The notes under the pieces: generated by a model
What the model was told of the DNA's origin: nothing
Seen by the model: only the letters and a program-made list of their open reading frames with translations
The model's database searches: none
Made by a program: the position numbers and the translations under genes
Assembly: GCA_038881895.1 (NCBI GenBank)
Contig: JAVZOV010000001.1
Location: forward strand, 310,001 to 374,000
Length of the DNA: 64,000 nucleotides
Origin: Thermoprotei archaeon
GTDB lineage: Archaea; Thermoproteota; Thermoprotei; Gearchaeales; WAQG01
Reading direction: 5' to 3'
In this document: in pieces, positions 1 through 64,000 of the stretch
Numbering within the stretch: position 1 is the stretch's first letter
How the letters are laid out: each line of letters opens with the position of its first letter

Positions 1-1
1 C

Positions 2-976
2 AGAAAACCTGAAAGATTAGCAATATTTAGGAAAGTGATACTTAGTGATAATCCTGAAGAAAGAAGAGAGGGAATCAAAGAACTCATACCTTTGATGAAA
101 AAAGATTTCTTAGAAATCTTTGAAATAATGGAAGGATTACCAGTCATAGTTAGACTCTTTGATCCCCCAATACACGAGTTCCTCCCAAGTGAAGACGAAC
201 TGGTAAACCAGATCGCAGAACTAAAAGCGAAAGGTGCTGATAAGACAAAAATCGCTGAGTTAGAAAGAGAACTCAGAAAAATTAGATTATTCAAAGAAGC
301 AAATCCGATGATGGGACACAGAGGGGTAAGATTAGGTGTCACAAATCCAGAGATTTATGAAGCACAAGTGACAGCAATACTAAGTGCAGCAGCTGAATTA
401 ATTAAAAGTGGTAAAAACATATTAGTCGAGATCATGGTACCACAGGTGGCAATAGCAACTGAACTCGCATACATAAAAGAGAAAGTCGTAGAACCAGTAG
501 CGAAACAAATAGAAACACAATACGGTATTAAAGTTCCATTCAAATACGGAACCATGATAGAAGTTGTTCGTGCATGCTTAACAGCAGATGAAATAGCAAA
601 AGTTGCTGATTTCTTTAGCTTTGGAACAAACGATCTTACACAAGGAGTATTCAGTTTTAGCAGGGATGATGTAGAGAACAAATTTATGCCGAAATACCTT
701 GAGGCAAAAATACTAGAAAGTGACCCATTCGAAAACATAGATGTAAGCGGTGTTGGAAAGTTAGTTGAAATTGCAGTAAAACTTGGTAGAAGTTCAAGAC
801 CAGACCTGGAAATAGGTGTCTGTGGGGAACATGGTGGTGATCCAAAAAGCATTGAATTCTTCCATAAAGCTGGATTAACGTATGTGAGCGCATCACCATA
901 CAGAATACCTGTAGCAAGATTAGTGGCAGCACACGCGGCTATAAAAGAGAAAGGCATTAAATTATCAAAATACTAA
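2..976 (+). CDS. ppdK: Pyruvate, phosphate dikinase, C-terminal part (5' end outside window)
   Basis: This is the PEP/pyruvate-binding TIM-barrel domain of PPDK, which interconverts pyruvate, ATP and phosphate with PEP, AMP and pyrophosphate. The frame is open from base 2, before the first GTG at 35, so the gene starts upstream of the window. Visible motifs are MMGHRGVRLG, EIMVP, FFSFGTNDLTQ and the catalytic cysteine in GVCGEHGGDP (Cys codon at 821-823). The FSFGTNDLTQGVFSFSRDD and CGEHGGDP forms and the helical insertion after HEFLPSEDEL are those of PPDK rather than PEP synthase. The stop is at 976 and the next gene has its own promoter, so this is probably the end of its transcription unit. 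In a thermophilic archaeon the enzyme could serve glycolysis or gluconeogenesis; direction cannot be read from sequence. Confidence 0.93.
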   Translation, partial: RKPERLAIFRKVILSDNPEERREGIKELIPLMKKDFLEIFEIMEGLPVIVRLFDPPIHEFLPSEDELVNQIAELKAKGADKTKIAELERELRKIRLFKEANPMMGHRGVRLGVTNPEIYEAQVTAILSAAAELIKSGKNILVEIMVPQVAIATELAYIKEKVVEPVAKQIETQYGIKVPFKYGTMIEVVRACLTADEIAKVADFFSFGTNDLTQGVFSFSRDDVENKFMPKYLEAKILESDPFENIDVSGVGKLVEIAVKLGRSSRPDLEIGVCGEHGGDPKSIEFFHKAGLTYVSASPYRIPVARLVAAHAAIKEKGIKLSKY

Positions 977-1061
977 ACATTGCTAATTTATATCCAAAAT
1001 TTTGCTTTTAAAAAATATAAAGATATATTCTTGTTAAACAATCTAATCATAGGTGAATTTT

Positions 1062-1670
1062 ATGGTAGAAGCTGGGATAGCAAATAGAGCACTTATTCTT
1101 ATCGATGAAGGATTTGAAGAAGTTGAATTCTTTTATCCCTATTATAGGCTTATCGAGGCAGATTTTCAGGTAGATGTAGCATCAACCGAGGCAGGAAAAA
1201 TTAAAGGTAAGCATGGTTTAGAATTTGAGGCAAAATGTCCTGCAAAAAATCTTAAAGGAATAGCGTACGATATAATAGTGATACCAGGTGGTTGGGGACC
1301 GGATCGGTTAAGACGAGACGCTGAAGTACTTAGGATAATTAAGGAGGCGTTCGAAGAATATAGAGTAATAGCAGCAATCTGCCATGGACCCCAAGTACTA
1401 ATCTCTGTAGGAATCTTAAAAAATAAAAAAGTTACCGGAGCTAGGGCAATATGGGATGATTTAAAGAATGCTGGAGCCGAAGTCGTGAATGAAGCAGTAG
1501 TCGTTGATGGGAATATAGTTACATCACGTACACCATCAGATCTTCCTTATTTCATGAAAAAAATATTGGAATTAGTAGGTAAGTATCCTAAAGTCATCGA
1601 AACCATAGAGACAGGCAAAAGAACAGCAATAGTAAGAAAACGAAAAATAACGGAACAGGTTAGCAAGTAA
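1062..1670 (+). CDS. PfpI/DJ-1 superfamily protein (protease or deglycase type)
   Basis: About 202 residues of the class I glutamine amidotransferase-like fold. The nucleophile elbow AAICHGPQVLIS carries the Cys-His pair typical of PfpI/PH1704 proteins, and an N-terminal DEGFEEVEF segment supplies the conserved acidic residue. The start is taken as ATG 1062, because AGGTGA at 1051-1056 is well placed before it; a GTG at 1053 lies inside that signal. A TATA-like AAAAATATAAA lies near 1011-1021. Compared with the usual 166-residue PfpI there is a C-terminal basic tail of about 30 residues. Members are described as intracellular proteases or protein/nucleotide deglycases; the exact activity is not settled for the family and cannot be fixed here. 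Confidence 0.85.
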   Translation: MVEAGIANRALILIDEGFEEVEFFYPYYRLIEADFQVDVASTEAGKIKGKHGLEFEAKCPAKNLKGIAYDIIVIPGGWGPDRLRRDAEVLRIIKEAFEEYRVIAAICHGPQVLISVGILKNKKVTGARAIWDDLKNAGAEVVNEAVVVDGNIVTSRTPSDLPYFMKKILELVGKYPKVIETIETGKRTAIVRKRKITEQVSK

Positions 1671-1756
1671 TTGTTGGCTCTTATCTGAAAAATCTTTTTA
1701 AATGCCAATGGTCAATGTAAACTTTTATAACTACCAAATTACATATATTATTGTGA

Positions 1757-2872
1757 GTGAGGTACTTGAAGGAAGCTGTTCTTTATAAGCCAATTGACAA
1801 TGGGATAGTTGTGTGTACTGCATGTGCTAGATACTGTAGGGTACCAAAAAACAGTGTGGGATTTTGTGGTGTTCGTTGGAATATCGATGGAAAGCTCTAC
1901 TTAATGGTTTACGGAAAAATAATAACCGCTCATATAGATCCCATAGAAAAAAAGCCTTTAGTTCATTACATGCCAGGTAGTATGGTATTCTCTATAGCTA
2001 CAACAGGTTGCAATTGGGCATGTATGTACTGCCAAAACTATGATATAAGCCAGAGAAGAATCGTCGAAGGTTTTGACATCTCACCAGAAATGATAGTTAA
2101 ATTAGCAAAAGCATACGGAGCTCATGGGCTCTCATACACTTACAATGAACCAACAATATTTGCGGAATTCGCGCACGATGTAGGCATACTTGCGCGCAAA
2201 GAAGGATTATTCAGCACGTTCGTGACAAACGGGTATCATACGCCAGAAGTAGATGCTATGTTATCAAAATTCCTTGATGCTGCAACAGTAGATTTTAAAG
2301 GTAATGCTGATGTAAAATTCCTTAGACACTATGTGACAATCCTTGATCCTGAACCAATCTTTCAATCTATATTAGAGATGAAAAGATATAATATTCACAT
2401 AGAAATTACGGATCTTGTTGTTCCAGAAATAGGTGATGACCTTAATCAAGCTCGTAAATTAGTAAAATGGATCTATGATAATCTTGGTCCAGATGTTCCA
2501 ATTCATTTTCTTAGATTTCATCCTGATTATAAACTAATGAATATACCATGGACGCCTATAGAAACACTTGAAAAGCATTATAAAATAGCTAGAGAAGAGG
2601 GATTAAAGTTTGCTTATATAGGGAATGTGCCAGGTCATCCCTTAGAGAATACTTACTGTCCTGAGTGTGGAACCCTTTTAATTAGGAGATATGGATTTGA
2701 TATTTTAGAGTGGAATCTTGACGATCAGAATCGGTGCAAAAAATGTGGCGCGAAAATACCAATAGTTGGACAATTGAATCCTTCTTACGACAAAGATCGA
2801 TTTATATACGTTCCCATGCATAGATATGCTAAATATTCACGCATTGAGACCGCTAAAGCAATAAAAAGTTAA
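1757..2872 (+). CDS. amrS: AmmeMemoRadiSam system radical SAM enzyme
   Basis: A 371-residue radical SAM protein with the cluster motif CNWACMYC (Cys85, Cys89, Cys92). Sequence around it ([19 protein letters not shown]) and the N-terminal [21 protein letters not shown] are typical of the enzyme encoded beside AMMECR1 and Memo in many archaea and bacteria, named PflA-like in older annotation. A C-terminal zinc-ribbon-like pair, CPEC and CKKC (about residues 300-340), follows the barrel. Neither AMMECR1 nor Memo is in this window, so the gene is separated from its usual partners here. The start is the GTG at 1757; a TATA-like CTTTTATAAC around 1722-1731 puts transcription close to it, suggesting a very short leader. 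Substrate is not known for certain in the family. Confidence 0.9.
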
Positions 2873-2880
2873 AAGATAGT

Positions 2881-3804
2881 CTATATTTTTTCAAATTGAA
2901 ATATTGCTTTAAACTTTTGAAATATCTCGTTCAACATCTTGTTTTGATCATTCGTAGCGGCTGTTAATGGAGGCCTTACGAATGGTTTTATTTGTGGATT
3001 AAGCATATTTAAGATTAATTTTGTGATTGTTGGTATTGATAATCCGAGCTTATCAATTGCTGAAATAAATTCAATCAAGTATTTATATAATTTCATGACT
3101 AGCATAAAATCTTTATCCATATATGCTTTAAAGATGTTCGAAAGAAGACCTGGTAAATAGTTTGCAGATGCCAAAATAGCTCCATCACCACCCAACATTA
3201 AAGTAGGTACAAATAAAAGGTCAGTTCCAGAAAAGACAGAGAAATCATTTCTTATGCTTTTTATTTCAATGATAATATCTTTAATGTAATTCATATCATC
3301 CACCGTTGCTTTTATGCCTATGACATTATTTTTCTCTAAAACGAGACGCTTAATCATATTTATTGGTATATTCACACCTGTTAATGATGGTATATTGTAA
3401 AGTACTAACGATGTATCAATTTTAGATGATATTGTCATATAATGATTTAGAAGTTCATCATTTTTTATCTTGTAATAGAATGGTGGTGCTACTACTACAG
3501 TCTTTACCCCTAGATCTTTGTATACCTTCATCAATTCAATAACACCATGTGTTGTGAGATCTGTTGCACCAGCTAGAATTTGAAAATTTTCTTTAGCTGA
3601 TTCTATTGCAGTTTTCACAATTTTTATCTTTTCTTCTTTAGTAAGATGTGCAAATTCGCCTGTCGTTGATACAACGAAAGCTCCATTAACATTATTTCTC
3701 TCCAAATATTCTATCAACCATTTTATAGATTCTTCATCAACATTAAGATCATCTTTAAATGGCGTAACCATAGCGGCAAAAATTCCATTCAACATATAAA
3801 CCAC
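2881..3804 (-). CDS. DapA/NAL-family class I aldolase
   Basis: A 307-residue (beta/alpha)8 aldolase of the dihydrodipicolinate synthase/N-acetylneuraminate lyase family. The start MLNGIFAAMVTPF, the tyrosine motif YNIPSLTGVNIP and the Schiff-base lysine motif GIKAT are all visible. The segment FVVSTTGEFAHLT corresponds to the GTTGE loop of the family. Family members include DapA, 2-keto-3-deoxy-gluconate aldolase and related keto-acid lyases; the motifs do not separate these. No lysine-pathway or sugar-acid genes lie next to it. The gene reads toward amrS, only 8 bases away, so the two units converge. The first start is GTG 3804, with ATG 3795 as the alternative; a TATA-like TTTTTATAAA stands upstream near 3825. 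Confidence 0.88.
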   Translation of the reverse strand: MVYMLNGIFAAMVTPFKDDLNVDEESIKWLIEYLERNNVNGAFVVSTTGEFAHLTKEEKIKIVKTAIESAKENFQILAGATDLTTHGVIELMKVYKDLGVKTVVVAPPFYYKIKNDELLNHYMTISSKIDTSLVLYNIPSLTGVNIPINMIKRLVLEKNNVIGIKATVDDMNYIKDIIIEIKSIRNDFSVFSGTDLLFVPTLMLGGDGAILASANYLPGLLSNIFKAYMDKDFMLVMKLYKYLIEFISAIDKLGLSIPTITKLILNMLNPQIKPFVRPPLTAATNDQNKMLNEIFQKFKAIFQFEKI

Positions 3805-3897
3805 AATTATCTAGTATTTTTTCATTTATAAAAAGTTGTAATGCCACTAACTTAATGTATATGGTATAATTAAAAAATGGATAGTTGATTTTGGTAC

Positions 3898-5070
3898 TCA
3901 ATATTGGGTTCTGAGTTGAGTAGAAATGCATAGTGAATTGTTACTTTTATTCCTACTTAACCCTTCCCTCTCGATTAATTCGTTGAGGGCTCTCGGGGAG
4001 AACCCAATTCCCCGCATCTGAAGGTTCAACACCGCTATGATATTTCTATCCATTGTTAGTCCGCATTCTTCGCATCTCATTATCCTGCCCAGATAGGAAG
4101 CCATGCTTCCTGAGCAGACCGGGCAGGTTTTAGACGAGTTGGCTGGGTTAACGTATTTTACTGGTAGGTTAAGCCACTTCAGCTTGTATTCGAGCATAAA
4201 CTGGAATGTTCTTGCGTTCCACTTTGAGAGCTTTCTATTCATGTCTTTAGACTTGTTGAGGATTCGCCCCTTTACACCTTTCAGGTTTTCAAGTATTGCT
4301 CCGCAGTTCTTCTCCTTGAGCTCCCCCGCAATCTGCGTGGTTAGTTTGTGCATGAAGTCCTCGGCTCTATTCTTCTCACGTCCAGAGTACTTCTCTAATA
4401 GTCTCTTTGAGGTTAGAGGCTTAATCTTAGATAACTTTTGTATCCTCTGTCTTTTAACCTCATAAACTCTATGAATATGGTAGAGCTCTCTTAAGTCATA
4501 GCGCTTAACCTCGCCATCTATGAACGCCATCACGTTCGTTAAGTTAACGTCAAATGATGCCCACTTCTCAGCCTTCGGCTCAACCCTCTTCTTAACTGTA
4601 ATTATCAGCTCCTTCTCAGTCATAAGTAGTCCACCGACTTTATCAAAGTCTCTCGGAATCCACGAACACTTACTCAAGTCAACCTCAAGATAACGCTTAT
4701 TAGGTTCAATGCTTACCTTCAGTATGCCGTTTCTGAAGCTGAAAAGCGTGCTCTTGATGTAGACTGTCCTCTTAGTTATCTCAGGCTTACCTTCAGCTTT
4801 CCCCTTGTTATAAAGGGTTATCCAGCCCTTAACAAGTCCTACGACAGAGTTCATTGCTGAATCAACGTAGTGTTTGGAGTATTTCCACTCCCGTAGCAGT
4901 TCATCTCTAAGCTCTCTCCTATCCTTTCTATCGAATTCGAGGTGAGCCTTCTCGGAAATTTTAACGTGCGAGAAGATTGCGTCTAAAGCCTTCCGCTTAA
5001 CTTTGAAGTATTCTTCGATTAAATCCTTCGGAGCCTCTATTGGGATCCCGTAGCTCTTAACTGCCTCCAT
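3898..5070 (-). CDS. tnpB: TnpB RNA-guided nuclease, IS607 copy a
   Basis: A 390-residue TnpB, the transposon-encoded ancestor-like relative of Cas12. The RuvC residues are all present: Asp in SFDVNLTN, Glu in ILENLKG and Asp in TMDRNIIAVLN. The zinc finger CPVCSG...CEEC lies between the last two. The N-terminal helical part begins MEAVKSYGIPIEAPKDLIEEYF. Its start overlaps the end of the upstream HTH gene by 34 bases, pointing to translational coupling. The reading frame runs about 8 bases beyond the inferred right end, so the last three residues come from flanking DNA. By family knowledge it would cut DNA matching a guide read from just outside the right end. Nothing in the sequence suggests inactivation. 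Confidence 0.93.
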   Translation of the reverse strand: MEAVKSYGIPIEAPKDLIEEYFKVKRKALDAIFSHVKISEKAHLEFDRKDRRELRDELLREWKYSKHYVDSAMNSVVGLVKGWITLYNKGKAEGKPEITKRTVYIKSTLFSFRNGILKVSIEPNKRYLEVDLSKCSWIPRDFDKVGGLLMTEKELIITVKKRVEPKAEKWASFDVNLTNVMAFIDGEVKRYDLRELYHIHRVYEVKRQRIQKLSKIKPLTSKRLLEKYSGREKNRAEDFMHKLTTQIAGELKEKNCGAILENLKGVKGRILNKSKDMNRKLSKWNARTFQFMLEYKLKWLNLPVKYVNPANSSKTCPVCSGSMASYLGRIMRCEECGLTMDRNIIAVLNLQMRGIGFSPRALNELIEREGLSRNKSNNSLCISTQLRTQY

Positions 5071-5293
5071 AGCCTCTCAACTTCGCTCTTGGGATATCTC
5101 AGCTTGCCAGTTGGGAGCCTAACTGCTCTAATAATGCCTTTCCTTTGCCACTCCCAGAGAGTCTTAACTGAGATGTTGAATATCTTTGCAACATCCTTTG
5201 GTCTAAGCAGTTCTTCGTAATCTCCAGACATCGTTAAGGATAAAGCAATCAACCTCTATTTAAACCTATCCGTCTCGAAACTGCTGACAACGG
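3906..5293 (-). mobile_element. IS607-like element, copy a (HTH plus tnpB, no resolvase domain)
   Basis: Boundaries come from comparing four copies. On the minus strand the left end reads CCGTTGTCAGCAGTTTCG (5293 down), matching CCGTGGTCAGCAGTTTTG in copies at 10403 and 39539. The right end reads AACTCAGAACCC and stops at about 3906, as in the other copies. The element holds a short MerR-like HTH gene and a full-length tnpB in overlapping frames; the serine recombinase domain is absent. No terminal inverted repeats are seen, as expected for IS607. Copy a is somewhat more diverged at its left end than copies b and d, so it is probably an older insertion. Confidence 0.8.
5037..5231 (-). CDS. 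MerR-like HTH protein (resolvase N-terminal domain only), copy a
   Basis: About 64 residues forming only the MerR-like helix-turn-helix of an IS607 resolvase: LLRPKDVAKIFNISVKTLWEWQRKG followed by the wing residues RAVRLPTGKLRYPKSEVERL. It stops immediately after the HTH, where the full resolvase at 35566-36180 continues into the YARVSS catalytic domain. I chose ATG 5231 because a TTTAAATA box lies about 25-30 bases upstream inside the element end, giving a nearly leaderless transcript; the longest frame would begin at 5252. Copies b and d encode the same truncated product, so the truncation is not a private accident of this copy. It may bind the element ends or the promoter; that is inference. 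Confidence 0.8.
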   Translation of the reverse strand: MSGDYEELLRPKDVAKIFNISVKTLWEWQRKGIIRAVRLPTGKLRYPKSEVERLWRQLRATGSQ

Positions 5294-5443
5294 CTTTTAG
5301 CTGTAATCCGGTGTTAGGAATCCTCTAATATTCCGCGTTCTCATATCTATCGAAGAGATCATTACGTTAGTCTTTGAATTCAAGATGTTCATAACAATAC
5401 TATTAATTAACTTTCAAATTAATTTAATCGGAATCAATTTTAT

Positions 5444-5899
5444 TTAATCAGCAACAAACGTAGGGTGTGTTTCAAAATAGCTATGTGCACAATGTTCACA
5501 GCAAAATGTGAGAGTCTTACCTTTAATATTTATTGTGTAACCTCCCTCATAGATTTTACAACCACAATTAATACATACCTTTAATCTTGTACCTAATGCG
5601 GCATCTAAAATTGAGAAAACTCTAGAAAGTATATGTTGGGTGAGTTCATGACCACGCTGTGTAAGCTCATAAACCTTTTTCCTTCTTTTTCCCTCTTCGC
5701 GTATTATTAAGTAACCATTTTTCTCAAGCTCTATTAAAAATGGGTAAACTTGAGCAGCGCTAGGCTTTTTTCCAAGTCTCTTCTCTAACTCTTTCATTAA
5801 CTTATAGCCATGAATGGGCGATGATTCTAATGTGATAAGAATATACAACCTTACTATACCAGATATTTTAATCTCAATCTCAGAACTTTCAGCTGCCAC
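5444..5899 (-). CDS. PadR-type regulator with C-terminal TRASH metal-binding domain
   Basis: About 151 residues. Residues 1-100 form a PadR winged helix (LYILITLESSPIHGYKLMKELEKRLG, then FLIELEKNGYLI and a basic wing). The last 45 residues hold a TRASH-like metal module with CINCGC and FCCEHCAHSYFETH. TRASH domains are known in archaeal copper regulators such as CopT, where they follow an Lrp-type HTH; here the HTH is PadR. The gene lies 300 bases beyond the 3' end of copA, in the same direction, with its own promoter. Start GTG 5899 fits GAGGTG seven bases upstream; the GTG at 5908 lies inside that signal. It is the obvious candidate to control the copper genes, but this is inference from domain and position. 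Confidence 0.85.
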   Translation of the reverse strand: MAAESSEIEIKISGIVRLYILITLESSPIHGYKLMKELEKRLGKKPSAAQVYPFLIELEKNGYLIIREEGKRRKKVYELTQRGHELTQHILSRVFSILDAALGTRLKVCINCGCKIYEGGYTINIKGKTLTFCCEHCAHSYFETHPTFVAD

Positions 5900-5967
5900 T
5901 TTACACACCTCTATACATTACTGGTCTACAACATTTTTTGAGAACTAAAATTATTAGTGGTAAATAC

Positions 5968-6013
5968 ATTAGAAATACACCATTTCTAATAAACCAAGTG
6001 AACGTTATATATA
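5968..6013 (-). promoter_or_regulatory. Promoter and palindrome of the PadR-TRASH gene
   Basis: A TATA box (TATATATAA region, about 6006-6013) is followed on the minus strand by a perfect 9-base inverted repeat, ATTAGAAAT-N5-ATTTCTAAT at 5968-5990. It sits where transcription should start, about 70-85 bases before the GTG at 5899. It could be an autoregulatory operator or a leader hairpin. Its sequence differs from the copA/YHS operator. The rest of the 5900-6204 gap is AT-rich and holds nothing else I can identify. Confidence 0.5.
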
Positions 6014-6204
6014 AGCATCTCATAGCATTCACTACTTATGTATGTTATGTACAAATATCCACATAAAGTTTTCTTCTTAACTCTAAGAGACATTTCAGAG
6101 CATTAAATGATGATAAAGCTTTTTTAAAAGTATTTAAAATATTAGGATGCTTATATGTTAGTGTATAATTCTTCCTTGTTGTTAAAACATTTCATCATTT
6201 TAGT

Positions 6205-8328
6205 TCACTTGGTTCTCCTTAATATTGAAGGTTTGTATGTATTGAGTAATAATGAGTTTGATACTACAGTTATAGAGCTTAATGCCATGGCTATTGCTGC
6301 AAATATTGGGTTCAAAAGTAATCTAAGCACAGGATAAAGTGCTCCTGCAGCAACTGGTATGAGTGCTATATTATAGAAGAAAGCCCAGAACAGGTTCTCC
6401 TTGATTTTCCTGATAGTTATTTTACTAAGTTCTATTGCCATTACAACATCTCTTATATCATCTTTAATTAGTATGATTCCACCAGTTTCTTTTGCTATAT
6501 CTGTACCACTCCCAATGGCTATTCCTACATCAGCTGCAGCTAATGCTGGAGCATCATTTATTCCATCCCCAACCATAGCTACAATTTTCCCTTCATCCTT
6601 AAGTTTCTTAATCACCTTAGCTTTTTCACCAGGTAAAACCTCTGCAAGAACTCTCTGAATACCAAGTTTTTTCGCTATTGCATGGGCAGTTCTTTCATTA
6701 TCTCCAGTTAGCATAATTACTTCGATTCCCATCTTTTTAAGTTCATTTATTGCCTCAATTGTATGTTCTTTTAAAGTATCAGAGACGGCTATCATGCCTG
6801 AAATCTTTCTATCTATGGCTAATATCATCGTTGTTTTGCCTTCATTCTCAAGATTCTTTAGCATTTCTTCTATAATCTCAACATTTACTCCAAAATCCAT
6901 CATTAATTTTCTATTTCCAAGGAGTATTTCATTCCCTCTGTAAAATGCTTTTATTCCGCACCCAGGTATTGCCTCAAATGTTTCTGGGTATTCTGGATTA
7001 ATGCCTCTTTCATCTGCATATTTTGCTATAGCCTCTCCTAACGGATGTTCAGAACCTTTCTCAGCAATAGCAGCAAATTCTAGGACTTCCCTCTCTTTAA
7101 ATCCATTAAATGCTATTACATCAGTAACTGAAGGTTGACCCTTTGTGAGCGTCCCTGTCTTATCAAAAACTATTGTATTTATTTTGCATGCTTTCTCAAG
7201 ATATTCTCCACTTTTAATTAATATCCCATGTTGCGCGCCTTTACTTGCTCCAATCATTATAGCAGCGGGTGTAGCTATGCCTAAGGCGCATGGACATGCG
7301 ATAATTAATACAGCAATCATTATAGTTAGAGCTAAACCAAGAGGTAATCCAAATATAAAATACCAAAGTGCAAATGCTACTATTGCTATAGCAATAACTG
7401 CAGGTACAAAATATGAAGAAACTATATCAGCTAATCTTTGTATCGGAGTCTTTGATACAATTGCTTCTTCAACCATTTTTACAATTTGAGCTAATGTAGT
7501 CTCTGACCCGACCTTTGTTGCTTTAATTTTAAGCACACCAGTCTTATTTATAGAAGCCCCTATTACTTCATCTCCAACACTTTTTTCAACTGGTATGCTC
7601 TCACCAGTGACGATAGACTGATCAACAGAAGAATAACCATCAATTATTATACCATCAACTGGAATCTTTTCTCCAGGTTTCACAACAAGAATATCCCCGA
7701 CAGTGACATTTTCAACTGGGACTTCAACTTCCATACCATTCTTTAGAATTCTCGCCATCTTTGGCTGAAGATCAAGCAATTTCCTAATTGCTTCAGAAGC
7801 TCTTCCTTTTACGATGTGCTCCATAGTTTTACCAAGCAGAATAAACCCTATGATCAAACCGCCCTCTGTAAAGTAAACCTCCGGGCCACCTCCAGTTACT
7901 TTTGGAAGAATTCCGGGAATCCATTTTAGGCTCTGAAATGTATAGATAGTACTATAAAGCCATGCTGCTGTGGTCCCAATTGCTATTAAGCTATCCATAT
8001 TTGCTTGTTTTGCTTTTATAGCATCCCTAGTACCCAGATAGAATTTCCAACCAGCAATAAACTGAACTGGTGTTGCTAAAATAAATAACCAAAGATAGTT
8101 AGGCAGAATCCAATTAATCGGATATACGTATTCAAGAAATGCCACTAAACCACCTATTACAAGTGCAAAAATAGTCATCATTTTAAGATATTTTAGTTCT
8201 TTCTCTGGCCTAAGAAAAACATCTAGACAGTTTTGACTGCAGAAGTAATAGGTAACACCTCTCCTCTCTACTTTAAACGGTGTCTTATTTTCATCAACAT
8301 ACATACCGCATACAGGATCCTTAGCCAC
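6205..8328 (-). CDS. copA: Copper-exporting P1B-type ATPase with N-terminal TRASH/YHS domain
   Basis: A 707-residue heavy-metal P-type ATPase. Residues 1-45 are a TRASH/YHS module (KDPVCGMYV, then [12 protein letters not shown]) in place of the usual HMA domain. Then come the transmembrane helices, the actuator loop (VTGES), the metal-site CPC (Cys345-Pro-Cys347), the phosphorylation site DKTGT (Asp389), the SEHPLG motif and [10 protein letters not shown]. The last helices carry YN and [11 protein letters not shown], which with CPC mark the Cu(I) subgroup. Start is GTG 8328 with GGAGGTG seven bases upstream inside the preceding chaperone gene, which it overlaps by 8 bases. It should pump Cu(I) out of the cytoplasm, fed by the HMA protein encoded just before it. 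Confidence 0.95.
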
Positions 8329-8551
8329 TTTCTACACCTCCTCTTCCTAAAAACTTAAAACCAGAATCTTCTATTACCTTTTGCACCTCATTAATATCAA
8401 CACTCTTCTCAGAATACAATATTAAAATTCCAGCAACAATGTTTAATTTCACATCGATGATACCATTTATGACTCTCAATTTTTTCATTAAAGATTGCAC
8501 ACAAGTATAACAAAATGGACCATCAATCAGTAACGTTATCCTATATAACAT
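8321..8551 (-). CDS. HMA-domain copper chaperone (CopZ-like)
   Basis: A small heavy-metal-associated domain protein of about 76 residues (beta-alpha-beta-beta-alpha-beta). The metal-binding motif is CYTC in [16 protein letters not shown], a variant of the usual MxCxxC. The long C-terminal half [11 protein letters not shown] matches the HMA ending. I take ATG 8551 as the start because GAGGG lies eight bases upstream; the first in-frame ATG is 8569. It is the first protein gene of the copper operon and overlaps copA by 8 bases. CopA has a TRASH domain instead of its own HMA, so this free domain probably supplies copper to the pump. Confidence 0.85.
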
Positions 8552-8565
8552 ATCAGCTTCCCTCT

Positions 8566-8646
8566 TCATACCTTATAGCATGAATATATCTTCACAGCAA
8601 AAATAATGAAAATCGTCATTAATCTTTTTAGAAATGATAACTCCAT
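8566..8646 (-). CDS. Possible 26-residue leader ORF of the copper operon
   Basis: A short frame starting at ATG 8646, hydrophobic in the middle (LMTIFIIFAV), ending in TGA that overlaps the first ATG of the HMA frame (ATGA at 8566-8569). It lies between the operator and the HMA gene, in the roughly 100-base leader. Coupling to the next gene would be possible, but no clear ribosome-binding site is seen and I have no homology support, so it may be a chance frame. Confidence 0.25.
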   Translation of the reverse strand: MELSFLKRLMTIFIIFAVKIYSCYKV

Positions 8647-8669
8647 AGACCAAATTAATGCTCACATTT

Positions 8670-8708
8670 ATCACCATATATCAAAATAGAATATGTCATA
8701 TTTAAATC
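8670..8708 (-). promoter_or_regulatory. Copper-operon promoter with palindromic operator
   Basis: A TATA box ATTTAAAT at about 8699-8706 is followed, in the direction of transcription, by an inverted repeat whose plus-strand form is ACCATAT-N11-ATATGTC (8673-8697). This covers the expected transcription start, a classic place for a repressor. The same 25-base layout, with the same TATA position, stands before the YHS gene at 10202-10226, and the match extends over about 40 bases. Two copper-type genes sharing an operator is strong evidence of a common regulator. Confidence 0.75.
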
Positions 8709-8808
8709 TATTTTACTATATTTTAAATTAACAGAAAAATAGAGCATTAATATGCATCATTGTAAGCGGACTACCGTGTAATACAGCATAAATTTTGGAT
8801 ATTTCATG

Positions 8809-9849
8809 CTAGTTGAGCTTAAGCGCGGCTATTCTATATATTGGATCTAAAAATCTATAGTTTTTAATTATGCTTAGTTCTTCTAAACTGTTAAGAACGT
8901 TTGAGAGTATGCTTGTGGATACTGTTATTCCTTCTTTTTCTTCAACATACCTCTTTATTTTACTCCAACTATCTTCTCCTTTAGCAATAGCTTTTAATAC
9001 TGTGGCATAACGTTTACTACCTCTTTTTTTAACTAGATTATTAAGCTCTTCTAAAGCTATATTTACTGCTGCGTCTTTAATTAATTCTAAATTTTTATTA
9101 CCTCTAACATATTCATTTCCAAAGAATGTTAACCAGCCCGGTATTCCATCAAAGAAATTTACTACTTCTTCTATAATATCTTTATTTACTTTAATATCAT
9201 ATTCTTTAAATCCTTGCTCTAAAAAGTCTCTTGAAGTATCGTGAGAGAATCTTTCTATTGTTAAATTAAAATAATATCTACCATAAAGTGGAGAAGCAGG
9301 TTTTTCTATCTTTAAAAAGTCATAGAGTAAGCCAATTTCTGAACCAGTGAAAATGAAAGTTATGTTCTTATTGTAATCATAAGCATGTGCTATTGCATTC
9401 AGAAATTCACTTGATCTTGGTCCTCTTAATCTTTGCGCTTCATCAAAAGCTATTATAACTCTTCGTCTATTTAAATTATCAAACAGAGAGGAAAGTGTTA
9501 ATGCACCTCTCCCTCTCCATTTTATTTCTATCTCATTACCCAATATTTTTATTGATGAGATACTTTTAAGAATATCAATAAACTTATCCATTTTTGAAGT
9601 TAAAGCCTTTGATAATAAATAATAAATGTCCTTATTTCCATAGTTATCTGGTAAGCTTCTTAAATCAAGTATTAAACCTGGGATTTTAACTTCTTCTAAG
9701 AATATGTTTAATAACGAAGATTTACCTATTCTTCTAATGCCTGTAATTATAATCATCGGCAGATCAACATTATTATTTAGCATCTCGAATTCTTTTTCCC
9801 TATCAAATAAGTCCTCCTTCTTAGTTTTTGGTCTTGGATCAAATAACAT
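8809..9849 (-). CDS. Archaeal AAA ATPase with C-terminal winged helix
   Basis: A 346-residue protein of the archaeal ATPase family (STAND-like AAA proteins common in thermophilic archaea). It has Walker A GIRRIGKSSLLN near residue 40, Walker B IIAFDEAQRLRG near 135 and a sensor FIFTGSEIGLL. The C-terminal third reads as a winged helix (SILSNVLNSLEELSIIKNYRFLDPIYRIAALKL), consistent with DNA binding. Cellular role is unknown in the family; some members sit beside mobile DNA. It stands between the copper operon and the YHS gene, in the same direction, but has its own start region, so a copper role is not implied. Confidence 0.85.
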   Translation of the reverse strand: MLFDPRPKTKKEDLFDREKEFEMLNNNVDLPMIIITGIRRIGKSSLLNIFLEEVKIPGLILDLRSLPDNYGNKDIYYLLSKALTSKMDKFIDILKSISSIKILGNEIEIKWRGRGALTLSSLFDNLNRRRVIIAFDEAQRLRGPRSSEFLNAIAHAYDYNKNITFIFTGSEIGLLYDFLKIEKPASPLYGRYYFNLTIERFSHDTSRDFLEQGFKEYDIKVNKDIIEEVVNFFDGIPGWLTFFGNEYVRGNKNLELIKDAAVNIALEELNNLVKKRGSKRYATVLKAIAKGEDSWSKIKRYVEEKEGITVSTSILSNVLNSLEELSIIKNYRFLDPIYRIAALKLN

Positions 9850-10018
9850 TCTGCCCCAGAAGTATAGTTCTCCCCCAGAACTAATAAACCTTTCCCTACA
9901 TAATCTCTTTCATAACTTTAATTAGATAGTAACACAAGTGCTTTCTCACACAATCATTCATACTCGATACTCTTACGATTAAAATCTAGAGCTTTCTTGA
10001 CATGTTCTTGTAAACTTC

Positions 10019-10195
10019 TTAATGATGCTTATGAATCTTACTTTCCCGTTTCATAGTAGAAACATATTTTCCAGGATCTTTCTGAAACTCTCTAAAACAA
10101 TGTTCGCTACAAAAATAATACACAATACCATTATATTCAGACTTCCATTTGCTTCCTTCAGAAACCTCCATTCCACAGACAGGATCTATTGACAT
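10019..10195 (-). CDS. Small YHS-domain protein, copper-associated
   Basis: A 58-residue protein read directly from the minus strand: it starts MSIDPVCGMEV and continues YYFCSEHCFREFQKDPGKY, the two halves of a YHS/TRASH-type metal module (Cys-Gly-Met plus Cys-x3-Cys), ending in a His/Lys-rich tail. It closely resembles the N-terminal domain of CopA ([17 protein letters not shown]), so it could be a free metal carrier or sensor partner. GGTGAT stands just before the ATG. The promoter carries the same operator as the copA operon, so the two should respond to the same signal. It was probably duplicated from, or lost from, a P-type ATPase gene. Confidence 0.85.
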   Translation of the reverse strand: MSIDPVCGMEVSEGSKWKSEYNGIVYYFCSEHCFREFQKDPGKYVSTMKRESKIHKHH

Positions 10196-10197
10196 TA

Positions 10198-10236
10198 TAT
10201 CACCATATATCTAAGTATGATATGTTATATTTAAAC
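10198..10236 (-). promoter_or_regulatory. YHS-gene promoter with copper-operon-type operator
   Basis: The plus strand reads ACCATAT-N11-ATATGTT at 10202-10226, next to a TATA box (ATATTTAAA, about 10227-10235). Arms, spacer length and TATA distance equal those before the HMA-copA operon. The operator covers the predicted transcription start, about 10 bases before the ATG at 10195. Confidence 0.75.
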
Positions 10237-10464
10237 TTATCTCATAAGCAAGAAAATACTTAACCCTACAAAATGAACACCACCCAATTGCTTGTGGTAT
10301 AGTACCACTCTACTGATACAACAATATATTATAATGGCCCAAGCTTTTCGTCCTTTCAGAATAAGGATTCGACAACAGTTCAGAAATAGAACAAGGAGGA
10401 AGCCGTGGTCAGCAGTTTTGGAATAGATAGGTTTAAATATTTGTTTAACTCTATTAACTCTTTG

Positions 10465-10650
10465 ATGAAAGAAGAACTACTTAGACCAAAAGATGTTGCT
10501 AAGAAGTTCGGTATCTCAGTTAAAACGCTCTGGAAGTGGCAGAAGAAAGGCATTATTAGAGCAGTTAGGCTTCCAACTGGTAAGCTACGCTACCCGAGGA
10601 GCGAAGTTGAAAGGCTATGGAAGCAGTTAAAAGCTACAGGATCCCAGTAG
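10465..10650 (+). CDS. MerR-like HTH protein (resolvase N-terminal domain only), copy b
   Basis: About 61 residues: MKEELLRPKDVAKKFG, then SVKTLWKWQKKG and wing RAVRLPTGKLRYPRSEVERL, ending right after the HTH. A TTTAAATA box at 10431-10438 inside the element end lies about 27-30 bases before ATG 10465, so the message should be leaderless. A GTG at 10405 would add 20 residues. The recombinase catalytic domain (YARVSS) that follows this HTH in complete IS607 resolvases is missing, exactly as in copies a and d. The stop lies 34 bases inside tnpB. Confidence 0.8.
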   Translation: MKEELLRPKDVAKKFGISVKTLWKWQKKGIIRAVRLPTGKLRYPRSEVERLWKQLKATGSQ

Positions 10651-11771
10651 AGGTTCCAAAAGATTTAATCGAAGAATACTTCAAAGTTAAGCAGAAGGCT
10701 TTAGACACAATCTTCTCACACGTTAAAATTTCTAAGAAGGCTCACCTTAACTTGAAAGCTGAGGATAGGAGAGAGCTTAGGGATGAACTGCTACGAGAGT
10801 GGAAATACTCAAAGCATTACGTTGACTCAGTAATAAACTCCGTTATCGGATTGGTTAAGGGCTGGATAACACTATATAATAGGGGGAAAGCGAATGAGCC
10901 TCCTGAGATAACTAAAAAAACCGTTTACATTAAGAGCACGCTCTTCAGCTTCAGAAATGGTATACTGAAGATAAGCATTGAACCGAACAAACGTTATCTT
11001 GGGGTTGACTTGAGTGAGTGTTCGTGGATTCCAAAAGACTTTGATAAAGTCGGTGGACTACTTATGACTGAGAAGGAGTTGATAATTACGGTTAAGAAGA
11101 GGGTTGAGCCCAAAGCTGAGAAGTGGGCTTCCTTCGATGTTAACTTAACGAACATAACAGCTTTCATAGATGGCGAGATCAAGCGCTATGACTTGAGGGG
11201 GCTCTACCATATTCACAGAGTTTATGAGGTTAAAAGACAGAGGATGCAAAAGTTATCTAAGATTAAGCCTCTAACATCAAAGAGACTATTAGAGAAGTAC
11301 TCTAAGCGTGAGAAGAATAGAGCCAAGGACTTCATGCACAAACTAACCACGCACATTGCGAGGGAGCTCAGGGAGAAGGACTGCGGAGCAATACTTGAAA
11401 ACCTGAAAGGTATAAAGGGGCGAATTCTTAACGGCTCAAGGAAAAATAACAGAAAGCTCTCAAAGTGGAACGCAAGAACATTCCAACTCATGCTCGAATA
11501 CAAGCTGAAGTGGCTTAACTTACCAGTGAAATACGTTAACCCAGCTAACTCATCTAAAACCTGCCCAGCCTGCTCAGGAAGCATGGCTTCCTATCTGGGC
11601 AGGATAATGAGGTGCGAAGAATGCGGTTTAACGATGGATAGGGATGTTGTAGCGGTGTTGAACCTTCAGATGCGGGGAATTGGGTTCTCCCCGAGAGCCC
11701 TCAACAAATTAATCGAGAGGGAAGGGTTAAGTAGGAATAAAAGCAACAATTCACTATGCATTCCTACTTAA
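10617..11771 (+). CDS. tnpB: TnpB RNA-guided nuclease, IS607 copy b
   Basis: A 384-residue TnpB with a complete RuvC site: Asp174 in SFDVNLTN, Glu261 in ILENLKG and Asp341 in TMDRDVVAVLN, with zinc finger CPACSG...CEEC in between. It overlaps the HTH gene by 34 bases. The stop falls just inside the right end (CIPT then stop), so this copy has what is probably the native C-terminus; copies a and d read past the element end. Very similar to copies a and d and clearly different from copy c. Confidence 0.94.
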   Translation: MEAVKSYRIPVEVPKDLIEEYFKVKQKALDTIFSHVKISKKAHLNLKAEDRRELRDELLREWKYSKHYVDSVINSVIGLVKGWITLYNRGKANEPPEITKKTVYIKSTLFSFRNGILKISIEPNKRYLGVDLSECSWIPKDFDKVGGLLMTEKELIITVKKRVEPKAEKWASFDVNLTNITAFIDGEIKRYDLRGLYHIHRVYEVKRQRMQKLSKIKPLTSKRLLEKYSKREKNRAKDFMHKLTTHIARELREKDCGAILENLKGIKGRILNGSRKNNRKLSKWNARTFQLMLEYKLKWLNLPVKYVNPANSSKTCPACSGSMASYLGRIMRCEECGLTMDRDVVAVLNLQMRGIGFSPRALNKLIEREGLSRNKSNNSLCIPT

Positions 11772-11991
11772 TCCAGAACCCCGAGAGGTTGAGATCAAGC
11801 CTTCATGAAGGGTCGGCATCCACAAAAATACAAATGAAGATAATACAGTTTTCATAACACTCAATAAATTCTAAATAAAGATCATAACTCTTCTAAACGA
11901 ACGATTAACATAAATTCAGAATAAAACTTTCCTCTCTTTATTTCAGACTTAATTCATGAGATTTAACGCTTGCATAATACAACATCATAAT

Positions 11992-12112
11992 TTGACATTC
12001 TCCACGACTATACTAGGAATTCTTACTTTTAAGATAATATTGATCCATCATTCACTGTCGAAATTTCCCTAATGTTCTGAGAAGCATCCTTGCTTATCTG
12101 AGCTTTCTTGGC
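11992..12112 (-). mobile_element. Decayed end(s) of a family-B IS605-like element
   Basis: On the minus strand, about 12024 down to 11992 reads GAATTCCTAG...CGTGGAGAATGTCAA, a worn version of the right end of the solo element at 17179-17461 (GAATCTCCTGG...CACGGAGAATGTCAA). A weaker match to its left end (GAGCTTTCTTG on the plus strand) lies near 12095-12112. If both are real the interior has been almost wholly deleted. The remaining part of the 11782-12122 gap shows nothing I recognise. Confidence 0.4.
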
Positions 12113-12122
12113 TTCTGCTCTA

Positions 12123-12617
12123 TCATTTTATGTTCGGTTGTACGTGTTCTCCTACTGTTTCAAGCACTAACATTGTTTCAGAGTGCTCTATTTCTTCGAA
12201 TTCCGCTAGATGCACTATTAGAAATCTAGAAATATCCTCCCATTTTTTTGCTCTAATTTTTAGTAATATGTCATATTGTCCTGTTATTATTTGCGCTTCT
12301 TCTACATAAGGTAATTTGTCTGAAGATTTTGTGCTTTCGAGTATTTTTTCTGCTAATACCACCTGGCTCGATCTACCTGAAATACTTCTCTCCCTTTTAA
12401 CACGCAAAAGTACGTAAGCTATGAAATTGTATCCTAATTTTTTATAATCCGGTATTGCAGTATATTTTTTTATATAACCTTCTTCTTCAAGTTTTCCTAG
12501 TCTGTACATAATCGTTGTACGCGGAACATTTATCTTTTTAGACATATCACTTATCGTTATTCTTGCATCTTGCATTAGCATGTTTATGATACGTTTATCA
12601 AATTCATCAAGCTCCAT
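12123..12617 (-). CDS. Lrp/AsnC-family transcriptional regulator
   Basis: About 164 residues. The N-terminal HTH is MELDEFDKRIINMLMQDARI, then SDMSKKINVPRTTIMYRLGKLEEEG, a textbook Lrp winged helix. The C-terminal RAM/ligand-binding part follows from YNFIAYVLLRV and includes ITGQYDILLKIRAKKWEDISRFL and the final HSETMLVLETV. An insertion of about 15 residues (SGRSSQVVLAEKIL) sits in the first RAM strand-helix connection. Start ATG 12617 is preferred over GTG 12626. No target genes are adjacent; it faces decayed transposon DNA upstream and downstream. A RAM-only relative is encoded at 38750-38998. Confidence 0.9.
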   Translation of the reverse strand: MELDEFDKRIINMLMQDARITISDMSKKINVPRTTIMYRLGKLEEEGYIKKYTAIPDYKKLGYNFIAYVLLRVKRERSISGRSSQVVLAEKILESTKSSDKLPYVEEAQIITGQYDILLKIRAKKWEDISRFLIVHLAEFEEIEHSETMLVLETVGEHVQPNIK

Positions 12618-12794
12618 CACAACCACAGTTTATATTACGTGAACTTATTTATAATACTAATTTCATAAATTTAAAATATGCTTTTTACTATTAACAAAAA
12701 CAGTTCTTCAGTTAACCGTACCAACCGCAAATATAAATAAAGATAACAATATTAAATAATCTTCTGATTTCCCTATTCCCCACACCTAAAGGTC

Positions 12795-13172
12795 CAACAT
12801 AGTAGTCGGATAGTTTAAAGTTAATTATCTATCTGTTCTGTTTTAGTTGTAAATGCGTCATGGATGGTTTTCGTGGTAACGGAGGCTCATCTCATCCTGA
12901 GTCTATCTATCCTCACCACACATCCGGTTAACAGCCCATTCGAGCTCTCTCACACTATTCTCATCGCGAAAGGTATAGAGTTAACTATGAAAACTGCTAA
13001 TGAAACCTGAAAACTCCTCCAAAACCTGCCCTCTCCGCTCAGGAAGCATAACTTCCTATGAGAACAGGCTAATGAAATGTGAGAAGTGGGTTTTATAATG
13101 AATAGGGATAGTAACGGTCTCCAAAAGAACCCTCAATGAAACACTACATATCCTTACTTGATTCAGAATCCT
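12795..13172 (+). pseudogene. tnpB: Decayed IS607-like element with tnpB 3' remnant
   Basis: Bases 13019-13115 can be read, through stops and shifts, as the end of this window's TnpB family: KTCP, then SGS, SY, LMKCEKW and MNRD. The stretch 13147-13172 is a worn right end (CTTGATTCAGAATCC for CTTAACTCAGAACCC). A possible left-end trace, GGATAGTTTAAAG near 12817-12830, resembles GGATAGGTTTAAA of copies a, b and d. The section between the last RuvC Asp and the tail is deleted. This is an old copy of the same family, showing long residence in the lineage. It fills most of the gene-free stretch 12627-13428; the remaining 13173-13428 is AT-rich with nothing recognisable. Confidence 0.65.
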
Positions 13173-13428
13173 ACAATCAAAACACAAATAATAATTCAAA
13201 CTTAAATTGGTACTCTTCTTAACTAAATAGAAAATTTATGTTTAAAGTTCTTATAATCTCAGTATTTTTCTAGGTTTTGTTTTTAATAAGTGCAACTTGT
13301 TAATATTTTAAATTTATAATTGTCTCATTTCATGGTTAAGATTGTGGATTTTTCATCAAACATAGTATAAATAATGATTATGAAAATATAAAAAAAATTA
13401 TTTTCATTAACCACATTACACGAAAATT

Positions 13429-13575
13429 TTATAGCTTTTTGCCTATGACTACCATTGTTGTTCCGCAAACTGAACACGTGCCCTTGATCGCAGGTTTTCC
13501 GTTCTTTAGTGTTACGTTAACTGGGTTCTTTATTTCTCGTATTGCTTTACATTTTACACAAAATCCTTGAACCAT
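13429..13575 (-). CDS. Small zinc-ribbon protein (DUF5679-like)
   Basis: A 48-residue protein, MVQGFCVKCKAIREI...GTCSVCGTTMVVIGKKL, with two CxxC knuckles (CVKC and CSVC) that should bind one zinc in a rubredoxin-like ribbon. I set the start at ATG 13575; the longer frame to 13740 is AT-rich and unlike protein. Such short ribbons (DUF5679) are widespread in archaea and their function is not established. No operon partner is close: 200 bases separate it from the next gene upstream. Confidence 0.8.
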   Translation of the reverse strand: MVQGFCVKCKAIREIKNPVNVTLKNGKPAIKGTCSVCGTTMVVIGKKL

Positions 13576-13778
13576 TGCGTATCCCTCGCACTTGTTATGT
13601 GTGAGTAGATATATATAAATTATTCTATCACAACGTTGAAATAATATATTGCTACATACATGAATATTATTTCTTAAAGTCTCAAAGAGCGGCTGAGTAT
13701 AAATATTCAGCGAAAAATAATTTAAGCATGCTAACAACACATTCCAGAACTAAAGCTTTTAGACTTTCTTGCTGAGTT

Positions 13779-14132
13779 TCATGTGAATAATGTATCTTCA
13801 GGTAGCTCTATTAATGCATTAGTTAGTAATTCTGGTAATTTAGGAAGTATATCGTTAAATTTTTCATTTTCCTTTACTAGTATGAAACGCATGTTTCCTT
13901 TTGCTTTACCGTAAGATACTTTACAAAAACCTTGTGATGGTACTAGGACGATTTCGACTTTAAGTTCAATCATTTTTAGAGTTGTTTGGAGTCTTCTTTT
14001 TTCTCGAGCATAATATCCTGGGTTATTATGTTTTTCTATTTCTTTTTTATCAGTATCGTATATGATAATCCATTTCCCATCGGGTAATTTTTTAATTTCT
14101 CCTACATCGTTTATAACAGCTGCAATCTTCAT
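13779..14132 (-). CDS. Uncharacterised 117-residue protein, possibly NifX-like
   Basis: I do not recognise this gene with certainty. The start MKIAAVINDVGEI and the segment IIIYDTDKKEIEKHNNPGY resemble the opening strands of the dinitrogenase iron-molybdenum cofactor (NifX/NifB-C) fold, where a G-x-F or NP segment follows. A single Cys (QGFCKVSYGKAKG) and a charged C-terminus follow. No transmembrane part or signal peptide. It lies 78 bases downstream of the CBS-domain gene in the same direction, so the two may be co-transcribed. No nitrogenase gene is in the window, and NifX-like proteins occur in many non-fixing archaea. Confidence 0.55.
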   Translation of the reverse strand: MKIAAVINDVGEIKKLPDGKWIIIYDTDKKEIEKHNNPGYYAREKRRLQTTLKMIELKVEIVLVPSQGFCKVSYGKAKGNMRFILVKENEKFNDILPKLPELLTNALIELPEDTLFT

Positions 14133-14210
14133 GGTTTTTCACGTCTTTGGACTAGTCAATGTCAACTAATATATTTTTTTATTAAATAATTTTTTAATAT
14201 TAATTTTGTA

Positions 14211-14642
14211 TTATAATACTCCGGGTATTGTGTAATGAATAATTTCCAGTATTGCTTTTTTAACGTATTGATTAAAGTGTTTTACAATGTCCGTTGCCGT
14301 GATTATTCCATAAATCGTGTTATCCTTTATCACTGGTAATCTTCGTATGTTGTGTTTTTCCATTAAGTCAGCTGCGAGGCTTAAATCAGAATCTGGGTCT
14401 ACGGATATAATAGGGTATGATGCTATTGCAGAAACTTTTACTTGTTGAGGATCTAGGTTTTCTGCAACAATTTTCCACGTGATGTCACGTTCAGTAATAA
14501 TTCCGATTGGTTTATTGTCCTTTAGTGCTATTGCATATCCTACACTTTTCTGTTTCATAGTTTTTGCAACGTTTACTATTGTATCATCGGCGTTGACTGT
14601 AATTACATCCTTTCGCATCAGATCTTTAACTTTTATTGTCAT
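14211..14642 (-). CDS. Tandem CBS-domain protein
   Basis: A 143-residue protein made of two CBS modules: TIKVKDLMRKDVITVNADDTIVN... with GIITERDITWKI closing the first, and AIASYPIISVDPDSDL... with YGIITATDIVKHF closing the second. Such stand-alone pairs bind adenine nucleotides and regulate partner proteins; the partner is unknown. It reads away from the ABC transporter operon, with which it shares a 150-base upstream region, and toward the uncharacterised gene at 13779-14132. Confidence 0.9.
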   Translation of the reverse strand: MTIKVKDLMRKDVITVNADDTIVNVAKTMKQKSVGYAIALKDNKPIGIITERDITWKIVAENLDPQQVKVSAIASYPIISVDPDSDLSLAADLMEKHNIRRLPVIKDNTIYGIITATDIVKHFNQYVKKAILEIIHYTIPGVL

Positions 14643-14791
14643 TGCGCATCAATGTTAGGAAGGATTTGTTAGAAAATAAAGCTATTTATTGTATTTATGT
14701 TTGTTACGTATTTTTGCGGTGTTGTTCATCGATTGTGGCTTTCGGGCATAATTATTTATAGGATTAGATGTTCAGTTTTTTGGGCGTGTTT

Positions 14792-15580
14792 ATGAGTTAT
14801 GATGTGGTTATAGATGTTCGGAATCTTGTGAAGCATTATGGTAATGTTGTTGCTCTTGATGGTATTAGTTTTCAGGTTAAGAAAGGTGAGATTTATGGTT
14901 TGCTTGGGCCTAACGGTGCTGGAAAGACTACTACTCTTAGAATAGTTTCTGGATTGCTTGAGCCTACTAGTGGTAGTGTTCGTGTATTGGGCCTTGATCC
15001 TGTTTCCGATCCTGTAGGTGTGAAACGTTTAATAGGTTATGTGCCTGAGAATCCTATGCTTTATGATTCGCTCACACCTAGGGAGTTTTTTGAATTTGTG
15101 TTATCTGTGAGAGGTCTTCGTGATAATGTTGTAGTTGAGCGACTTAACAAGCTTATTGAAGCGTTTAATCTGGTTGATTATATGAACCAGCTTATCGCTT
15201 CTCTTTCTTTAGGCACTAGACAGAAGGTTGCTGTTATTGCTGGTCTTGTTCATAATCCATCATTGCTTATTCTTGATGAGCCTTTAAATGGGTTAGATGC
15301 ACGTTCATCACGTATTGTTAAAGATTTGCTTAATATTCATGTAAGCAATGGCGGCTCTGTGCTATTTTCAACCCATATTATGGAGGTTGCCGAGCACATA
15401 TGCCATAGAGTTGGTATAATTCATAAAGGTAGGATCATTGCTGAGGGGACTGTTAATGAGCTTAGAGAGAAAATCCACGAGGCTGGAGCATCTTTGGAAG
15501 AAATATTTCTTAAAGTTACTGAGCAAGATGAAGCCATTACTGAAATTGTGAAGGCTCTTAAAGAGGCGTTTAATAAATGA
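14792..15580 (+). CDS. ABC transporter ATP-binding protein
   Basis: About 262 residues of an ABC-2-type exporter ATPase. Walker A GPNGAGKTTTL, Q-loop region NPMLYDSLTP, signature LSLGTRQKVAV and Walker B LLILDEPLNGLD are all present, with the switch His in FSTHIMEV. The longest frame begins at ATG 14768, but a TATA box (AATTATTTATA, about 14750-14760) would place the transcript start near 14780, so ATG 14792 (MSYDVVIDVRNLVKHYG) is preferred. The permease gene overlaps its stop (ATGA at 15577-15580), so the two are coupled. The substrate cannot be deduced. Confidence 0.92.
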   Translation: MSYDVVIDVRNLVKHYGNVVALDGISFQVKKGEIYGLLGPNGAGKTTTLRIVSGLLEPTSGSVRVLGLDPVSDPVGVKRLIGYVPENPMLYDSLTPREFFEFVLSVRGLRDNVVVERLNKLIEAFNLVDYMNQLIASLSLGTRQKVAVIAGLVHNPSLLILDEPLNGLDARSSRIVKDLLNIHVSNGGSVLFSTHIMEVAEHICHRVGIIHKGRIIAEGTVNELREKIHEAGASLEEIFLKVTEQDEAITEIVKALKEAFNK

Positions 15581-17163
15581 ATCTTCAAGAAGCATGGATA
15601 ATCAGCAGAATAACGTATCAAGAGATTGCTTTTAACGCTATGTTACAGACTAGAAAACACATGTTGGATCTTGGACGTTACAAGAACGCAGGTAGTTTTA
15701 TGCGAAGACTTAAGCAAAATGCTGCAATAAATAAGATAATAGTATCAGTATTCCTTTTTATAGGTTCGTTACTTCCTTATTTATCATTATCTATTTCAAA
15801 GCATAATCTGATGGTTACATTTAGTATTGCCATTTCTGTTTCTTTACTTATATCGTTTGCTCTTATTCTTTTTTATGAGATGCAACTGCTTCCTTACTTA
15901 ATTAATGCATCTGGCGTTCAAGCTTTACGATTATTTCCATTAAGTGATAAGGATGTTTCAATTATATCATTGCTAACGTTATTGCGAACAGCTGATTATC
16001 TAATATTAGCCATAATTAGTAGTCAAATAATGGGAGAGTTAATCATTAATGTTCCTATATTATTTATGATACTAAATCTTTTTATTTCATTACTTAACAT
16101 TGGGTTTGCAGTCTCGGTAGCTTTGTTTCTCTCAAAACTGTTTTATAAATTTATTTACGGAGGTTCTGGAGGGTTTATCAGGTTTATTTATACATTAACA
16201 TGGGGATTCGGTGTCAGTATTATGTACTTTCTCCCGGGCATTCTTAATAATTTTATACCGTACATTGAAAACGCTATGTTTACTATCCACAGCAACATTT
16301 CACCAATACTTCTTTTATATCCATTTCCTTTAGTACTATCCATTGTTAATTTTTCTAATATACCATTACCAATTTTCCTAACAGGGATTTCTTATTTTTT
16401 TATAGTTGTTTGGAGTATTAAGAGTTCAGCTTCGTTTGTTCAAAACGTAGTATTTGGTTATAAGGTGAACCTTCAACGTTTTAAAGGTAATATTAACATA
16501 AAGATTAGGAAAGTTATCTCAGCCATAATAATTAAGGACATTAGATTAGCCTCTAGAATGCCTAATTTGGCTTTTGCTTTAGCACTTCCTGTACTCGAAG
16601 TTATATTCATCATTACAGGTTTTTCATTTCAGGTTCCTAACTTCACATCAATAATGGATTATCGTGTTTTTACTGGAATGTTTGTTGGCGGATTTTTATC
16701 TATCCTTGTTTCAGTATTATTTTTAAGTTCTGATCTTTCATCCATAATCTTCATTTCTACTCTACCCTTAAGAACAAGAACTGTTATAATCGCCAAATCA
16801 TTCATTTCCATAATAACATACCTTCCAGTATTCACTGTATTTTTAATTTTTTCAAAATCTTTCACACTCTATCTTTTCATACTCATTTCAATAATTCCAG
16901 TATTAGCAGGATCACTTCTTAGTCCTACAATATACCTACTCCTAGTAAGTAAAGGAAGGTTAACTGCTCCAAACATATTTTCATCCCCACTCCACGCACT
17001 AATACCCTTAGCTGTAGGCGTTATTACAATCACCTTACCCACATCTGTTTACATGTTCTTTAGTTCCATAAGCCTATCACACGCTCTCATTGGTATGAGT
17101 ATTATATCTCTTGCCGAAATCATAATATCAATCAAGCTTCTCTATTTTCTTAAAGACTTATAA
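15577..17163 (+). CDS. ABC transporter permease (ABC-2-like)
   Basis: A 528-residue polytopic membrane protein with about 12 hydrophobic segments, beginning with an amphipathic N-terminus and TM1 around residues 48-68 (INKIIVSVFLFIGSLLPYLS). A central loop (VFGYKVNLQRFKGNINIKIRKVIS) splits it into two halves of six segments, as in large ABC-2 permeases. It is coupled to the ATPase by a 4-base overlap and should form the transport channel with it. Base composition changes strongly through the gene: G/T-rich near the operon start, A/C-rich at the 3' end. Confidence 0.88.
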   Translation: MNLQEAWIISRITYQEIAFNAMLQTRKHMLDLGRYKNAGSFMRRLKQNAAINKIIVSVFLFIGSLLPYLSLSISKHNLMVTFSIAISVSLLISFALILFYEMQLLPYLINASGVQALRLFPLSDKDVSIISLLTLLRTADYLILAIISSQIMGELIINVPILFMILNLFISLLNIGFAVSVALFLSKLFYKFIYGGSGGFIRFIYTLTWGFGVSIMYFLPGILNNFIPYIENAMFTIHSNISPILLLYPFPLVLSIVNFSNIPLPIFLTGISYFFIVVWSIKSSASFVQNVVFGYKVNLQRFKGNINIKIRKVISAIIIKDIRLASRMPNLAFALALPVLEVIFIITGFSFQVPNFTSIMDYRVFTGMFVGGFLSILVSVLFLSSDLSSIIFISTLPLRTRTVIIAKSFISIITYLPVFTVFLIFSKSFTLYLFILISIIPVLAGSLLSPTIYLLLVSKGRLTAPNIFSSPLHALIPLAVGVITITLPTSVYMFFSSISLSHALIGMSIISLAEIIISIKLLYFLKDL

Positions 17164-17178
17164 AAGTATTACAAAAAT

Positions 17179-17461
17179 GCGACAAGAAAGCTTAGAGCTT
17201 CGGTTCTGGGATGAATCGTCGATAGGCTTAAATAAGTGCTTAAACAATGTTTCCTTGAGCGGGTCGCTCGCATGTGGTTCGGACGTCCGAAAGCTGGAAT
17301 AAGGCTCTCATCCAAGACTGTGTGGGGAAGGTTCCAGCAAGCGGGCCATGGGCTATATGCTCATGGCAGGGGCTGCCTTGGCACAGCCCGAACTCGGTAG
17401 AATGAGTGGAGGCCCCACGACAAACCGAGAATCTCCTGGCTTCAGCCACGGAGAATGTCAA
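17179..17461 (+). mobile_element. Gene-free IS605-like element, family B (omega-RNA-like)
   Basis: A GC-rich island of about 283 bp in AT-rich DNA. Its left end (GACAAGAAAGC...TTCTGGGATGAA) recurs at 39050-39138. Its right end, 17428-17461, forms the hairpin CTCCTGGC-TTCA-GCCA(C)GGAG inside GAAT...GAATGTCAA, the form typical of archaeal IS200/IS605 right ends. The interior is rich in complementary GC blocks (for example GGGCCATGGGC/GCCTTGGCACAGCCC) and has no credible reading frame. It looks like an omega-RNA scaffold with both ends but no tnpA or tnpB, so it would need proteins in trans. Confidence 0.65.
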
Positions 17462-17545
17462 AACAATCATACATCCATGCATCAACTTTAATTTGATTAA
17501 TAAGGACAGCAAAGAGTGTATATTATATTTTTTTATAGTTAAACC

Positions 17546-17746
17546 ATGCTAAATGAGTATTATCGAGGATTTGAGGATGCTATAGAATTATGTTTACATA
17601 AAGTAGAGAAGTCAAAAACAATGGAAGAGGCTAAGAAATTATTGGAAGATATCCTCTCACTCCTTAAAGAACAAAAAATCGTGCAACTAGAAAAAGATTT
17701 AAGAGAATTGAGTATTGGAAAATCTAAAGGTCAAGAATGTCTCTAA
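17546..17746 (+). CDS. Uncharacterised 66-residue helical protein
   Basis: MLNEYYRGFEDAIELCLHKV, then charged helical segments with heptad-like leucines (LLEDILSLLKEQKIVQLEKDLREL). It is probably an all-helical, perhaps dimerising, cytoplasmic protein. A TATA-like TATATTATATTTTTTTATAG precedes the ATG closely. Its 3' end overlaps the convergent winged-helix gene by 23 bases. I know no family for it. Confidence 0.55.
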   Translation: MLNEYYRGFEDAIELCLHKVEKSKTMEEAKKLLEDILSLLKEQKIVQLEKDLRELSIGKSKGQECL

Positions 17747-18008
17747 TTTTAATTAAAAATTCAGCAACTTTACGACCTCGTTCGGTTAATTTTATGATTC
17801 TTCTTCTAGGAAAAAACTCTTCCCTATCCTCTACGACCAAACCGCTCTTAAGGAGGACAGGGAGTGTAGAGTAAAATGTTGTACGGTTAATGTTACCCTC
17901 CTCCATAATGCTAGTAACTGTGAGAGGCCCCTGTTCAAATAATAATATGAGTATTGTTGTAGCATGTGTATGTTCAATTACTGATATACCTCTTCTCATC
18001 CTAAACAA
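17724..18008 (-). CDS. Small winged-helix transcriptional regulator
   Basis: A 94-residue protein that is one winged helix: ATTILILLFEQGPLTVTSIMEEGNI, recognition helix NRTTFYSTLPVLLKSGLVV and wing DREEFFPRRRIIKLTERG, followed by a final helix. This is the MarR/PadR-like layout of many small archaeal regulators. No sensor domain. It converges with, and overlaps by 23 bases, the 66-residue helical protein. Target unknown. Confidence 0.8.
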   Translation of the reverse strand: MFRMRRGISVIEHTHATTILILLFEQGPLTVTSIMEEGNINRTTFYSTLPVLLKSGLVVEDREEFFPRRRIIKLTERGRKVAEFLIKIRDILDL

Positions 18009-18098
18009 CGACTGAAAATGTAACCTATCAAATTATCGTCCGTATTCTGTAGTACAGAAACCAAAACACTTATTAATAAGCGCAAATTTATAAAAAAC

Positions 18099-18236
18099 AT
18101 GAAAAGAAGTTACATAATTCTCATATACTATGAAATTGAAACAGAGTTGACAAAGGAAGAATTAAAAGAGCTAGTAGAGAATAACAAGATACAACTAAAT
18201 ACAAAACCAAGGATTACAATACTAGAAAAAGTATGA
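18099..18236 (+). CDS. Possible 45-residue protein
   Basis: A short frame MKRSYIILIYYEIETELTKE, then ELKELVENNKIQLNTKPRIT, ending LEKV. The hydrophobic strand and the following amphipathic helix look like protein, and a TATA-like TTATTAATAAG at 18070-18080 would give a leaderless message at ATG 18099. It is too short to be sure and I recognise no family. Confidence 0.4.
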   Translation: MKRSYIILIYYEIETELTKEELKELVENNKIQLNTKPRITILEKV

Positions 18237-18285
18237 TCAAATTTTTCCAACAATGAGCATTATATAAAACAATTGTTCCAAAATA

Positions 18286-19287
18286 TTAGATGGTGATCAT
18301 GATTTTTCCGTCTCTATCTTTTGAGAACAAACTTACAAGTGCTTCAATTCCTTGATCTAGATTATACTTTTTCCATATCTTCACTTTAAATTTTCCATCA
18401 TTAGCTAATTTAATAATATCTAAAAGTTCTCTCCTAGTTCCGCCAGTAGATCCTATAAGTTTGAGTTGTCTAGAGTATAAAGTTCTAATTGGAACTTTCA
18501 GTTCATCACCAGTCAATGCACCAAATGTTATAAGCTTACCATTTAAACCTAAAAGTTTCATGCTAAATTCCATAGTACTCGATCCTAGCGGATCAATAAC
18601 AACATCAGCCATTTTCCCATCACTTATTCTTTCTACGATCTCACTAGCATTTTGTAGCTCAGTAACTTCATCAGCGCCAAAATCCTTAATCCATTGCTTC
18701 CTCGATACAGCAACAACCTTTGCCCCCATCATTTTTGCAAATTGTACAGCAAAAATACCAGTATTGCCTGAAGCTCCTATTACTACAACTAAATCTCCAG
18801 GAGAAATCGAAACTTGCTTAAAGGCATGATATGAGGTTAACGCTCCTACCGGTAAACTAGCAGCAATGTCCCAATCAACATTATCTTCGATTTTAAACAC
18901 ATTATTTTCAGAAACCAGAGCATACTCTGCAAACCCACCGTTAGAAATTACACCTATTATACCACCATTCCTGCAAAGCATCTCGTAACCTGAAACACAC
19001 ATGTCACATGTTCCGTCAAAAATCCTATTATAAACAATAACTCTATCCCCAGGTTTAACGTTTACAACATGATCACCAACTTTCTCTATGAATCCAGCAA
19101 ACTCTGCCCCAGGTATATGTGGTAATGGTCTCACATTTCTTATCGCAGTGACCGTACTATAATCTATAGGATTTACGCTAGCCCTAACAACTTTCACTAA
19201 AACTTCATGACTCCCTAGAGAAGGTTTTTCCGCATCTAAGACTTTTAAATTTTCTAAACCATTCTTTTCAAACATCAAAGCTTTCAT
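18286..19287 (-). CDS. Zinc-type alcohol dehydrogenase-like (MDR) oxidoreductase
   Basis: About 333 residues of the medium-chain dehydrogenase/reductase family, starting MKALMFEKNG (ATG 19287; the longer frame to 19329 adds residues atypical of the family). Visible parts are IPGAEFAGFIEKVGDHV, a structural-zinc-like loop GTCDMCVSGYEMLC and the Rossmann motif VVIGASGNTGIFAVQFAKMMGAKVVAVSRK. In this loop there are three cysteines rather than four. The catalytic-zinc region has E rather than the usual GHE (GAEFAG), so it may act as a quinone-reductase-like or zinc-poor member. Substrate unknown. It lies alone, upstream of the gene-free element at 19378. Confidence 0.85.
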   Translation of the reverse strand: MKALMFEKNGLENLKVLDAEKPSLGSHEVLVKVVRASVNPIDYSTVTAIRNVRPLPHIPGAEFAGFIEKVGDHVVNVKPGDRVIVYNRIFDGTCDMCVSGYEMLCRNGGIIGVISNGGFAEYALVSENNVFKIEDNVDWDIAASLPVGALTSYHAFKQVSISPGDLVVVIGASGNTGIFAVQFAKMMGAKVVAVSRKQWIKDFGADEVTELQNASEIVERISDGKMADVVIDPLGSSTMEFSMKLLGLNGKLITFGALTGDELKVPIRTLYSRQLKLIGSTGGTRRELLDIIKLANDGKFKVKIWKKYNLDQGIEALVSLFSKDRDGKIMITI

Positions 19288-19377
19288 TTTAACATCAATA
19301 AATGCTAAGGGTTTAGGTGAATATATCAATTACTCAACAATTATTTTACAATCATCAGTCATTTACATGAATTTAAC

Positions 19378-19656
19378 TTTGACGGCGGGAAGTCTCCATC
19401 CGTAGGGGTGGGGATGAAGGCCGATAAGCTTATATTTTTTTCTCGTTGTATTTATCATTGTTTGCTTGGTTGGCAGACCTAGTAGGCATGGGACAGGACG
19501 AAAGAGACGCCTGCTGAGGGCAAGACCTCCGTAACCCACCTTCCACACAGGATTCCCGAAACGGTCTCACTTGCCGAGACCTCCGCTGTGGGTGAGTGGA
19601 GATCGAGTCTGTCCGTGGAAGCAGGAAGCCACCTGCGAAAGCTGGTGGTAGTTCAC
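19378..19656 (+). mobile_element. Gene-free IS605-like element, family A, copy 1 (omega-RNA-like)
   Basis: A 279-bp element nearly identical to 51297-51570. Both copies follow the flank TTTAAC and end in GTAGTTCAC, the sort of paired cleavage sites used by HUH transposases of the IS200/IS605 group. The left end has an imperfect hairpin (CATCC/GGATG around GTAGGGGT). The right end has the hairpin CCACCTGC-GAAA-GCTGGTGG followed by TAGTTCAC. The interior is GC-rich and structured, with no convincing reading frame. Neither tnpA nor tnpB of this type is in the window. It fills most of the 19330-19809 gap; the rest is AT-rich and featureless. Confidence 0.75.
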
Positions 19657-19809
19657 TTACAGAATCTTGATTCTTTTTGCATTATTCCATAGAACATCAT
19701 TCAACGTGCTTTTCTAATAATGGAGAATTTTACTTTAGTAATCTTTTCAGACATGCATGAAGCAGCAAACTTAGTATCTTCATGTTAAATCTATGAAAGA
19801 ATGCTATGT

Positions 19810-21063
19810 TTAGTTTTGTATTGTTTCTTGGTACACTGCGAGTGTTGATTTTGCTACATGGTCCCATGTAAAGAATTGTAGTACTCTTTTTCTTCCGTTT
19901 TTGCCCCATTGTTTCGCTCTGTTTTCGTCTTTTAATATTTCTTTTATTCCCCATGATATGTCTGTTGGATCTGCCCCGTTTATGTGTACTCCACATTGTT
20001 CTGGTCCTGATGGTATAACTTGTTCTCTAAATCCGCTTATTCCTCTTGCTCCTACTACGACTGGTTTTTCCATTGCCATCGCTTCTAGGCTTACAATTCC
20101 GAATGGTTCTGAGAGTGATGGGAATACGCAGAGGTCTGCAAGAGCATAGTGTAGTATTCTTTCTTCTTCTGTGAGCCATTTTGATATGAAGATGACGTTA
20201 TCTTTAATGTTTAGCCTTTGTGTGAGGTTTACGAGATCTTGGTACTGTTCTCCCTTCCCTATTATTATGAGTTTTGTTTTCGGGTATTCGCTTAGCACGA
20301 GTGGTAGTGCTTGTATGAGATTTTGTACTCCTTTGACCCATGTGAGTCTTCCTACAAATAGTACAGTTTTTTCATCACTTGCTATTCCATATGTTGCTCT
20401 GAGGTTATTAACATCTTCTTGTTTAATTTTTGTTGGATCGTATTTTGTTGGGTCCACACCATTCCATACGACTCTTATTTTTTCTACCGGATATCCTATT
20501 GTTGCTAGGTGGTCTCTCATTGCGTATGATACTGTTACTATTTTATCTGAATTTTGCGCCATTGTGCGTTCTAGGTATTTTATGACTGATGATCCATCAC
20601 TACTTCTCTGTTCTTCTGTTGAGTGAACGTGAAAGATTGCTTTCTGGTTTGGGCTTTCTGTTTTTATTATGAGCCCTGCAATGGAGGAGAGCCAATCATG
20701 AATTGCTATTATATCATATTCCTCTTTTTCTTGCTTCATGAGTAGGTTAAACATTTTTGATGCCGTGAGCACGTTGTAAATGAAAACATCGTTAAAGAAT
20801 TTCAAGTGAGTGCCCCATCTTGCTAGATCTTCTGTTACTATGAAAGGAAAAACTTTTGATGCATCCACTATTAGCGGTCTGTGTATTTCTATTCCTTTCC
20901 ATACTTCTCTTGTTTTGAGCGTACCATCGTTTAATGTGAAAACCGTGACATCGTGCCCTAGTTCTACATATTTTCTAGTGACCTCTATTGCGTATGTCCC
21001 CAGTCCACCTACAAGTCTTGGATAGAATTCCCATACAAAGAACGCTATCCTCATTTTCATCAA
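19810..21063 (-). CDS. Glycosyltransferase family 4 (glycogen-synthase-like)
   Basis: A 417-residue GT-B glycosyltransferase. N-terminal RIAFFVWEFYPRLVGGLGTYAIE carries the glycine-rich acceptor/donor loop, and the C-terminal half has VLFVGRLTWVKGVQNLIQAL and the family signature CVFPSLSEPFGIVSLEAMAMEKPVV, where the Glu of EPFG contacts the nucleotide sugar. Such proteins in archaea act as glycogen/alpha-glucan synthases or sugar transferases. The neighbouring gene upstream (21177-22919) is a second synthase of the GT5 type reading the same way, 114 bases away, which suggests a shared role in glycogen metabolism. Start MKMRIAFF (21060) or the preceding ATG 21063. Confidence 0.9.
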   Translation of the reverse strand: MMKMRIAFFVWEFYPRLVGGLGTYAIEVTRKYVELGHDVTVFTLNDGTLKTREVWKGIEIHRPLIVDASKVFPFIVTEDLARWGTHLKFFNDVFIYNVLTASKMFNLLMKQEKEEYDIIAIHDWLSSIAGLIIKTESPNQKAIFHVHSTEEQRSSDGSSVIKYLERTMAQNSDKIVTVSYAMRDHLATIGYPVEKIRVVWNGVDPTKYDPTKIKQEDVNNLRATYGIASDEKTVLFVGRLTWVKGVQNLIQALPLVLSEYPKTKLIIIGKGEQYQDLVNLTQRLNIKDNVIFISKWLTEEERILHYALADLCVFPSLSEPFGIVSLEAMAMEKPVVVGARGISGFREQVIPSGPEQCGVHINGADPTDISWGIKEILKDENRAKQWGKNGRKRVLQFFTWDHVAKSTLAVYQETIQN

Positions 21064-21176
21064 AAAAATATGATCTTATACAATACTTAAACTTATTTAT
21101 TTTAATGTTTTATGTAGGTTGTTTCTTGCAAAGGGATTAAAGCATTGTTCTTCAATAATGCTCACTAATGTTTTTG

Positions 21177-22919
21177 TTAGATATTTGTATATCTTTGTGA
21201 AGAGTTTCTGTATGCTGTTGTATAGATTTCTAGTGCTTTTTTCGCTGAATGTTCCCATCGGAAGTTTTCGTTGACTCTTTTTATCCCGTTTTCTCTTATT
21301 TTATTATAAAATGTTGGATCTGACATCACAAGTTCTCTTAGTTCTCTTATTGTTATCATGTCTATTAGGTCTGTTTTCAGTAATGCTGGGTTTTCTGAGA
21401 TCTGTGATGCTATTAGGATTGATGTGATGGCTTCTGCTAGTTCTTTGGGGTTTTCTGGTTTTACTAGGATTCCGTTTGATTCCTCTTCATATTCTCTTAT
21501 GTCCAAGATTATCTCACTTAAACCTCCAACTCTTGATGCTACTACAGGTGTTCCTAAAGCTAACGATTCTATTGCCATTATACCAAATGGCTCCCATCTG
21601 GATGGTGCAGCATAAGTATCTGACGCTAAATATGCCAGTTGGTATATGCTCTGTGCTATACCATAGATGATCCTTAAATTATCCTTAAATTGTATGGTGT
21701 ACTTTGCGTACTCTTTTATTAGTTCTTCGGATCCCCACACTGGTAGAAGAAGTATTAGGATTTTCGTATCCGGTAATATTTCGATAACACTTGGTATCGC
21801 ATCCATAAGTATGTCAACACCCTTTTGTATACTTACTCTACCTGTCATTAAAACTAGCGGGCCATCACTTGCGAATGGTACGATTTTTCCATTACCCAAG
21901 AACGGGTAATCTGATATTGAGTATACTATTCTCTGCAGCTTTTCATCATTTATTATTGGTTCGTTTTCATCTAAATTCCCTATTGCATACATTAGTAGGT
22001 ATTTCCTTAAGTGCTCTCTCTTTAACCTATCCAAGTTCTCTAATTTCAAATATGATATTATTTGTTTACCATGATAACTTATAACGTTTTTGATTACATC
22101 GTCATAATTCCAATCTGTTCCATTATAAACATACAAAGATTTGGCTTTTAGTTCAGCACCTAAAGTTTTTAATACACTGTTCCTATCTTTCATGAGAAAA
22201 CTTTTACTTACAGTGACTAGAATATCAGATTCGTACGCGCCAATTTTTTCTAATCTTCCTTTGCATCTGAGCCAGACATCTTTAAGCGTTACTTTCTGCG
22301 CTTTTGAGTTTATTATTATAGTATGCGCATTATCTTCTAATCCACAATGATCATGAAAATATTTCCATGTAGATTTCTCACCAGTAAGCAAATGTATGTG
22401 AAATACTGATATGATACTGAAATTATTATTTTCCAGCACTTGTCTTGCAGCTATCATGGCTGGTACTGAGTGCCAATCATGAGCATGTATTATGTGAGGT
22501 ATTAGTAAGTTGTCAGCTTTTATAATATGTTCTGTTAATTTCCTCACAGACCTACTAAAGAGCCAAACTTTATCTCTAAGCTCAGGACCATAAACCGCAG
22601 TATTATTGAGAGCTTCAGAACCCGGAGAATTACCCTCAATTAGATATATGCTAACATTGTTTAGTTTACCACGTTCAACAATTATCGGTAACTCATCAAT
22701 AGCTCCTGGCCATAATTTGAATGTCGTAAATCCTTCTAACTGTAGAAGTTTACGAATTTTTTCTGACTTATGAGAACCGTGACTTGGCATTATGATAGAA
22801 ACATTAAGATAACTGGAAAGCGCTTTACTCAAGTTGTAAACAGCTTCACCTAATCCTCCGACTTTTACAATATTAGATGCTTCAAAACCAAGCATCCAAA
22901 CATTTTCAAACTCTAGCAT
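21177..22919 (-). CDS. Glycogen/starch synthase-type glycosyltransferase (GT5)
   Basis: About 580 residues. It opens VWMLGFEASNIVKVGGLGEAVYNLSKAL, the glycogen-synthase catalytic-domain start with the KxGGL loop that binds ADP/UDP-glucose. HAHDWHSVPAMIA follows, then VLMTGRVSIQKGVDILMDAIP and the C-terminal signature DTYAAPSRWEPFGIMAIESLALG. Start ATG 22919 (MLEFENVWML) is chosen over 22952 because the added residues are Cys-rich and atypical. The middle region (residues about 200-330) is longer than in bacterial GlgA, as in archaeal GT5 members. It should elongate alpha-1,4-glucan; sugar donor not determinable. Confidence 0.88.
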   Translation of the reverse strand: MLEFENVWMLGFEASNIVKVGGLGEAVYNLSKALSSYLNVSIIMPSHGSHKSEKIRKLLQLEGFTTFKLWPGAIDELPIIVERGKLNNVSIYLIEGNSPGSEALNNTAVYGPELRDKVWLFSRSVRKLTEHIIKADNLLIPHIIHAHDWHSVPAMIAARQVLENNNFSIISVFHIHLLTGEKSTWKYFHDHCGLEDNAHTIIINSKAQKVTLKDVWLRCKGRLEKIGAYESDILVTVSKSFLMKDRNSVLKTLGAELKAKSLYVYNGTDWNYDDVIKNVISYHGKQIISYLKLENLDRLKREHLRKYLLMYAIGNLDENEPIINDEKLQRIVYSISDYPFLGNGKIVPFASDGPLVLMTGRVSIQKGVDILMDAIPSVIEILPDTKILILLLPVWGSEELIKEYAKYTIQFKDNLRIIYGIAQSIYQLAYLASDTYAAPSRWEPFGIMAIESLALGTPVVASRVGGLSEIILDIREYEEESNGILVKPENPKELAEAITSILIASQISENPALLKTDLIDMITIRELRELVMSDPTFYNKIRENGIKRVNENFRWEHSAKKALEIYTTAYRNSSQRYTNI

Positions 22920-22977
22920 TAGATAATCACACCTACAATTCTCACTATCCAAATTTATACCTCATCGTTAAATAACA

Positions 22978-23165
22978 TTTTGCAGAAGAGTTCAACAAGA
23001 AAACCTAGAAACCTCAATGGAAATTATTCAGGCATTTAGATGTGGATACTTCCGGGTATGTTGCTATGAAGAAGCAGAAGTACACACTTGATAACACCTA
23101 GAACTTGGTGAAGCCTTAACAGGAAATCGAGGACTTCCTGACTTTAATGCAGTGCCAGCAATAGA
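22978..23165 (+). repeat. Remnant repeat R1 (TTTTGCAGAAGAGTTCAAC)
   Basis: The stretch beginning at 22979 (TTTTGCAGAAGAGTTCAAC) recurs at 26006 in the same direction with small changes, and weaker similarity follows. Broken frames read FAEEFNKK in both. It looks like two eroded remnants of one mobile element that I cannot name, on either side of the lipoylation operon and the HpcH gene. No intact gene lies in 22953-23171. Confidence 0.4.
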
Positions 23166-23171
23166 CAAGAG

Positions 23172-23978
23172 TTAAGTTGTTCCTTTCATGTTCCATGTTT
23201 CTGTTGAATATTTGTTGTAATATAATATGTTTGCGGTTTCTAGTTCTTCTTCTGTTAGTGTTGAGCTGAATACATTTATTGGATTGAGTGTTTGTGTAAA
23301 TCCCTGTATCATTGATTTTATGATTTGTTTTGTGCTTATGTTGTTTAGTATGTTTTTAAGGCTTGTTATTCTTTGTTGTAGTTGTTGTGGTGTTGTATTT
23401 GGTGTTTTTATGACTTTTAGCCATGTTTCTGGATGGAAATCTAGGAGTAATGTTCCATGTTGGAGTAGTGCATACGGTTCTCTTCGTTGTGCGTTTCCTG
23501 AGATTTTTTTGTTATGTACTATGATGTCACTTTGCGCATTTCTTAGGTAGCATAAGTTTTGTTCTTCTATTGTGTTTTGTGTTGTTCCTGTTTGGGCTTC
23601 TATTCCTAGGATTTCTAATGTGTTTGCTATTCCTCTTGCTATTCTTGTTGCTGAGTTTACTACATCTATTTGGTAAATTTCGTGATCCTTAGATAATACC
23701 ACGCTATATGTTAGTTCAGAATTTTCTTGGTGAAGTATTGCTCCTCCACCTGTGATTCTTCTTACTAATTTGAATCCATGTCTTTTTATTTCTTCCATAT
23801 CTACTGTTTGATGCGCTATTTGCCTTCTTCCTATACTGACACCTGATGGTAGCCACATGTATATTCTCAGTGTGTCAAAGTCGTAGTGCGGCCTGTGTAT
23901 CATGATAGCCTCGTCTATTGCCATGTTAAGCCACGGATCTCTGGGACCGTCTATGATGATTCTTAGTGGGTTTTTCAT
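23172..23978 (-). CDS. lplA: Lipoate-protein ligase A family
   Basis: A 268-residue biotin/lipoate ligase-fold protein. It has PWLNMAIDEAI, the nucleotide-binding RRITGGGAILHQENSELTYSVV and the SDIIVHNKKISGNAQRR segment with the catalytic Lys, then LLQHGTLLLDF. It would attach lipoate or transfer octanoyl to a carrier protein. The separate C-terminal domain of bacterial LplA is missing, as in archaeal two-part ligases; no LplB-like gene is seen here. It is the last gene of a three-gene operon after a lipoyl domain protein and lipA (6 bases from lipA). The coding strand is strongly A/C-rich. Confidence 0.9.
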   Translation of the reverse strand: MKNPLRIIIDGPRDPWLNMAIDEAIMIHRPHYDFDTLRIYMWLPSGVSIGRRQIAHQTVDMEEIKRHGFKLVRRITGGGAILHQENSELTYSVVLSKDHEIYQIDVVNSATRIARGIANTLEILGIEAQTGTTQNTIEEQNLCYLRNAQSDIIVHNKKISGNAQRREPYALLQHGTLLLDFHPETWLKVIKTPNTTPQQLQQRITSLKNILNNISTKQIIKSMIQGFTQTLNPINVFSSTLTEEELETANILYYNKYSTETWNMKGTT

Positions 23979-23984
23979 AGCTGA

Positions 23985-24863
23985 TCAACGAATAAGTGTT
24001 TGTTGATTTTTTATTGCGCTGAGGTATGCATCTTTTGCTTTGTATGATGTTCTTGCTAATGGTGATGCGACTACATACGTAAAGCCTAGTTTGAGAGCTT
24101 CGTTTTGTAATGTTTTGAACTCATTCTGTGTATAATATTTATGTACTGGTAATTGTTTAGTGCTTGGTCTCATGTACTGTGAGAGTACTAATATATCGAC
24201 CTTAACTTTTCTTAGATCTTTCATTGTCTCAATTAGTTCCTCATATGTTTCTCCTAGCCCAAGTAGTATGGATGATTTCGTGATAAGCGTTGGGTTAAGT
24301 TCTTTTGCTATCTTTAACACTTTCAGGCTTTGTTGGTAGCTAGCTCTTCTATCTCTTACCAATGGAGTTAGTCTTTCTACAGTTTCGATGTTGTGCGCCA
24401 ACACATCTACACGCGCATCTATAACTTTTTTAATACTTTGATGCTCTCCTCGAAAGTCTGGTATTAATGCCTCGACTATGATCGTTGAATTGAGTTCTTT
24501 GATTGCTTTTATTGTTTTTGCAAAGTGTTCTGCTCCACCATCTAATAAATCATCCCTATCTACAGAAGTTAGTGTAACATAATCGAGATTCATTTTTTTG
24601 ACTGCTAATGCTACTTTCATTGGTTCGTCATTGTCGAGTAGCATTGGGCGCCCTTTCATTACATAACAAAATCTACATCCTCGTGTACATATACTACCCA
24701 TTATCATGAATGTTGCTGTACCCATGCCCCAACATTCCATTATGTTTGGACAGAGCGCTTCTTCGCACACCGTTCTTAGACCAACATCATTTATTGTTTT
24801 TAGAACTTTTAAATAATCTTCATTGATCGTTACTCTGACCGTTGCCTTATTGTTCGTAAGCAA
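23985..24863 (-). CDS. lipA: Lipoyl synthase
   Basis: A 292-residue radical SAM enzyme that inserts two sulfurs into octanoyl-carrier protein. The auxiliary-cluster cysteines [12 protein letters not shown] and the SAM-cluster motif CTRGCRFC (C-x3-C-x2-C) are both visible, followed by [19 protein letters not shown] and the C-terminal region ending RTSYKAKD, which should supply the serine ligand in the RTSY/RSSY motif (here the RTS Ser). It lies 15 bases after the lipoyl-domain gene and 6 before lplA. The trio provides lipoyl assembly on a dedicated carrier. Confidence 0.95.
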
Positions 24864-24878
24864 GAAGCTCTCACCTAT

Positions 24879-25127
24879 TTAGGATCTTTCTATTAATGCG
24901 ATCAATGAACCTGGTTTAACAAGATCACCTTCAGCAATCATAACCTTAACAACATTCCCATCATACGGTGATTCTATGCCTAAAACAACCTTCTCAGTTT
25001 CAACTTCCGCAATCACTTCCCCTTTGACTACTCTATCCCCTGGTTTCTTACTTATTGAAATAACACGTCCATTCCAATCAGACCTCCTTGGCCAAATCTC
25101 TTCAGGAATTTTTATCTCAACAATCAT
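24879..25127 (-). CDS. Stand-alone lipoyl (E2-type) domain protein
   Basis: An 82-residue protein consisting of one biotinyl/lipoyl domain. The tip motif VETEKVVLGIESP presents the lysine that is lipoylated, as in E2 subunits of 2-oxoacid dehydrogenases (ETDK). The N-terminus IPEEIWPRRSDWNGRVISI and the DLVKPGSLIALIE end are complete, so this is not a broken E2: there is no linker, subunit-binding or catalytic domain after it. GcvH is longer and different. It begins the lipoylation operon and is the likely substrate of LipA and LplA. Which enzyme uses the lipoyl group is not visible in this window. Confidence 0.88.
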   Translation of the reverse strand: MIVEIKIPEEIWPRRSDWNGRVISISKKPGDRVVKGEVIAEVETEKVVLGIESPYDGNVVKVMIAEGDLVKPGSLIALIERS

Positions 25128-25207
25128 TTTAAAACACCTAATATTTTGTACTCTAGCAACAAAATAAACATTACTAATGAACTATATCTATTATTAAGAA
25201 TGTTCAA

Positions 25208-25972
25208 TTAGGTGAGTCGCCCGAGCGTTTTGAATGCATCAGTGTATCCTTTTATTAGATAACTGAGGTCATGTGACAGTGATATGAAATTGAAACCCTT
25301 TTTAGTCTTGCTTAACGCATCATCTGTGCTTTGGGCCATTATACCTGCGATTTTATTCATGGATTTTGCTGCATTAAGTACTTTGTTAAGTGCATTAATG
25401 TATCTTGGGTTATCGAATTCTCTAAAAATTCCTAATGATGCTGAGAGATCATTTGGTCCTATAAAAACCCCATTTATACCATCGACTGGGAGTATCTCAT
25501 CGACGTTCTCCACAGCTTCCACAGTTTCTATCTGAACAATCACTATGATTTCTTTGTTCGCTTGCTTAAAATATTCCTTCACATTTGTGAAACCATAGTT
25601 TGCGCATCTTCTAGGTCCTACACCTCTGATACCCTCTGGTGGATACCTTGTAGCTTTTATAACTCTTACCGCTTCATCCTTATTATTAACGTAGGGGACG
25701 ATTAACCCTTGTGCTCCTATGTCTAATGCTTGTTTTATCACTACAAAATCGTTCCATGGAACTCTAACAATGGGTGCGATTGTATTATTTTTAATAGCCA
25801 TCATGAGGAATTCAATATCTCTAATAGTTAACGGTGCATGCTCCATATCGAACACAAACCAATCAAAAGGTAAGTAAGAAAGAGCCTCAACAATCTCAGG
25901 ATAAGCCATGGTTATCCATGTACCATAAGTTGGCTCATTACGCGTAATCTTATCCATAAACTTAGGCATCAT
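25208..25972 (-). CDS. HpcH/HpaI-family aldolase
   Basis: A 254-residue class II aldolase of the HpcH/HpaI family (2-keto-3-deoxy-sugar acid or 4-hydroxy-2-oxo-acid lyases). Motifs are YGTWITMAYPEIVEAL, WFVFDMEHAPLTIRD, the metal-ligand segment IVQIETVEAVENVDEIL and VFIGPNDLSASLG. Glu and Asp in these two segments should bind the divalent metal. Substrate is uncertain; 2-keto-3-deoxy-L-rhamnonate and similar acids are possible. It has its own upstream region and diverges from the hem operon across about 330 bases. Confidence 0.88.
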   Translation of the reverse strand: MMPKFMDKITRNEPTYGTWITMAYPEIVEALSYLPFDWFVFDMEHAPLTIRDIEFLMMAIKNNTIAPIVRVPWNDFVVIKQALDIGAQGLIVPYVNNKDEAVRVIKATRYPPEGIRGVGPRRCANYGFTNVKEYFKQANKEIIVIVQIETVEAVENVDEILPVDGINGVFIGPNDLSASLGIFREFDNPRYINALNKVLNAAKSMNKIAGIMAQSTDDALSKTKKGFNFISLSHDLSYLIKGYTDAFKTLGRLT

Positions 25973-26004
25973 AGAAACTCAAACCATAGAATGCACACCT
26001 CTAA

Positions 26005-26180
26005 TTAAACTTTTGCAGAAGAATTCAACAAAAAAGTCCTCTAGGACAAATTGTCGACATACCTAAGTAGACACAAAACTTCAAACATGTTATATAATTA
26101 TCAAGCTGGTTATGAGCCACACACTCAGTTCAATAACATCCTTGACAATGTCCAGGACTTGGCATGATGAAACTTTAAGA
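26005..26180 (+). repeat. Remnant repeat R2 (partner of 22978-23165)
   Basis: TTTTGCAGAAGAATTCAAC at 26006-26024 matches R1 with one change. Following bases resemble R1 only loosely. With stops ignored it reads FAEEFNKKVL. It occupies the divergent gap between the HpcH gene and the hem promoter, so it is either an eroded insertion or shared sequence of unknown role. Confidence 0.4.
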
Positions 26181-26268
26181 TTGAGAAATAAAAAGCTCTT
26201 CTTTAGTTTAAGGAGAGTATAACTTGTTGTTATGTTTTGGTGATTTATTTGCATATTTTTAAACGCAA

Positions 26269-26304
26269 ATGTTTATACCATTAGTGAGCATTTCCTTATT
26301 TAGG
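26269..26304 (+). promoter_or_regulatory. Promoter of the hem operon
   Basis: A TATA box TTTATACC at 26272-26279 lies about 27 bases before the GTG at 26304, so the message should be leaderless. An extra AT block (ATATTTTTAAAC) lies near 26252. No palindrome typical of a repressor site is seen. Confidence 0.55.
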
Positions 26305-27332
26305 TGTTTCAGTTGGATGTGTTTCCTACAACTCGGATGCGAAGATTACGTTTATCAAAGGTTTTACGGAACCTTATAGCTGAGACTTATGTTAATCCGT
26401 CACAGCTTATAATGCCTTTCTTTGTGAAAGAGGGGTTGGAGGGAAAAGAATCGATCACAACAATGCCAGGTCAGTATAGATTTTCAATAAATGCGTTAGT
26501 TAATGAGGTAAGAGAATTGTTAGAGCTAGGGATAAGATCAGTATTGCTCTTTGGAATACCGTTACATAAGGATGAACATGCTACCTCTGATTATGATCCT
26601 CAAGGTGTTGTTCAGAGAACTATAAGATTGCTAAGGAAAGAATACGGGGATCAAATAGTGATAGTGGCTGATGTCTGTACATGCGAGTACACAACGCACG
26701 GACATTGTGGAATAATAAAAAAGGCGGAGCGAGGGCCTCATACAGGAGAACTTTATGTGGATAATGATGAAACGTTAAAAGTTTTAGCAAAGGTGTCATT
26801 GAGTTATGCTGAAGCTGGTGTTGATATGGTAGCACCATCAGCAATGATGGATGGTCAAGTTAAAGCGATCAGAGAAGCACTTGATGAGGCTGGTTATAAG
26901 GATGTTGCAATAATGGGATACTCTGCAAAACATGCTTCAACACTCTATGGACCATTTAGAGAGGCCGCTAGTTCAGCACCACAGTTTGGGGATAGGAGAA
27001 GTTATCAAATGGACCCAAGAAATGCAAAAGAAGCACTGAGAGAAATTGAATTAGATATTAAAGAAGGTGCTGATATAGTAATGGTAAAACCAGCACTCTG
27101 GTATTTAGATATAATAAAATCAGCGAAAGAGCGATTTAACGTCCCGATCGCAGCGTATAATGTAAGCGGAGAATATACAATGATTAAACTTGCTGCACAA
27201 AATAATTTCATAAATGAAAAAGTAGCAGTGTGGGAGATGCTTACGGCAATAAAACGGGCAGGAGCAGATATCATAATCACTTATTTTGCAAAGGACTACG
27301 CGGGATGGTTGAAAAATGGAGAGATCCCATAA
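26304..27332 (+). CDS. hemB: Delta-aminolevulinic acid dehydratase (porphobilinogen synthase)
   Basis: A 342-residue enzyme that condenses two 5-aminolevulinates into porphobilinogen. The start region [12 protein letters not shown] is typical. The active-site zinc cysteines are present in [14 protein letters not shown], marking the zinc-dependent class. The two Schiff-base lysines are Lys209 (GYSAKHAS) and Lys262 (VMVKPAL). Start is the leaderless GTG 26304. It opens a five-gene operon and overlaps hemL by 17 bases. Glutamyl-tRNA reductase is not in the window, so the first step of the C5 pathway must be encoded elsewhere. Confidence 0.97.
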
Positions 27333-28593
27333 ATTATATGAAAAAGCAAAGACACTCATACCTGGTGGTGTAAACAGTCCAGTGAGAGCATTTCAACCAT
27401 ACCCGTTTTTTGTTTCAAGAGCACAGGGTTCAAAACTAATAGACGTTGATAATAATGAATACATAGATTACGTGATGGGTTATGGTGCACTGCTCTATGG
27501 TCATAAACCAGATTTCATAATAGAAAAGGTAAAGAATGTGTTAGAAAATGGAGTACTGTACGGAGCACCAACAGAAAATGAAATAATCTTAGCAGAGAAA
27601 ATAAGGGAGTTATATCCCTCAATAGAAATGGTGCGATTAGCGAATTCAGGAACGGAGGCAACAATGCATGCTATAAGGTTAGCAAGGGGTTATACTAATA
27701 AAAGAAAAATAATTAAATTTGCAGGTTGTTTCCATGGGTCACATGATGCAGTACTAGTGAAAGCTGGTTCGGGAGCATTAACATTCGGAATACCGTCAAG
27801 TCTAGGAGTCTTAGAGGATACTGCAAAGCATACATTAGTATCACGGTTTAACGATATAGAACTTACAGAAAAGCTTGCAAGGGAATACAGGGATGACTTA
27901 GCTGCAATAATCCTAGAACCAGTAATGGCAAACGTTGGACTCATACTACCGAACATCGAATTCCTCAAATCAGTAAGAGAAATAGCTGATAATACAGGTG
28001 CCATGCTCATATTCGATGAGATAGTGACGGGTTTTAGATTGGCGCCAGGAGGAGCACAGGAATATTATGGTATAAAACCAGATTTAACAACGCTAGGAAA
28101 AATATTAGGGGGAGGATTCCCAATCTCGGCATTTGGAGGAAGGAGCGAGATCATGAGAAATTTAGCTCCACAAGGCAAAGTATACCAGGCTGGAACGTAT
28201 AGCGGAAATACGGTGTCAACAACAGCGGCATTAGCGTCAATAGAATACATAGTAAATAATAAGCACATATACCAAATACTGAGACAAAACACACAAAAAC
28301 TTATAAAACCAATAAGAGAATTCGTACACGATAAAAAATTACCGGTAACAATAAACACATTGGAATCAATGTTTCAAATCTTCTTTACAGACAAGCTAGT
28401 GAGCACGTACGATGACGCGCTTACATCAAACACTGAACTCTTCATGAAATATCACGCGAAACTTCTCAAGCAAGGAATCTTTATACCACCATCCCAATTC
28501 GAAACCTGCTTCCTTTCTACAGCACATACATTACAAGACATAGAAAAAACCACGAACACAATAGCACAAACAATAGGTGAGATCTTTAAATGA
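27316..28593 (+). CDS. hemL: Glutamate-1-semialdehyde 2,1-aminomutase
   Basis: A 425-residue PLP enzyme making 5-aminolevulinate from glutamate-1-semialdehyde. It opens [13 protein letters not shown], has [19 protein letters not shown] (phosphate site), [17 protein letters not shown] and the PLP lysine Lys262 in [18 protein letters not shown]. The start ATG 27316 lies inside hemB and its stop overlaps hemC (ATGA at 28590-28593), so translation is coupled on both sides. This confirms the C5 route rather than ALA synthase. Codon use drifts toward A/C-rich third positions along the gene. Confidence 0.97.
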
Positions 28594-29519
28594 AGCTAAT
28601 AGTAGGAACGAGAGGAAGTAAACTATCCTTAATACAAACCAATGAGGTAGTAGAGGCTCTCAAGAAAATAGACCCTGAGATTCAACTTCAAATAAAGGTA
28701 ATCAAAACAAAAGGTGATATTGATACTCAAACACCACTGTACAGTATGTCAACAAAGGGAATATTTGAAAAAGAAATAGACCATCAATTAATTAATGGTG
28801 AAATTGACCTTGCAGTACACAGCATGAAGGACTATCCAACAGACGTACCAGAACAGCTCATAATAGCAGCGGTGCCACCAAGGAAAAGTCCATTCGACAT
28901 ACTCATAACAAGAGATAACACAACAATAGAAAAATTGAAACCGAACACAACAATAGGAACAAGTAGCTTAAGAAGAGTTACACATATAAAATACCTAAGG
29001 CCGGACATAAACACGCAACCAATTAGAGGAAACATTGACACGAGAATAAGGAAACTAGAGGAGGGAAAAGTGGACGCTTTACTAATAGCTGAGGCAGGAT
29101 TAAACAGACTTAACATAAATTATCACTACCAGAGACTAGGACCAGAACTCATTACACCAGCAGCAGGACAAGGAGCATTAGCAGTAGTGACAAGAAAGGA
29201 TAACACACGATTAATAAACATATTAAACAAAATTACAGATCACAAAACACTCACAGAAACAACAATAGAGAGAAAAATACTAGAGAAACTCCAAGCTGGA
29301 TGCAAAACACCATTAGGAGTATATGCAAACATAATAGATAACAGGATAACACTCATCACATCACTCATCTCGCCAGATTATAAAAAGAGAATACTAATAA
29401 AGGTGCAAGACAACAATCCAAACAAAATAATAGAAAACACTACAAAAGAATTTGCTGATAGAGGCGGGGAAGAAATCATAAAGCAATGGAGGCAAATATC
29501 ATGGGAAAAGTATATATAA
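28590..29519 (+). CDS. hemC: Hydroxymethylbilane synthase (porphobilinogen deaminase)
   Basis: A 309-residue enzyme that polymerises four porphobilinogens. It starts LIVGTRGSKLSLIQTNEV and contains HSMKDYPTDVPEQL, TSSLRRVTHIKYLRPD, IRGNIDTRIRKL and the dipyrromethane-cofactor cysteine Cys238 in LEKLQAGCKTPLGVYA. All conserved active-site arginines are in place. It overlaps hemL by 4 bases and the next gene by about 19. The coding strand is strongly A/C-rich here. Confidence 0.97.
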   Translation: MKLIVGTRGSKLSLIQTNEVVEALKKIDPEIQLQIKVIKTKGDIDTQTPLYSMSTKGIFEKEIDHQLINGEIDLAVHSMKDYPTDVPEQLIIAAVPPRKSPFDILITRDNTTIEKLKPNTTIGTSSLRRVTHIKYLRPDINTQPIRGNIDTRIRKLEEGKVDALLIAEAGLNRLNINYHYQRLGPELITPAAGQGALAVVTRKDNTRLINILNKITDHKTLTETTIERKILEKLQAGCKTPLGVYANIIDNRITLITSLISPDYKKRILIKVQDNNPNKIIENTTKEFADRGGEEIIKQWRQISWEKYI

Positions 29520-30235
29520 TAGGCGCAGGACCAGGAGATTCAGAACTCATTACACTTAAAGCAATAAAAATACTCAGAAGAGCAGATGTAGTAATATATG
29601 ACAGACTTGTGAATTCCAAAATCCTAAAACATGCAAGACAAGCAAAAGAGTTCATATACGTAGGAAAAACACACGGAGACGCTTACAAACAAGAAGAGAT
29701 AAACAAACTCATGATACAGAAAGCAAAAGAACACAATATAGTGGTCAGGTTGAAAAATGGAGATCCATTCATTTTCGGAAGAGGAGGAGAGGAATGCGAA
29801 GCACTTAAAGAGGCAGGGATAGAGTATGAAATCATACCAGGAATTACATCAGCGATCGCAGCACCAGAGTATGCAGGAATACCACTCACACACAGAAATT
29901 ACGCATCATCAGTAGCAATAGTCACAGGACATAGAAAAGAAAACAAACCACTAAATTTACAACAAATACTTAAAGCAGTAGACACAACAGTCATACTCAT
30001 GGGAATATCAACAATACAAGAGATCATAAAACAAGCCCTTGACACGGGACTAGCACCACAAACACCACTGGCAATCATACAAAGTGCAACAACAAAAAGA
30101 CAAAAAACAATAATCACAACGCTCCAAGAAGTAGAAGAAACGCTCAAAAAACATAAAATAAAACCACCAGCCGTCATAGTAATAGGAAAAGTAGCACAAC
30201 TTCACAAAACACTTGCATGGTGCAAAGAGAAATGA
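29501..30235 (+). CDS. cobA: Uroporphyrinogen-III C-methyltransferase
   Basis: About 244 residues of the SAM-dependent SUMT family, making precorrin-2. The start ATG 29501 gives [20 protein letters not shown], the family signature; [24 protein letters not shown] and [20 protein letters not shown] follow. It is a stand-alone SUMT without the CysG oxidase/ferrochelatase part. Its presence between hemC and hemD means the operon feeds siroheme, the alternative heme (Ahb) route or cobalamin. It overlaps hemC and hemD by about 19 bases on each side. Confidence 0.95.
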
Positions 30236-30990
30236 TCAGAATATTCCTACTTGGAACACCAGAAACATCACAAAACATAGAAAAAGAACTCAAAAAAATC
30301 GAGAACCCGAACATACAACTTATCAAACTACCAATAATAAAAACAACAAAACTCAAACAAGAAATACAGAGAACAAAACAGATACTGCAAACATTCACGC
30401 CACAATACAACATATACACGAGTAAAACAGCAGTAAAAACAGCACTTAAAGAACTAGAACAATATAAACATAAAATAATAAAAAACTCAATAGGAATAGG
30501 AACGGCAACAGCAAACATGCTCAAAAAATACCACGTAAAAAACGTTAAAACACCAGAACAACATAACACACAAGGAATCATAAAACTTCTACAACAACTA
30601 AAACCAACGCAACCAACTGCAACTTACTCATCAGATCAAATAAACCCAAAACTAGAAGAATGGATAAGAACAAACATAGCAAACAGTCAAATATTTAAAC
30701 TCTACACAATCAAACCATACAAACAAAACATAAAAAAGCTCAAAAAATTCCTAGAACAAAGAGGTCACACAAACATACTCGTGTTCACGTCGATATCGAT
30801 CATAAACTCAATAAAAAATATCATAGAAAACTCAGAAAACATAACTACAATATCAATAAGTCAAAGAATTGCCCAATACGCACAACAACAAGGAATAAAA
30901 ATAAACTACACAATAACACAAACCAACACACAACAAATAAAGAAACAAATCAAGAAGATAATAAATGAAATAGTCAGTTCTCTCTCATAA
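30217..30990 (+). CDS. hemD: Uroporphyrinogen-III synthase
   Basis: A 257-residue protein in the usual place of hemD, starting at ATG 30217 or ATG 30232. Sequence conservation in HemD is always weak; here the two-domain alternation, NSIGIGTATANMLKKY, the segment TPEQHNTQGIIKLL and the LVFTSISIINSIKNI/TTISISQRIAQYAQQQGIK pattern match the family. It is the most composition-biased gene of the window: only about 18-27% of bases on its coding strand are G or T (hand count of three lines), so many residues are Lys, Asn, Gln, Thr and Ile. It closes the operon; the next gene converges 13 bases away. Confidence 0.85.
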   Translation: MVQREMIRIFLLGTPETSQNIEKELKKIENPNIQLIKLPIIKTTKLKQEIQRTKQILQTFTPQYNIYTSKTAVKTALKELEQYKHKIIKNSIGIGTATANMLKKYHVKNVKTPEQHNTQGIIKLLQQLKPTQPTATYSSDQINPKLEEWIRTNIANSQIFKLYTIKPYKQNIKKLKKFLEQRGHTNILVFTSISIINSIKNIIENSENITTISISQRIAQYAQQQGIKINYTITQTNTQQIKKQIKKIINEIVSSLS

Positions 30991-31003
30991 CTTTAAAAAT
31001 TTT

Positions 31004-31903
31004 CTACCCTACCTCTTTTATTATTCTTGTAAGATCACAAACCCTTTGATTGATTTCCGGTAATTCTTTTCCTATTTCTCGGTAAGCGTTTAATGCATCG
31101 TAGAGTGCGTGTAATTCTAAGTGTGTTACTCCATATTTTCTAAACATTCTTGATTCTTCAACGAATAATAATGCAGCTTTTTGGTATGAACGTTCCAGGT
31201 ATGCATTTAATGCCTTCCAGTATGGATGTGGATCTTTGTATATAATTCTACGAATTTTAATCGTGTTAGGCACTTGTTTTATCGTTTGTTTTTTTATTTC
31301 TTCTGGTCTGTTTATACTTATTAAGGATTTCAGTTCAGGATCTACACTTCTCATTTCATCTTCTAGTATGAATCCTATGGTATAAGCACCTCTTATTAAA
31401 TCTGTCACCCTTTTTTGTTTCTTTCTTAATATTGTTTTTATGATTTTATAAACATAATTATATCTGTAGATGGCTAGAAGTGGTTGTGTGATTCCGTTAC
31501 AGAATATAGGTACTGTCACATCATTCTGAGACACATTATTGATTAAGATTTTTATTAATTCTGGTTTTATAAAGGGCATATCCCCTGCTACAAGAAGTAT
31601 GTATTCGTTTTGAAGGTGTTGGATTCCAGCATTGATGCCAACTAGTGGTAAAGAAACCTTTAACGGAGGATCGTCCGGTATAATTTTAATTTCTTTTGCG
31701 TTGATTATTCTCTTATATTTTTCAATACGATCCGGTTTTGTTGTTATGACAATATCTTGTGAAATCTGAGATAGTGCATCGATCACGTTTACGAGCATTG
31801 GTTTTCCATTAATCAGTTCAAGTAATTTATCAGCCCACTGACCACTCGTCTGAAACCTTTTACCATAACCACCTGCCAATACTATAACACCGACATCCAT
31901 CAT
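31004..31903 (-). CDS. mobA: Molybdenum cofactor guanylyltransferase-like protein with extra C-terminal domain
   Basis: A 299-residue protein. Residues 1-200 are a nucleotidyltransferase (VIVLAGGYGKRFQTSGQWADKLLELINGKPML, LVAGDMPFIKPELIKIL), as in MobA, which adds GMP to molybdopterin. The remaining 80 residues form a helical, charged domain (YWKALNAYLERSYQKAALLF...LELHALYDALNAYREIG) not found in bacterial MobA; it may be a DUF309-like or dimerising addition. It is coupled to mobB through a 4-base overlap and follows moeA, so the three provide the last steps of molybdenum or tungsten cofactor synthesis. Confidence 0.88.
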   Translation of the reverse strand: MMDVGVIVLAGGYGKRFQTSGQWADKLLELINGKPMLVNVIDALSQISQDIVITTKPDRIEKYKRIINAKEIKIIPDDPPLKVSLPLVGINAGIQHLQNEYILLVAGDMPFIKPELIKILINNVSQNDVTVPIFCNGITQPLLAIYRYNYVYKIIKTILRKKQKRVTDLIRGAYTIGFILEDEMRSVDPELKSLISINRPEEIKKQTIKQVPNTIKIRRIIYKDPHPYWKALNAYLERSYQKAALLFVEESRMFRKYGVTHLELHALYDALNAYREIGKELPEINQRVCDLTRIIKEVG

Positions 31904-32418
31904 TCTACATCCTTTATAAGCTCCTCAATCTTCAGAAGAATATCATTTATATTATTATACACTGGTATCCCGTTTATTTCTTTATTATCACAATTCAAAC
32001 AGAATATTGCAAGGGGTTTGTTTTCATCGTTCAACAATTCTCTTATCTCTTCAATACTTCTTATCACAATGATTCTTTTAACATTTATTTGTCCTTTTAT
32101 TTTACTGTAAAAGCCCTCAAGCAGTATAAGTTTGATTTCTTGGTCCATCGTTTTTATGATGTTCAATGCAAGCTCTAAGTTTTGTTTACTCATCTTGGCA
32201 TTGACAAAAAGCGTATCAGGTGCTAATCCTATGACTATAGATGCTCCTGCACGCTTTGCTCGCCATGTATCTGTACCCTTCACATCGAATTCTGTGCCTT
32301 CATGGTGTATGTGCTTAATTACAGCGATTTTAGTAGTATGCGAAAATCTCTTTACGATCTCCTCTATTAATGTTGTTTTACCACTATTTTTCCTTCCAGT
32401 AATTGCTAAAATATGCAT
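31900..32418 (-). CDS. mobB: Molybdopterin-guanine dinucleotide biosynthesis protein B
   Basis: A 172-residue P-loop protein starting MHILAITGRKNSGKTTLIEE (Walker A GRKNSGKTT), with IAVIKHIHH and the EGTEFDVKGTDTWRAKRAGA segment typical of MobB, and ILLEGFYSKIKG as Walker B-like strand. It is a GTP-binding accessory to MobA. It lies 18 bases after moeA and overlaps mobA by 4 bases, so the three genes form an operon. Confidence 0.93.
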   Translation of the reverse strand: MHILAITGRKNSGKTTLIEEIVKRFSHTTKIAVIKHIHHEGTEFDVKGTDTWRAKRAGASIVIGLAPDTLFVNAKMSKQNLELALNIIKTMDQEIKLILLEGFYSKIKGQINVKRIIVIRSIEEIRELLNDENKPLAIFCLNCDNKEINGIPVYNNINDILLKIEELIKDVE

Positions 32419-32436
32419 GCTGTATCATTCACCTCA

Positions 32437-33705
32437 TCAATATATTCTTAATGCTTCAATAGGAGAAAACATCCTTACTTCAACAGTATCCCCAACAAAG
32501 AGTTTATCTTTTGGTCTCACAATAATGAAGCCATTCGCTTCTACCAACAATGTGAGAAAAGGTGATCCCCCAAGCTGTTTATATATTGGTTTTGCCTCGT
32601 ACTCACCATTAACATATTTAAGTGAGACTGTTCTGAATGCGTACGATCCTGGTTTTGTTTCAACATCACCTATTAGCCTTGCTTTTACTTTTACGTATGG
32701 ATCACGAACACCAGTTAATTTATAGAACAGCGTTGGCACGACTATGAGAAAAAGTGCTGCAACCGTTGAACCTACATGTCCAGGTATCATGAACACAGGT
32801 TTTTTATTAACTATCGCAAGTCCGCTTACCTTTCCAGGACTTATACGATGACCGTGAAATACTATCGTACCTATTTCGTTAACTACATCAGGCACCAGAT
32901 CATTACTTGAAATTGACACCCCACCAACTACTAAAACTGCATCGTTCTCTCCCACAGCTTTTAAAATCCTTTCTCTAATTTCACCCCTATCATCACTCAC
33001 TATACCATAATGCTGTACATCAAAGCCAAATAGCTTTAGATAGTGTTTAACAATCTGCGAATAATTATCTGGATAAGGTACACCATTATTAGCGCGCTCT
33101 AAAAGATCCGATCCTACAGACATTATTCCTGTTCTAATTTTTCTATAAACCTTTAATCTTGTAATACCTAATTCCATCACCAAACCTATATCCTGCGGCC
33201 TCAACAACGTCCCTTTACTCAGAATCACATCATCACGTTTAAAATCATGTCCCTTCATAACAACAGTCTCACCTGCGTTGACCCTTCTCTTTATTATTAC
33301 GTAATCATTATCTACTTCAGCCTCCTCAAGCCTTACTACCGCATCAGCCCCGAGCGGTAGTGGCGCACCACTCACAGTAAAGACAGCCTCTCCAGATTTC
33401 AGAATAATCTTTTCCGGTTTATCATTAGTATCCATACGCCCCACAATCTTTAATCTCACTGGAAGACCGCTCTCAACATGATCTGTATCAACACTCCGAA
33501 TAGCATAACCATCATAAAACGCTTGATCAAACTCCGGATAATCCTTATTCGAAACAATACTATCAGCCAAAATCCTACCAACAGCATGCTCAACATTAAC
33601 ATCTTCAACGGTCAGATCAAGACCAAAACTGTTTATTGCAAGATCCAAAGCCGTATCAACATCTGTTAACCTCAATATTCTTTTCATCTCAGGCCTAGAG
33701 AACAT
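32437..33705 (-). CDS. moeA: Molybdopterin molybdenumtransferase
   Basis: About 422 residues. It inserts the metal into adenylylated molybdopterin. Motifs are YPEFDQAFYDGYAI, VFTVSGAPLPLGADAVVRLEEAE, IMSVGSDLL, the GGVSISSNDLVPDVV loop and FMIPGHVGSTVAALFLIVVP; domain IV follows. Start ATG 33705 (MFSRPEMKRILRL) is preferred because GAGGTG lies upstream; the longer frame to 33759 adds an unusual hydrophobic tail. Tungsten is the likely metal if the organism is a hyperthermophile; that is inference. First gene of moeA-mobB-mobA. Confidence 0.93.
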   Translation of the reverse strand: MFSRPEMKRILRLTDVDTALDLAINSFGLDLTVEDVNVEHAVGRILADSIVSNKDYPEFDQAFYDGYAIRSVDTDHVESGLPVRLKIVGRMDTNDKPEKIILKSGEAVFTVSGAPLPLGADAVVRLEEAEVDNDYVIIKRRVNAGETVVMKGHDFKRDDVILSKGTLLRPQDIGLVMELGITRLKVYRKIRTGIMSVGSDLLERANNGVPYPDNYSQIVKHYLKLFGFDVQHYGIVSDDRGEIRERILKAVGENDAVLVVGGVSISSNDLVPDVVNEIGTIVFHGHRISPGKVSGLAIVNKKPVFMIPGHVGSTVAALFLIVVPTLFYKLTGVRDPYVKVKARLIGDVETKPGSYAFRTVSLKYVNGEYEAKPIYKQLGGSPFLTLLVEANGFIIVRPKDKLFVGDTVEVRMFSPIEALRIY

Positions 33706-33832
33706 ATCGGTCCACCACCTCTTCACACGTCCTAATAATTCCAGAAATATATATATCATTAACTAAATCAAAAGCGCTCCAGAACAGAAAAAAGACTGTA
33801 ACTATATTTTATACCCCAAACTTCTGGATGAT

Positions 33833-34384
33833 GTGTACTGGTGGGAAGTATTAGGTGGAATTTATGGTTTGTTATTATTTCTTACTTTAGGTTTTTATTT
33901 AAACAAAATAAGACATCTACCAAGCTTAAAACAGATTAATAAAATTATTGACAATGGACCTTTAGTATCTATTATTGTTCCTGTTAAGAATGAAGCTGAT
34001 ACAATTGAAGAATGTTTATCCTCTCTCATTAACCTTAAGTATAAGTCGAAAGAGATCATCGTTGTCCTAGGAGAGTCTACTGATGGAAGTGAGGAGATCG
34101 TAAGAAAGTTTAGCGACGAGATTAAAATTATTCGTGAACCTCCGTTACCTGATGGTTGGATTGGAAAAAATTGGGCCTGTTATATTGGTTATCAAAATTC
34201 AAGTGGAGGTCTACTTCTGTTTACTGATGGTGATACTTCTCATGATGAATATTCACTCTCTAAAACCGTATCCATTATCATTAATGAAAATGTCGACATG
34301 ATTACACTTTTTCCTAAATTCATCTTCAGATCTTTATGGGAAAAACTTATCACGCCCTTAATAGCTGTTTTCATAGGGTTCTGA
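33833..34384 (+). pseudogene. GT2-family glycosyltransferase, truncated by IS607 copy c
   Basis: The first 180 residues of a membrane-associated GT2 enzyme: an N-terminal hydrophobic helix (VLGGIYGLLLFLTLGFYL), then VSIIVPVKNEADTIEECLSSL, the nucleotide-sugar DxD region LLLFTDGDTSHDEYSL, and the start of the following part. The frame stops in the right end of the adjoining element (GFstop made by CATA|GGGTTCTGA). Related enzymes are about 350-400 residues with two or three C-terminal membrane helices. No C-terminal half is found on the far side of the element: tRNA-Gln is there instead, so DNA has been lost. The stump is unlikely to be active. Confidence 0.8.
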
Positions 34385-34385
34385 A

Positions 34386-35597
34386 CTAAGTATGGATTCC
34401 ATACATATCCATACTTAGTTCTTGAGCCTCATCCCTCTTGTCCTCCTCTGGGTTCATTGGAGGGCTCATCGGGGTTAGCTCCCTTCGGGGAAAACCCATG
34501 AATCCCCACATCCTAAGGAACGTTTTCCAAATGTTTATTGACGCGTTTTTCTGCCTATCGATTATAAAACCGCATTTTGGGCACTTGAAGACTGCTCCCC
34601 TTAGGTCTTTGTTGTAGTACCCGCATTTGGAGCAGGTCTTCGAGGTGCCCTTCGCATTCACATATATGGTAGCATAACCATTCCACGCAGATTTGTATTC
34701 CACATACCTTTGTAGTTTGATGTAGTTGTGCTTGCTGTTCTGCCTATTCATACTTCTACTCTTCGTCCTAGCCACCCTCTCCTTGAAGTTCGTCAAGTCC
34801 TCGAAGATATTTGTCCTGTTGGATAGCTGCTTAGCCAGCTTGTGTAGTACATAGTTAACTCTATTTCTCTCCCTTGAACTGTACTTCTCCAGGAGCCTCT
34901 TCCTGGTTTTCTCTGGGAGCTTTTGGATGACCCTCCTCTTCAGCTCGTACGTCCTGTGGATAGTATAAATTTCCTTCAAGCTTATCGAATAGTGTGTTTC
35001 ACCGTCATAACCATCTAAGGTTAAGAGGTTCACGTCCCATGCTATTGGGTCTTTAATCTTTAGCTCCACCTCTTTTCTAACAGTAACTATGAGCCTGTCC
35101 TGTTTAAGTATGAGTTCGCCGAGGTCTAAACCCCTTATCCTATCCCAGCACCACGTCTTCCTCAAATCTACGGTCACGCTCTCTTCATAGGGTTTAATCG
35201 AAACCTTAAGCACGCCGTCCCTGTAACTGTAGAGGGTTTCCTTAACTCTAACGAACTTCCTCCTCAGTTCAGGCCTACCTCTTCCTGCCCGCCCACGTAG
35301 ATATCTTTTCCTCCACGATTCGAGCACGGAATAAGCCTGTTTTATCGCGGAGTCCACGTAATGCTTGGAGTAAACCCACCCCTCAAGATACTTATCCCTA
35401 AGCCACTTCCTAAAAGCCTTATCCTTCCTCAAAAACGGTATAAGCCTCTTGCCCCTTCTTTCCCATGCAATGTTCCTCCATAAGTCATCCAAGATAGAGT
35501 TTAAGATGCGCATGTAGTCCTCTATAAGCTCGTTCACCTCAAGGTTATATGGTATTGAGTACGCTTTAACTAACAAGCTTCTTGACACCTTCAACAA
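34386..35597 (-). CDS. tnpB: TnpB RNA-guided nuclease, IS607 copy c
   Basis: A 403-residue TnpB of a different subfamily from copies a, b and d. RuvC residues are intact: Asp in [12 protein letters not shown], Glu in [11 protein letters not shown] and Asp in [14 protein letters not shown]. Zinc-finger cysteines are CSKCGYY and CPKCGF. N-terminal helical segment starts [17 protein letters not shown]. It overlaps the resolvase gene by 32 bases, the same coupling seen in the HTH-only copies. No sign of inactivation; the C-terminus ([19 protein letters not shown]) ends inside the element. Confidence 0.94.
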
Positions 35598-36180
35598 CCT
35601 CCCTATACTTATGGCTTCTCATGCCGTAGAGCTTTCCAGCGAAATGAGCAACTATGGTGATTAAGTCTTCCACAAGCTCTTCATGAGGAGTTTTCTCTTC
35701 ATGGTTTATCACTTCTATTTCTGTTCCGAAAACTGTGAACATTTTCTTTAAAGTTTCAATACCAAATCTTGTGAGCCTGTCTTCGTAAGCGATTATCAGC
35801 TTGGATATTTTCCTTTCTGAAACCATATTTAAGAGTTTCAGGAAGTTTTTTCTGCCTTCGTTAAGTCCAGAACCAATATCCGTTAAAACTTGAATTTCAC
35901 CGTAACCTTTCTCTTTAGCGTAGCTTGAAATAAGTTGTTTCTGTCTTTCCAAATCATCCTTTTGTGTTGAAGATGAAACCCTTGCATACCCTACAATAAT
36001 TCTTTCCTCTCCTAAATCAAGGATGCGTTTTATTTCGCCTTCAGGTACTCTCCTCCTACCCCCAGGCGTCCTCATACACCTAATTAATCCTTGCTTATCC
36101 CAAATCTGAAGTCGTCTAACGCTAACACCAAGAATTCTACTGGCTTCCTTCATCGTATAATGCTTCTCTACACTCATCAA
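35566..36180 (-). CDS. tnpA: IS607-type serine resolvase
   Basis: A 204-residue recombinase with the DNA-binding domain first, as in IS607. Residues 1-50 are the MerR-like HTH ([24 protein letters not shown], then [13 protein letters not shown]). Residues 60-190 are the catalytic domain: [19 protein letters not shown] holds the nucleophilic Ser, followed by [16 protein letters not shown] and [13 protein letters not shown] with its conserved Arg residues. The C-terminal helix ends with [19 protein letters not shown]. It is the only complete resolvase in the window. Start is within ATGATG at 36180; a TTTTATAG-like box stands upstream. Confidence 0.95.
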
Positions 36181-36257
36181 AATAAATATCCATGAACGTC
36201 TATAAAAATCTATCTATTTGGAAGCTGCTGTCCAACCCCTAAGATAAGAAAGTTTGT

Positions 36258-36333
36258 TGGTAGCCCGGGTGGGATTCGAACCCACGTCACCGGGTCCAGA
36301 GCCCGGGATCCTTGACCGCTAGACGACCGGGCT
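36258..36333 (-). tRNA. trnQ: tRNA-Gln (anticodon CTG), CCA encoded
   Basis: Minus-strand cloverleaf. Acceptor AGCCCGG pairs with CCGGGCT; anticodon arm CCGGG-CTCTGGA-CCCGG gives anticodon CTG (Gln, CAG codons); T arm is GTGGG-TTCGAAT-CCCAC. The discriminator is A and the sequence continues CCA, so the 3' end is genome-encoded (mature body 36261-36333). There is no intron. It stands 20 bases from the left end of IS607 copy c. Confidence 0.93.
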
Positions 36334-36528
36334 ATTTATACATATTATTTTAGACTAAATAAACTCTACTACGATTACTCACATAAATCCGAAGGATCCT
36401 CCAACTTTAGCCAGAAGAGCGCCAAGATTTTATGCAGATCACTGATGAAAACCCTTATTAAGCTTTCCAACACTTTTCTTGAGCAAATCTTATATTTTCT
36501 TTTTGTAATATTTGTTGAGGTGATTTTG

Positions 36529-37395
36529 TTGGATCGTTATGCTTTGTTATTGCTTGTGACCTGTAATTTATTATGGGCTACCAATAATATTGTTGGTAGG
36601 CTACTTTCAGGTTATATGGATCCTTTTAGTATAACTGTTTTCAGATGGACTCTTGCCGCAATCTTTTATCCTTTAGTTTTTGGTCCCAGCATTGTGTTTA
36701 AATCTTTTAAGTATGCTGGTTTGAAGTCTATGGTTTTAGGTCTAGTGGGTTTTACGGGTTTTAATTTTGTGTTCTATTGGGCACTATCCATGACAAGCGC
36801 ATCCCTTGTTGGTTTTGCGTATGGCATTACCCCTGTAATAATCATGGCCTTAAGTTTTGTTGTGGAATCCTTGAGACCCTCAAGACTCCAATTCACTGGC
36901 AGCTTATTATCTGTTCTTGGTGCCTTTTTACTATTTTATTGGAGAGGACTTAGGCTTGGTAGTTTTAACGATACGTTGGGGTTGATTGGCGGTGTCACCA
37001 CTGGTTTTCTCTGGGCTCTATACACTGTCCTTCAGAATAAGTTTTATCCCAATTCTGATAGAGCGTCCCTCACGTATTCATCACTCATCCTCTCAATACC
37101 TTTTACGCTCTTGTTCTCATATCCATGGCTTTCAAATCTTAATTTGATTTCTATGAAACTAGGAGTTATTCTCGCTCTTTTCTGGATAGCCATTGCTCCC
37201 GGCGTACTGGGATACTATATGTGGAATAAAGCAACATCAATCATCGGTTCAAACGCTACTGCCCCATATTCAAATTTGCTCCCTCTATTTGTAGCTTTAC
37301 TAGGTTATACTTTACTAAGAGAACCTTTAACATTGGGTGACGTAATCGGAGGAATTTTAATAGTAACCGGTTCGACCATAGCTGTGATCAAATAG
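36529..37395 (+). CDS. EamA/DMT-family transporter
   Basis: About 289 residues with ten transmembrane helices in two EamA repeats: LLLLVTCNLLWATNNIVGRLL starts repeat one and DTLGLIGGVTTGFLWALYTVL starts repeat two, which ends LLGYTLLREPLTLGDVIGGILIVTGSTIAVIK. Drug/metabolite transporters export amino acids or small metabolites. The frame is open from ATG 36445, but GAGGTGAT (36517-36524) stands just before two TTG codons at 36526 and 36529, and this start puts the first helix at the usual distance. It precedes the threonine dehydratase gene by 120 bases; a link to amino-acid export is only a guess. Confidence 0.88.
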   Translation: MDRYALLLLVTCNLLWATNNIVGRLLSGYMDPFSITVFRWTLAAIFYPLVFGPSIVFKSFKYAGLKSMVLGLVGFTGFNFVFYWALSMTSASLVGFAYGITPVIIMALSFVVESLRPSRLQFTGSLLSVLGAFLLFYWRGLRLGSFNDTLGLIGGVTTGFLWALYTVLQNKFYPNSDRASLTYSSLILSIPFTLLFSYPWLSNLNLISMKLGVILALFWIAIAPGVLGYYMWNKATSIIGSNATAPYSNLLPLFVALLGYTLLREPLTLGDVIGGILIVTGSTIAVIK

Positions 37396-37517
37396 TACCA
37401 AGATCTTGTCACACTCCATGGCTAATAATGTTTTTATGGACTTGCTCTACGTTATTGTAGCATGAATGCTTGCGATTAATTATTTAGGGAGGATTTTAAT
37501 ATTAAGTGTGATGCTTA

Positions 37518-38753
37518 ATGAAATGGACTGATATTGGTAAGGAGGTTCAACGCGCTGAGGTTGTGCTTAAAAACATTGTTTATAAGACCCCGCTTGATAA
37601 GTCGAATACTTTAAGCAGAATGACCGGTGGTGAAGTATACTTAAAATTGGAGAACCTTCAAAAAACCGGTGCTTTCAAAGTACGTGGTGCATATTATAAG
37701 ATTCATAAACTTAGCCCCGAAGAGAAAGCTAGGGGTGTTATTGCGGCATCTGCAGGTAATCATGCTCAAGGAGTCGCTTATGCCTCAACAATGGCAGGCA
37801 TCAAATCCACGATCGTTATGCCGGTCACAACGCCCCCCTCAAAAATCAATGCCACGAAATCTTACGGTGCAGAAGTAGTGCTCCACGGCGCAATTTATGA
37901 TGAATCTTATAGAAAAGCTTTGGAAATTGCTGACAAAACTGGTTCAGTGTTCATACATCCGTTCGATGATCCCTACGTAATAGCAGGCAATGGAACAATA
38001 GGATTAGAAATAATCCATGATCTACCAGACGTTGATGTGATAATTGTTCCAGTCGGTGGTGGAGGACTAATCTCAGGCATCGCATCAATAATCAAGAGCC
38101 TAAGGAAAAACGTGAAAATCATCGGAGTAGAACCGGAATCCGCACCAAAATTCACGGCATCACTAAAAGAAGGTCACGTTGTAGAAGTAAAGACAAAACA
38201 ATCACTAGCCGATGGACTTCTCACAAAGAAACCGGGAAACTTGACATTCGAGATAGTTTCAGAAATAGTTGACGACATCGTTACCGTTAGCGAAGATGAA
38301 ATAGCCATGAGCATGGTACTCCTCATGGAAAGAGCAAAAACAGTGACGGAAGGCGCGGGAGCGTCATCGGTCGCAGCACTGCTCAACAACAAAATAAACG
38401 TAAAGAGCAAGAAAGTCGTCGCTTTGATAAGCGGCGGAAACGCAGACCTGACAACACTCTACAAAGTTATAATGCGAGGACTCGCACAAATGAAACGAAT
38501 CACAACAATCAAATGCATACTACCAGACATGCCCGGCACATTAAAAAACGTAGTGGAGATCATAGCATCGGAAAGAGGAAACATAATAGACATCTTCCAC
38601 AGCAGAATAGACCCACAACTAGAACCCGTATCAGCAGAAGTCCAACTACTAATAGAAATACCAGAACCAGAAACAATAAACAGAATAGAAGAAAAAATAC
38701 GCTCCCTAGGATACTCAGTAAGCCACCCCACAACCAAAACCAAAAATCACTAA
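37518..38753 (+). CDS. ilvA: Threonine ammonia-lyase (catabolic/biosynthetic type) with ACT domain
   Basis: A 411-residue PLP fold-type II enzyme. It has TPLDKSNTLSRMTG, the PLP lysine in KTGAFKVRGAYYK, ASAGNHAQGVAYAS, the phosphate loop VPVGGGGLISGIASI and SGGNADL. Residues about 330-405 form a C-terminal ACT domain (TTIKCILPDMPGTLKNVVEIIASERGNIIDIF) for feedback control. It deaminates threonine to 2-oxobutanoate. The end overlaps the convergent Lrp-RAM gene by 4 bases, and that gene probably encodes an amino-acid sensor. Coding strand goes from G/T-rich at the start to A/C-rich at the end. Confidence 0.95.
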   Translation: MKWTDIGKEVQRAEVVLKNIVYKTPLDKSNTLSRMTGGEVYLKLENLQKTGAFKVRGAYYKIHKLSPEEKARGVIAASAGNHAQGVAYASTMAGIKSTIVMPVTTPPSKINATKSYGAEVVLHGAIYDESYRKALEIADKTGSVFIHPFDDPYVIAGNGTIGLEIIHDLPDVDVIIVPVGGGGLISGIASIIKSLRKNVKIIGVEPESAPKFTASLKEGHVVEVKTKQSLADGLLTKKPGNLTFEIVSEIVDDIVTVSEDEIAMSMVLLMERAKTVTEGAGASSVAALLNNKINVKSKKVVALISGGNADLTTLYKVIMRGLAQMKRITTIKCILPDMPGTLKNVVEIIASERGNIIDIFHSRIDPQLEPVSAEVQLLIEIPEPETINRIEEKIRSLGYSVSHPTTKTKNH

Positions 38754-38998
38754 TACTTCTCAATAATCACCGACGTAGAAGTTTTTATAACACCAGACAC
38801 AGAAGGAATATACTCTCTAATTATCCTCGAAAGCTCCGCAAAATCCTTAGCCTCAACCCTAACAACTATATCATACTCCCCCGTCACAGCAAAAACCTCC
38901 ATCACATTAGGAAACCTCTTTATATCCATCCCAACCCTATCAATCTTACCAGGCTCCACACTCACAAACACAAAAGCCTCAACCATCCACCCCACCAC
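38750..38998 (-). CDS. Stand-alone RAM (Lrp ligand-binding) domain protein
   Basis: An 82-residue protein equal to the C-terminal half of Lrp/AsnC: EAFVFVSVEPGKIDRVGMDIKRF, then TGEYDIVVRVEAKDFAELSRIIRE and the final VIKTSTSVIIEKY. No HTH precedes it. Such RAM-only proteins bind amino acids and can regulate partners or form mixed oligomers with Lrp. Its stop overlaps that of the threonine dehydratase by 4 bases (convergent), which hints at a related amino-acid role. The start is GTG or ATG in VVGWMVEAF; MVEAFVF (a few codons in) is also possible. Confidence 0.88.
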   Translation of the reverse strand: MVGWMVEAFVFVSVEPGKIDRVGMDIKRFPNVMEVFAVTGEYDIVVRVEAKDFAELSRIIREYIPSVSGVIKTSTSVIIEKY

Positions 38999-39049
38999 AT
39001 AAGAATACTACACACCAGATAATAGCATTAACGCTTACATCAAAACAAC

Positions 39050-39138
39050 GACAAGAAAGCCTAAAACTTTTTCTGGGATGAACTGTTGAAATGTTTAAAT
39101 ATTCGATAATCGTATCCACGTTTGAGCGCATCACTAAG
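39050..39138 (+). mobile_element. Left-end remnant of a family-B IS605-like element
   Basis: CGACAAGAAAGCC...TTCTGGGATGAACTGTTG...GTTTAAAT parallels the left end of the solo element at 17179 over about 90 bases (CGACAAGAAAGCT...TTCTGGGATGAATCGTCG...CTTAAAT), including TTGAGCG further in. It stops abruptly at the decayed IS607 DNA. The right end is missing. Confidence 0.6.
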
Positions 39139-39295
39139 TTGTCCCTAAGCTACACGCTTCACTGGGTTTAACGATAGCTAAGTATACTTTTCTCGTTGAC
39201 ATCTACACCAATTAAGCCTGAAGTTTTTCTTTCTTCAATGCATTTCCTGAAAGTAACGTGGAGATAGTATTCATCATTTGACTTTACGAGCCTAG
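39134..39295 (-). pseudogene. tnpB: tnpB internal fragment of a decayed IS607 element
   Basis: The minus strand reads SRLVKSNDEYYLHVTFRK, then CIEERKTSGLIGVDVNEKS around the first RuvC Asp (GVDVN), and after a one-base shift LAIVKPSEACSLG. Neither end of tnpB is present. It directly follows the C-terminal part of a resolvase gene (39292-39538), so an internal deletion has joined them. It belongs to the element whose left end is at 41250-41267. Confidence 0.7.
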
Positions 39296-39538
39296 AGCCT
39301 TCCTGCAAAACTTGAAACCAAAGCAATGAGATCCTCTACAAGCTCTCGATAAGCATCTTTAGGCTCGTCACCGTTAGCAACTTCAATTTTTACATTATGA
39401 GAAGCGAAATAACGCTCCAAGTACTTGAAGCCGAATCTTGCAAGCCTATCCTTGAAAGCTATTATGATAATTCCTACCTTCCTTTTCTCAACCATGTCAA
39501 AAATTTTGTTCATGAACTCTCTATTTTCGTTAAGCCCG
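39292..39538 (-). pseudogene. tnpA: IS607 resolvase, C-terminal part (gene split by copy d)
   Basis: Reads GLNENREFMNKIFDMVEKRK, then IIIIAFKDRLARFGFKYLERYF and ELVEDLIALVSSFAGRL, the second half of a serine resolvase catalytic domain, ending at TAG where tnpB debris begins. It continues exactly from the N-terminal part at 40915-41215, which stops at VIAVLEDV. The two halves surround IS607 copy d. Confidence 0.85.
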
Positions 39539-40914
39539 CCGTGGTCAGCAGTTTTGGAATAGATAGGTTTAAATATTTGTTTAACTCTATTAACTCTTTG
39601 ATGAAAGAAGAACTACTTAGACCAAAGGATGTCGCAAAGATATTCGGTATCTCAGTTAAAACGCTCTGGAAGTGGCAGAGGAAAGGCATTATTAGAGCAG
39701 TTAGGCTCCCAACTGGTAAGCTCCGCTACCCGAGGAGCGAGGTTGAGAGATTATGGAAGCAATTAAAAGCTACAGGATCCCAGTAGAAGCTCCAAAAGAT
39801 TTAATCGAAGAATACTTCAAAGCTAAGCGGAAGGCTTTAGATGTAATCTTCTCACACGTTAAAATTTCCAAGAAGGCTCACCTTAACTTGAAAGCTGAGG
39901 ATAGGAGAGAGCTTAGGGATGAACTGCTACGAGAGTGGAGATACTCCAAACACTACGTTGATTCAGCAATGAACTCCGTTATCGGATTGATTAAGGGCTG
40001 GATAACATTATATAATAGGGGGAGGGCGAAGGAGCCTCCTGAGATAACTAAGAGGACAGTCTATATTAAAAGCACGCTCTTCAGCTTCAGAGATGGTATA
40101 CTGAGGGTAAGCATTGAACCGAACAAACGTTATCTTGAGGTTGACTTGAGTGAGTGTTCGTGGATCCCAAGAGACTTTGATAAAGTCGGTGGACTACTTA
40201 TGACTGAGAAGGAGTTGATAATTACAGTTAAGAAGAGGGTTGAGCTCAAGGCTGATGAGTGGGCATCATTTGACGTTAACTTAACGAACGTGACGGCGTT
40301 CATAGGTGGCGAGATCAAGCGCTATGACTTAAGAGAGCTCTACCACATCCACAGAACCTATGAAACTAAGCGGCAGAGGATACAAAAGTTATCTAAGATT
40401 AAGCCCAACACATCAAAGATGCTCCTCAAGAAGTACTCTAGACGTGAGGAGAATAGGGCTAAAGACTTCATGCACAAACTAACCACGCAGGTTGCAGGGG
40501 AGCTCAAGGAGAAGAACTGCGGAGCAATACTTGAAAACCTGAAAGGTGTAAAGGGGCGAATCCTCAACGGCTCAAGGAAAAATAACAGAAAGCTCTCAAA
40601 GTGGAACGCAAGGACGTTTCAGTTTATGCTTGAATACAAGCTTAAATGGCTTAATTTACCAACAAAATACGTTAACCCAGCCAACTCATCTAAAACCTGC
40701 CCAGCCTGCTCTGGAAGCATGGCTTCCTATCTGGGCAGGATAATGAAGTGCGAAGAATGCGGGTTAACAATGGATAGAGATGTTGTAGCGGTGTTGAACC
40801 TTCAGATGCGGGGAATTGGGTTCTCCCCGAGAGCCCTCAACGAATTAATCGAGAGGGAAGGGTTAAGTAGGAATAAAAGCAACAATTCACTATATTCCTA
40901 CTTAACTCAGAACC
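39539..40914 (+). mobile_element. IS607-like element, copy d (HTH plus tnpB), inserted in an older resolvase gene
   Basis: Left end CCGTGGTCAGCAGTTTTG at 39539 and right end AACTCAGAACCC at about 40914. Very like copy b throughout. The flanks are the two halves of a resolvase gene on the opposite strand; removing the element rejoins them around a GG-containing site (VLEDV...GLNE), as expected for IS607 insertion without a sizeable target duplication. This defines the ends of the whole HTH-tnpB family. Confidence 0.88.
39601..39786 (+). CDS. MerR-like HTH protein (resolvase N-terminal domain only), copy d
   Basis: About 61 residues, almost the same as in copy b: MKEELLRPKDVAKIFGISVK, then TLWKWQRKG and RAVRLPTGKLRYPRSEVERL. 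The frame is open back to 39397 but that part is the flanking resolvase debris, so ATG 39601 is the start; a TTTAAATA box at 39568-39575 is at leaderless distance. It ends after the HTH with GSQ and a stop 34 bases inside tnpB. Same truncation as copies a and b. Confidence 0.8.
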   Translation: MKEELLRPKDVAKIFGISVKTLWKWQRKGIIRAVRLPTGKLRYPRSEVERLWKQLKATGSQ

Positions 40915-40967
40915 CTGTTACATCCTCCAAGACTGCAATAACTTCACATCCGTTCGACCTTGCATAA
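39753..40967 (+). CDS. tnpB: TnpB RNA-guided nuclease, IS607 copy d, with altered C-terminus
   Basis: A 404-residue TnpB with intact RuvC Asp (SFDVNLTN), Glu (ILENLKG) and Asp (MDRDVVAVLN) and zinc finger CPACSG...CEEC. Near the 3' end it has lost two bases relative to copy b (ACTATATTCC against ACTATGCATTCC). The frame therefore changes after NNSL and runs out of the element into resolvase debris, replacing the native tail with about 20 foreign residues. The nuclease core is unaffected, but the reading frame now covers the right end, where the guide RNA would end. Confidence 0.9.
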   Translation: MEAIKSYRIPVEAPKDLIEEYFKAKRKALDVIFSHVKISKKAHLNLKAEDRRELRDELLREWRYSKHYVDSAMNSVIGLIKGWITLYNRGRAKEPPEITKRTVYIKSTLFSFRDGILRVSIEPNKRYLEVDLSECSWIPRDFDKVGGLLMTEKELIITVKKRVELKADEWASFDVNLTNVTAFIGGEIKRYDLRELYHIHRTYETKRQRIQKLSKIKPNTSKMLLKKYSRREENRAKDFMHKLTTQVAGELKEKNCGAILENLKGVKGRILNGSRKNNRKLSKWNARTFQFMLEYKLKWLNLPTKYVNPANSSKTCPACSGSMASYLGRIMKCEECGLTMDRDVVAVLNLQMRGIGFSPRALNELIEREGLSRNKSNNSLYSYLTQNPVTSSKTAITSHPFDLA

Positions 40968-41215
40968 TCTGGTAAACTTTGCTTCTGCCTCTCTAAATCC
41001 CCTTTCTGTTCCTGATCATGAGAGGAAACTCTAGCATAAATCACAGCTTTTTAGACATGTTTGGTTTAACAATGCCCATCAAACGTTCAACTTCACTCTC
41101 AGGTATCCTTCTCCTATCACCAACAGTTCTAACAACTTTAACCTTACCTTGTCTATCCCATTTTCTAAGCGTATTAGGATGAATACCAGCAACCTCTCAA
41201 TCGTCATGTAAATAA
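40915..41215 (-). pseudogene. tnpA: IS607 resolvase, N-terminal part (frameshifted)
   Basis: The minus strand reads EVAGIHPNTLRKWDRQGK, VVRTVGDRRRIPESEVERLM, a stop after NMSKK, then in another frame VIYARVSSHDQEQKGDLERQ and VIAVLEDV at the edge of copy d. An in-frame stop also precedes EVAGI. These are the HTH and the nucleophile region (YARVSS) of a resolvase of another subfamily. The remaining half is at 39292-39538. Confidence 0.85.
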
Positions 41216-41249
41216 GTGTTAAGAAATGTTACATAAAGTTATCCATTCA

Positions 41250-41267
41250 GGAACTGCTGCGGAACCC
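41250..41267 (-). mobile_element. Left end of the decayed outer IS607 element
   Basis: The minus strand reads GGTTCCGCAGCAGTTCC, matching the CAGCAG-TT core of the other left ends (TCAGCAGTTTTGG, ACAGCAGCTTCC). It lies about 35 bases upstream of the broken resolvase gene, so the outer element spans roughly 39134-41267, with copy d inside. Confidence 0.6.
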
Positions 41268-41578
41268 TTAATTTATTAAAACAAAAACCAAAAGAACAAT
41301 AAACCAACAAAAACCTTAAAACAAAAATCCTCCAACCCCAACCACGAAGAACACCAAAAACAAAAAGAGAAACACACAAACAACCATACAACCTTTAGAA
41401 CACCAAACCAACCCCCAACATCCCCACAAAAAAACAAACCAAATCAAAAGATAAAACATTCCCCATAAAACAAGAAAAAACACACAAAACATACACAAAA
41501 ACAGACAATCCATACATAAAAAATACATAAAACAACCAATGAACATAACATTCTAAAAAACCGAATCTCAAAAAAACC
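41268..41578. other. Gene-free stretch of extreme A/C composition upstream of the S-layer gene
   Basis: About 310 bases in which the + strand has almost no G or T: hand counts of four 60-base lines (41281-41520) give 6, 9, 6 and 7 G+T. The minus-strand frame at 41316-41546 is a consequence of this bias (Phe, Val, Leu, Cys, Trp, Gly only) and I do not regard it as a gene. No repeats with a clear unit. It ends at the S-layer promoter and starts at the left end of the decayed IS607 element. Confidence 0.8.
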
Positions 41579-41626
41579 TAAATATTTATAAACCTGTACG
41601 CACAAGAAATTTTGCCTTAGAGGTGA
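41579..41626 (+). promoter_or_regulatory. S-layer gene promoter and ribosome-binding site
   Basis: TATA box AAATATTTATAAA at about 41579-41591 preceded by A-rich BRE-like bases; transcription should begin near 41614. GAGGTGA at 41620-41626 lies eight bases before ATG 41635, which decides the start: the GTG at 41623 is part of this signal. Confidence 0.7.
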
Positions 41627-41634
41627 AAAAACCT

Positions 41635-44208
41635 ATGAAAACAAATAAGAAAATAACAAGCCAAATACTAACCACACTACTAATACTTATAACAATACTA
41701 CCAGCACTCTCCACAACACTATCAAAAATACCAGTGCCAGTATACGCATCAACCGGAGCACCATTACTAGGAGTAGTTAATAACACATCATCTTTCCCAA
41801 GTCTGACTATATCAAACGTCACTATAGCTAGTTTTAATGTTTCACTGAAACTTGATAGTATCACCGCAGATAAAGTTGATAATAAACCTCTAACAAAAGC
41901 AAAATATTTCGCAATAATCTTTTATAGGAATACTAGTCTTGTCACGTTTTCAGGTGCACAATTTTCTCTTGTGATAAGCAAGGATGGTTACTCACAATTA
42001 AGTAGCGATGATAAAGTATACGCAGGTCCATTTAATGTTGCCGATTTAAACACAAACAAAACTATAATAGTTAACACGCCACTAGGATCTGAAAAATTTT
42101 ACACGTATTATGGTACTGTTAGTGGTACTACTTACAAATTATTAATCGGTCCTATTTCAATCTTCGTGTCAAAAGATTACAAGTATATTAAAATCTTCGA
42201 TGGCTCATCAACGTCCGTAGCTGTAAGCGCACAGATCGTAGACATTCTCTCAACATTGTTCATAACACCATCAAAAGGTGGTGCAGGAACACCAGTCACG
42301 GTAAAGGGCGTAGCATTCCCTCCAAACTCCATTATAGAACTAAACTATACGAGTCCCGATGCCATAAAAGGAAGGATAGCTTACGTCACAACTAATAGCA
42401 GCGGAATGTTCACTTACGGACCATTCCCAATAGCAGATTTGAAAGGAAAATTTGTGAGCAATTCCACCACCGTTCCATCTGATTCTATAACTATAGGAGC
42501 AAATGGAACAATGGCCACTGTTCCTTTCACTGAATATCAGAGAGCGTTCGTTAAATTCAGAAGTTGGGATCAAACAATGACTAGACAGATTGATTCCGCA
42601 ACAACGCCATATTATGGCAATGGTACTGTTACTCACCTCAAAGCCCTAGTGTTTGGAAAGATTGTCGTTTCTGGTAAGTACTTCTATGCTAATAGTCCTG
42701 TGAAGTTATATGTAGGAACTACGCTCCTTGCGAGCGCAAACACTAATGGCACTGGTTTCTTTAACGTAACGTTCACAGTCCCAGAACTACCGAGTGGTCC
42801 TGCTATGGTTAAAGTCCTCGATGGTAATAATGTTCTATACTACTTTAATCTTACTATTCTACCAACGTTGATACTCTCACCGTATAAAGGCCCAGTCGGT
42901 ACTACTGTCACAGCAACTGCGTACGGATTCCCAGCAAACAGTGCTATCTATCTGTATTGGGAGAATGTTACATATGGTACGCTAGAGTATAAGTGGCTTT
43001 TCAATGCGACCACAGGTGCTAATGGGAAATTCAACGTCACGGTAACGTTTACTGTGCCTCATACTTACGGTGGCCCTCACAGTGTGAACGCTACTAGTAG
43101 TTATCAAGGGACTAATTCAACAACACTTACAGGTGTTATTGCTAGTGCAGTGTTCACTGTTACGCCGAAGTTAAAAATAATGTCGGACGGTCTCAGTAAT
43201 ACTGGTGCTGTGCATACTATTGCTGGTTCTGGTCTTGATCCCACAGTGAAATTTGCTCTTCTGGTCGATAATTCTCTAATGAACGTTGTTAAGGCTAATG
43301 GTACTGGTGATCTTTTGGTCCCGTTCACTGATGCTGGTTTTAGGCCTGGTTTGCATGTTGTATCGGTGATGGATTGGAATGTGACGGGAAGTCCAAGCTT
43401 CTTTGCTAATGCAACGTTCTGGGTAACTCCTAGCGGTGATGTAATCTATGGTAGTTTAGTGGATATTCTTGCGCAGTTATCTAGTGCTAATGCTGTTTTG
43501 ACTAGTGTTGCAGGTGACGTTGCTACTGTAAAGACTAATGTCGGTGCGATAAGCGTTAAGGTTGACAACTTAATGGCGCTGTTATCTAAAGTTAACGCCA
43601 CTGTAACGAGCGTTGCAGGTGACGTTGCTACCATAAAGACTGACGTTGGAACTATAAAGGCTAATGTTAACGACTTAATGGCACTGTTATCTAGTGTTAA
43701 CGCCACTGTAACTAGTGTTGCAGGTGACGTTGGTAGTGTGAAGGGTACTGTTGCTACTATAAATACTAGGGTTGGGACGATAATGAGTACTGTGAATGAT
43801 GTTGCGTTCTTACTGAATGCTGTGAATGCTAAGGTTGTCTCCATCGATGGTTCTGTTGCCACTATAAAGACTGACGTTGGAACTATAAAGGCTACGCTGC
43901 CTGCCTTGAACGCTAGTATTGTTGCTGTTGGCAATAATGTCGTTGCTATAAAGACTAGCGTTGGGACGATACAGGGCACTGTGACTGATGTGAAGAACGG
44001 TGTTGCTACTATACAGACTGACGTTGGAACTATAAAGGCTGATGTGAGCAGTATAAAGGGTGGCGTGAGTGGTCTTAAGACAAGTGTTGATAATGTTGGT
44101 TCTGTTGCTAGCGGTGTAAGTTCTACTGCTCAAACTACGATGTGGCTTGTTGTAATAACGTTCTTAGTGTCTCTAGTGTCTCTAGTGTTCATATTTAGGA
44201 GAAGGTAA
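41635..44208 (+). CDS. S-layer/surface protein with beta-sandwich ectodomain, coiled-coil stalk and C-terminal anchor
   Basis: About 857 residues. Residues 1-35 are a signal peptide (ILTTLLILITILPALSTTL). Residues 40-600 are beta-rich, with Ig-like repeats (IFVSKD..., ITPSKGGAGTPVTVKGVAF, LSPYKGPVGTTVTATAYGF) and many Asn-x-Ser/Thr sites. Residues 610-830 form a coiled coil built from repeats such as TSVAGDVATIKTDVGTIK, and the protein ends in a membrane helix (WLVVITFLVSLVSLVFIF) plus RRR. This is the layout of SlaB-like stalk proteins combined with a surface domain. The DNA repeats in the coiled-coil part (units near 43631, 43860 and 44008). The coding strand shifts from A/C-rich at the start to G/T-rich at the end. 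Confidence 0.85.
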   Translation: MKTNKKITSQILTTLLILITILPALSTTLSKIPVPVYASTGAPLLGVVNNTSSFPSLTISNVTIASFNVSLKLDSITADKVDNKPLTKAKYFAIIFYRNTSLVTFSGAQFSLVISKDGYSQLSSDDKVYAGPFNVADLNTNKTIIVNTPLGSEKFYTYYGTVSGTTYKLLIGPISIFVSKDYKYIKIFDGSSTSVAVSAQIVDILSTLFITPSKGGAGTPVTVKGVAFPPNSIIELNYTSPDAIKGRIAYVTTNSSGMFTYGPFPIADLKGKFVSNSTTVPSDSITIGANGTMATVPFTEYQRAFVKFRSWDQTMTRQIDSATTPYYGNGTVTHLKALVFGKIVVSGKYFYANSPVKLYVGTTLLASANTNGTGFFNVTFTVPELPSGPAMVKVLDGNNVLYYFNLTILPTLILSPYKGPVGTTVTATAYGFPANSAIYLYWENVTYGTLEYKWLFNATTGANGKFNVTVTFTVPHTYGGPHSVNATSSYQGTNSTTLTGVIASAVFTVTPKLKIMSDGLSNTGAVHTIAGSGLDPTVKFALLVDNSLMNVVKANGTGDLLVPFTDAGFRPGLHVVSVMDWNVTGSPSFFANATFWVTPSGDVIYGSLVDILAQLSSANAVLTSVAGDVATVKTNVGAISVKVDNLMALLSKVNATVTSVAGDVATIKTDVGTIKANVNDLMALLSSVNATVTSVAGDVGSVKGTVATINTRVGTIMSTVNDVAFLLNAVNAKVVSIDGSVATIKTDVGTIKATLPALNASIVAVGNNVVAIKTSVGTIQGTVTDVKNGVATIQTDVGTIKADVSSIKGGVSGLKTSVDNVGSVASGVSSTAQTTMWLVVITFLVSLVSLVFIFRRR
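43486..44075 (+). repeat. Internal repeats in the coiled-coil part of the S-layer gene
   Basis: Direct repeats of about 30-110 bases encode the stalk. One unit, ATAAAGACTGACGTTGGAAC, occurs at about 43633 and 43864 and nearly again at 44010; a longer block (ATGGCGCTGTTATCT..., then GTTAACGCCACTGTAAC) occurs at about 43570 and 43677. The protein repeat pairs SVNATVTSVAGDVATIK with TDVGTIKANVNDLMALL. Such arrays can change stalk length by recombination. Confidence 0.8.
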
Positions 44209-44235
44209 GAGAGTTGTTTTCTGTAAAAAATAAAA

Positions 44236-44262
44236 ATTCTTTTTTTCCTTTTCCTTTTAACG
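44236..44262 (+). terminator. T-rich archaeal terminator after the S-layer gene
   Basis: TTCTTTTTTTCCTTTTCC starts about 28 bases after the stop codon and continues TTTT. Poly-T tracts without hairpins end transcription in archaea. It separates the S-layer gene from the next gene, which starts 35 bases later. Confidence 0.6.
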
Positions 44263-44296
44263 TAAAGTTAATTAATGTAAGGGCAGTATTCGTTGT

Positions 44297-45532
44297 TTGG
44301 TGTTTGTTGTGAGGTTAGCTAGGTTTATCGGTTTGGTTTTGCTGGTTGTTCTTCTTGTTTCATTTGTTCCCGGTGTGTTTGGTTATTCCGATGTTGATGG
44401 TTTGATTGTTAGGGTTAATTATGTTCTTTCTCGCGTGAGGAACCTTGTTGTGAGTGGGAGGGTTGCTGGTGTTGCTGGCATTGATGTTGTTGATGTTATG
44501 CTTGAGAATGCTACTTCTCTGTATTTGAGGGGTGTTGGTTTTGTTATGAATGGTAGTTATGATTTGGGTTTGAGGTATTTGGTTGCTGCTTATGATTTGG
44601 GTTTGGAGGCGTGGAATTATAGTGTGAGGTTGGTTTATGATTATTTGAGTGTTAGGGTTGGTGTTGGTGTTTATTTGGTGAATGTGTTGAGTGTTTGGGT
44701 TGCTAATGCTTCTGTTGTGATGGAGGGTGTTGGTTTTGCTTCTGTTGTTCATAATCTTACTGTTGCTCGTGGTTATGTTGAGAGAGCCGTCGTTGAGTTT
44801 GGTCTGTTTTCTTTTTCCAATATGAACTCTAGTGATCATCTCGCTAGTGCTCTCTTGGATTTGGCTTATGGTTTTGGTGTTTTGAATTCTTTGGTTATTG
44901 TAACTCCTAGTATTGTTGGTGGTTTTGTTGATGGTTTGAGGTATAATGCGAGTGTTATCTTGAGTGGTTTTGAGTTTGATGTTGAGAAGGTTAGGGATTA
45001 TGTGGGTCTTACGTTTTCTGGTGTTGATTCTTTGTTGGATGATGCTAGGAGGGAGTTTTCTGCTGGCGATGTTGCTTATAGGAGTGTTCGTGTGGGTAAT
45101 GTTTCGACGTGGGGTAATTATATTGTTGCTGTTATGAAGTATCGTTCTGTGATTGGCCGTGTTAATGAGGGTGAGGTTTTGCTTAGGTCTTTGTTGGCTG
45201 AGAATGCTAGTAGTATGATCAGGAGCGTTAGGGCTGTTCTTGGTCGTGCTTATGCTGTTCCTGGTGTTTCGGTTTCTGATTTGGATGCTGTGAAGAATGA
45301 GTTGAATTTGTTGGAGGGTAGGTTGAGGTCTGCTGTGAGTATTGATGATTATATTGTTGTGATTCTTAGTGCTCGTAAGCTTGAGGATCGTGTGGATAAG
45401 ATTGTTTTACAGGCTTCTCAGGTTGTGAAGACTGATATTGGTAATGTTGTTTTGTTTGCTTTGTCTGTTTTTGTTGTTGTTCTTATTTTATTAACTTTGG
45501 TTGTTGTTAGTTATAGGTTTAAGAAGTATTGA
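44297..45532 (+). CDS. Secreted, C-terminally anchored surface protein of unknown function
   Basis: A 411-residue protein. N-terminal signal peptide (FIGLVLLVVLLVSFVPGVFG), a helical ectodomain with several Asn-x-Ser/Thr sites (ENATSLYL, MNGSYDLG, WVANASVV), and a C-terminal membrane helix LFALSVFVVVLILLTLVVV with YRFKKY in the cytoplasm. It follows the S-layer gene, with a T-rich terminator between, and probably acts in the same cell envelope. The start is TTG 44297, GTG 44300 or GTG 44309. It is the most G/T-rich coding strand in the window (47 of 60 bases in 44581-44640), giving a Val/Leu/Gly-rich protein. I recognise no family. Confidence 0.7.
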   Translation: MVFVVRLARFIGLVLLVVLLVSFVPGVFGYSDVDGLIVRVNYVLSRVRNLVVSGRVAGVAGIDVVDVMLENATSLYLRGVGFVMNGSYDLGLRYLVAAYDLGLEAWNYSVRLVYDYLSVRVGVGVYLVNVLSVWVANASVVMEGVGFASVVHNLTVARGYVERAVVEFGLFSFSNMNSSDHLASALLDLAYGFGVLNSLVIVTPSIVGGFVDGLRYNASVILSGFEFDVEKVRDYVGLTFSGVDSLLDDARREFSAGDVAYRSVRVGNVSTWGNYIVAVMKYRSVIGRVNEGEVLLRSLLAENASSMIRSVRAVLGRAYAVPGVSVSDLDAVKNELNLLEGRLRSAVSIDDYIVVILSARKLEDRVDKIVLQASQVVKTDIGNVVLFALSVFVVVLILLTLVVVSYRFKKY

Positions 45533-45610
45533 ATGTGGTTTTTGGTTGTTTTGTGGGATGATTTCTGAGTGGGTAGGTTTATGTTTTAGTTGTTTTGTTT
45601 TTGTTATGGT

Positions 45611-46810
45611 ATGTTTGATGTGATTACTGTGCATTATAGTGAGGTTGGGCTTAAGCGTGGTAGGCGTGGTTATTTTGAGCGTGTGTTGGTGAATAATCTT
45701 AGGAGGAGTCTTAGTGGATTATCTTATAAGTGTATTAGGCGTGTTCTGGGTAGGATTCTTGTGGAGGTTGATGGTAGTGATATTGGGTTATATCGTGATG
45801 TGGTTTCTAGGGTGTTTGGTGTTAGGTGGTTTGCGTTTGCTAGGTCTGTGGTTCCGAGGGATTTTGATGTGCTTGTGGATGCTGTTGTTGATGAACTTCG
45901 TTCTTTGTCGTTTTCTACTTTTAGGGTTGATGCTACGCGTGCTGATAAGAGTTTTCCTTATACTTCGATGGATGTTAATAGGATGGTTGGTTCTGTTGTT
46001 TCTGAGAGGCTTAAGGGTAAAGTTTCTATGGAGAATCCTGATGTGACTGTCTATATTGAGATTTTGGATGATCGTTTTCTTGTGTATTTTAGGAGGTTTG
46101 AGGGGCCTGGTGGTCTTCCTGTGGGTACTGGTGGTAGGGTTTTGCATTTGTTTTCTGGTGGTATTGATTCACCTGTTGCAGCGTGGCTCTTGATGAAGCG
46201 TGGTGTGTTGGTGGATTATGTTCATTTCTATGCTGTGAGGGATGCTGAAGAGTCCCGGGCTTCTAAGGTTGGTGAGTTATTGCGTTTTCTTACGTATTTT
46301 TCTTATAGGTCGAGGGTTTTTTATGTTCCGTTTCATATTTTTCATCTTGTTGCAGCTGCTCGTCTGGATCCTAGGATGGAGACTGTTGTTTTTCGAAGGT
46401 TTATGATGAGGGTTGCAGAGTTTTTAGCACGTAAGTATGGTTATGATGCTATCTCTACTGGTGAAAGCTTGGCGCAGGTTGCTTCTCAGACTATGCAGAA
46501 CGTGGTCTCTATATCGTATGGGTTAGGTTTTCAGGTTCTCAGGCCTTTGTTAACGTACGATAAGGAGGAGATTATAAATTTGGCGAAGCGTATTGGTACA
46601 TATGAGCTTTCGCTTAAGGAGTGTAAGGACGCGTGCTCTATTATTTCGCCACATCCCAGAACTAACGTAAAACCTGAGGAAGTGATCAATGCAGAAACTG
46701 AGATTGATATGGATCATTTGATAAAAAGGACCTTGAACGAAACTGTGATTGTTGAATATAAATTCTCTCATGGAGAAATTAGAGAACAAAAGTATGAACG
46801 CTTAGAGTGA
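45611..46810 (+). CDS. thiI: tRNA 4-thiouridine synthase ThiI (THUMP plus PP-loop, no rhodanese domain)
   Basis: About 399 residues. The N-terminal ferredoxin-like/THUMP part (TVHYSEVGLKRGRRGYFERVL...TFRVDATRADKSFPYTSMDVNRMVG) is followed by the adenylation PP-loop HLFSGGIDSPVAAWLLMKRG near residue 185 and the AAMP-like region YDAISTGESLAQVASQT. It should adenylate U8 of tRNA and insert sulfur; in archaea lacking a rhodanese domain other cysteines serve, and CKDACS near residue 340 is a candidate. Start ATG 45611 (MFDVITVHYSEVG) fits the family better than TTG 45590. Followed by 277 bases without a gene I can recognise. Confidence 0.93.
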   Translation: MFDVITVHYSEVGLKRGRRGYFERVLVNNLRRSLSGLSYKCIRRVLGRILVEVDGSDIGLYRDVVSRVFGVRWFAFARSVVPRDFDVLVDAVVDELRSLSFSTFRVDATRADKSFPYTSMDVNRMVGSVVSERLKGKVSMENPDVTVYIEILDDRFLVYFRRFEGPGGLPVGTGGRVLHLFSGGIDSPVAAWLLMKRGVLVDYVHFYAVRDAEESRASKVGELLRFLTYFSYRSRVFYVPFHIFHLVAAARLDPRMETVVFRRFMMRVAEFLARKYGYDAISTGESLAQVASQTMQNVVSISYGLGFQVLRPLLTYDKEEIINLAKRIGTYELSLKECKDACSIISPHPRTNVKPEEVINAETEIDMDHLIKRTLNETVIVEYKFSHGEIREQKYERLE

Positions 46811-47087
46811 AGTTTCGATAATAATTTCTTGTCTAATGTTTTTTAGTTTTGTATTTTTATTGTAGTGTTTTTGTTTTATCTGATTGAGTGAATCGGTGTT
46901 TGATGATATTTCTTGAATTGTTAATAAGGAGCAAGAGATTTTGAGGATGCGAAGGCTGAGAACTAAGCTTATGTTGATGAGAGTATTGGTTCTGTATCTA
47001 AAAAGTGGAATTGAGTTGTTGCAATTCTGATTGTTTAAATCGTTTTATAGTTTTGTTAATAATTAAGTGCAAATTTTTTGTGGTTTG

Positions 47088-47678
47088 TTATTCTTCGTAT
47101 AGGTATGGGTATCCTGGGCAGAATTTGGTGCGGATTTTTTGTCCTTCTATGAATTGTGGCCATGTTGCTTCTTCTGATAATGGTTTGAAGAGTAGGTATG
47201 CGTTTATTTCGCGTCCTTCGAACTGTTGTTTTATTCCTGTGTATTTGATTCCTGTCGGTTTTGTGTCTGCTATCATGAATCCTAGTTTCATGAATTGGGA
47301 GACTTGTAGCCATGGGAGCCAGTCATCGAGCGCTACGAGCGAAATTCCTTGTGGGTTGTATTTTTTGTATTCGTTGATGCACATTTCTAATAATTTTTGT
47401 CCTATGTCTTGGTTTCTGTATTCTTTGCTGATCCACATGCAGTTTATGAAGATTGCTTGTTCGCCTTTTATGGGGAATGGTGCATGTTCTATTGGTACGC
47501 ATTCTACCTGTGCTACTGGCGTTTCTTTGTCGAACGCCATGAATTTCCTGAACCATCTTTTTGATACTGTTCTCAGGTATGCTTTTCTGCTTTTTACATT
47601 TACTATTCCTGATTTTGGGAGACAGAAATATAGTAGTTCTCTATTTCCTTCTTTCACTAGGTTTTTTATCTTTATCAT
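47088..47678 (-). CDS. GNAT-family N-acetyltransferase
   Basis: A 196-residue acetyltransferase. The acetyl-CoA site is in INCMWISKEYRNQDIGQKLLEMCINEYKK (R-x2-x-GxG-like RNQDIG), with strand VECVPIEHAPFPI before it and GISLVALDDWLPWLQVSQFMKLGFMIADT after it. A C-terminal extension (INAYLLFKPLSEEATWPQFIEGQKIRTKFCPGYPYLYEE) with one Cys is longer than the basic fold and resembles that of YoaP/ArsR-associated GNATs, though I would not name it. Acceptor unknown. Stands alone, opposite in direction to thiI and the kinase gene. Confidence 0.85.
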   Translation of the reverse strand: MIKIKNLVKEGNRELLYFCLPKSGIVNVKSRKAYLRTVSKRWFRKFMAFDKETPVAQVECVPIEHAPFPIKGEQAIFINCMWISKEYRNQDIGQKLLEMCINEYKKYNPQGISLVALDDWLPWLQVSQFMKLGFMIADTKPTGIKYTGIKQQFEGREINAYLLFKPLSEEATWPQFIEGQKIRTKFCPGYPYLYEE

Positions 47679-47875
47679 TGTATTACCATATTATAAGTCT
47701 GAAGTGAATAATTTAAATGTATTGTATCGTTTATGGGTTGTTAATTAGTTTGTTCTCATAATTATTTTTAGCGTAAAATTATATAATCATATTACAATAG
47801 TTATTTAATATTTTGTAGTATCGTGTTTGTTGCGATGATTATGAAGTGCTCGTTTTTGTTGGATGTTAGGTTTAT

Positions 47876-48808
47876 ATGTTAAAATGTTCTTTCTTTTGTG
47901 TGTTGCCTGAAGTAGTAACTGTAGGACATATTTTGATGGATATTCAGATTAGTGTGGATGATTTTGCTCAGCCTGATAGGGAGGGTGTTGTTAGAAGTAT
48001 TAAGTATGGTGGTGGTGGGTCTGCTGCGAATGTGGCTGTTGGTACTTCTAGGTTAGGCATAAGGTCTGGTTATATTGGGAAGGTAGGTATGGATTCTTTT
48101 GGAAGTACGCTTCTTGAGGAGATCAGGCGTGATGGTGTTGATGTGAGTAGGGTTAAGATTGATTTTGATGGTTCTACTGGGTTTACGATAATAATTGTGA
48201 ATAAGGATGGTCAGGTTGTTATGTATGGATTTGAGGGTGTTAGTGATAAGTTGATGCCTGATGAGCTCGATGTTCAGTATATAGGTTCTGCTGAGCATTT
48301 GCATATAACTGGTTTGCGTCTTAGTACTGCTGTAAAGGCTGCTAAGGTTGCTAAGAAGGCTGGTGTTGTTGTTTCGTTTGATCCTGGTCGTTTGGTGTCG
48401 ATGATTGGTATGGAGAAGCTTAAGCCTTTGTTGAGGTTGTGTGATATTTTGCTTTTGAATTCTTTTGAGGCTGGGAGTCTTACTAATACTAGTGATCCTC
48501 GTGAGGCTGCGATTATACTGAATAAGGTTGTTCCTGTTGTTATTGTGAAGATGGGTGATAAGGGTGTTTATGTGAAGAATGGTGATAATGAGTTTTCTAT
48601 TCCAGCTCATAAGGTTAAGGTTGTTGATACTACTGGTGCTGGTGACGCATTCTCTGCAGGGTTCATTACTGGTTTGTTGGAGGGGAAGGATTTGAGGGAT
48701 TCTGTTAGTTTTGCGAATGCTGTTGCTGCTTTGAAGATAACTAAAATGGGTGCTCGCGCACTACCTACGAGAAGGGAAGTTGAGCAATTTATAAAGCATT
48801 TACAGTGA
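47876..48808 (+). CDS. PfkB-family sugar/nucleoside kinase
   Basis: A 310-residue ribokinase-like enzyme. Signature 1 GGGGSAANVAVGTSRLG binds substrate and signature 2 DTTGAGDAFSAGFITGLL holds the catalytic Asp and the anion hole. It opens VVTVGHILMDIQISVDDF, as expected. Substrates in archaea include ribose, nucleosides, KDG and others; the sequence does not decide. The first ATG is 47876; EVVTVG could also start a little later. The stop is 14 bases from the end of the convergent ndk gene. Confidence 0.92.
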   Translation: MLKCSFFCVLPEVVTVGHILMDIQISVDDFAQPDREGVVRSIKYGGGGSAANVAVGTSRLGIRSGYIGKVGMDSFGSTLLEEIRRDGVDVSRVKIDFDGSTGFTIIIVNKDGQVVMYGFEGVSDKLMPDELDVQYIGSAEHLHITGLRLSTAVKAAKVAKKAGVVVSFDPGRLVSMIGMEKLKPLLRLCDILLLNSFEAGSLTNTSDPREAAIILNKVVPVVIVKMGDKGVYVKNGDNEFSIPAHKVKVVDTTGAGDAFSAGFITGLLEGKDLRDSVSFANAVAALKITKMGARALPTRREVEQFIKHLQ

Positions 48809-48822
48809 GTTTGGTTTTTGAG

Positions 48823-49401
48823 TTAACTGTATATGATTTCTTCATCTACTCTTTTGTATTCGTATAATTCGTTGTCGTTGAACCAGAATTTGATTTCACG
48901 TTCTGCTACTTCTTTAGAGTCTGATGCGTGGATTAAGTTTCTTAGGGGTCTTTTTCTTAGGTTCGCTAGTTCTGGGCTGTCTGTTGAATAATCGCCTCTT
49001 ATTGTTCCTGGTGCTGCTTCATATGGTCTTGTTGCTCCTACAATTTTTCTAACTACTTCTATTGCTCTATTTCCTTCTAGTGCTATTGCTATGCAGGGAC
49101 CTGATGCAAGGAATTCTGCTAACCATTCTTTGATGATTTTTCCTATGATTATCGGATCATCTGTTCCGAAATCTTTTTTTGGATCGATGCCCAGTTCCTT
49201 GTAAACTTTCAGGGATTTGTTTGCAACATTTATGAGCCATTCACTATCTGATGGATAGAAGTCTAATGCTTGCTCTTTTGTTGGTCTTACCATTTTTATT
49301 CCAATGATCTTCAATCCTGTTTTTTCGAACCTTGATATTATTTCTCCTATTAGACCACGTTTTACACCGTCAGGTTTTATCAATACTAATGTCCTTTCCA
49401 T
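48823..49401 (-). CDS. ndk: Nucleoside diphosphate kinase
   Basis: A 192-residue NDK, longer than the 135-150 of most because of insertions after YKELGIDPKKDFGTDDP, a form known in Thermoproteota. It opens ERTLVLIKPDGVKRGLIGEI and has the catalytic His in NLIHASDS, plus GATRPYEAAPGTIRGDY. It balances NTP pools by gamma-phosphate transfer. It lies 17 bases after the endonuclease III-type gene, in the same direction. Confidence 0.97.
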   Translation of the reverse strand: MERTLVLIKPDGVKRGLIGEIISRFEKTGLKIIGIKMVRPTKEQALDFYPSDSEWLINVANKSLKVYKELGIDPKKDFGTDDPIIIGKIIKEWLAEFLASGPCIAIALEGNRAIEVVRKIVGATRPYEAAPGTIRGDYSTDSPELANLRKRPLRNLIHASDSKEVAEREIKFWFNDNELYEYKRVDEEIIYS

Positions 49402-49418
49402 GGTTTAGGCTATTTATT

Positions 49419-50147
49419 TCAAGCATATATTTTTTTATGCTGAAACGCGTAATTGCACATCGATGATAGAGGACATTTTGTGCATAATGGCTTAGGATGA
49501 CAATAATGATAACCTAATTCGCTCGTGAGTGCATGAAAGTTTTTGTAATTTGAGAGTGTGTGTAGGGATTTAAGGAGGAGTGTTTGCCATTCTTTATAGG
49601 AGAGTTTTTTATTTATTCCTAATACTCTACTTAATATTCTTTTTGTATAGTCACTAATTGGGATTGTGGGTATTTGACCTGCATAGAGCATGATGACATC
49701 CGCGGTCTCGTTGCCTATGCCATAAATATTAAGTAGGAGGTTTCTGATGTTCTGTGTTTTGAAGATGTTGTCCATTGATGAATACTTCTTAATAAGTTTT
49801 GCTAGCTCTATGATAGTTTTTGCTTTCCTTGCTGGAAATCCTGCTGATCTTATTATATTGGATAGCTGTTCAATATCTATACTGAGTATTTTTTCTGGTG
49901 TAGTGAGTTCATTTTTTCTTAGGTTTTCTAATGCCTTTGCTGTGTTTCTCCACGATGAACGTTGTATAAGTATTGCACCTATCATTATTTCCCATGATGA
50001 GTTTCCTGGCCATTCTATCTTTCCATCTTTTATGCTCCATTCGTCTTTATTCGTTAATAAGTTTGTCGATTCGTATAATTTATTGTAAATAGTGATGATT
50101 ATGTCTTCTATGTCTTGGTTTGTTTGTCTCTTCTTTTCTCTACGCAT
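49419..50147 (-). CDS. Endonuclease III/HhH-GPD DNA glycosylase family with [4Fe-4S] cluster
   Basis: A 242-residue HhH-GPD protein. The helix-hairpin-helix is LLNIYGIGNETADVIMLYA, followed by the catalytic Asp in IPISDYTKRILSRVLG; the Lys usual in bifunctional Nth (LPGVGRKTA) is replaced (GIGNETAD), so it may be a monofunctional glycosylase like MIG/Agog-related or endonuclease III-like MutY relatives. The C-terminal cluster has CHPKPLCTKCPLSSMC, matching C-x6-C-x2-C-x5-C. Upstream of ndk and co-directional. Substrate base not determinable. Confidence 0.9.
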   Translation of the reverse strand: MRREKKRQTNQDIEDIIITIYNKLYESTNLLTNKDEWSIKDGKIEWPGNSSWEIMIGAILIQRSSWRNTAKALENLRKNELTTPEKILSIDIEQLSNIIRSAGFPARKAKTIIELAKLIKKYSSMDNIFKTQNIRNLLLNIYGIGNETADVIMLYAGQIPTIPISDYTKRILSRVLGINKKLSYKEWQTLLLKSLHTLSNYKNFHALTSELGYHYCHPKPLCTKCPLSSMCNYAFQHKKIYA

Positions 50148-50283
50148 GCTTTCTCACATCCTTCTATTTTAAAGGTGAAAAATTAGATTATTTTTATCTA
50201 TTGATGAAATATTTTTCATTTTTTATACGTTTGCGCTGCGAAGAATTTAAAAGTGTGTAATTAAATTATAAGTGAGACTCAAA

Positions 50284-51324
50284 ATGAAAAATCCGTATTT
50301 TCAAAAGAAGTTAAGAACAATTGAAGTGAAGGGTGGGAAGAGTATTTCGGAACTTTTGAGCGAGATGGCGCAGACTGGTTTTCAAGGTAGGAAGCTAGGT
50401 GAGGTTGTTGAAACGTGGGAATTGATGTTGAATGATAGTGTAACTATATTTATGGGACTTACGGGATCGTTAAGTACTACTGGACAATGGAGAATTATAA
50501 AGTGGTTGGTAGAGAATAGGTTTATAGATGTTTTGGTATCGACGGGAGCGAATATTTCTGAGGATATTTTAGAGGCTATGGGGGGGTCTTATTGGCAGGG
50601 TTCTCATTTGGTTGATGATAGAGAGCTTTTCAAGTACAATATTGATAGATTTTATGATGTGTACGCTGATGAAATGGAGTATAGAAAAATGGAAAGCTTG
50701 CTTACAGAGTTCACTGATGCCCTTGATGTGAATCATGTTTATTCTTCAAGGGAGTACTTGTATTTGTTAGGTAAGTGGCTTAATGAGAAGGGTATTGATA
50801 GTATTGTTGCAGCTGCTTACAGGAGTAATGTTCCAATTTTTAGTCCTGCGCTGGTCGATAGTGGTTATGGTATAGCTAATATCATGTTGAGATTTTCAAA
50901 GGGTAAGCGGGTTGTGCTAGATCAGATGAAGGATTTTGAGGAAATTGTGGAAATTGGTGCTAGAAGTAAAGAGAGTGGTGTTATTTATATTGGTGGGGGT
51001 GTTCCGAAGGATTTTATTCAGCTTATTGCTGTTGCTTTGAGACTTCGAGATCCTGATGATAAAGAGCATCCTCACAAGTATGCTATCCAAATAACTACAG
51101 ATAGTCCTCAGTGGGGTGGTTTGTCTGGAGCTACTTTTGAGGAGGCAATAAGCTGGGGTAAAGAGTCTCCGCATGGAAGGAATACTGTATGTTATTGTGA
51201 TGCGACTATTGCGTTACCTCTTGTGGTACATGCGTTAAGTGAAAGAGTTAAAAAGCGAAAGTATGTTCCAGATTTTTCATGGATCCAACTTTTAACACAG
51301 TCGGCGGGGAGTCCTCATCCGTAG
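50284..51324 (+). CDS. dys: Deoxyhypusine synthase, C-terminus replaced by a mobile element
   Basis: About 346 residues. It transfers an aminobutyl group from spermidine to aIF5A. Motifs are MGLTGSLSTTGQWRI, STGANISEDILEAMGGSYWQG, IYIGGGVPKDFIQ and the catalytic lysine in SWGKESPHGRNTVCYCDATIALPLVV (Lys293 from ATG 50284). GTG 50272 is an alternative start. After WIQLLT the frame enters the gene-free element at 51297, which provides QSAGSPHP and the stop. The catalytic region is complete and the lost tail is probably only a few residues, so activity is likely kept. Confidence 0.93.
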   Translation: MKNPYFQKKLRTIEVKGGKSISELLSEMAQTGFQGRKLGEVVETWELMLNDSVTIFMGLTGSLSTTGQWRIIKWLVENRFIDVLVSTGANISEDILEAMGGSYWQGSHLVDDRELFKYNIDRFYDVYADEMEYRKMESLLTEFTDALDVNHVYSSREYLYLLGKWLNEKGIDSIVAAAYRSNVPIFSPALVDSGYGIANIMLRFSKGKRVVLDQMKDFEEIVEIGARSKESGVIYIGGGVPKDFIQLIAVALRLRDPDDKEHPHKYAIQITTDSPQWGGLSGATFEEAISWGKESPHGRNTVCYCDATIALPLVVHALSERVKKRKYVPDFSWIQLLTQSAGSPHP

Positions 51325-51570
51325 GGGTGGGGATGAAGGCCGATAAGCTTATATTTTTTCTCGTTGTATTTATCGTTGTCTGCTTGGTTGGCAGACCTAG
51401 TAGGCATGGGACAGGCCGAAAGAGAAGCCTGCTGAGGGCAAGACCTCCGTAACCCACCTTCCACACGGGATTCCCGAAACGGTCTCACTTGCCGAGACCT
51501 CCGCTGTGGGTGTAGATCGAGTCTGTCCGTGGAAGCAGGAAGCCACCTGCGAAAGCTGGTGGTAGTTCAC
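51297..51570 (+). mobile_element. Gene-free IS605-like element, family A, copy 2 (omega-RNA-like)
   Basis: A 274-bp element almost identical to 19378-19656, with TTTAAC on the left and ending GTAGTTCAC. Differences are a few substitutions plus about 5 bases missing near 51511. Hairpins at both ends are conserved, including the GAAA-tetraloop stem CCACCTGC/GCTGGTGG. It lies exactly between the converging dys and uppS genes, supplies the dys stop codon, and ends 7 bases before the uppS stop. If transcribed as a guide RNA, the downstream guide would be antisense to the 3' end of uppS. Confidence 0.75.
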
Positions 51571-51577
51571 AGACTGC

Positions 51578-52360
51578 TTAACGTCCAAATCTTCTTTCTC
51601 TTTTTTGGTATGTTCTAATTGCTCTCCATAGATCAATCTTTCTGAAGTCAGGCCAGTATACATCCGTGAAATATAATTCGCTGTAAGCTGTCTGCCAGAG
51701 TAGGAAACCGGATAATCTCTCTTCTCCACTTGTCCTGATCACAAGATCTGGGTGTGGGTTTGGTAGATGTGATGTATAAAGTCTCTTTTCTATCTCAAAT
51801 TCAGATATTTGTTCTATATTGAGTTTTCCTGTGAGCACGTCCATTGCTATATTACGGACTGCATCCACAATCTCTATTCTACCCCCGTAGGCTATCGCAA
51901 TGTTTAAGAAGTGTTTGTCATATTTTTCTGTATTTCTTTCTAATTGTTCCAATTTTTCTCTTAAACTAGCTGGCAGTAATTCCTTTTTTCCTAAGATTTT
52001 TATGCGCACTTTGTTATCTCTTATATCTTTATTGTTTAATGCATCCACAACCTCCTCCTCTATAATTTTCATTAATTCTTTTACCTCATCAGGTGAGCGA
52101 AGAAAATTTTCTGTTGAGAAAACATATATGGTTACTGTTTTGATATTTAAGTCTAAACACCACCTAAGAAACTCTCTTGCTTTTTTTGCGCCATACCTAT
52201 GTCCTAACCATGGAAACAAACTACGTCGCCGTGCCCATCTTCTGTTTCCATCCATTATCACTGCTATATGTTGTGGCATAGTGCCCTTTTTTATCTGATT
52301 ATGAAGCCATACTTCATAGATTCTGTAAACTCCAAGTGCTCTTAAAATTTTTTCAAGCAT
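51578..52360 (-). CDS. uppS: Cis-prenyltransferase (polyprenyl diphosphate synthase)
   Basis: A 260-residue enzyme of the UPPS/dehydrodolichyl diphosphate synthase family, making the long polyprenyl carrier for glycan assembly. Motifs are HIAVIMDGNRRWARRR, FLRWCLDLNIKTVTIYVFSTENFLR, IAYGGRIEIVDAVR and the C-terminal DLVIRTSGEERLSGFLLWQTAYSELYFTD, all conserved. The start ATG 52360 is preceded by about 220 bases shared with the divergent helicase gene. The product is the lipid for the sugar transferases at 57.9-62.2 kb. Confidence 0.96.
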   Translation of the reverse strand: MLEKILRALGVYRIYEVWLHNQIKKGTMPQHIAVIMDGNRRWARRRSLFPWLGHRYGAKKAREFLRWCLDLNIKTVTIYVFSTENFLRSPDEVKELMKIIEEEVVDALNNKDIRDNKVRIKILGKKELLPASLREKLEQLERNTEKYDKHFLNIAIAYGGRIEIVDAVRNIAMDVLTGKLNIEQISEFEIEKRLYTSHLPNPHPDLVIRTSGEERLSGFLLWQTAYSELYFTDVYWPDFRKIDLWRAIRTYQKRERRFGR

Positions 52361-52586
52361 GTTCTCTATACAGCTATCCGATTTTATCTATAAATAGTTT
52401 ATTCGAATTTTTCACAAATTCATTCATGTAAAAATGTTCAATCAAACATTTCATCTACCTGTTATTAGATTAAGTGTGTTGATCCTCAACTGAGTTTTTA
52501 GGTTACTGTATATAGTTTTTACAGTTGTTAGTGTGTTCTTTAAAAAGATATAATAGGTGTTTTATCTTTTATAGTGGAGGTTGGCA

Positions 52587-55385
52587 GTGTCGGTTAATGG
52601 GTTTGAGGGTCTGAGTGAGGGTTTGAGAAGAATTATAGCTAGTTATGGTTATGAGAAAGCTACTGAGGTTCAGAAAAGGGCTATTCCTCTTATAGTTAAG
52701 GGTCGGAATGTTTTTGTTGTTGCGCCGACTGGGTCTGGTAAGACTGAAGCTGTGTTTTTCCCTCTCATAGATTTGGTTTTGAGGCTTGGTGGTGAGGGTA
52801 TTAAGGCGTTGTATATAACTCCTATGCGTGCCTTGAATAGAGATATTTTGAGGAGGATGATGGATATTGCGTTGAGTGCTGGTCTTAAGGTTGCAGTGAG
52901 GCATGGTGATACGAAGCAGGCTGAACGTAGGGAGCAGGTTGAGAGTCCCCCGAATATTTTGATAACGACTCCTGAAATGTTGCAGGCTATGCTTGTTGCT
53001 AGGAATGTTAGGCCTTTGTTGAAGTGGGTTAAGATTGTTGTTGTTGATGAATTTCATGAGCTATTTTCTAGTAAGCGCGGTGCTCAGTTGGCTGTTGCGC
53101 TTGAGAGGTTGGTTGATGTTGCTGAGTATGATTTTCAAAGGATAGGTTTGTCTGCTACTGTAGGTGATCTGGAGGGAGCTGCTCGTATGCTTTTTGGTGT
53201 TGATCGTGATTTTATAGTTATAAATGTTGATGTGCCTAGGGAAATTGATGTAGTTATTGATTACGTGGGAGGTGAGGAGGATGTTGCTAAGGAGATTGTT
53301 AGGTTGTCGCGTGATAAGAATTCTATAATTCTCTTTACTAATACTAGGCAGATGGCTGAGCATATGACGTTTCAAATTTCTAATGTTGATCCTAGCTTAC
53401 AAGTTTTGGTTCACCATGGTTCTTTAGATAGGACTGTTAGGGAGAACGCTGAAAAAATGTTAAGGGAGGGCAAGCTAAAGTTCGTTGTTAGTACAAGTTC
53501 GTTGGAATTGGGCATTGACATAGGGTCTGTTGATTACGTGATACAGTTTGGTTCTCCTAGGGATCCTACACGGTTGTTACAAAGGATTGGTAGGTCGATG
53601 CACAGGTTTGGTGAAACTGCCAAGGGTATGATAATGGTGACAAATGCTGATGAGATCTTTGAGACCATCTCCATATTTGATTTTGCTAAAAGAGGTTCCC
53701 TTACTTCACTTCCTGTGTACAGGGAAGCATTAGATGTGCTTGCTCATCAGCTTGTGGGATATGTTTTGGAGAGAGGAGGAGCATCATTACATGATTTTTT
53801 AAGAATGATAAGAAGAAGTTGGCCTTATAAAGATTTAAGTGTTGAGAGGCTTGTTGAAGTCTCGGAGTTTTTGGAGAAGATTAGAAAGATTAAGCTTTAT
53901 ATTAATGATGAATTGAGGGTGAAGAGCCGGGGTTCACTGACGATCTCGTATTATTATGAGAATCTCTCTACTATACCTGAAACGAAATTTTACGATGCAA
54001 TAGATGTTGTTAGTAATCGAAGGATTGGTATGCTTGATGAGGAGTATACTAGAAATGCGCTTAATGAAAATGCTTTAATAATACTTGCAGGTCGCGTGTG
54101 GCGTGTGGTTGACGTTAACTCAGAAGATGAGCGTATCTTGTTAGAGCCTGTGGAGGAGATTGGCGATGCTCCTGTATGGTTTGGAGAGACTATACCTGTT
54201 CCACGTGAGATTGCTGAGTTAGCTGCGGAACTTAGGAAGAAAGTGATTGAGCATAAAATAAGTTTAAAGGATCTTGGCTATCCTCTCAGTGAGCGGTCTG
54301 CTAGGATGGTTTCTCAGTTGTTAGGTGAAGTTGCAGAGAAGAATTATCCTATACCTGATCCGAATTTAATTGTCATTGAACAGGTTGGTAATGTGTGCGT
54401 TCTTCATTCACCGTTTGGTACAAGGATAAACAGGGCTATTGCAATGATAATCAGGGGTATATTAAACAGAGAAGCCTTTTTAAGATCTCAGTATATTGCT
54501 GACTCTATGAAAATATTGTTTTATTCTAAAGCTCCGATTACGGCTGAGGTTATCAAGAATGCATTGCTTAGGTGGATTCCAATGTATATTAATGATAATC
54601 CGAAGTATTTGGAATATCTTTTGAAAGAGAGTAGCGAGTATGAACGCTTTCTTAAAGACGTGGCATTAAGGTTTGGTGTAATTTCAAAGAAGAGAATTAA
54701 TGATGTCCCTAAGTTTGTGATTGTTGAGTTAGAGGGCACTCCGGTTTCAGAGGAGGCATTAAAAGAGTTAAGGGATCATTATACCGATTTCTATGGTGCG
54801 CTTGAGATATTCAAGCGCATAGGATCAGGTGTTACGAAAGTAGAGACGTTCAAAGCAAGCGACCCATCACCATTTTCAAGGGAGTTTTTTGAGAGTTTTA
54901 GTCTTGGAAGATTTGCTTTGAAGTTGGCCTCCGCTGATTCAATAGTTACTGTCGTTAAGGAGCGCATTGAATCAGAAAGAGTGAGACTTATTTGCACTTA
55001 TTGTGGATGGCATTCCGTTGAAATTATTAAAAATTTATCTGATAAAATTTCCTGTCCTAGGTGTGGTTCTGTTATGATAGCCGTCACTGATCCAAATGAT
55101 GTTATAGCTATAAAGATAGCGAATTTAATAAGTAAAAAGAACGTCGCAGTCTTGAAGCGAAATGATGAGCTATCTAAGATGTATAAAAAGCTTATTTTTT
55201 CTGCAGAACTTGTAGCGTCCTATGGCAAGAAGGCTGTTAAAGCTATGGCTGGTAGAGGTATTGGTCCTAAAACCGCTGCAAGAATATTGGGCATGGCTTC
55301 GGATGAGTCGGGATTGTATCGTTTAATATTGAGAGCAGAGATTGATTACGCTCGTACTAAAAGATATTGGTCGAATGAGAAATAG
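52587..55385 (+). CDS. Lhr-type superfamily 2 DNA/RNA helicase
   Basis: About 932 residues. RecA domain 1 has VQKRAIPLIVKGRNVFVVAP, Walker A APTGSGKTEA, the DExH box VVVDEFHELF and LSATVGD; domain 2 has IILFTNTRQMAEHM, STSSLELGIDIG and QRIGRSMHRFGE. A winged helix and the Lhr-type beta-barrel region follow, with a zinc-binding pair CTYC...CPRC near residue 810 and an HhH-like GRGIGPKTAARILG near 895. This matches archaeal Lhr-like helicases of DNA repair, with an extra Cys4 site. GGAGG at 52576-52580 fits GTG 52587 six bases on, better than TTG 52581. Confidence 0.92.
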   Translation: MSVNGFEGLSEGLRRIIASYGYEKATEVQKRAIPLIVKGRNVFVVAPTGSGKTEAVFFPLIDLVLRLGGEGIKALYITPMRALNRDILRRMMDIALSAGLKVAVRHGDTKQAERREQVESPPNILITTPEMLQAMLVARNVRPLLKWVKIVVVDEFHELFSSKRGAQLAVALERLVDVAEYDFQRIGLSATVGDLEGAARMLFGVDRDFIVINVDVPREIDVVIDYVGGEEDVAKEIVRLSRDKNSIILFTNTRQMAEHMTFQISNVDPSLQVLVHHGSLDRTVRENAEKMLREGKLKFVVSTSSLELGIDIGSVDYVIQFGSPRDPTRLLQRIGRSMHRFGETAKGMIMVTNADEIFETISIFDFAKRGSLTSLPVYREALDVLAHQLVGYVLERGGASLHDFLRMIRRSWPYKDLSVERLVEVSEFLEKIRKIKLYINDELRVKSRGSLTISYYYENLSTIPETKFYDAIDVVSNRRIGMLDEEYTRNALNENALIILAGRVWRVVDVNSEDERILLEPVEEIGDAPVWFGETIPVPREIAELAAELRKKVIEHKISLKDLGYPLSERSARMVSQLLGEVAEKNYPIPDPNLIVIEQVGNVCVLHSPFGTRINRAIAMIIRGILNREAFLRSQYIADSMKILFYSKAPITAEVIKNALLRWIPMYINDNPKYLEYLLKESSEYERFLKDVALRFGVISKKRINDVPKFVIVELEGTPVSEEALKELRDHYTDFYGALEIFKRIGSGVTKVETFKASDPSPFSREFFESFSLGRFALKLASADSIVTVVKERIESERVRLICTYCGWHSVEIIKNLSDKISCPRCGSVMIAVTDPNDVIAIKIANLISKKNVAVLKRNDELSKMYKKLIFSAELVASYGKKAVKAMAGRGIGPKTAARILGMASDESGLYRLILRAEIDYARTKRYWSNEK

Positions 55386-55413
55386 TTTATAAGTTAGCTT
55401 GTTTTATTAAGTA

Positions 55414-56226
55414 ATGATGAAAGGTTTAGAGTTGTATAGAGATCACTTGTTTATGCTTAGGCAGGATTTAGATCGTGGTTTAATAAGTCAAGGTATTTAT
55501 GATGAACTTGCAGAAGAGTTTTTTATTGCGTTGCGTCTTAATGGTTATGAACCGTTTAAGGTTAAGTCTTTGCGTGCGCGTTTTGTTGATTTTATCTTGT
55601 TTAAATATCCTAAATCGATATTCGATAATGCTGTTTTTATACTTTTATCGTTTTTCATCTATTTGCTTGGTTTTTTGTTTGGATCCTTGCGTCCTTTTAA
55701 TCTTATTTTGAATACGAATAATACTGTGAGTGCCCAATACTCATCATTTGTTTTGTTCATACAAATATTTATGAACAACCTAAGGGTGCAGAGCATTTCG
55801 TTTGTTTTATCTCTTCTTGCTGACGTTCCTACTGTGTTCACTACATTTGCCAATGGTTTTATTTTAGGCTTGGTCTATTCTTATTATCCGCACGGTTTTT
55901 TGGAATTTTGGTCATTGATTTTACCTCATGGTGTGTTAGAGTTGACGGCTATGATAACATCGTTCGGAGCTTCCTTAGGGTTTGGTTATAGATTTCTTAA
56001 AAGTTTTTCTCTTTATGGGTCTCATGAAGCATTAAGAAAGGCAACGGACACAGCATTAAATGTTATGTTAGGTAGCAGTATTCTGCTGTTTGTTGCTGCG
56101 TTCATAGAGGCTTACTTTACCTCTAGTCCTCTAGATCCAGTCACTAAATTAATTTTTTCATTGATTATGTTCATGGTTATCGTATTTTATTTGGTTTATA
56201 GTTGGTTAAAAATCAAGAGGGTTTAA
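55414..56226 (+). CDS. SpoIIM-like (DUF95) integral membrane protein
   Basis: A 270-residue protein with a cytoplasmic N-terminus of about 65 residues and five to six membrane helices (FDNAVFILLSFFIYLLGFLF, FVLSLLADVPTVFTTFANGFILGLVYSYY, LPHGVLELTAMITSFGASLGFGY). The E-x2-LPHG(V)LEL segment is the hallmark of the stage II sporulation protein M family, found in many archaea with unknown role. The convergent RDD gene overlaps it by 21 bases, and the two families are often neighbours, which suggests a shared membrane function. Confidence 0.88.
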   Translation: MMKGLELYRDHLFMLRQDLDRGLISQGIYDELAEEFFIALRLNGYEPFKVKSLRARFVDFILFKYPKSIFDNAVFILLSFFIYLLGFLFGSLRPFNLILNTNNTVSAQYSSFVLFIQIFMNNLRVQSISFVLSLLADVPTVFTTFANGFILGLVYSYYPHGFLEFWSLILPHGVLELTAMITSFGASLGFGYRFLKSFSLYGSHEALRKATDTALNVMLGSSILLFVAAFIEAYFTSSPLDPVTKLIFSLIMFMVIVFYLVYSWLKIKRV

Positions 56227-56895
56227 ATTATACTTTGAACGTAGTTGTTCAAATTCAAGTATTCCTTCTTGATCAGCATTTTCAGAGATTACAGCATGAG
56301 ATAGGAAAAATTCTAGGTCCATGAGTTCTTGGAGTCTTATTTTTACATCTGTGCGTCTGAAACTCTTTTTAGCTAACTCTTGAGCTATGTTGTTTCGCTG
56401 CATCTCTACTGCAATGAACATTTCTCTAGTAACGTGAAAGAATTTTATCTCTAATTTTTGCTTTTTTCCAACTACTATAGTAGATACTGCGATATCGCCT
56501 ATTCGTTGCCACCATAAAAAAGCTGGTACATAAAGGAGCATTATATCCAAGAATCGAAAGATATTCCTGCCGAATGCTTTTGCAATATTCATTGGTTCAT
56601 CGTTTGTGGAGATCACTTTTAATCCCAAAAGAAACTTACCCAATGTAAACCCTAACGTTCCTTCAGTTAATGTAGAATATATTATTAATATGATGAATGT
56701 ATTTAAGAATAGTTGCAGGTACTCGTTTAAAAGGAACATTAGTGGTCTTGATGTTCTTGAAATAACCATGGCTATGGCGATCGATATAGCGAGGTCTATT
56801 AAGTGTGCCATTGCTCGTTTAAAATAAATAACAGTATTCAACGTGAGATGCGTTCTAATATTTTTTAGTGATCGTGATTTTTCTATTATTTTCAT
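56206..56895 (-). CDS. RDD-family membrane protein
   Basis: A 229-residue protein. It has an RDD core of about 120 residues with three or four helices: RAMAHLIDLAISIAIAMVIS (R and D of the name), TEGTLGFTLGKFLLGLKVIS and NIFRFLDIMLLYVPAFLWW (second D). A soluble C-terminal part of about 75 residues follows (QELAKKSFRRTDVKIRLQELMDLEFFL). RDD proteins are often paired with SpoIIM-like proteins, as here. Transport has been suggested for some; role unknown. Confidence 0.88.
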   Translation of the reverse strand: MKIIEKSRSLKNIRTHLTLNTVIYFKRAMAHLIDLAISIAIAMVISRTSRPLMFLLNEYLQLFLNTFIILIIYSTLTEGTLGFTLGKFLLGLKVISTNDEPMNIAKAFGRNIFRFLDIMLLYVPAFLWWQRIGDIAVSTIVVGKKQKLEIKFFHVTREMFIAVEMQRNNIAQELAKKSFRRTDVKIRLQELMDLEFFLSHAVISENADQEGILEFEQLRSKYNLNPLDF

Positions 56896-56930
56896 GTTTT
56901 GTTTTCATTTTATAAAATATGGTAGGTTGT

Positions 56931-57755
56931 TTATTTATTTGATTGTTCTAAGAATTGTTTTATTCTTTTGACGATTTCATTTAGTGCCTTACTTGCTGGT
57001 GCATCAGGATAACTTAGTGTAAATAGTTTCCCTTTATCTGATGCTTCTGCTATTCTAGGATCTAAAGGAATTTTACCTAGGAATGGTACTTTCATTCTTT
57101 TTGCTATTCTTTCTCCTCCCCCTTCCCCGAATATTTTGTATGTTTTTCCTGATTCTGGGCATGTGAAACCGCTCATGTTCTCTACAATACCTATTATTGG
57201 TATTTTTAGTGAAAATGCAAAGTTTACAGCCTTCTCAACTACTATTTGAGATACTTCTGAGGGTATTGTTACTATTATTGTACCGCTTGGTTTTCGAATT
57301 TCTTGTGCCACACTTAAAGGTTCATCTCCAGTCCCAGGCGGTAAATCAACAAGAAGATAATCTAACTCTCCCCAATCTAAATTCTCTACGAATTCCTGAA
57401 TAGCTTTAGCTTTTAATGGGCCTCTCCAAACTACTGGTGTATCGTATGTGGGCAGTAAGAATGCAATAGAAATAACCTTTATATTATTCGGGCCAATCAA
57501 AGGCTTTAATGACTGCCCTGGATCTGGTGCTATAAGCCTCATATGATCGATACCTAGCATTTTAGGTACAGATGGGCCATGTATGTCTGCATCTAATATT
57601 CCGACTCGTGAGCCGTGTGATGCTAATATTGCTGCAGTATTAACGGTTATGAAAGACTTGCCAACGCCACCTTTACCACTCATCACTAAGATTGTATGTT
57701 TTATGTTAAGGAGTCCTTCTTCGGGACTTGCTACTTCAAATCCAAAGCCAGACAA
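56931..57755 (-). CDS. Mrp/NBP35-family iron-sulfur carrier ATPase
   Basis: A 274-residue deviant P-loop ATPase. It has VMSGKGGVGKSFITVNTAAIL (KGGVGKS with the signature Lys), DADIHGPSVPKMLG, DLPPGTGDEPLS and VENMSGFTCPESGKTYKIFG. In most Mrp/ApbC proteins the last segment carries CPxC, which binds the transferred cluster between two subunits; here only one Cys remains (TCPESG). So the cluster function could be altered or use other residues. It is a stand-alone gene, 100 bases before the Gfo/Idh gene in the same direction. Confidence 0.9.
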   Translation of the reverse strand: MSGFGFEVASPEEGLLNIKHTILVMSGKGGVGKSFITVNTAAILASHGSRVGILDADIHGPSVPKMLGIDHMRLIAPDPGQSLKPLIGPNNIKVISIAFLLPTYDTPVVWRGPLKAKAIQEFVENLDWGELDYLLVDLPPGTGDEPLSVAQEIRKPSGTIIVTIPSEVSQIVVEKAVNFAFSLKIPIIGIVENMSGFTCPESGKTYKIFGEGGGERIAKRMKVPFLGKIPLDPRIAEASDKGKLFTLSYPDAPASKALNEIVKRIKQFLEQSNK

Positions 57756-57854
57756 TTATTAACACCAATCTTTACAAAATGAAAGCTCTAGATTAATTTA
57801 TTCTTATCAAGATAAAAAAATTGCGTTACTAATAGAATACTTGAATTAGTTATT

Positions 57855-58871
57855 CTATGATTCGTTAAGGAAGTTTTTGGCTAACAATTTTCTATTTTGA
57901 GATGGTATTACTGTATTAATTGTTTTATCTGGTATCATTTCTGGGATACCTGTTTTGGCAGATTTTAGTGCGCTATCTATTATGGACAAGGCGATTATTG
58001 CATCATCGAGCGTGACTAATGGTTTTTCTCCTTTTATCACGTTAATGAAATGTTGTAGTTCACGTTTTAGTGGTTCAGAGTATTCGATATATGGTTTGAT
58101 TGTGCCTTCATTGTTTTCTATTGTTATTTCTTGGGTTATGTAATCGATTGTGATTATTCCTTCGCTCCCTGTCACCTTTAATGTTCTGATTTTTCTTGGT
58201 GTTAGCCAGTTGGTACTGATAAAACTGGTTATGTTGTCTTCTAAATTTAATATCATTAGCGCATAATCTTCATATGTTCCTTGTATTTTGCCTATAATGC
58301 TGTATACTGATTTTACTTGTTTATTGGTAATGTATCGTATAACGTCTATATCATGCATTCCAAGGTCATGGAGTACACCAACATCTTTTATGCGATCTGG
58401 TCTTCTGGATACACGTTCAGCAATAATAGTGATTATGTGCCCTATCTTACCTTTATCTATTAATTGTTTTAAATAATTCACTGCTGGGTTGAACCTTTCG
58501 ATAAAACCTGGCATAGTTTTTATCTTTGAGTCTCTGGCTGCCTCTGATAATCGTAACGCTTTCATTAAATCTCCAGTAACAGGTTTTTCTATTAAAACGT
58601 TTATGCCCCTTTTAATGACACCCATCGCTATTTCGTAATGTGTTGATGTAGGTGTGCATATTGTCACAGCATCTACATCATGTTTGCTTAATGCTTCTTT
58701 ATAGTCCTTAAAGAATTCTACATTAAAGCGTTTACCTATTTCCTCAGCTTTACTTACATCTATATCTGCGATAAAAACGAGCTCTGCATCATTGATTTCC
58801 TTTAAGACTCTTGCATGATTCCTTCCCCAAAAGCCTGACCCTATAACACCTATTTTTATAATTGTTCTCAC
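57855..58871 (-). CDS. Gfo/Idh/MocA-family sugar dehydrogenase
   Basis: A 338-residue NAD(P)-dependent oxidoreductase. N-terminal Rossmann motif IGVIGSGFWGRNHARVL, then DADAVTICTPTSTHYEIA-like strand and the catalytic EKPVTGDL, with the C-terminal beta-sheet domain including GVLHDLGMHDIDVIRYI (His/Asp of the active site). Its closest role in archaeal clusters is oxidation of UDP-sugars such as UDP-GlcNAc at C3, or an inositol-type dehydrogenase. It is divergent to the TrmB-DUF354 operon and near a GlcNAc-1-P transferase type gene, which favours a nucleotide-sugar substrate. Confidence 0.88.
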   Translation of the reverse strand: MRTIIKIGVIGSGFWGRNHARVLKEINDAELVFIADIDVSKAEEIGKRFNVEFFKDYKEALSKHDVDAVTICTPTSTHYEIAMGVIKRGINVLIEKPVTGDLMKALRLSEAARDSKIKTMPGFIERFNPAVNYLKQLIDKGKIGHIITIIAERVSRRPDRIKDVGVLHDLGMHDIDVIRYITNKQVKSVYSIIGKIQGTYEDYALMILNLEDNITSFISTNWLTPRKIRTLKVTGSEGIITIDYITQEITIENNEGTIKPYIEYSEPLKRELQHFINVIKGEKPLVTLDDAIIALSIIDSALKSAKTGIPEMIPDKTINTVIPSQNRKLLAKNFLNES

Positions 58872-58949
58872 CCAAAGAAAGAATATGCATGCTCACTTAA
58901 AAATGATTTTTTAGTAATGTTTTTTAACTTATAAGTAAAAAATAATAAT

Positions 58950-59765
58950 GTGGAAAATATGGAAAATAGGATAATTCATCTCATGGAAACTATAGGGCTT
59001 ACAGGTTATGAGGCGCGTGCATACAGGGCTTTAATAGAACACGGCAAATTGTCTGCAAATGAATTAAGCCATTCAACTGGAATACCTTTACAACGAGTGT
59101 ATGGAGTGGTATTATCGTTAATGAATAAAGGGTTAGTAAAGGAATTGCCAGAGAAACCGAAAAAGTTCGATGCTGTGCCGCCAAATGAGGGGCTTGAAGA
59201 ATATATAAAGAAATATATCAGATCACTGGAAGCTCACGTTGAGCACGTACGAGGCGCCTCCCAGGAGCTTTTAAAAGAAGTTAATACGTTATATAATTCA
59301 TCTAGAATAAAGGTTGGATGGGAAACTTTGCTACAGAAACTTTCTGGGTTTAATGAAATGGAGGCTGTGACTGTAAAGGGCATTAATGATTCTAATGAAA
59401 TGATCTCAATTTCCACGAACACATTTTCATGGTATCCTAAGGTTGAACGGTATCTAAGAAGTGCTCTAGATAAGGGAGTAGTTATTCGTGTGCTTCTTAA
59501 TCCTTCAATAAGGAGATTGGCTGATCTAGATACGAGGTTTGATGAAAGAATTAGATTTAGGAGGAGTCCCATGCCTGCATTACCTTTCCGAGGAACCATA
59601 TTTGATGATAGGATGGTAGTATTTCTTATGTTAATTCCTTCTGACGAGTCGCAAAAAATACGCCCGTTATTTTACCAGCCGCATGTTTCAGTAAATCGAG
59701 GCATAGTAAAAATATTTTCTGATACGTTTGAATATAATTGGGTTAGAGGTAAGAATGTAAAATGA
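58950..59765 (+). CDS. TrmB-family transcriptional regulator
   Basis: A 271-residue protein. The TrmB winged helix covers residues 8-80 (LMETIGLTGYEARAYRALIEHGKLSANELSHSTGI, PLQRVYGVVLSLMNKGLV). The C-terminal 160 residues are the TrmB effector domain (VTVKGINDSNEMI... RVLLNPSIRRL), which in characterised members binds sugars. It starts GTG 58950 or ATG 58959 and overlaps the DUF354 gene by 4 bases (ATGA), so both are expressed together. It probably regulates this surface-sugar cluster according to a sugar signal. Confidence 0.9.
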   Translation: MENMENRIIHLMETIGLTGYEARAYRALIEHGKLSANELSHSTGIPLQRVYGVVLSLMNKGLVKELPEKPKKFDAVPPNEGLEEYIKKYIRSLEAHVEHVRGASQELLKEVNTLYNSSRIKVGWETLLQKLSGFNEMEAVTVKGINDSNEMISISTNTFSWYPKVERYLRSALDKGVVIRVLLNPSIRRLADLDTRFDERIRFRRSPMPALPFRGTIFDDRMVVFLMLIPSDESQKIRPLFYQPHVSVNRGIVKIFSDTFEYNWVRGKNVK

Positions 59766-60844
59766 AAATATGGATTGATATACTTACACCAAAATATGTG
59801 CTGTTCTTTAAACCGTTAGTACAAAGACTTAAAAAAAGTGGTCATGATGTACTTATCACATCTCGTGAATACAGAGAAACTGTGGAGTTGTTAAAAATAA
59901 AGAACATTGATGCAATAATTATCGGCAAGTATGGTGGAGAAACGCTGAAAGGAAAGCTAATAGCCAGCATTGAGCGTATGCGGGAAATGGTTAACATAGC
60001 TGAAGAGTTTAAACCTGATTTAGCATTATCTTCATGCTCACCAGATTTAACTAGAGTAGCTTTTGGATTAAATATACCCCACGTAGCTGTGAGTGAAGGT
60101 GTGAATTCGAAATATGTTATGAGACTCACGTTACCATTATCAAGACTTTTGCTTACACCTGCTTACATACCTATTGAAGAATGGCTTATTTATGGTATTT
60201 CAAGAAATAGAATTATCACTTATAAGGGTCTTGATGCGTTGGCATGGTTATCAGATTTTACACCTGATAATAAAATTCTCGATACACTTAACATTAAAAA
60301 AGATAAAAAGAAGCTCGTTTTGATAAGGCCTGAAGAAAGGTTTGCATCCTATCTTAGCGGTAAGACAAGTATAATGAAGAGAGAAACTGCTCAAATGTTA
60401 CGAGAGCTTGCAAGGAAACGGGATGACACCCTTTTTGTTTTCTTGCCAAGGTATCAGGAGGACATCCCAATCCTTAAAGATCTTTATGGAGATTTCTCAA
60501 TAATTTTAGACCGTGTTGTTGACGGAGCTAGTTTGCTCAGTGCTTCTGATGTATTTGTAGGTGGAGGAGGGACCATGAGCCAGGAGGCTGTTTTACTTGG
60601 GGTTCCCACCATTTCAGTATATCCAGATAGGTATCCCATTGGAGAGTACTTAATTTCAAAAGGTGTATTGACGCGCGTTGATATAAGTAAGCTACCTTCC
60701 ATTCTTAACGAATATTTAGATGATCTTAATGAAATTAAGAGAGACACAAAGCGTAAAATAGAGATTCTTAAAAATGAGATGGAAAACCCTGTGGATGTGA
60801 TATTAAATGTGATAGAAAATGAAGCTTGGCTGATGGAGACTTAA
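59762..60844 (+). CDS. DUF354 family protein (GT-B-like, cell-surface sugar)
   Basis: A 360-residue protein of the archaeal DUF354 family, which resembles UDP-GlcNAc 2-epimerase/GT-B glycosyltransferases. It opens IWIDILTPKYVLFFKPLVQRL, with DVLITSREYRETVELL and LALSSCSPDLTRVAFGLNIPHVAVSEG. The C-terminal domain has the nucleotide-binding loop VFVGGGGTMSQEAVLLGVPTISVYP. Its place next to a TrmB regulator, an oxidoreductase and a phospho-GlcNAc transferase suggests modification or transfer of a nucleotide sugar. Exact reaction unknown. Confidence 0.88.
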   Translation: MKIWIDILTPKYVLFFKPLVQRLKKSGHDVLITSREYRETVELLKIKNIDAIIIGKYGGETLKGKLIASIERMREMVNIAEEFKPDLALSSCSPDLTRVAFGLNIPHVAVSEGVNSKYVMRLTLPLSRLLLTPAYIPIEEWLIYGISRNRIITYKGLDALAWLSDFTPDNKILDTLNIKKDKKKLVLIRPEERFASYLSGKTSIMKRETAQMLRELARKRDDTLFVFLPRYQEDIPILKDLYGDFSIILDRVVDGASLLSASDVFVGGGGTMSQEAVLLGVPTISVYPDRYPIGEYLISKGVLTRVDISKLPSILNEYLDDLNEIKRDTKRKIEILKNEMENPVDVILNVIENEAWLMET

Positions 60845-60931
60845 TGTCTAATGTGCAGTCCTTCATTGTTTGGCAAGATCCTTAATGAGCCTCTAGTGAG
60901 GGGGAATGGATGAAAACCCATGACTGGAATT

Positions 60932-61171
60932 CTAGCCCTTATTTTTATAATTTTTTCGTAGCATTTTCCAAAAATATGATGATACTAGTTTAAACCATGC
61001 GAATAACCATAATCCTATTAGTGCGATGCCTATGAGTGGTCTAATATAAGGTAATAATGGTGATTTAGGGGTCTCATACAATAATAAGGTTAGTACAAAA
61101 CTAACACCAATTAGCATAAGCCACGATATGAACGTTATAATCAGTAGATCTTTAGTAGCTTTAGCAATCAT
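60932..61171 (-). CDS. Small two-helix membrane protein
   Basis: A 79-residue protein with two transmembrane helices (LLIITFISWLMLIGVSFVLTLLL and PLIGIALIGLWLFAWFKLV) joined by a short loop, and a basic C-terminus (KMLRKNYKNKG). Its ATG directly follows the stop of the GlcNAc-1-P transferase type gene (61172), so they are one operon. It may be a partner or stabiliser of that enzyme; no family recognised. Confidence 0.65.
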   Translation of the reverse strand: MIAKATKDLLIITFISWLMLIGVSFVLTLLLYETPKSPLLPYIRPLIGIALIGLWLFAWFKLVSSYFWKMLRKNYKNKG

Positions 61172-62173
61172 TTAAACACCCCATAAACGTATTGTTGTCA
61201 AGTAAGCTGTAATAATAGCTAGCATGCATGACAGTAATGAAAGTAGAAAGAGTGAATATGCTAGTTCTTTTTCATGTTCTGGGCCTCTCATAAGTAAAAG
61301 TCGTAGGAGTGATACTGCTGCTTTTGGATTATCTGTTGCTTCTAAAAGTCCGTCATCACGTAATCTTGTTGGTTTGTCTTTAATAGTTTTATGTTCAAAT
61401 AATCTTCTTATACTGCCAAGAATATAAAAACTATTCATTATATGGGGCATTAGTGCTACTATTCCAACAATTTCGAGTCTTCCTGTTACCGCCAAGGCAC
61501 CTATTAATCCTCCTATGAAGAAATCACCTGAATTACCTATGAACGTTTTTGCCGGATATTTATTGTAATAATAGAATGCTATGAGGCTCGCTATTGCAAC
61601 AAATGACATTGTTTCTATGCCTCTTCCACCTAGTAATATTCCTGATACTGCTAGTGCTATAAAAACTGGGATTGTAGTTAGTGGTGTAGCACCGTTTATG
61701 ACATCGAGCATATTCACTGCATTAGCTGGAACGGCTATAGAAAACGGTAATAGTAGTTGATAAATTATGAATAAGCGTGTTCCTGGTATGAATGGAATTG
61801 CTGGTCTAGGATTGTAGACTTCCATAGTATATATTGGTAAAAAGGCAAAAATCGTGAGTGCTGGTTTTAAAATTCCTCCTAGATCAAATAAATCATCTAA
61901 TAAACCAATGATGCCTGCTATCAATGCAGTCAGTAATGATGCTATAATTATTGTTGATAGTTCATTAAGCATATACATTACAATCACTGAGATTGAGATA
62001 CTTATAATTATGCTTATTCCACCCAATTCAGGAATTTCTGGTTTATTTAGCTTGTGCACATCTATTCCTGTCTTGCCAATTCTTTTCATGACATTCATAA
62101 TTAGTGGTGTTAATAGAAATGTTAGTGTAAAGCTAACAATCGGTGGTAATATTATATTAATTTCATTGGCCAT
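61172..62173 (-). CDS. Polyprenyl-phosphate GlcNAc-1-phosphotransferase-like (MraY/GPT/AglH family)
   Basis: A 333-residue enzyme with about ten membrane helices. Family motifs are HKLNKPEIPELGGISII, the metal-binding IIGLLDDLFDLGG (DDxxD-like), AVNMLDVINGATPLTTIPV (N-x2-N-x2-D type) and FIGNSGDFFIGGLIGAL. These enzymes link a sugar phosphate from UDP-GlcNAc or a similar donor to dolichyl/polyprenyl phosphate, the first step of N-glycan or surface polymer assembly. The lipid would come from the product of uppS at 51578-52360. The upstream region is shared with mptA. Confidence 0.9.
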   Translation of the reverse strand: MANEINIILPPIVSFTLTFLLTPLIMNVMKRIGKTGIDVHKLNKPEIPELGGISIIISISISVIVMYMLNELSTIIIASLLTALIAGIIGLLDDLFDLGGILKPALTIFAFLPIYTMEVYNPRPAIPFIPGTRLFIIYQLLLPFSIAVPANAVNMLDVINGATPLTTIPVFIALAVSGILLGGRGIETMSFVAIASLIAFYYYNKYPAKTFIGNSGDFFIGGLIGALAVTGRLEIVGIVALMPHIMNSFYILGSIRRLFEHKTIKDKPTRLRDDGLLEATDNPKAAVSLLRLLLMRGPEHEKELAYSLFLLSLLSCMLAIITAYLTTIRLWGV

Positions 62174-62294
62174 TCTATAGCACCTATTATTTTTAATTTA
62201 ATGATTAACTATAAAATAAACTTTATGATTTCTGTAATAACGCAGTGTTCATGTATATATTGTTGAACTATTTCTATAGAGTGTGGTGATAAAC

Positions 62295-63212
62295 ATGCTT
62301 ACTAGTGATGTGCAAAATAGTATACCTGATGTTACGATAAAAATTGACCGTGTTGGTGTAAAACGTGTTAGACGAATAGTATCTGTTAATACTCCTAAGG
62401 GTTTAATGAACTTTAATTGTGAACTTGAGGCTTACATAGATTTACCCGCAATGCAACGGGGTGTTCATATGTCAAGAAACATTGAAGCATTCATAGAAGC
62501 TATAGATGAGGCAAGAAACAACGGTGCATCATGTTTAGAAGAAATGGTTGAAAAAAGTGGTAAAAAATTGCTTGAGAAACACTCATATGCATCGCGAGCT
62601 GAGGTCATAGTTAATACATCATTCTTTTATGACGAGAATTTCTTAGGTATGAATACTCAGGAGGTTGCTGAAGTAAAAATAAAATCAAGTGTTGATCGTA
62701 ATAATCACAAAACTAGGTGCGTTTCTGTAACTCTTGAGGGTATGACTGCATGTCCGTGCGCCCAAGCAACGTATAGTGAAATAGAGAAAACTGAAATAAC
62801 ACAGACACCTACACATACGCAAAGAGCACGATTAACGATCTCAGTAACAAATACGTTAAACGATAATGAAGATAAGATAGCTAGAATTGAGTGGCTTATA
62901 GATACTGCCCGCAACTCATTCTCTTCCCCAGTGGTTAGTCTTCTTAAAAGAATTGATGAGTATAAGTTAATAAAAAATGCAATACATAGGCCTAGATTTG
63001 CCGAAGATGCTGCTAGGTTTGCATTAATTAATATAGCGAAGAAACTCTACGAGGAGGGATTTCCGCTAAACACAGTAGTTCGTGTAGAACTCGAGAGCTT
63101 TGAGAGCATACATCCGCACAACGTATACGCGTTTAAAGAGGCAAGCCTTAAAGAGTTGATAGAGGAAAATAATTATAAAAACCACGTAAATTGTACAACC
63201 AACAATTCATAA
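62295..63212 (+). CDS. mptA: GTP cyclohydrolase MptA (type IB/IV)
   Basis: About 305 residues, starting MLTSDVQNSIPDVTIKIDRVGVKRVRRIVSV (ATG 62295; GTG 62283 is also in frame). Family features are FNCELEAYIDLPAMQRGVHMSRNIEAF, the catalytic-metal Cys in GMTACPCAQATYSE and SFESIHPHNVYAFKEA with its His. MptA makes 7,8-dihydroneopterin 2',3'-cyclic phosphate from GTP, the first step toward methanopterin-type carriers. It converges with, and overlaps by 6 bases, the beta-RFAP synthase gene of the same pathway. Confidence 0.94.
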   Translation: MLTSDVQNSIPDVTIKIDRVGVKRVRRIVSVNTPKGLMNFNCELEAYIDLPAMQRGVHMSRNIEAFIEAIDEARNNGASCLEEMVEKSGKKLLEKHSYASRAEVIVNTSFFYDENFLGMNTQEVAEVKIKSSVDRNNHKTRCVSVTLEGMTACPCAQATYSEIEKTEITQTPTHTQRARLTISVTNTLNDNEDKIARIEWLIDTARNSFSSPVVSLLKRIDEYKLIKNAIHRPRFAEDAARFALINIAKKLYEEGFPLNTVVRVELESFESIHPHNVYAFKEASLKELIEENNYKNHVNCTTNNS

Positions 63213-64000
63213 TTTTTGAATGTATAATCGATTGGGAATACTTTTAATCTTAGCTCCATGGTTTCTTGGCCTAGTGATCATTATCTTTGCATTAATATCC
63301 TTCTTCTCAAGTCTATGCTTAAGTTTGTTTAGTATCCTTTTAGCTAATTGATCATTATCAATAATACCATAAGCTGTTGGTCCCCAACTGCTTTGTCCTG
63401 CACCATAAGCTCCTAGTGATATAAGCGTCTTTACAATGAATTCCGTTTCTTCACAACAAAATATGCCTCCCTGAATTGGTTTAAAGTATTCACCCACCAT
63501 GAATTGTATTTTGGTTAAAAACTTGCCAAAAAGTTTTGGATTATTCCACAATATTGCAGGAATTAAGCCTGTCAAGATGAGTCTAGAGATTTCTGATGAA
63601 ATTGATGGCGGCATTGGTCTTGGGTTCATCATGATTATACGCTCATTATCTTCACTAAATCCTTTTTTATGAAGAGGTGTGGCTAATATGAATCGCCAGC
63701 TAGTTGGTATTTTTATTCTAGAGATGACCTTTGGTATATCATTACTACCGGTTACAGGTGGTATAATTTTATTCTCAGACAAGAATCGACCACTATCTAT
63801 TATGAATCCACCGTCTTCAAATGATGCAATGCCTATACCAGATGCAAATCCTAATCCCACTAGACCCGCTAAATCCCTAACACTCATTCTCAGATTATAA
63901 AGTCTAGAGGCTGATACTCCTAATGCCAGTTTAAGTTGTGTTGTTGAACCGAACCCTACATGAGATGGAATCTCATCAAACACTCTTATTTTAAGTCCTC
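63207..64000 (-). CDS. Beta-ribofuranosylaminobenzene 5'-phosphate synthase (5' end outside window)
   Basis: The last 264 residues of a GHMP-kinase-fold protein. The frame stays open to base 64000 (DLKIRVFDEIPSHVGFGSTTQL), so the start lies beyond the window. IPSHVGFGSTTQLKLALG is the glycine-rich loop equivalent to the GHMP PxxxGLGSSA motif. Further motifs are GSRFLSENK-like GFIIDSGRFL, PVTGSNDIPKVISRIKIP and SWGPTAYGIIDN. This enzyme condenses PRPP with 4-aminobenzoate (or its hydroxyphenyl analogue) in tetrahydromethanopterin synthesis. With mptA, it shows the organism makes this C1 carrier. Confidence 0.9.
   Translation of the reverse strand, partial: GLKIRVFDEIPSHVGFGSTTQLKLALGVSASRLYNLRMSVRDLAGLVGLGFASGIGIASFEDGGFIIDSGRFLSENKIIPPVTGSNDIPKVISRIKIPTSWRFILATPLHKKGFSEDNERIIMMNPRPMPPSISSEISRLILTGLIPAILWNNPKLFGKFLTKIQFMVGEYFKPIQGGIFCCEETEFIVKTLISLGAYGAGQSSWGPTAYGIIDNDQLAKRILNKLKHRLEKKDINAKIMITRPRNHGAKIKSIPNRLYIQKL

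What the first reader, a model, noticed from the sequence alone, without database searches (positions are those of the whole stretch)
3906..5293. A recurrent IS607 derivative that keeps only the HTH of its resolvase, beside an intact TnpB
Three copies (3906-5293, 10403-11781, 39539-40914) share one design: a leaderless gene of about 61-64 residues that is just the MerR-like HTH, ending right after the wing, overlapping by 34 bases a TnpB with all three RuvC acids. The serine recombinase domain is absent in all three, although a complete element (copy c) with the same final right-end bases is in the window. Copies b and d are very alike, so the short form has moved as a unit. Either it is mobilised in trans by a full resolvase, or the HTH has become a stand-alone factor (regulator or end-binding partner) of the TnpB-guide RNA system.
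Basis: partly seen in the sequence, partly recalled or inferred. Interest (0 to 1): 0.72.

Follow-up and report, generated by a model that had tools for sequence, protein, structure and literature searches.

The report
Transposon keeping only its DNA-binding domain
In many archaea a jumping element has thrown away the cutting half of its own transposase but keeps, under strong selection, the small DNA-binding half next to an RNA-guided nuclease, so it probably moves by borrowing a neighbour's enzyme and uses the leftover piece as a regulator.

Summary
The three HTH-only/TnpB elements are real. One claim is wrong for the named copy: its TnpB has lost the third RuvC acid (D343N), alone among 22 copies. 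The form is not local. The genome holds 22 full-length copies (A) at unrelated sites with sharp ends and no room for a recombinase domain. It also holds a second HTH-only family (B2, five copies), made by one in-frame deletion of the catalytic domain of the resident full IS607 element (B), and a third type. HTH-only+TnpB pairs occur in many other archaea, with several HTH and TnpB lineages. The stand-alone HTH is under purifying selection (dN/dS 0.145; other frames above 1) and folds as a BldC/Xis-like winged helix. A and B share left and right ends, and a right-end hairpin covaries. Best reading: non-autonomous IS607 derivatives, mobilised in trans by full TnpA, with the HTH kept as a left-end-binding regulator of the promoter there. 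Binding and regulation are inferred. Against necessity: Brockarchaeota copies spread with a broken HTH, and six host genomes show no resolvase. I found no earlier description in the open library.

The parts
3906..5294 (-). HTH-only/TnpB element, copy a
   Evidence: Sharp borders GCC...CAGAACCC shared with 21 other full-length copies
5037..5231 (-). Stand-alone winged-HTH ORF of copy a (64 aa)
   Evidence: Pfam HTH_17 E=1e-11; dN/dS 0.145 in the family; winged-helix model
3898..5070 (-). TnpB of copy a, RuvC-III acid lost (D343N); frame runs 8 nt past the element's right end
10402..11781 (+). HTH-only/TnpB element, copy b
10402..10464 (+). Left end and promoter of copy b (TTTAAATA at 10432-10439), proposed HTH/TnpA binding region
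   Evidence: Left end conserved across A, B and other genomes and overlaps the promoter; no binding data
10465..10650 (+). Stand-alone winged-HTH ORF of copy b (61 aa)
10617..11771 (+). TnpB of copy b, RuvC D/E/D and CCCC zinc finger intact
11724..11774 (+). Right-end hairpin (15 bp) of copy b, likely guide-RNA scaffold, followed by AGAACCC
   Evidence: z = -6.7; covariation 95% paired against 86% in reshuffled arms
39538..40915 (+). HTH-only/TnpB element, copy d
39601..39786 (+). Stand-alone winged-HTH ORF of copy d (61 aa)
39753..40967 (+). TnpB of copy d, acids intact; frame runs past the element end at 40915
34376..36235 (-). Full IS607 element (copy c, type B) with TnpA 35566-36180 and TnpB 34386-35597: candidate helper (left border approximate)
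   Evidence: PF00239 and IS607 transposase model; ends
39292..41044 (-). Broken resolvase gene of another IS607 element, interrupted by copy d
   Evidence: Two resolvase pieces on either side of copy d

Best explanation
These are non-autonomous IS607-family elements. They have lost the serine-recombinase half of TnpA and are excised and inserted in trans by full TnpA proteins of resident IS607 elements that share their ends. The retained winged-HTH peptide is a selected stand-alone protein. It most likely binds the left end, where the element's own promoter lies, as a BldC/Xis-like multimer, and so represses its own HTH-tnpB transcript and competes with or tunes full TnpA at the shared ends. 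TnpB with its right-end guide RNA keeps the element from being lost after excision. Shown: architecture, sharp ends without target duplication, many insertion sites, recurrence, purifying selection on the HTH, winged-helix prediction, shared ends, right-end hairpin. Inferred: trans mobilisation, left-end binding, repression, TnpB activity.
For: 22 full-length copies plus deletion forms with identical borders at unrelated sites and no recombinase. Full B elements in the same genome share 29-32 of 38 left-end bases and CAGAACCC. B2, an in-frame deletion of B's catalytic domain, is dispersed at five sites with one junction. HTH dN/dS 0.145 against 1.3-2.0 off frame, lowest in recognition helix and wing; 0.06-0.18 for most pairs between genomes. 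Winged helix closest to BldC and Xis. The same architecture recurs in many archaea. In IS1535 the same domain is needed for end binding and TnpA covers about left-end 7-75 (PMC6188088), which here is the promoter.
Against: Brockarchaeota copies multiplied with a broken HTH. Six of 18 genomes with HTH-only elements show no resolvase, though these are drafts. No direct repeats clear enough to name as binding sites were found in the left end. No binding, expression or transposition data exist.
Confidence: 0.6

Rival explanations
1. The HTH peptide is an accessory architectural factor, like an excisionase: it coats the left end and helps a foreign TnpA assemble or choose excision over insertion, rather than repressing.
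For: Foldseek ranks phage Xis and the GIsul2 excisionase among the nearest folds; NCBIfam's excisionase domain model matches weakly; TnpA works as a multi-subunit filament on the left end (PMC6188088).
Against: IS607-family TnpA alone suffices for transposition (PMC6188088). Brockarchaeota elements spread with a broken HTH.
Confidence: 0.17
2. The HTH ORF is a passenger: it stays because the left-end DNA and translational coupling to tnpB are needed, not because the peptide does anything.
For: The ORF overlaps tnpB by 34 nt, and in the four copies with an early stop (..VERLWR*) that stop still lies past the tnpB start. Brockarchaeota lost the HTH.
Against: Neither DNA ends nor coupling explains a dN/dS of 0.145 concentrated in recognition helix and wing, nor 0.06-0.18 between genomes. 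No full TnpA carrying the type-A HTH was met; the nearest full one is 51% identical.
Confidence: 0.15
3. The pairs have been domesticated by the host as regulators (TldR-like) and no longer move.
For: Copies are 7-18% diverged, yet both genes stay intact in most. Copy a's TnpB lost one catalytic acid and B-family TnpB has Q at that place.
Against: 21 of 22 A copies keep D, E and D. Exact ends, many sites and shared-junction deletion derivatives fit mobile elements.
Confidence: 0.05

Closest known systems
IS607 family (IS607, IS1535, ISC1926, ISC1904)
   Same: Winged-HTH start of TnpA overlapping tnpB; no terminal inverted repeats or target duplication; GG/CC at the ends; TnpB
   Different: The serine-recombinase domain is missing; the HTH is a gene on its own
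TnpB RNA-guided nucleases (ISDra2 TnpB, SisTnpB1)
   Same: RuvC D/E/D (21 of 22 copies), CCCC zinc finger, hairpin at the element's right end
   Different: Accompanied by an HTH-only gene instead of a transposase
BldC / Xis / MerR-type winged helices
   Same: Fold and DNA-binding surface
   Different: Below NCBIfam's BldC cut-off; encoded inside a TnpB element
Truncated-transposase repressors (from memory: IS1 InsA, P-element KP)
   Same: DNA-binding part of a transposase kept without catalysis
   Different: Here it replaces the transposase as a fixed architecture in many genomes; repression untested
TldR (nuclease-dead TnpB regulators)
   Same: TnpB family with a guide RNA
   Different: RuvC acids are kept in 21 of 22 copies and the elements look mobile

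Membership tests
IS607 family (autonomous) | TnpA with winged HTH plus serine-recombinase domain | tested here: not met
   Element of 1378-1389 bp with HTH only; no PF00239 match in any A copy
IS607 family (autonomous) | no target duplication, GG/CC at both ends | tested here: met
   GCC...CCC borders, no duplication
IS607 family (autonomous) | tnpB overlapping the upstream ORF | tested here: met
   34-nt overlap
Non-autonomous IS607 derivative | shares ends with a full element in the same genome | tested here: met
   A against B: 29-32 of 38 left-end bases, CAGAACCC right end
Non-autonomous IS607 derivative | moved in trans by TnpA | not testable with these tools
   Inferred from dispersed copies only
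TnpB RNA-guided nuclease | RuvC D, E, D | tested here: met
   21 of 22 copies; window copy a fails (D343N)
TnpB RNA-guided nuclease | guide-RNA scaffold at the right end | tested here: met
   Hairpin with covariation; expression not tested
TldR | loss of RuvC catalysis | tested here: not met
   except copy a
BldC family regulator | NCBIfam NF033787 cut-off (77 bits) | tested here: not met
   47 bits; fold similar
Truncated-transposase repressor | represses transposition or its own promoter | not testable with these tools
   Left end overlaps the promoter; no binding data

The most novel reading that the evidence does not exclude
The HTH-tnpB pair is a self-sufficient selfish module that no longer needs any recombinase: TnpB cuts guided by the right-end RNA and the cell's recombination copies the element or its parts, while the HTH regulates the dose. 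This would account for intact elements in genomes without any detectable resolvase and for the free recombination among the 22 copies.
Probability: 0.1. Interest if true: 0.85.

Novelty: new variant of a known kind. Interest (0 to 1): 0.62.

Why it matters
It shows that losing the catalytic half of an IS607 transposase while keeping its DNA-binding half beside an RNA-guided nuclease is a recurrent, selected outcome across archaea, not simple decay. It makes a testable case that TnpB systems can carry a dedicated small regulator or end-binding partner, and that TnpB elements can persist as passengers of other elements' recombinases.

Tried and rejected
A hidden recombinase domain in another frame: rejected (element length). 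A single local founder: rejected. Decay of the HTH in this genome: rejected. The short HTH frames L127, L130, L175, L179, L183, L187 and L188 are broken full TnpA genes (L187 broken by masked bases) and were not counted; L110, L037 and the MerR-like 158-232-aa genes (L057-L059, L109) were not counted as cases in the text, although L110 and L037 did enter the tree. TGA read as Trp in Brockarchaeota was considered and dropped, because a shared 16-nt deletion breaks the same frame. Plasmid and viral collections gave no relatives. Rfam gave no match. MAFFT misplaced the 5' arms of the hairpin, so arms were paired by hand. Left-end direct repeats were sought without a clear result. Ten literature searches found no description of HTH-only/TnpB elements; the library holds only open-licence papers.

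Full report
WHAT IS THERE. The three elements lie at window 3906-5294 (-), 10402-11781 (+) and 39538-40915 (+). Each starts GCCGT[GT]GTCA[AG]CAGTTT, has TTTAAATA at positions 31-38, an HTH ORF from about position 64 that stops 34 nt inside tnpB, a TnpB of about 384 aa, and ends ...CAGAACCC. At 1378-1389 bp there is no room for a recombinase domain in any frame. The HTH matches Pfam HTH_17 and MerR and the first 47-49 positions of NCBIfam's 187-position IS607 transposase model. One claim fails: the TnpB of the named copy has MDRN where its sisters have MDRD. HMMER alignment to ISDra2 TnpB, whose D191, E278 and D361 form the catalytic centre (PMC10097598), places D361 at that residue. Copy a is the only one of 22 that lost it.

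A FAMILY, NOT A CURIOSITY. The genome (1.75 Mb, 7 contigs) holds 22 full-length copies, a 1082-bp form, two 724/727-bp forms with one shared internal junction, and fragments. All full copies have the same borders, different flanks and no target duplication. Identity is 82-93%, so b and d (91%) are not specially close. Copy d sits inside a broken resolvase gene of another IS607 element. If the borders are read as GG-core insertion (PMC6188088), the constant third base (GCC/GGC) is either element or target preference; this was not settled.

A SECOND AND A THIRD CASE IN THE SAME GENOME. Full IS607 elements of type B (five intact, including window copy c) carry TnpA and TnpB. Five further loci (L073-L077) carry B with one identical in-frame deletion of the catalytic domain (...REERIIVG|MRSRKYREVV...), giving a 92-codon open frame (80 aa from its ATG) with HTH plus TnpA tail before an intact TnpB. 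A single-copy third type is L078.

OTHER ARCHAEA. HTH searches over 81 class members and 398 phylum members, regions fetched and a domain classifier show HTH-only ORFs directly overlapping or abutting TnpB in many genomes: G008, G059, G088, G119, G123, G131, G137, G191, G201, G205, G241, G259, G262, G379, G380 and others, in several TnpB lineages; some of these TnpB frames are broken. In named genomes type-A TnpB with an HTH-only ORF occurs in Geocrenenecus, Wolframiiraptor, Terraquivivens, Bathyarchaeota, Jordarchaeia, Archaeoglobaceae, HR04, Nitrososphaerales, Baldrarchaeota and Odinarchaeota; one relative at 59% identity (L210) has a full TnpA. The same TnpB type is paired with several different HTH types. 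On a TnpB tree of 56 rows the fewest switches between full and HTH-only is 10, with 9 forced by starred branches. Part of these come from recombination between B and B2, and two doubtful rows (L037, L110) are in the tree, so fewer are safe as independent origins: A, D, Z and B2, plus single cases in G262, G380 and G059.

SELECTION ON THE HTH. Over 22 copies, outside the tnpB overlap, dN/dS is 0.145 (bootstrap 0.07-0.28) against 2.0 and 1.3 in the other frames; TnpB gives 0.18. It is 0.28 in the N-terminal arm, 0.11 in the recognition helix and 0.08 in the wing. Between genomes most pairs give 0.06-0.18; one pair with three changes in all gives 0.58. B2 gives 0.095, but B2 can exchange with B. 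The frame is open through the domain in 21 of 22 copies. Control lineage: at least eight Brockarchaeota copies share a 16-nt deletion in the HTH, mostly with a stop, and give 0.39; five of them keep an intact TnpB at 0.20. So the HTH is usually selected, but the element can spread without it.

FOLD. AlphaFold on a 15-row alignment gives a confident winged helix (pLDDT 87). Foldseek ranks BldC first, then SoxR, phage Xis and the GIsul2 excisionase. From general knowledge, BldC and Xis bind direct repeats as head-to-tail multimers without a dimerisation domain.

ENDS AND GUIDE. A and B share 29-32 of the first 38 left-end bases and the right-end CAGAACCC. Left ends are conserved across HTH-only elements with different HTHs. 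The right end forms a 15-bp hairpin (z about -6.7) followed by a 7-nt tail. Among 14 divergent sequences 95% of cells pair against 86% (maximum 92%) when arms are reshuffled (arms chosen by hand). This fits a TnpB guide-RNA scaffold whose guide is the flanking host DNA. In Sulfolobus, RNAs derived from the distal part of an ISC1904 element are known (PMC3674436).

MECHANISM. In IS1535 the N-terminal winged helix is required for end binding, and TnpA dimers cover roughly left-end 7-75 (PMC6188088). In type A that stretch is the promoter. A stand-alone HTH binding there would repress its own transcript and could compete with TnpA. This is the most likely role, but it is inference. Trans mobilisation follows from the lack of a recombinase, exact ends, many sites, shared ends with B, and the dispersed B2 deletion family. 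Against a helper everywhere: 6 of 18 tested host genomes have no PF00239 match; these are draft assemblies.

RECOMBINATION. The 22 copies behave as a recombining pool: informative site pairs within 20 bp show all four gametes in 49% of cases, against about 86% beyond 100 bp (permutation p < 0.005). This explains the lack of close pairs and means selection is read from the pool. Assembly chimeras cannot be excluded entirely, but 12% divergence makes them unlikely.

VERDICT. Real and recurrent, with a selected HTH: a new variant of IS607/TnpB elements. I found no prior description in the open library; subscription papers and ISfinder were not searchable.

Noticed in passing
L037 (G000:C3:48955-49359 and on), ORF of 635 aa: A resolvase catalytic domain and a TnpB lie in one open frame with no stop between them, with the HTH out of frame upstream: a possible recombinase-TnpB fusion.
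   Followed up: no
window 34386-35597 (-) and the B/B2 copies: TnpB of the full B family reads DRQ where ISDra2 has the catalytic D361 (DRD), in the copies read; its nuclease may be altered or dead.
   Followed up: partly
22 copies of type A in the genome (L001-L022): The copies recombine freely with each other: linkage decays within about 100 bp. TnpB-driven gene conversion could be the cause.
   Followed up: partly
L191-L193, L195, L196, L225-L227 (Brockarchaeota, JAFNIV01): Eight copies share a 16-nt deletion in the HTH, most also a TGA; five keep an intact TnpB. An HTH-less form has spread.
   Followed up: yes
L026 and L027 (G000:C2:430215-430941, C1:487188-487911): Two 724/727-bp elements keep both ends and the HTH but lost most of tnpB with the same junction, so this smaller form moved too.
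   Followed up: partly
G042, G137, G201, G241, G379, G101: Genomes with HTH-only/TnpB elements but no PF00239 resolvase match at all.
   Followed up: no
window, just outside 36235 (copy c left end): The full B element of the window sits a few tens of bases beside a tRNA-like gene (seen by eye, not scanned).
   Followed up: no
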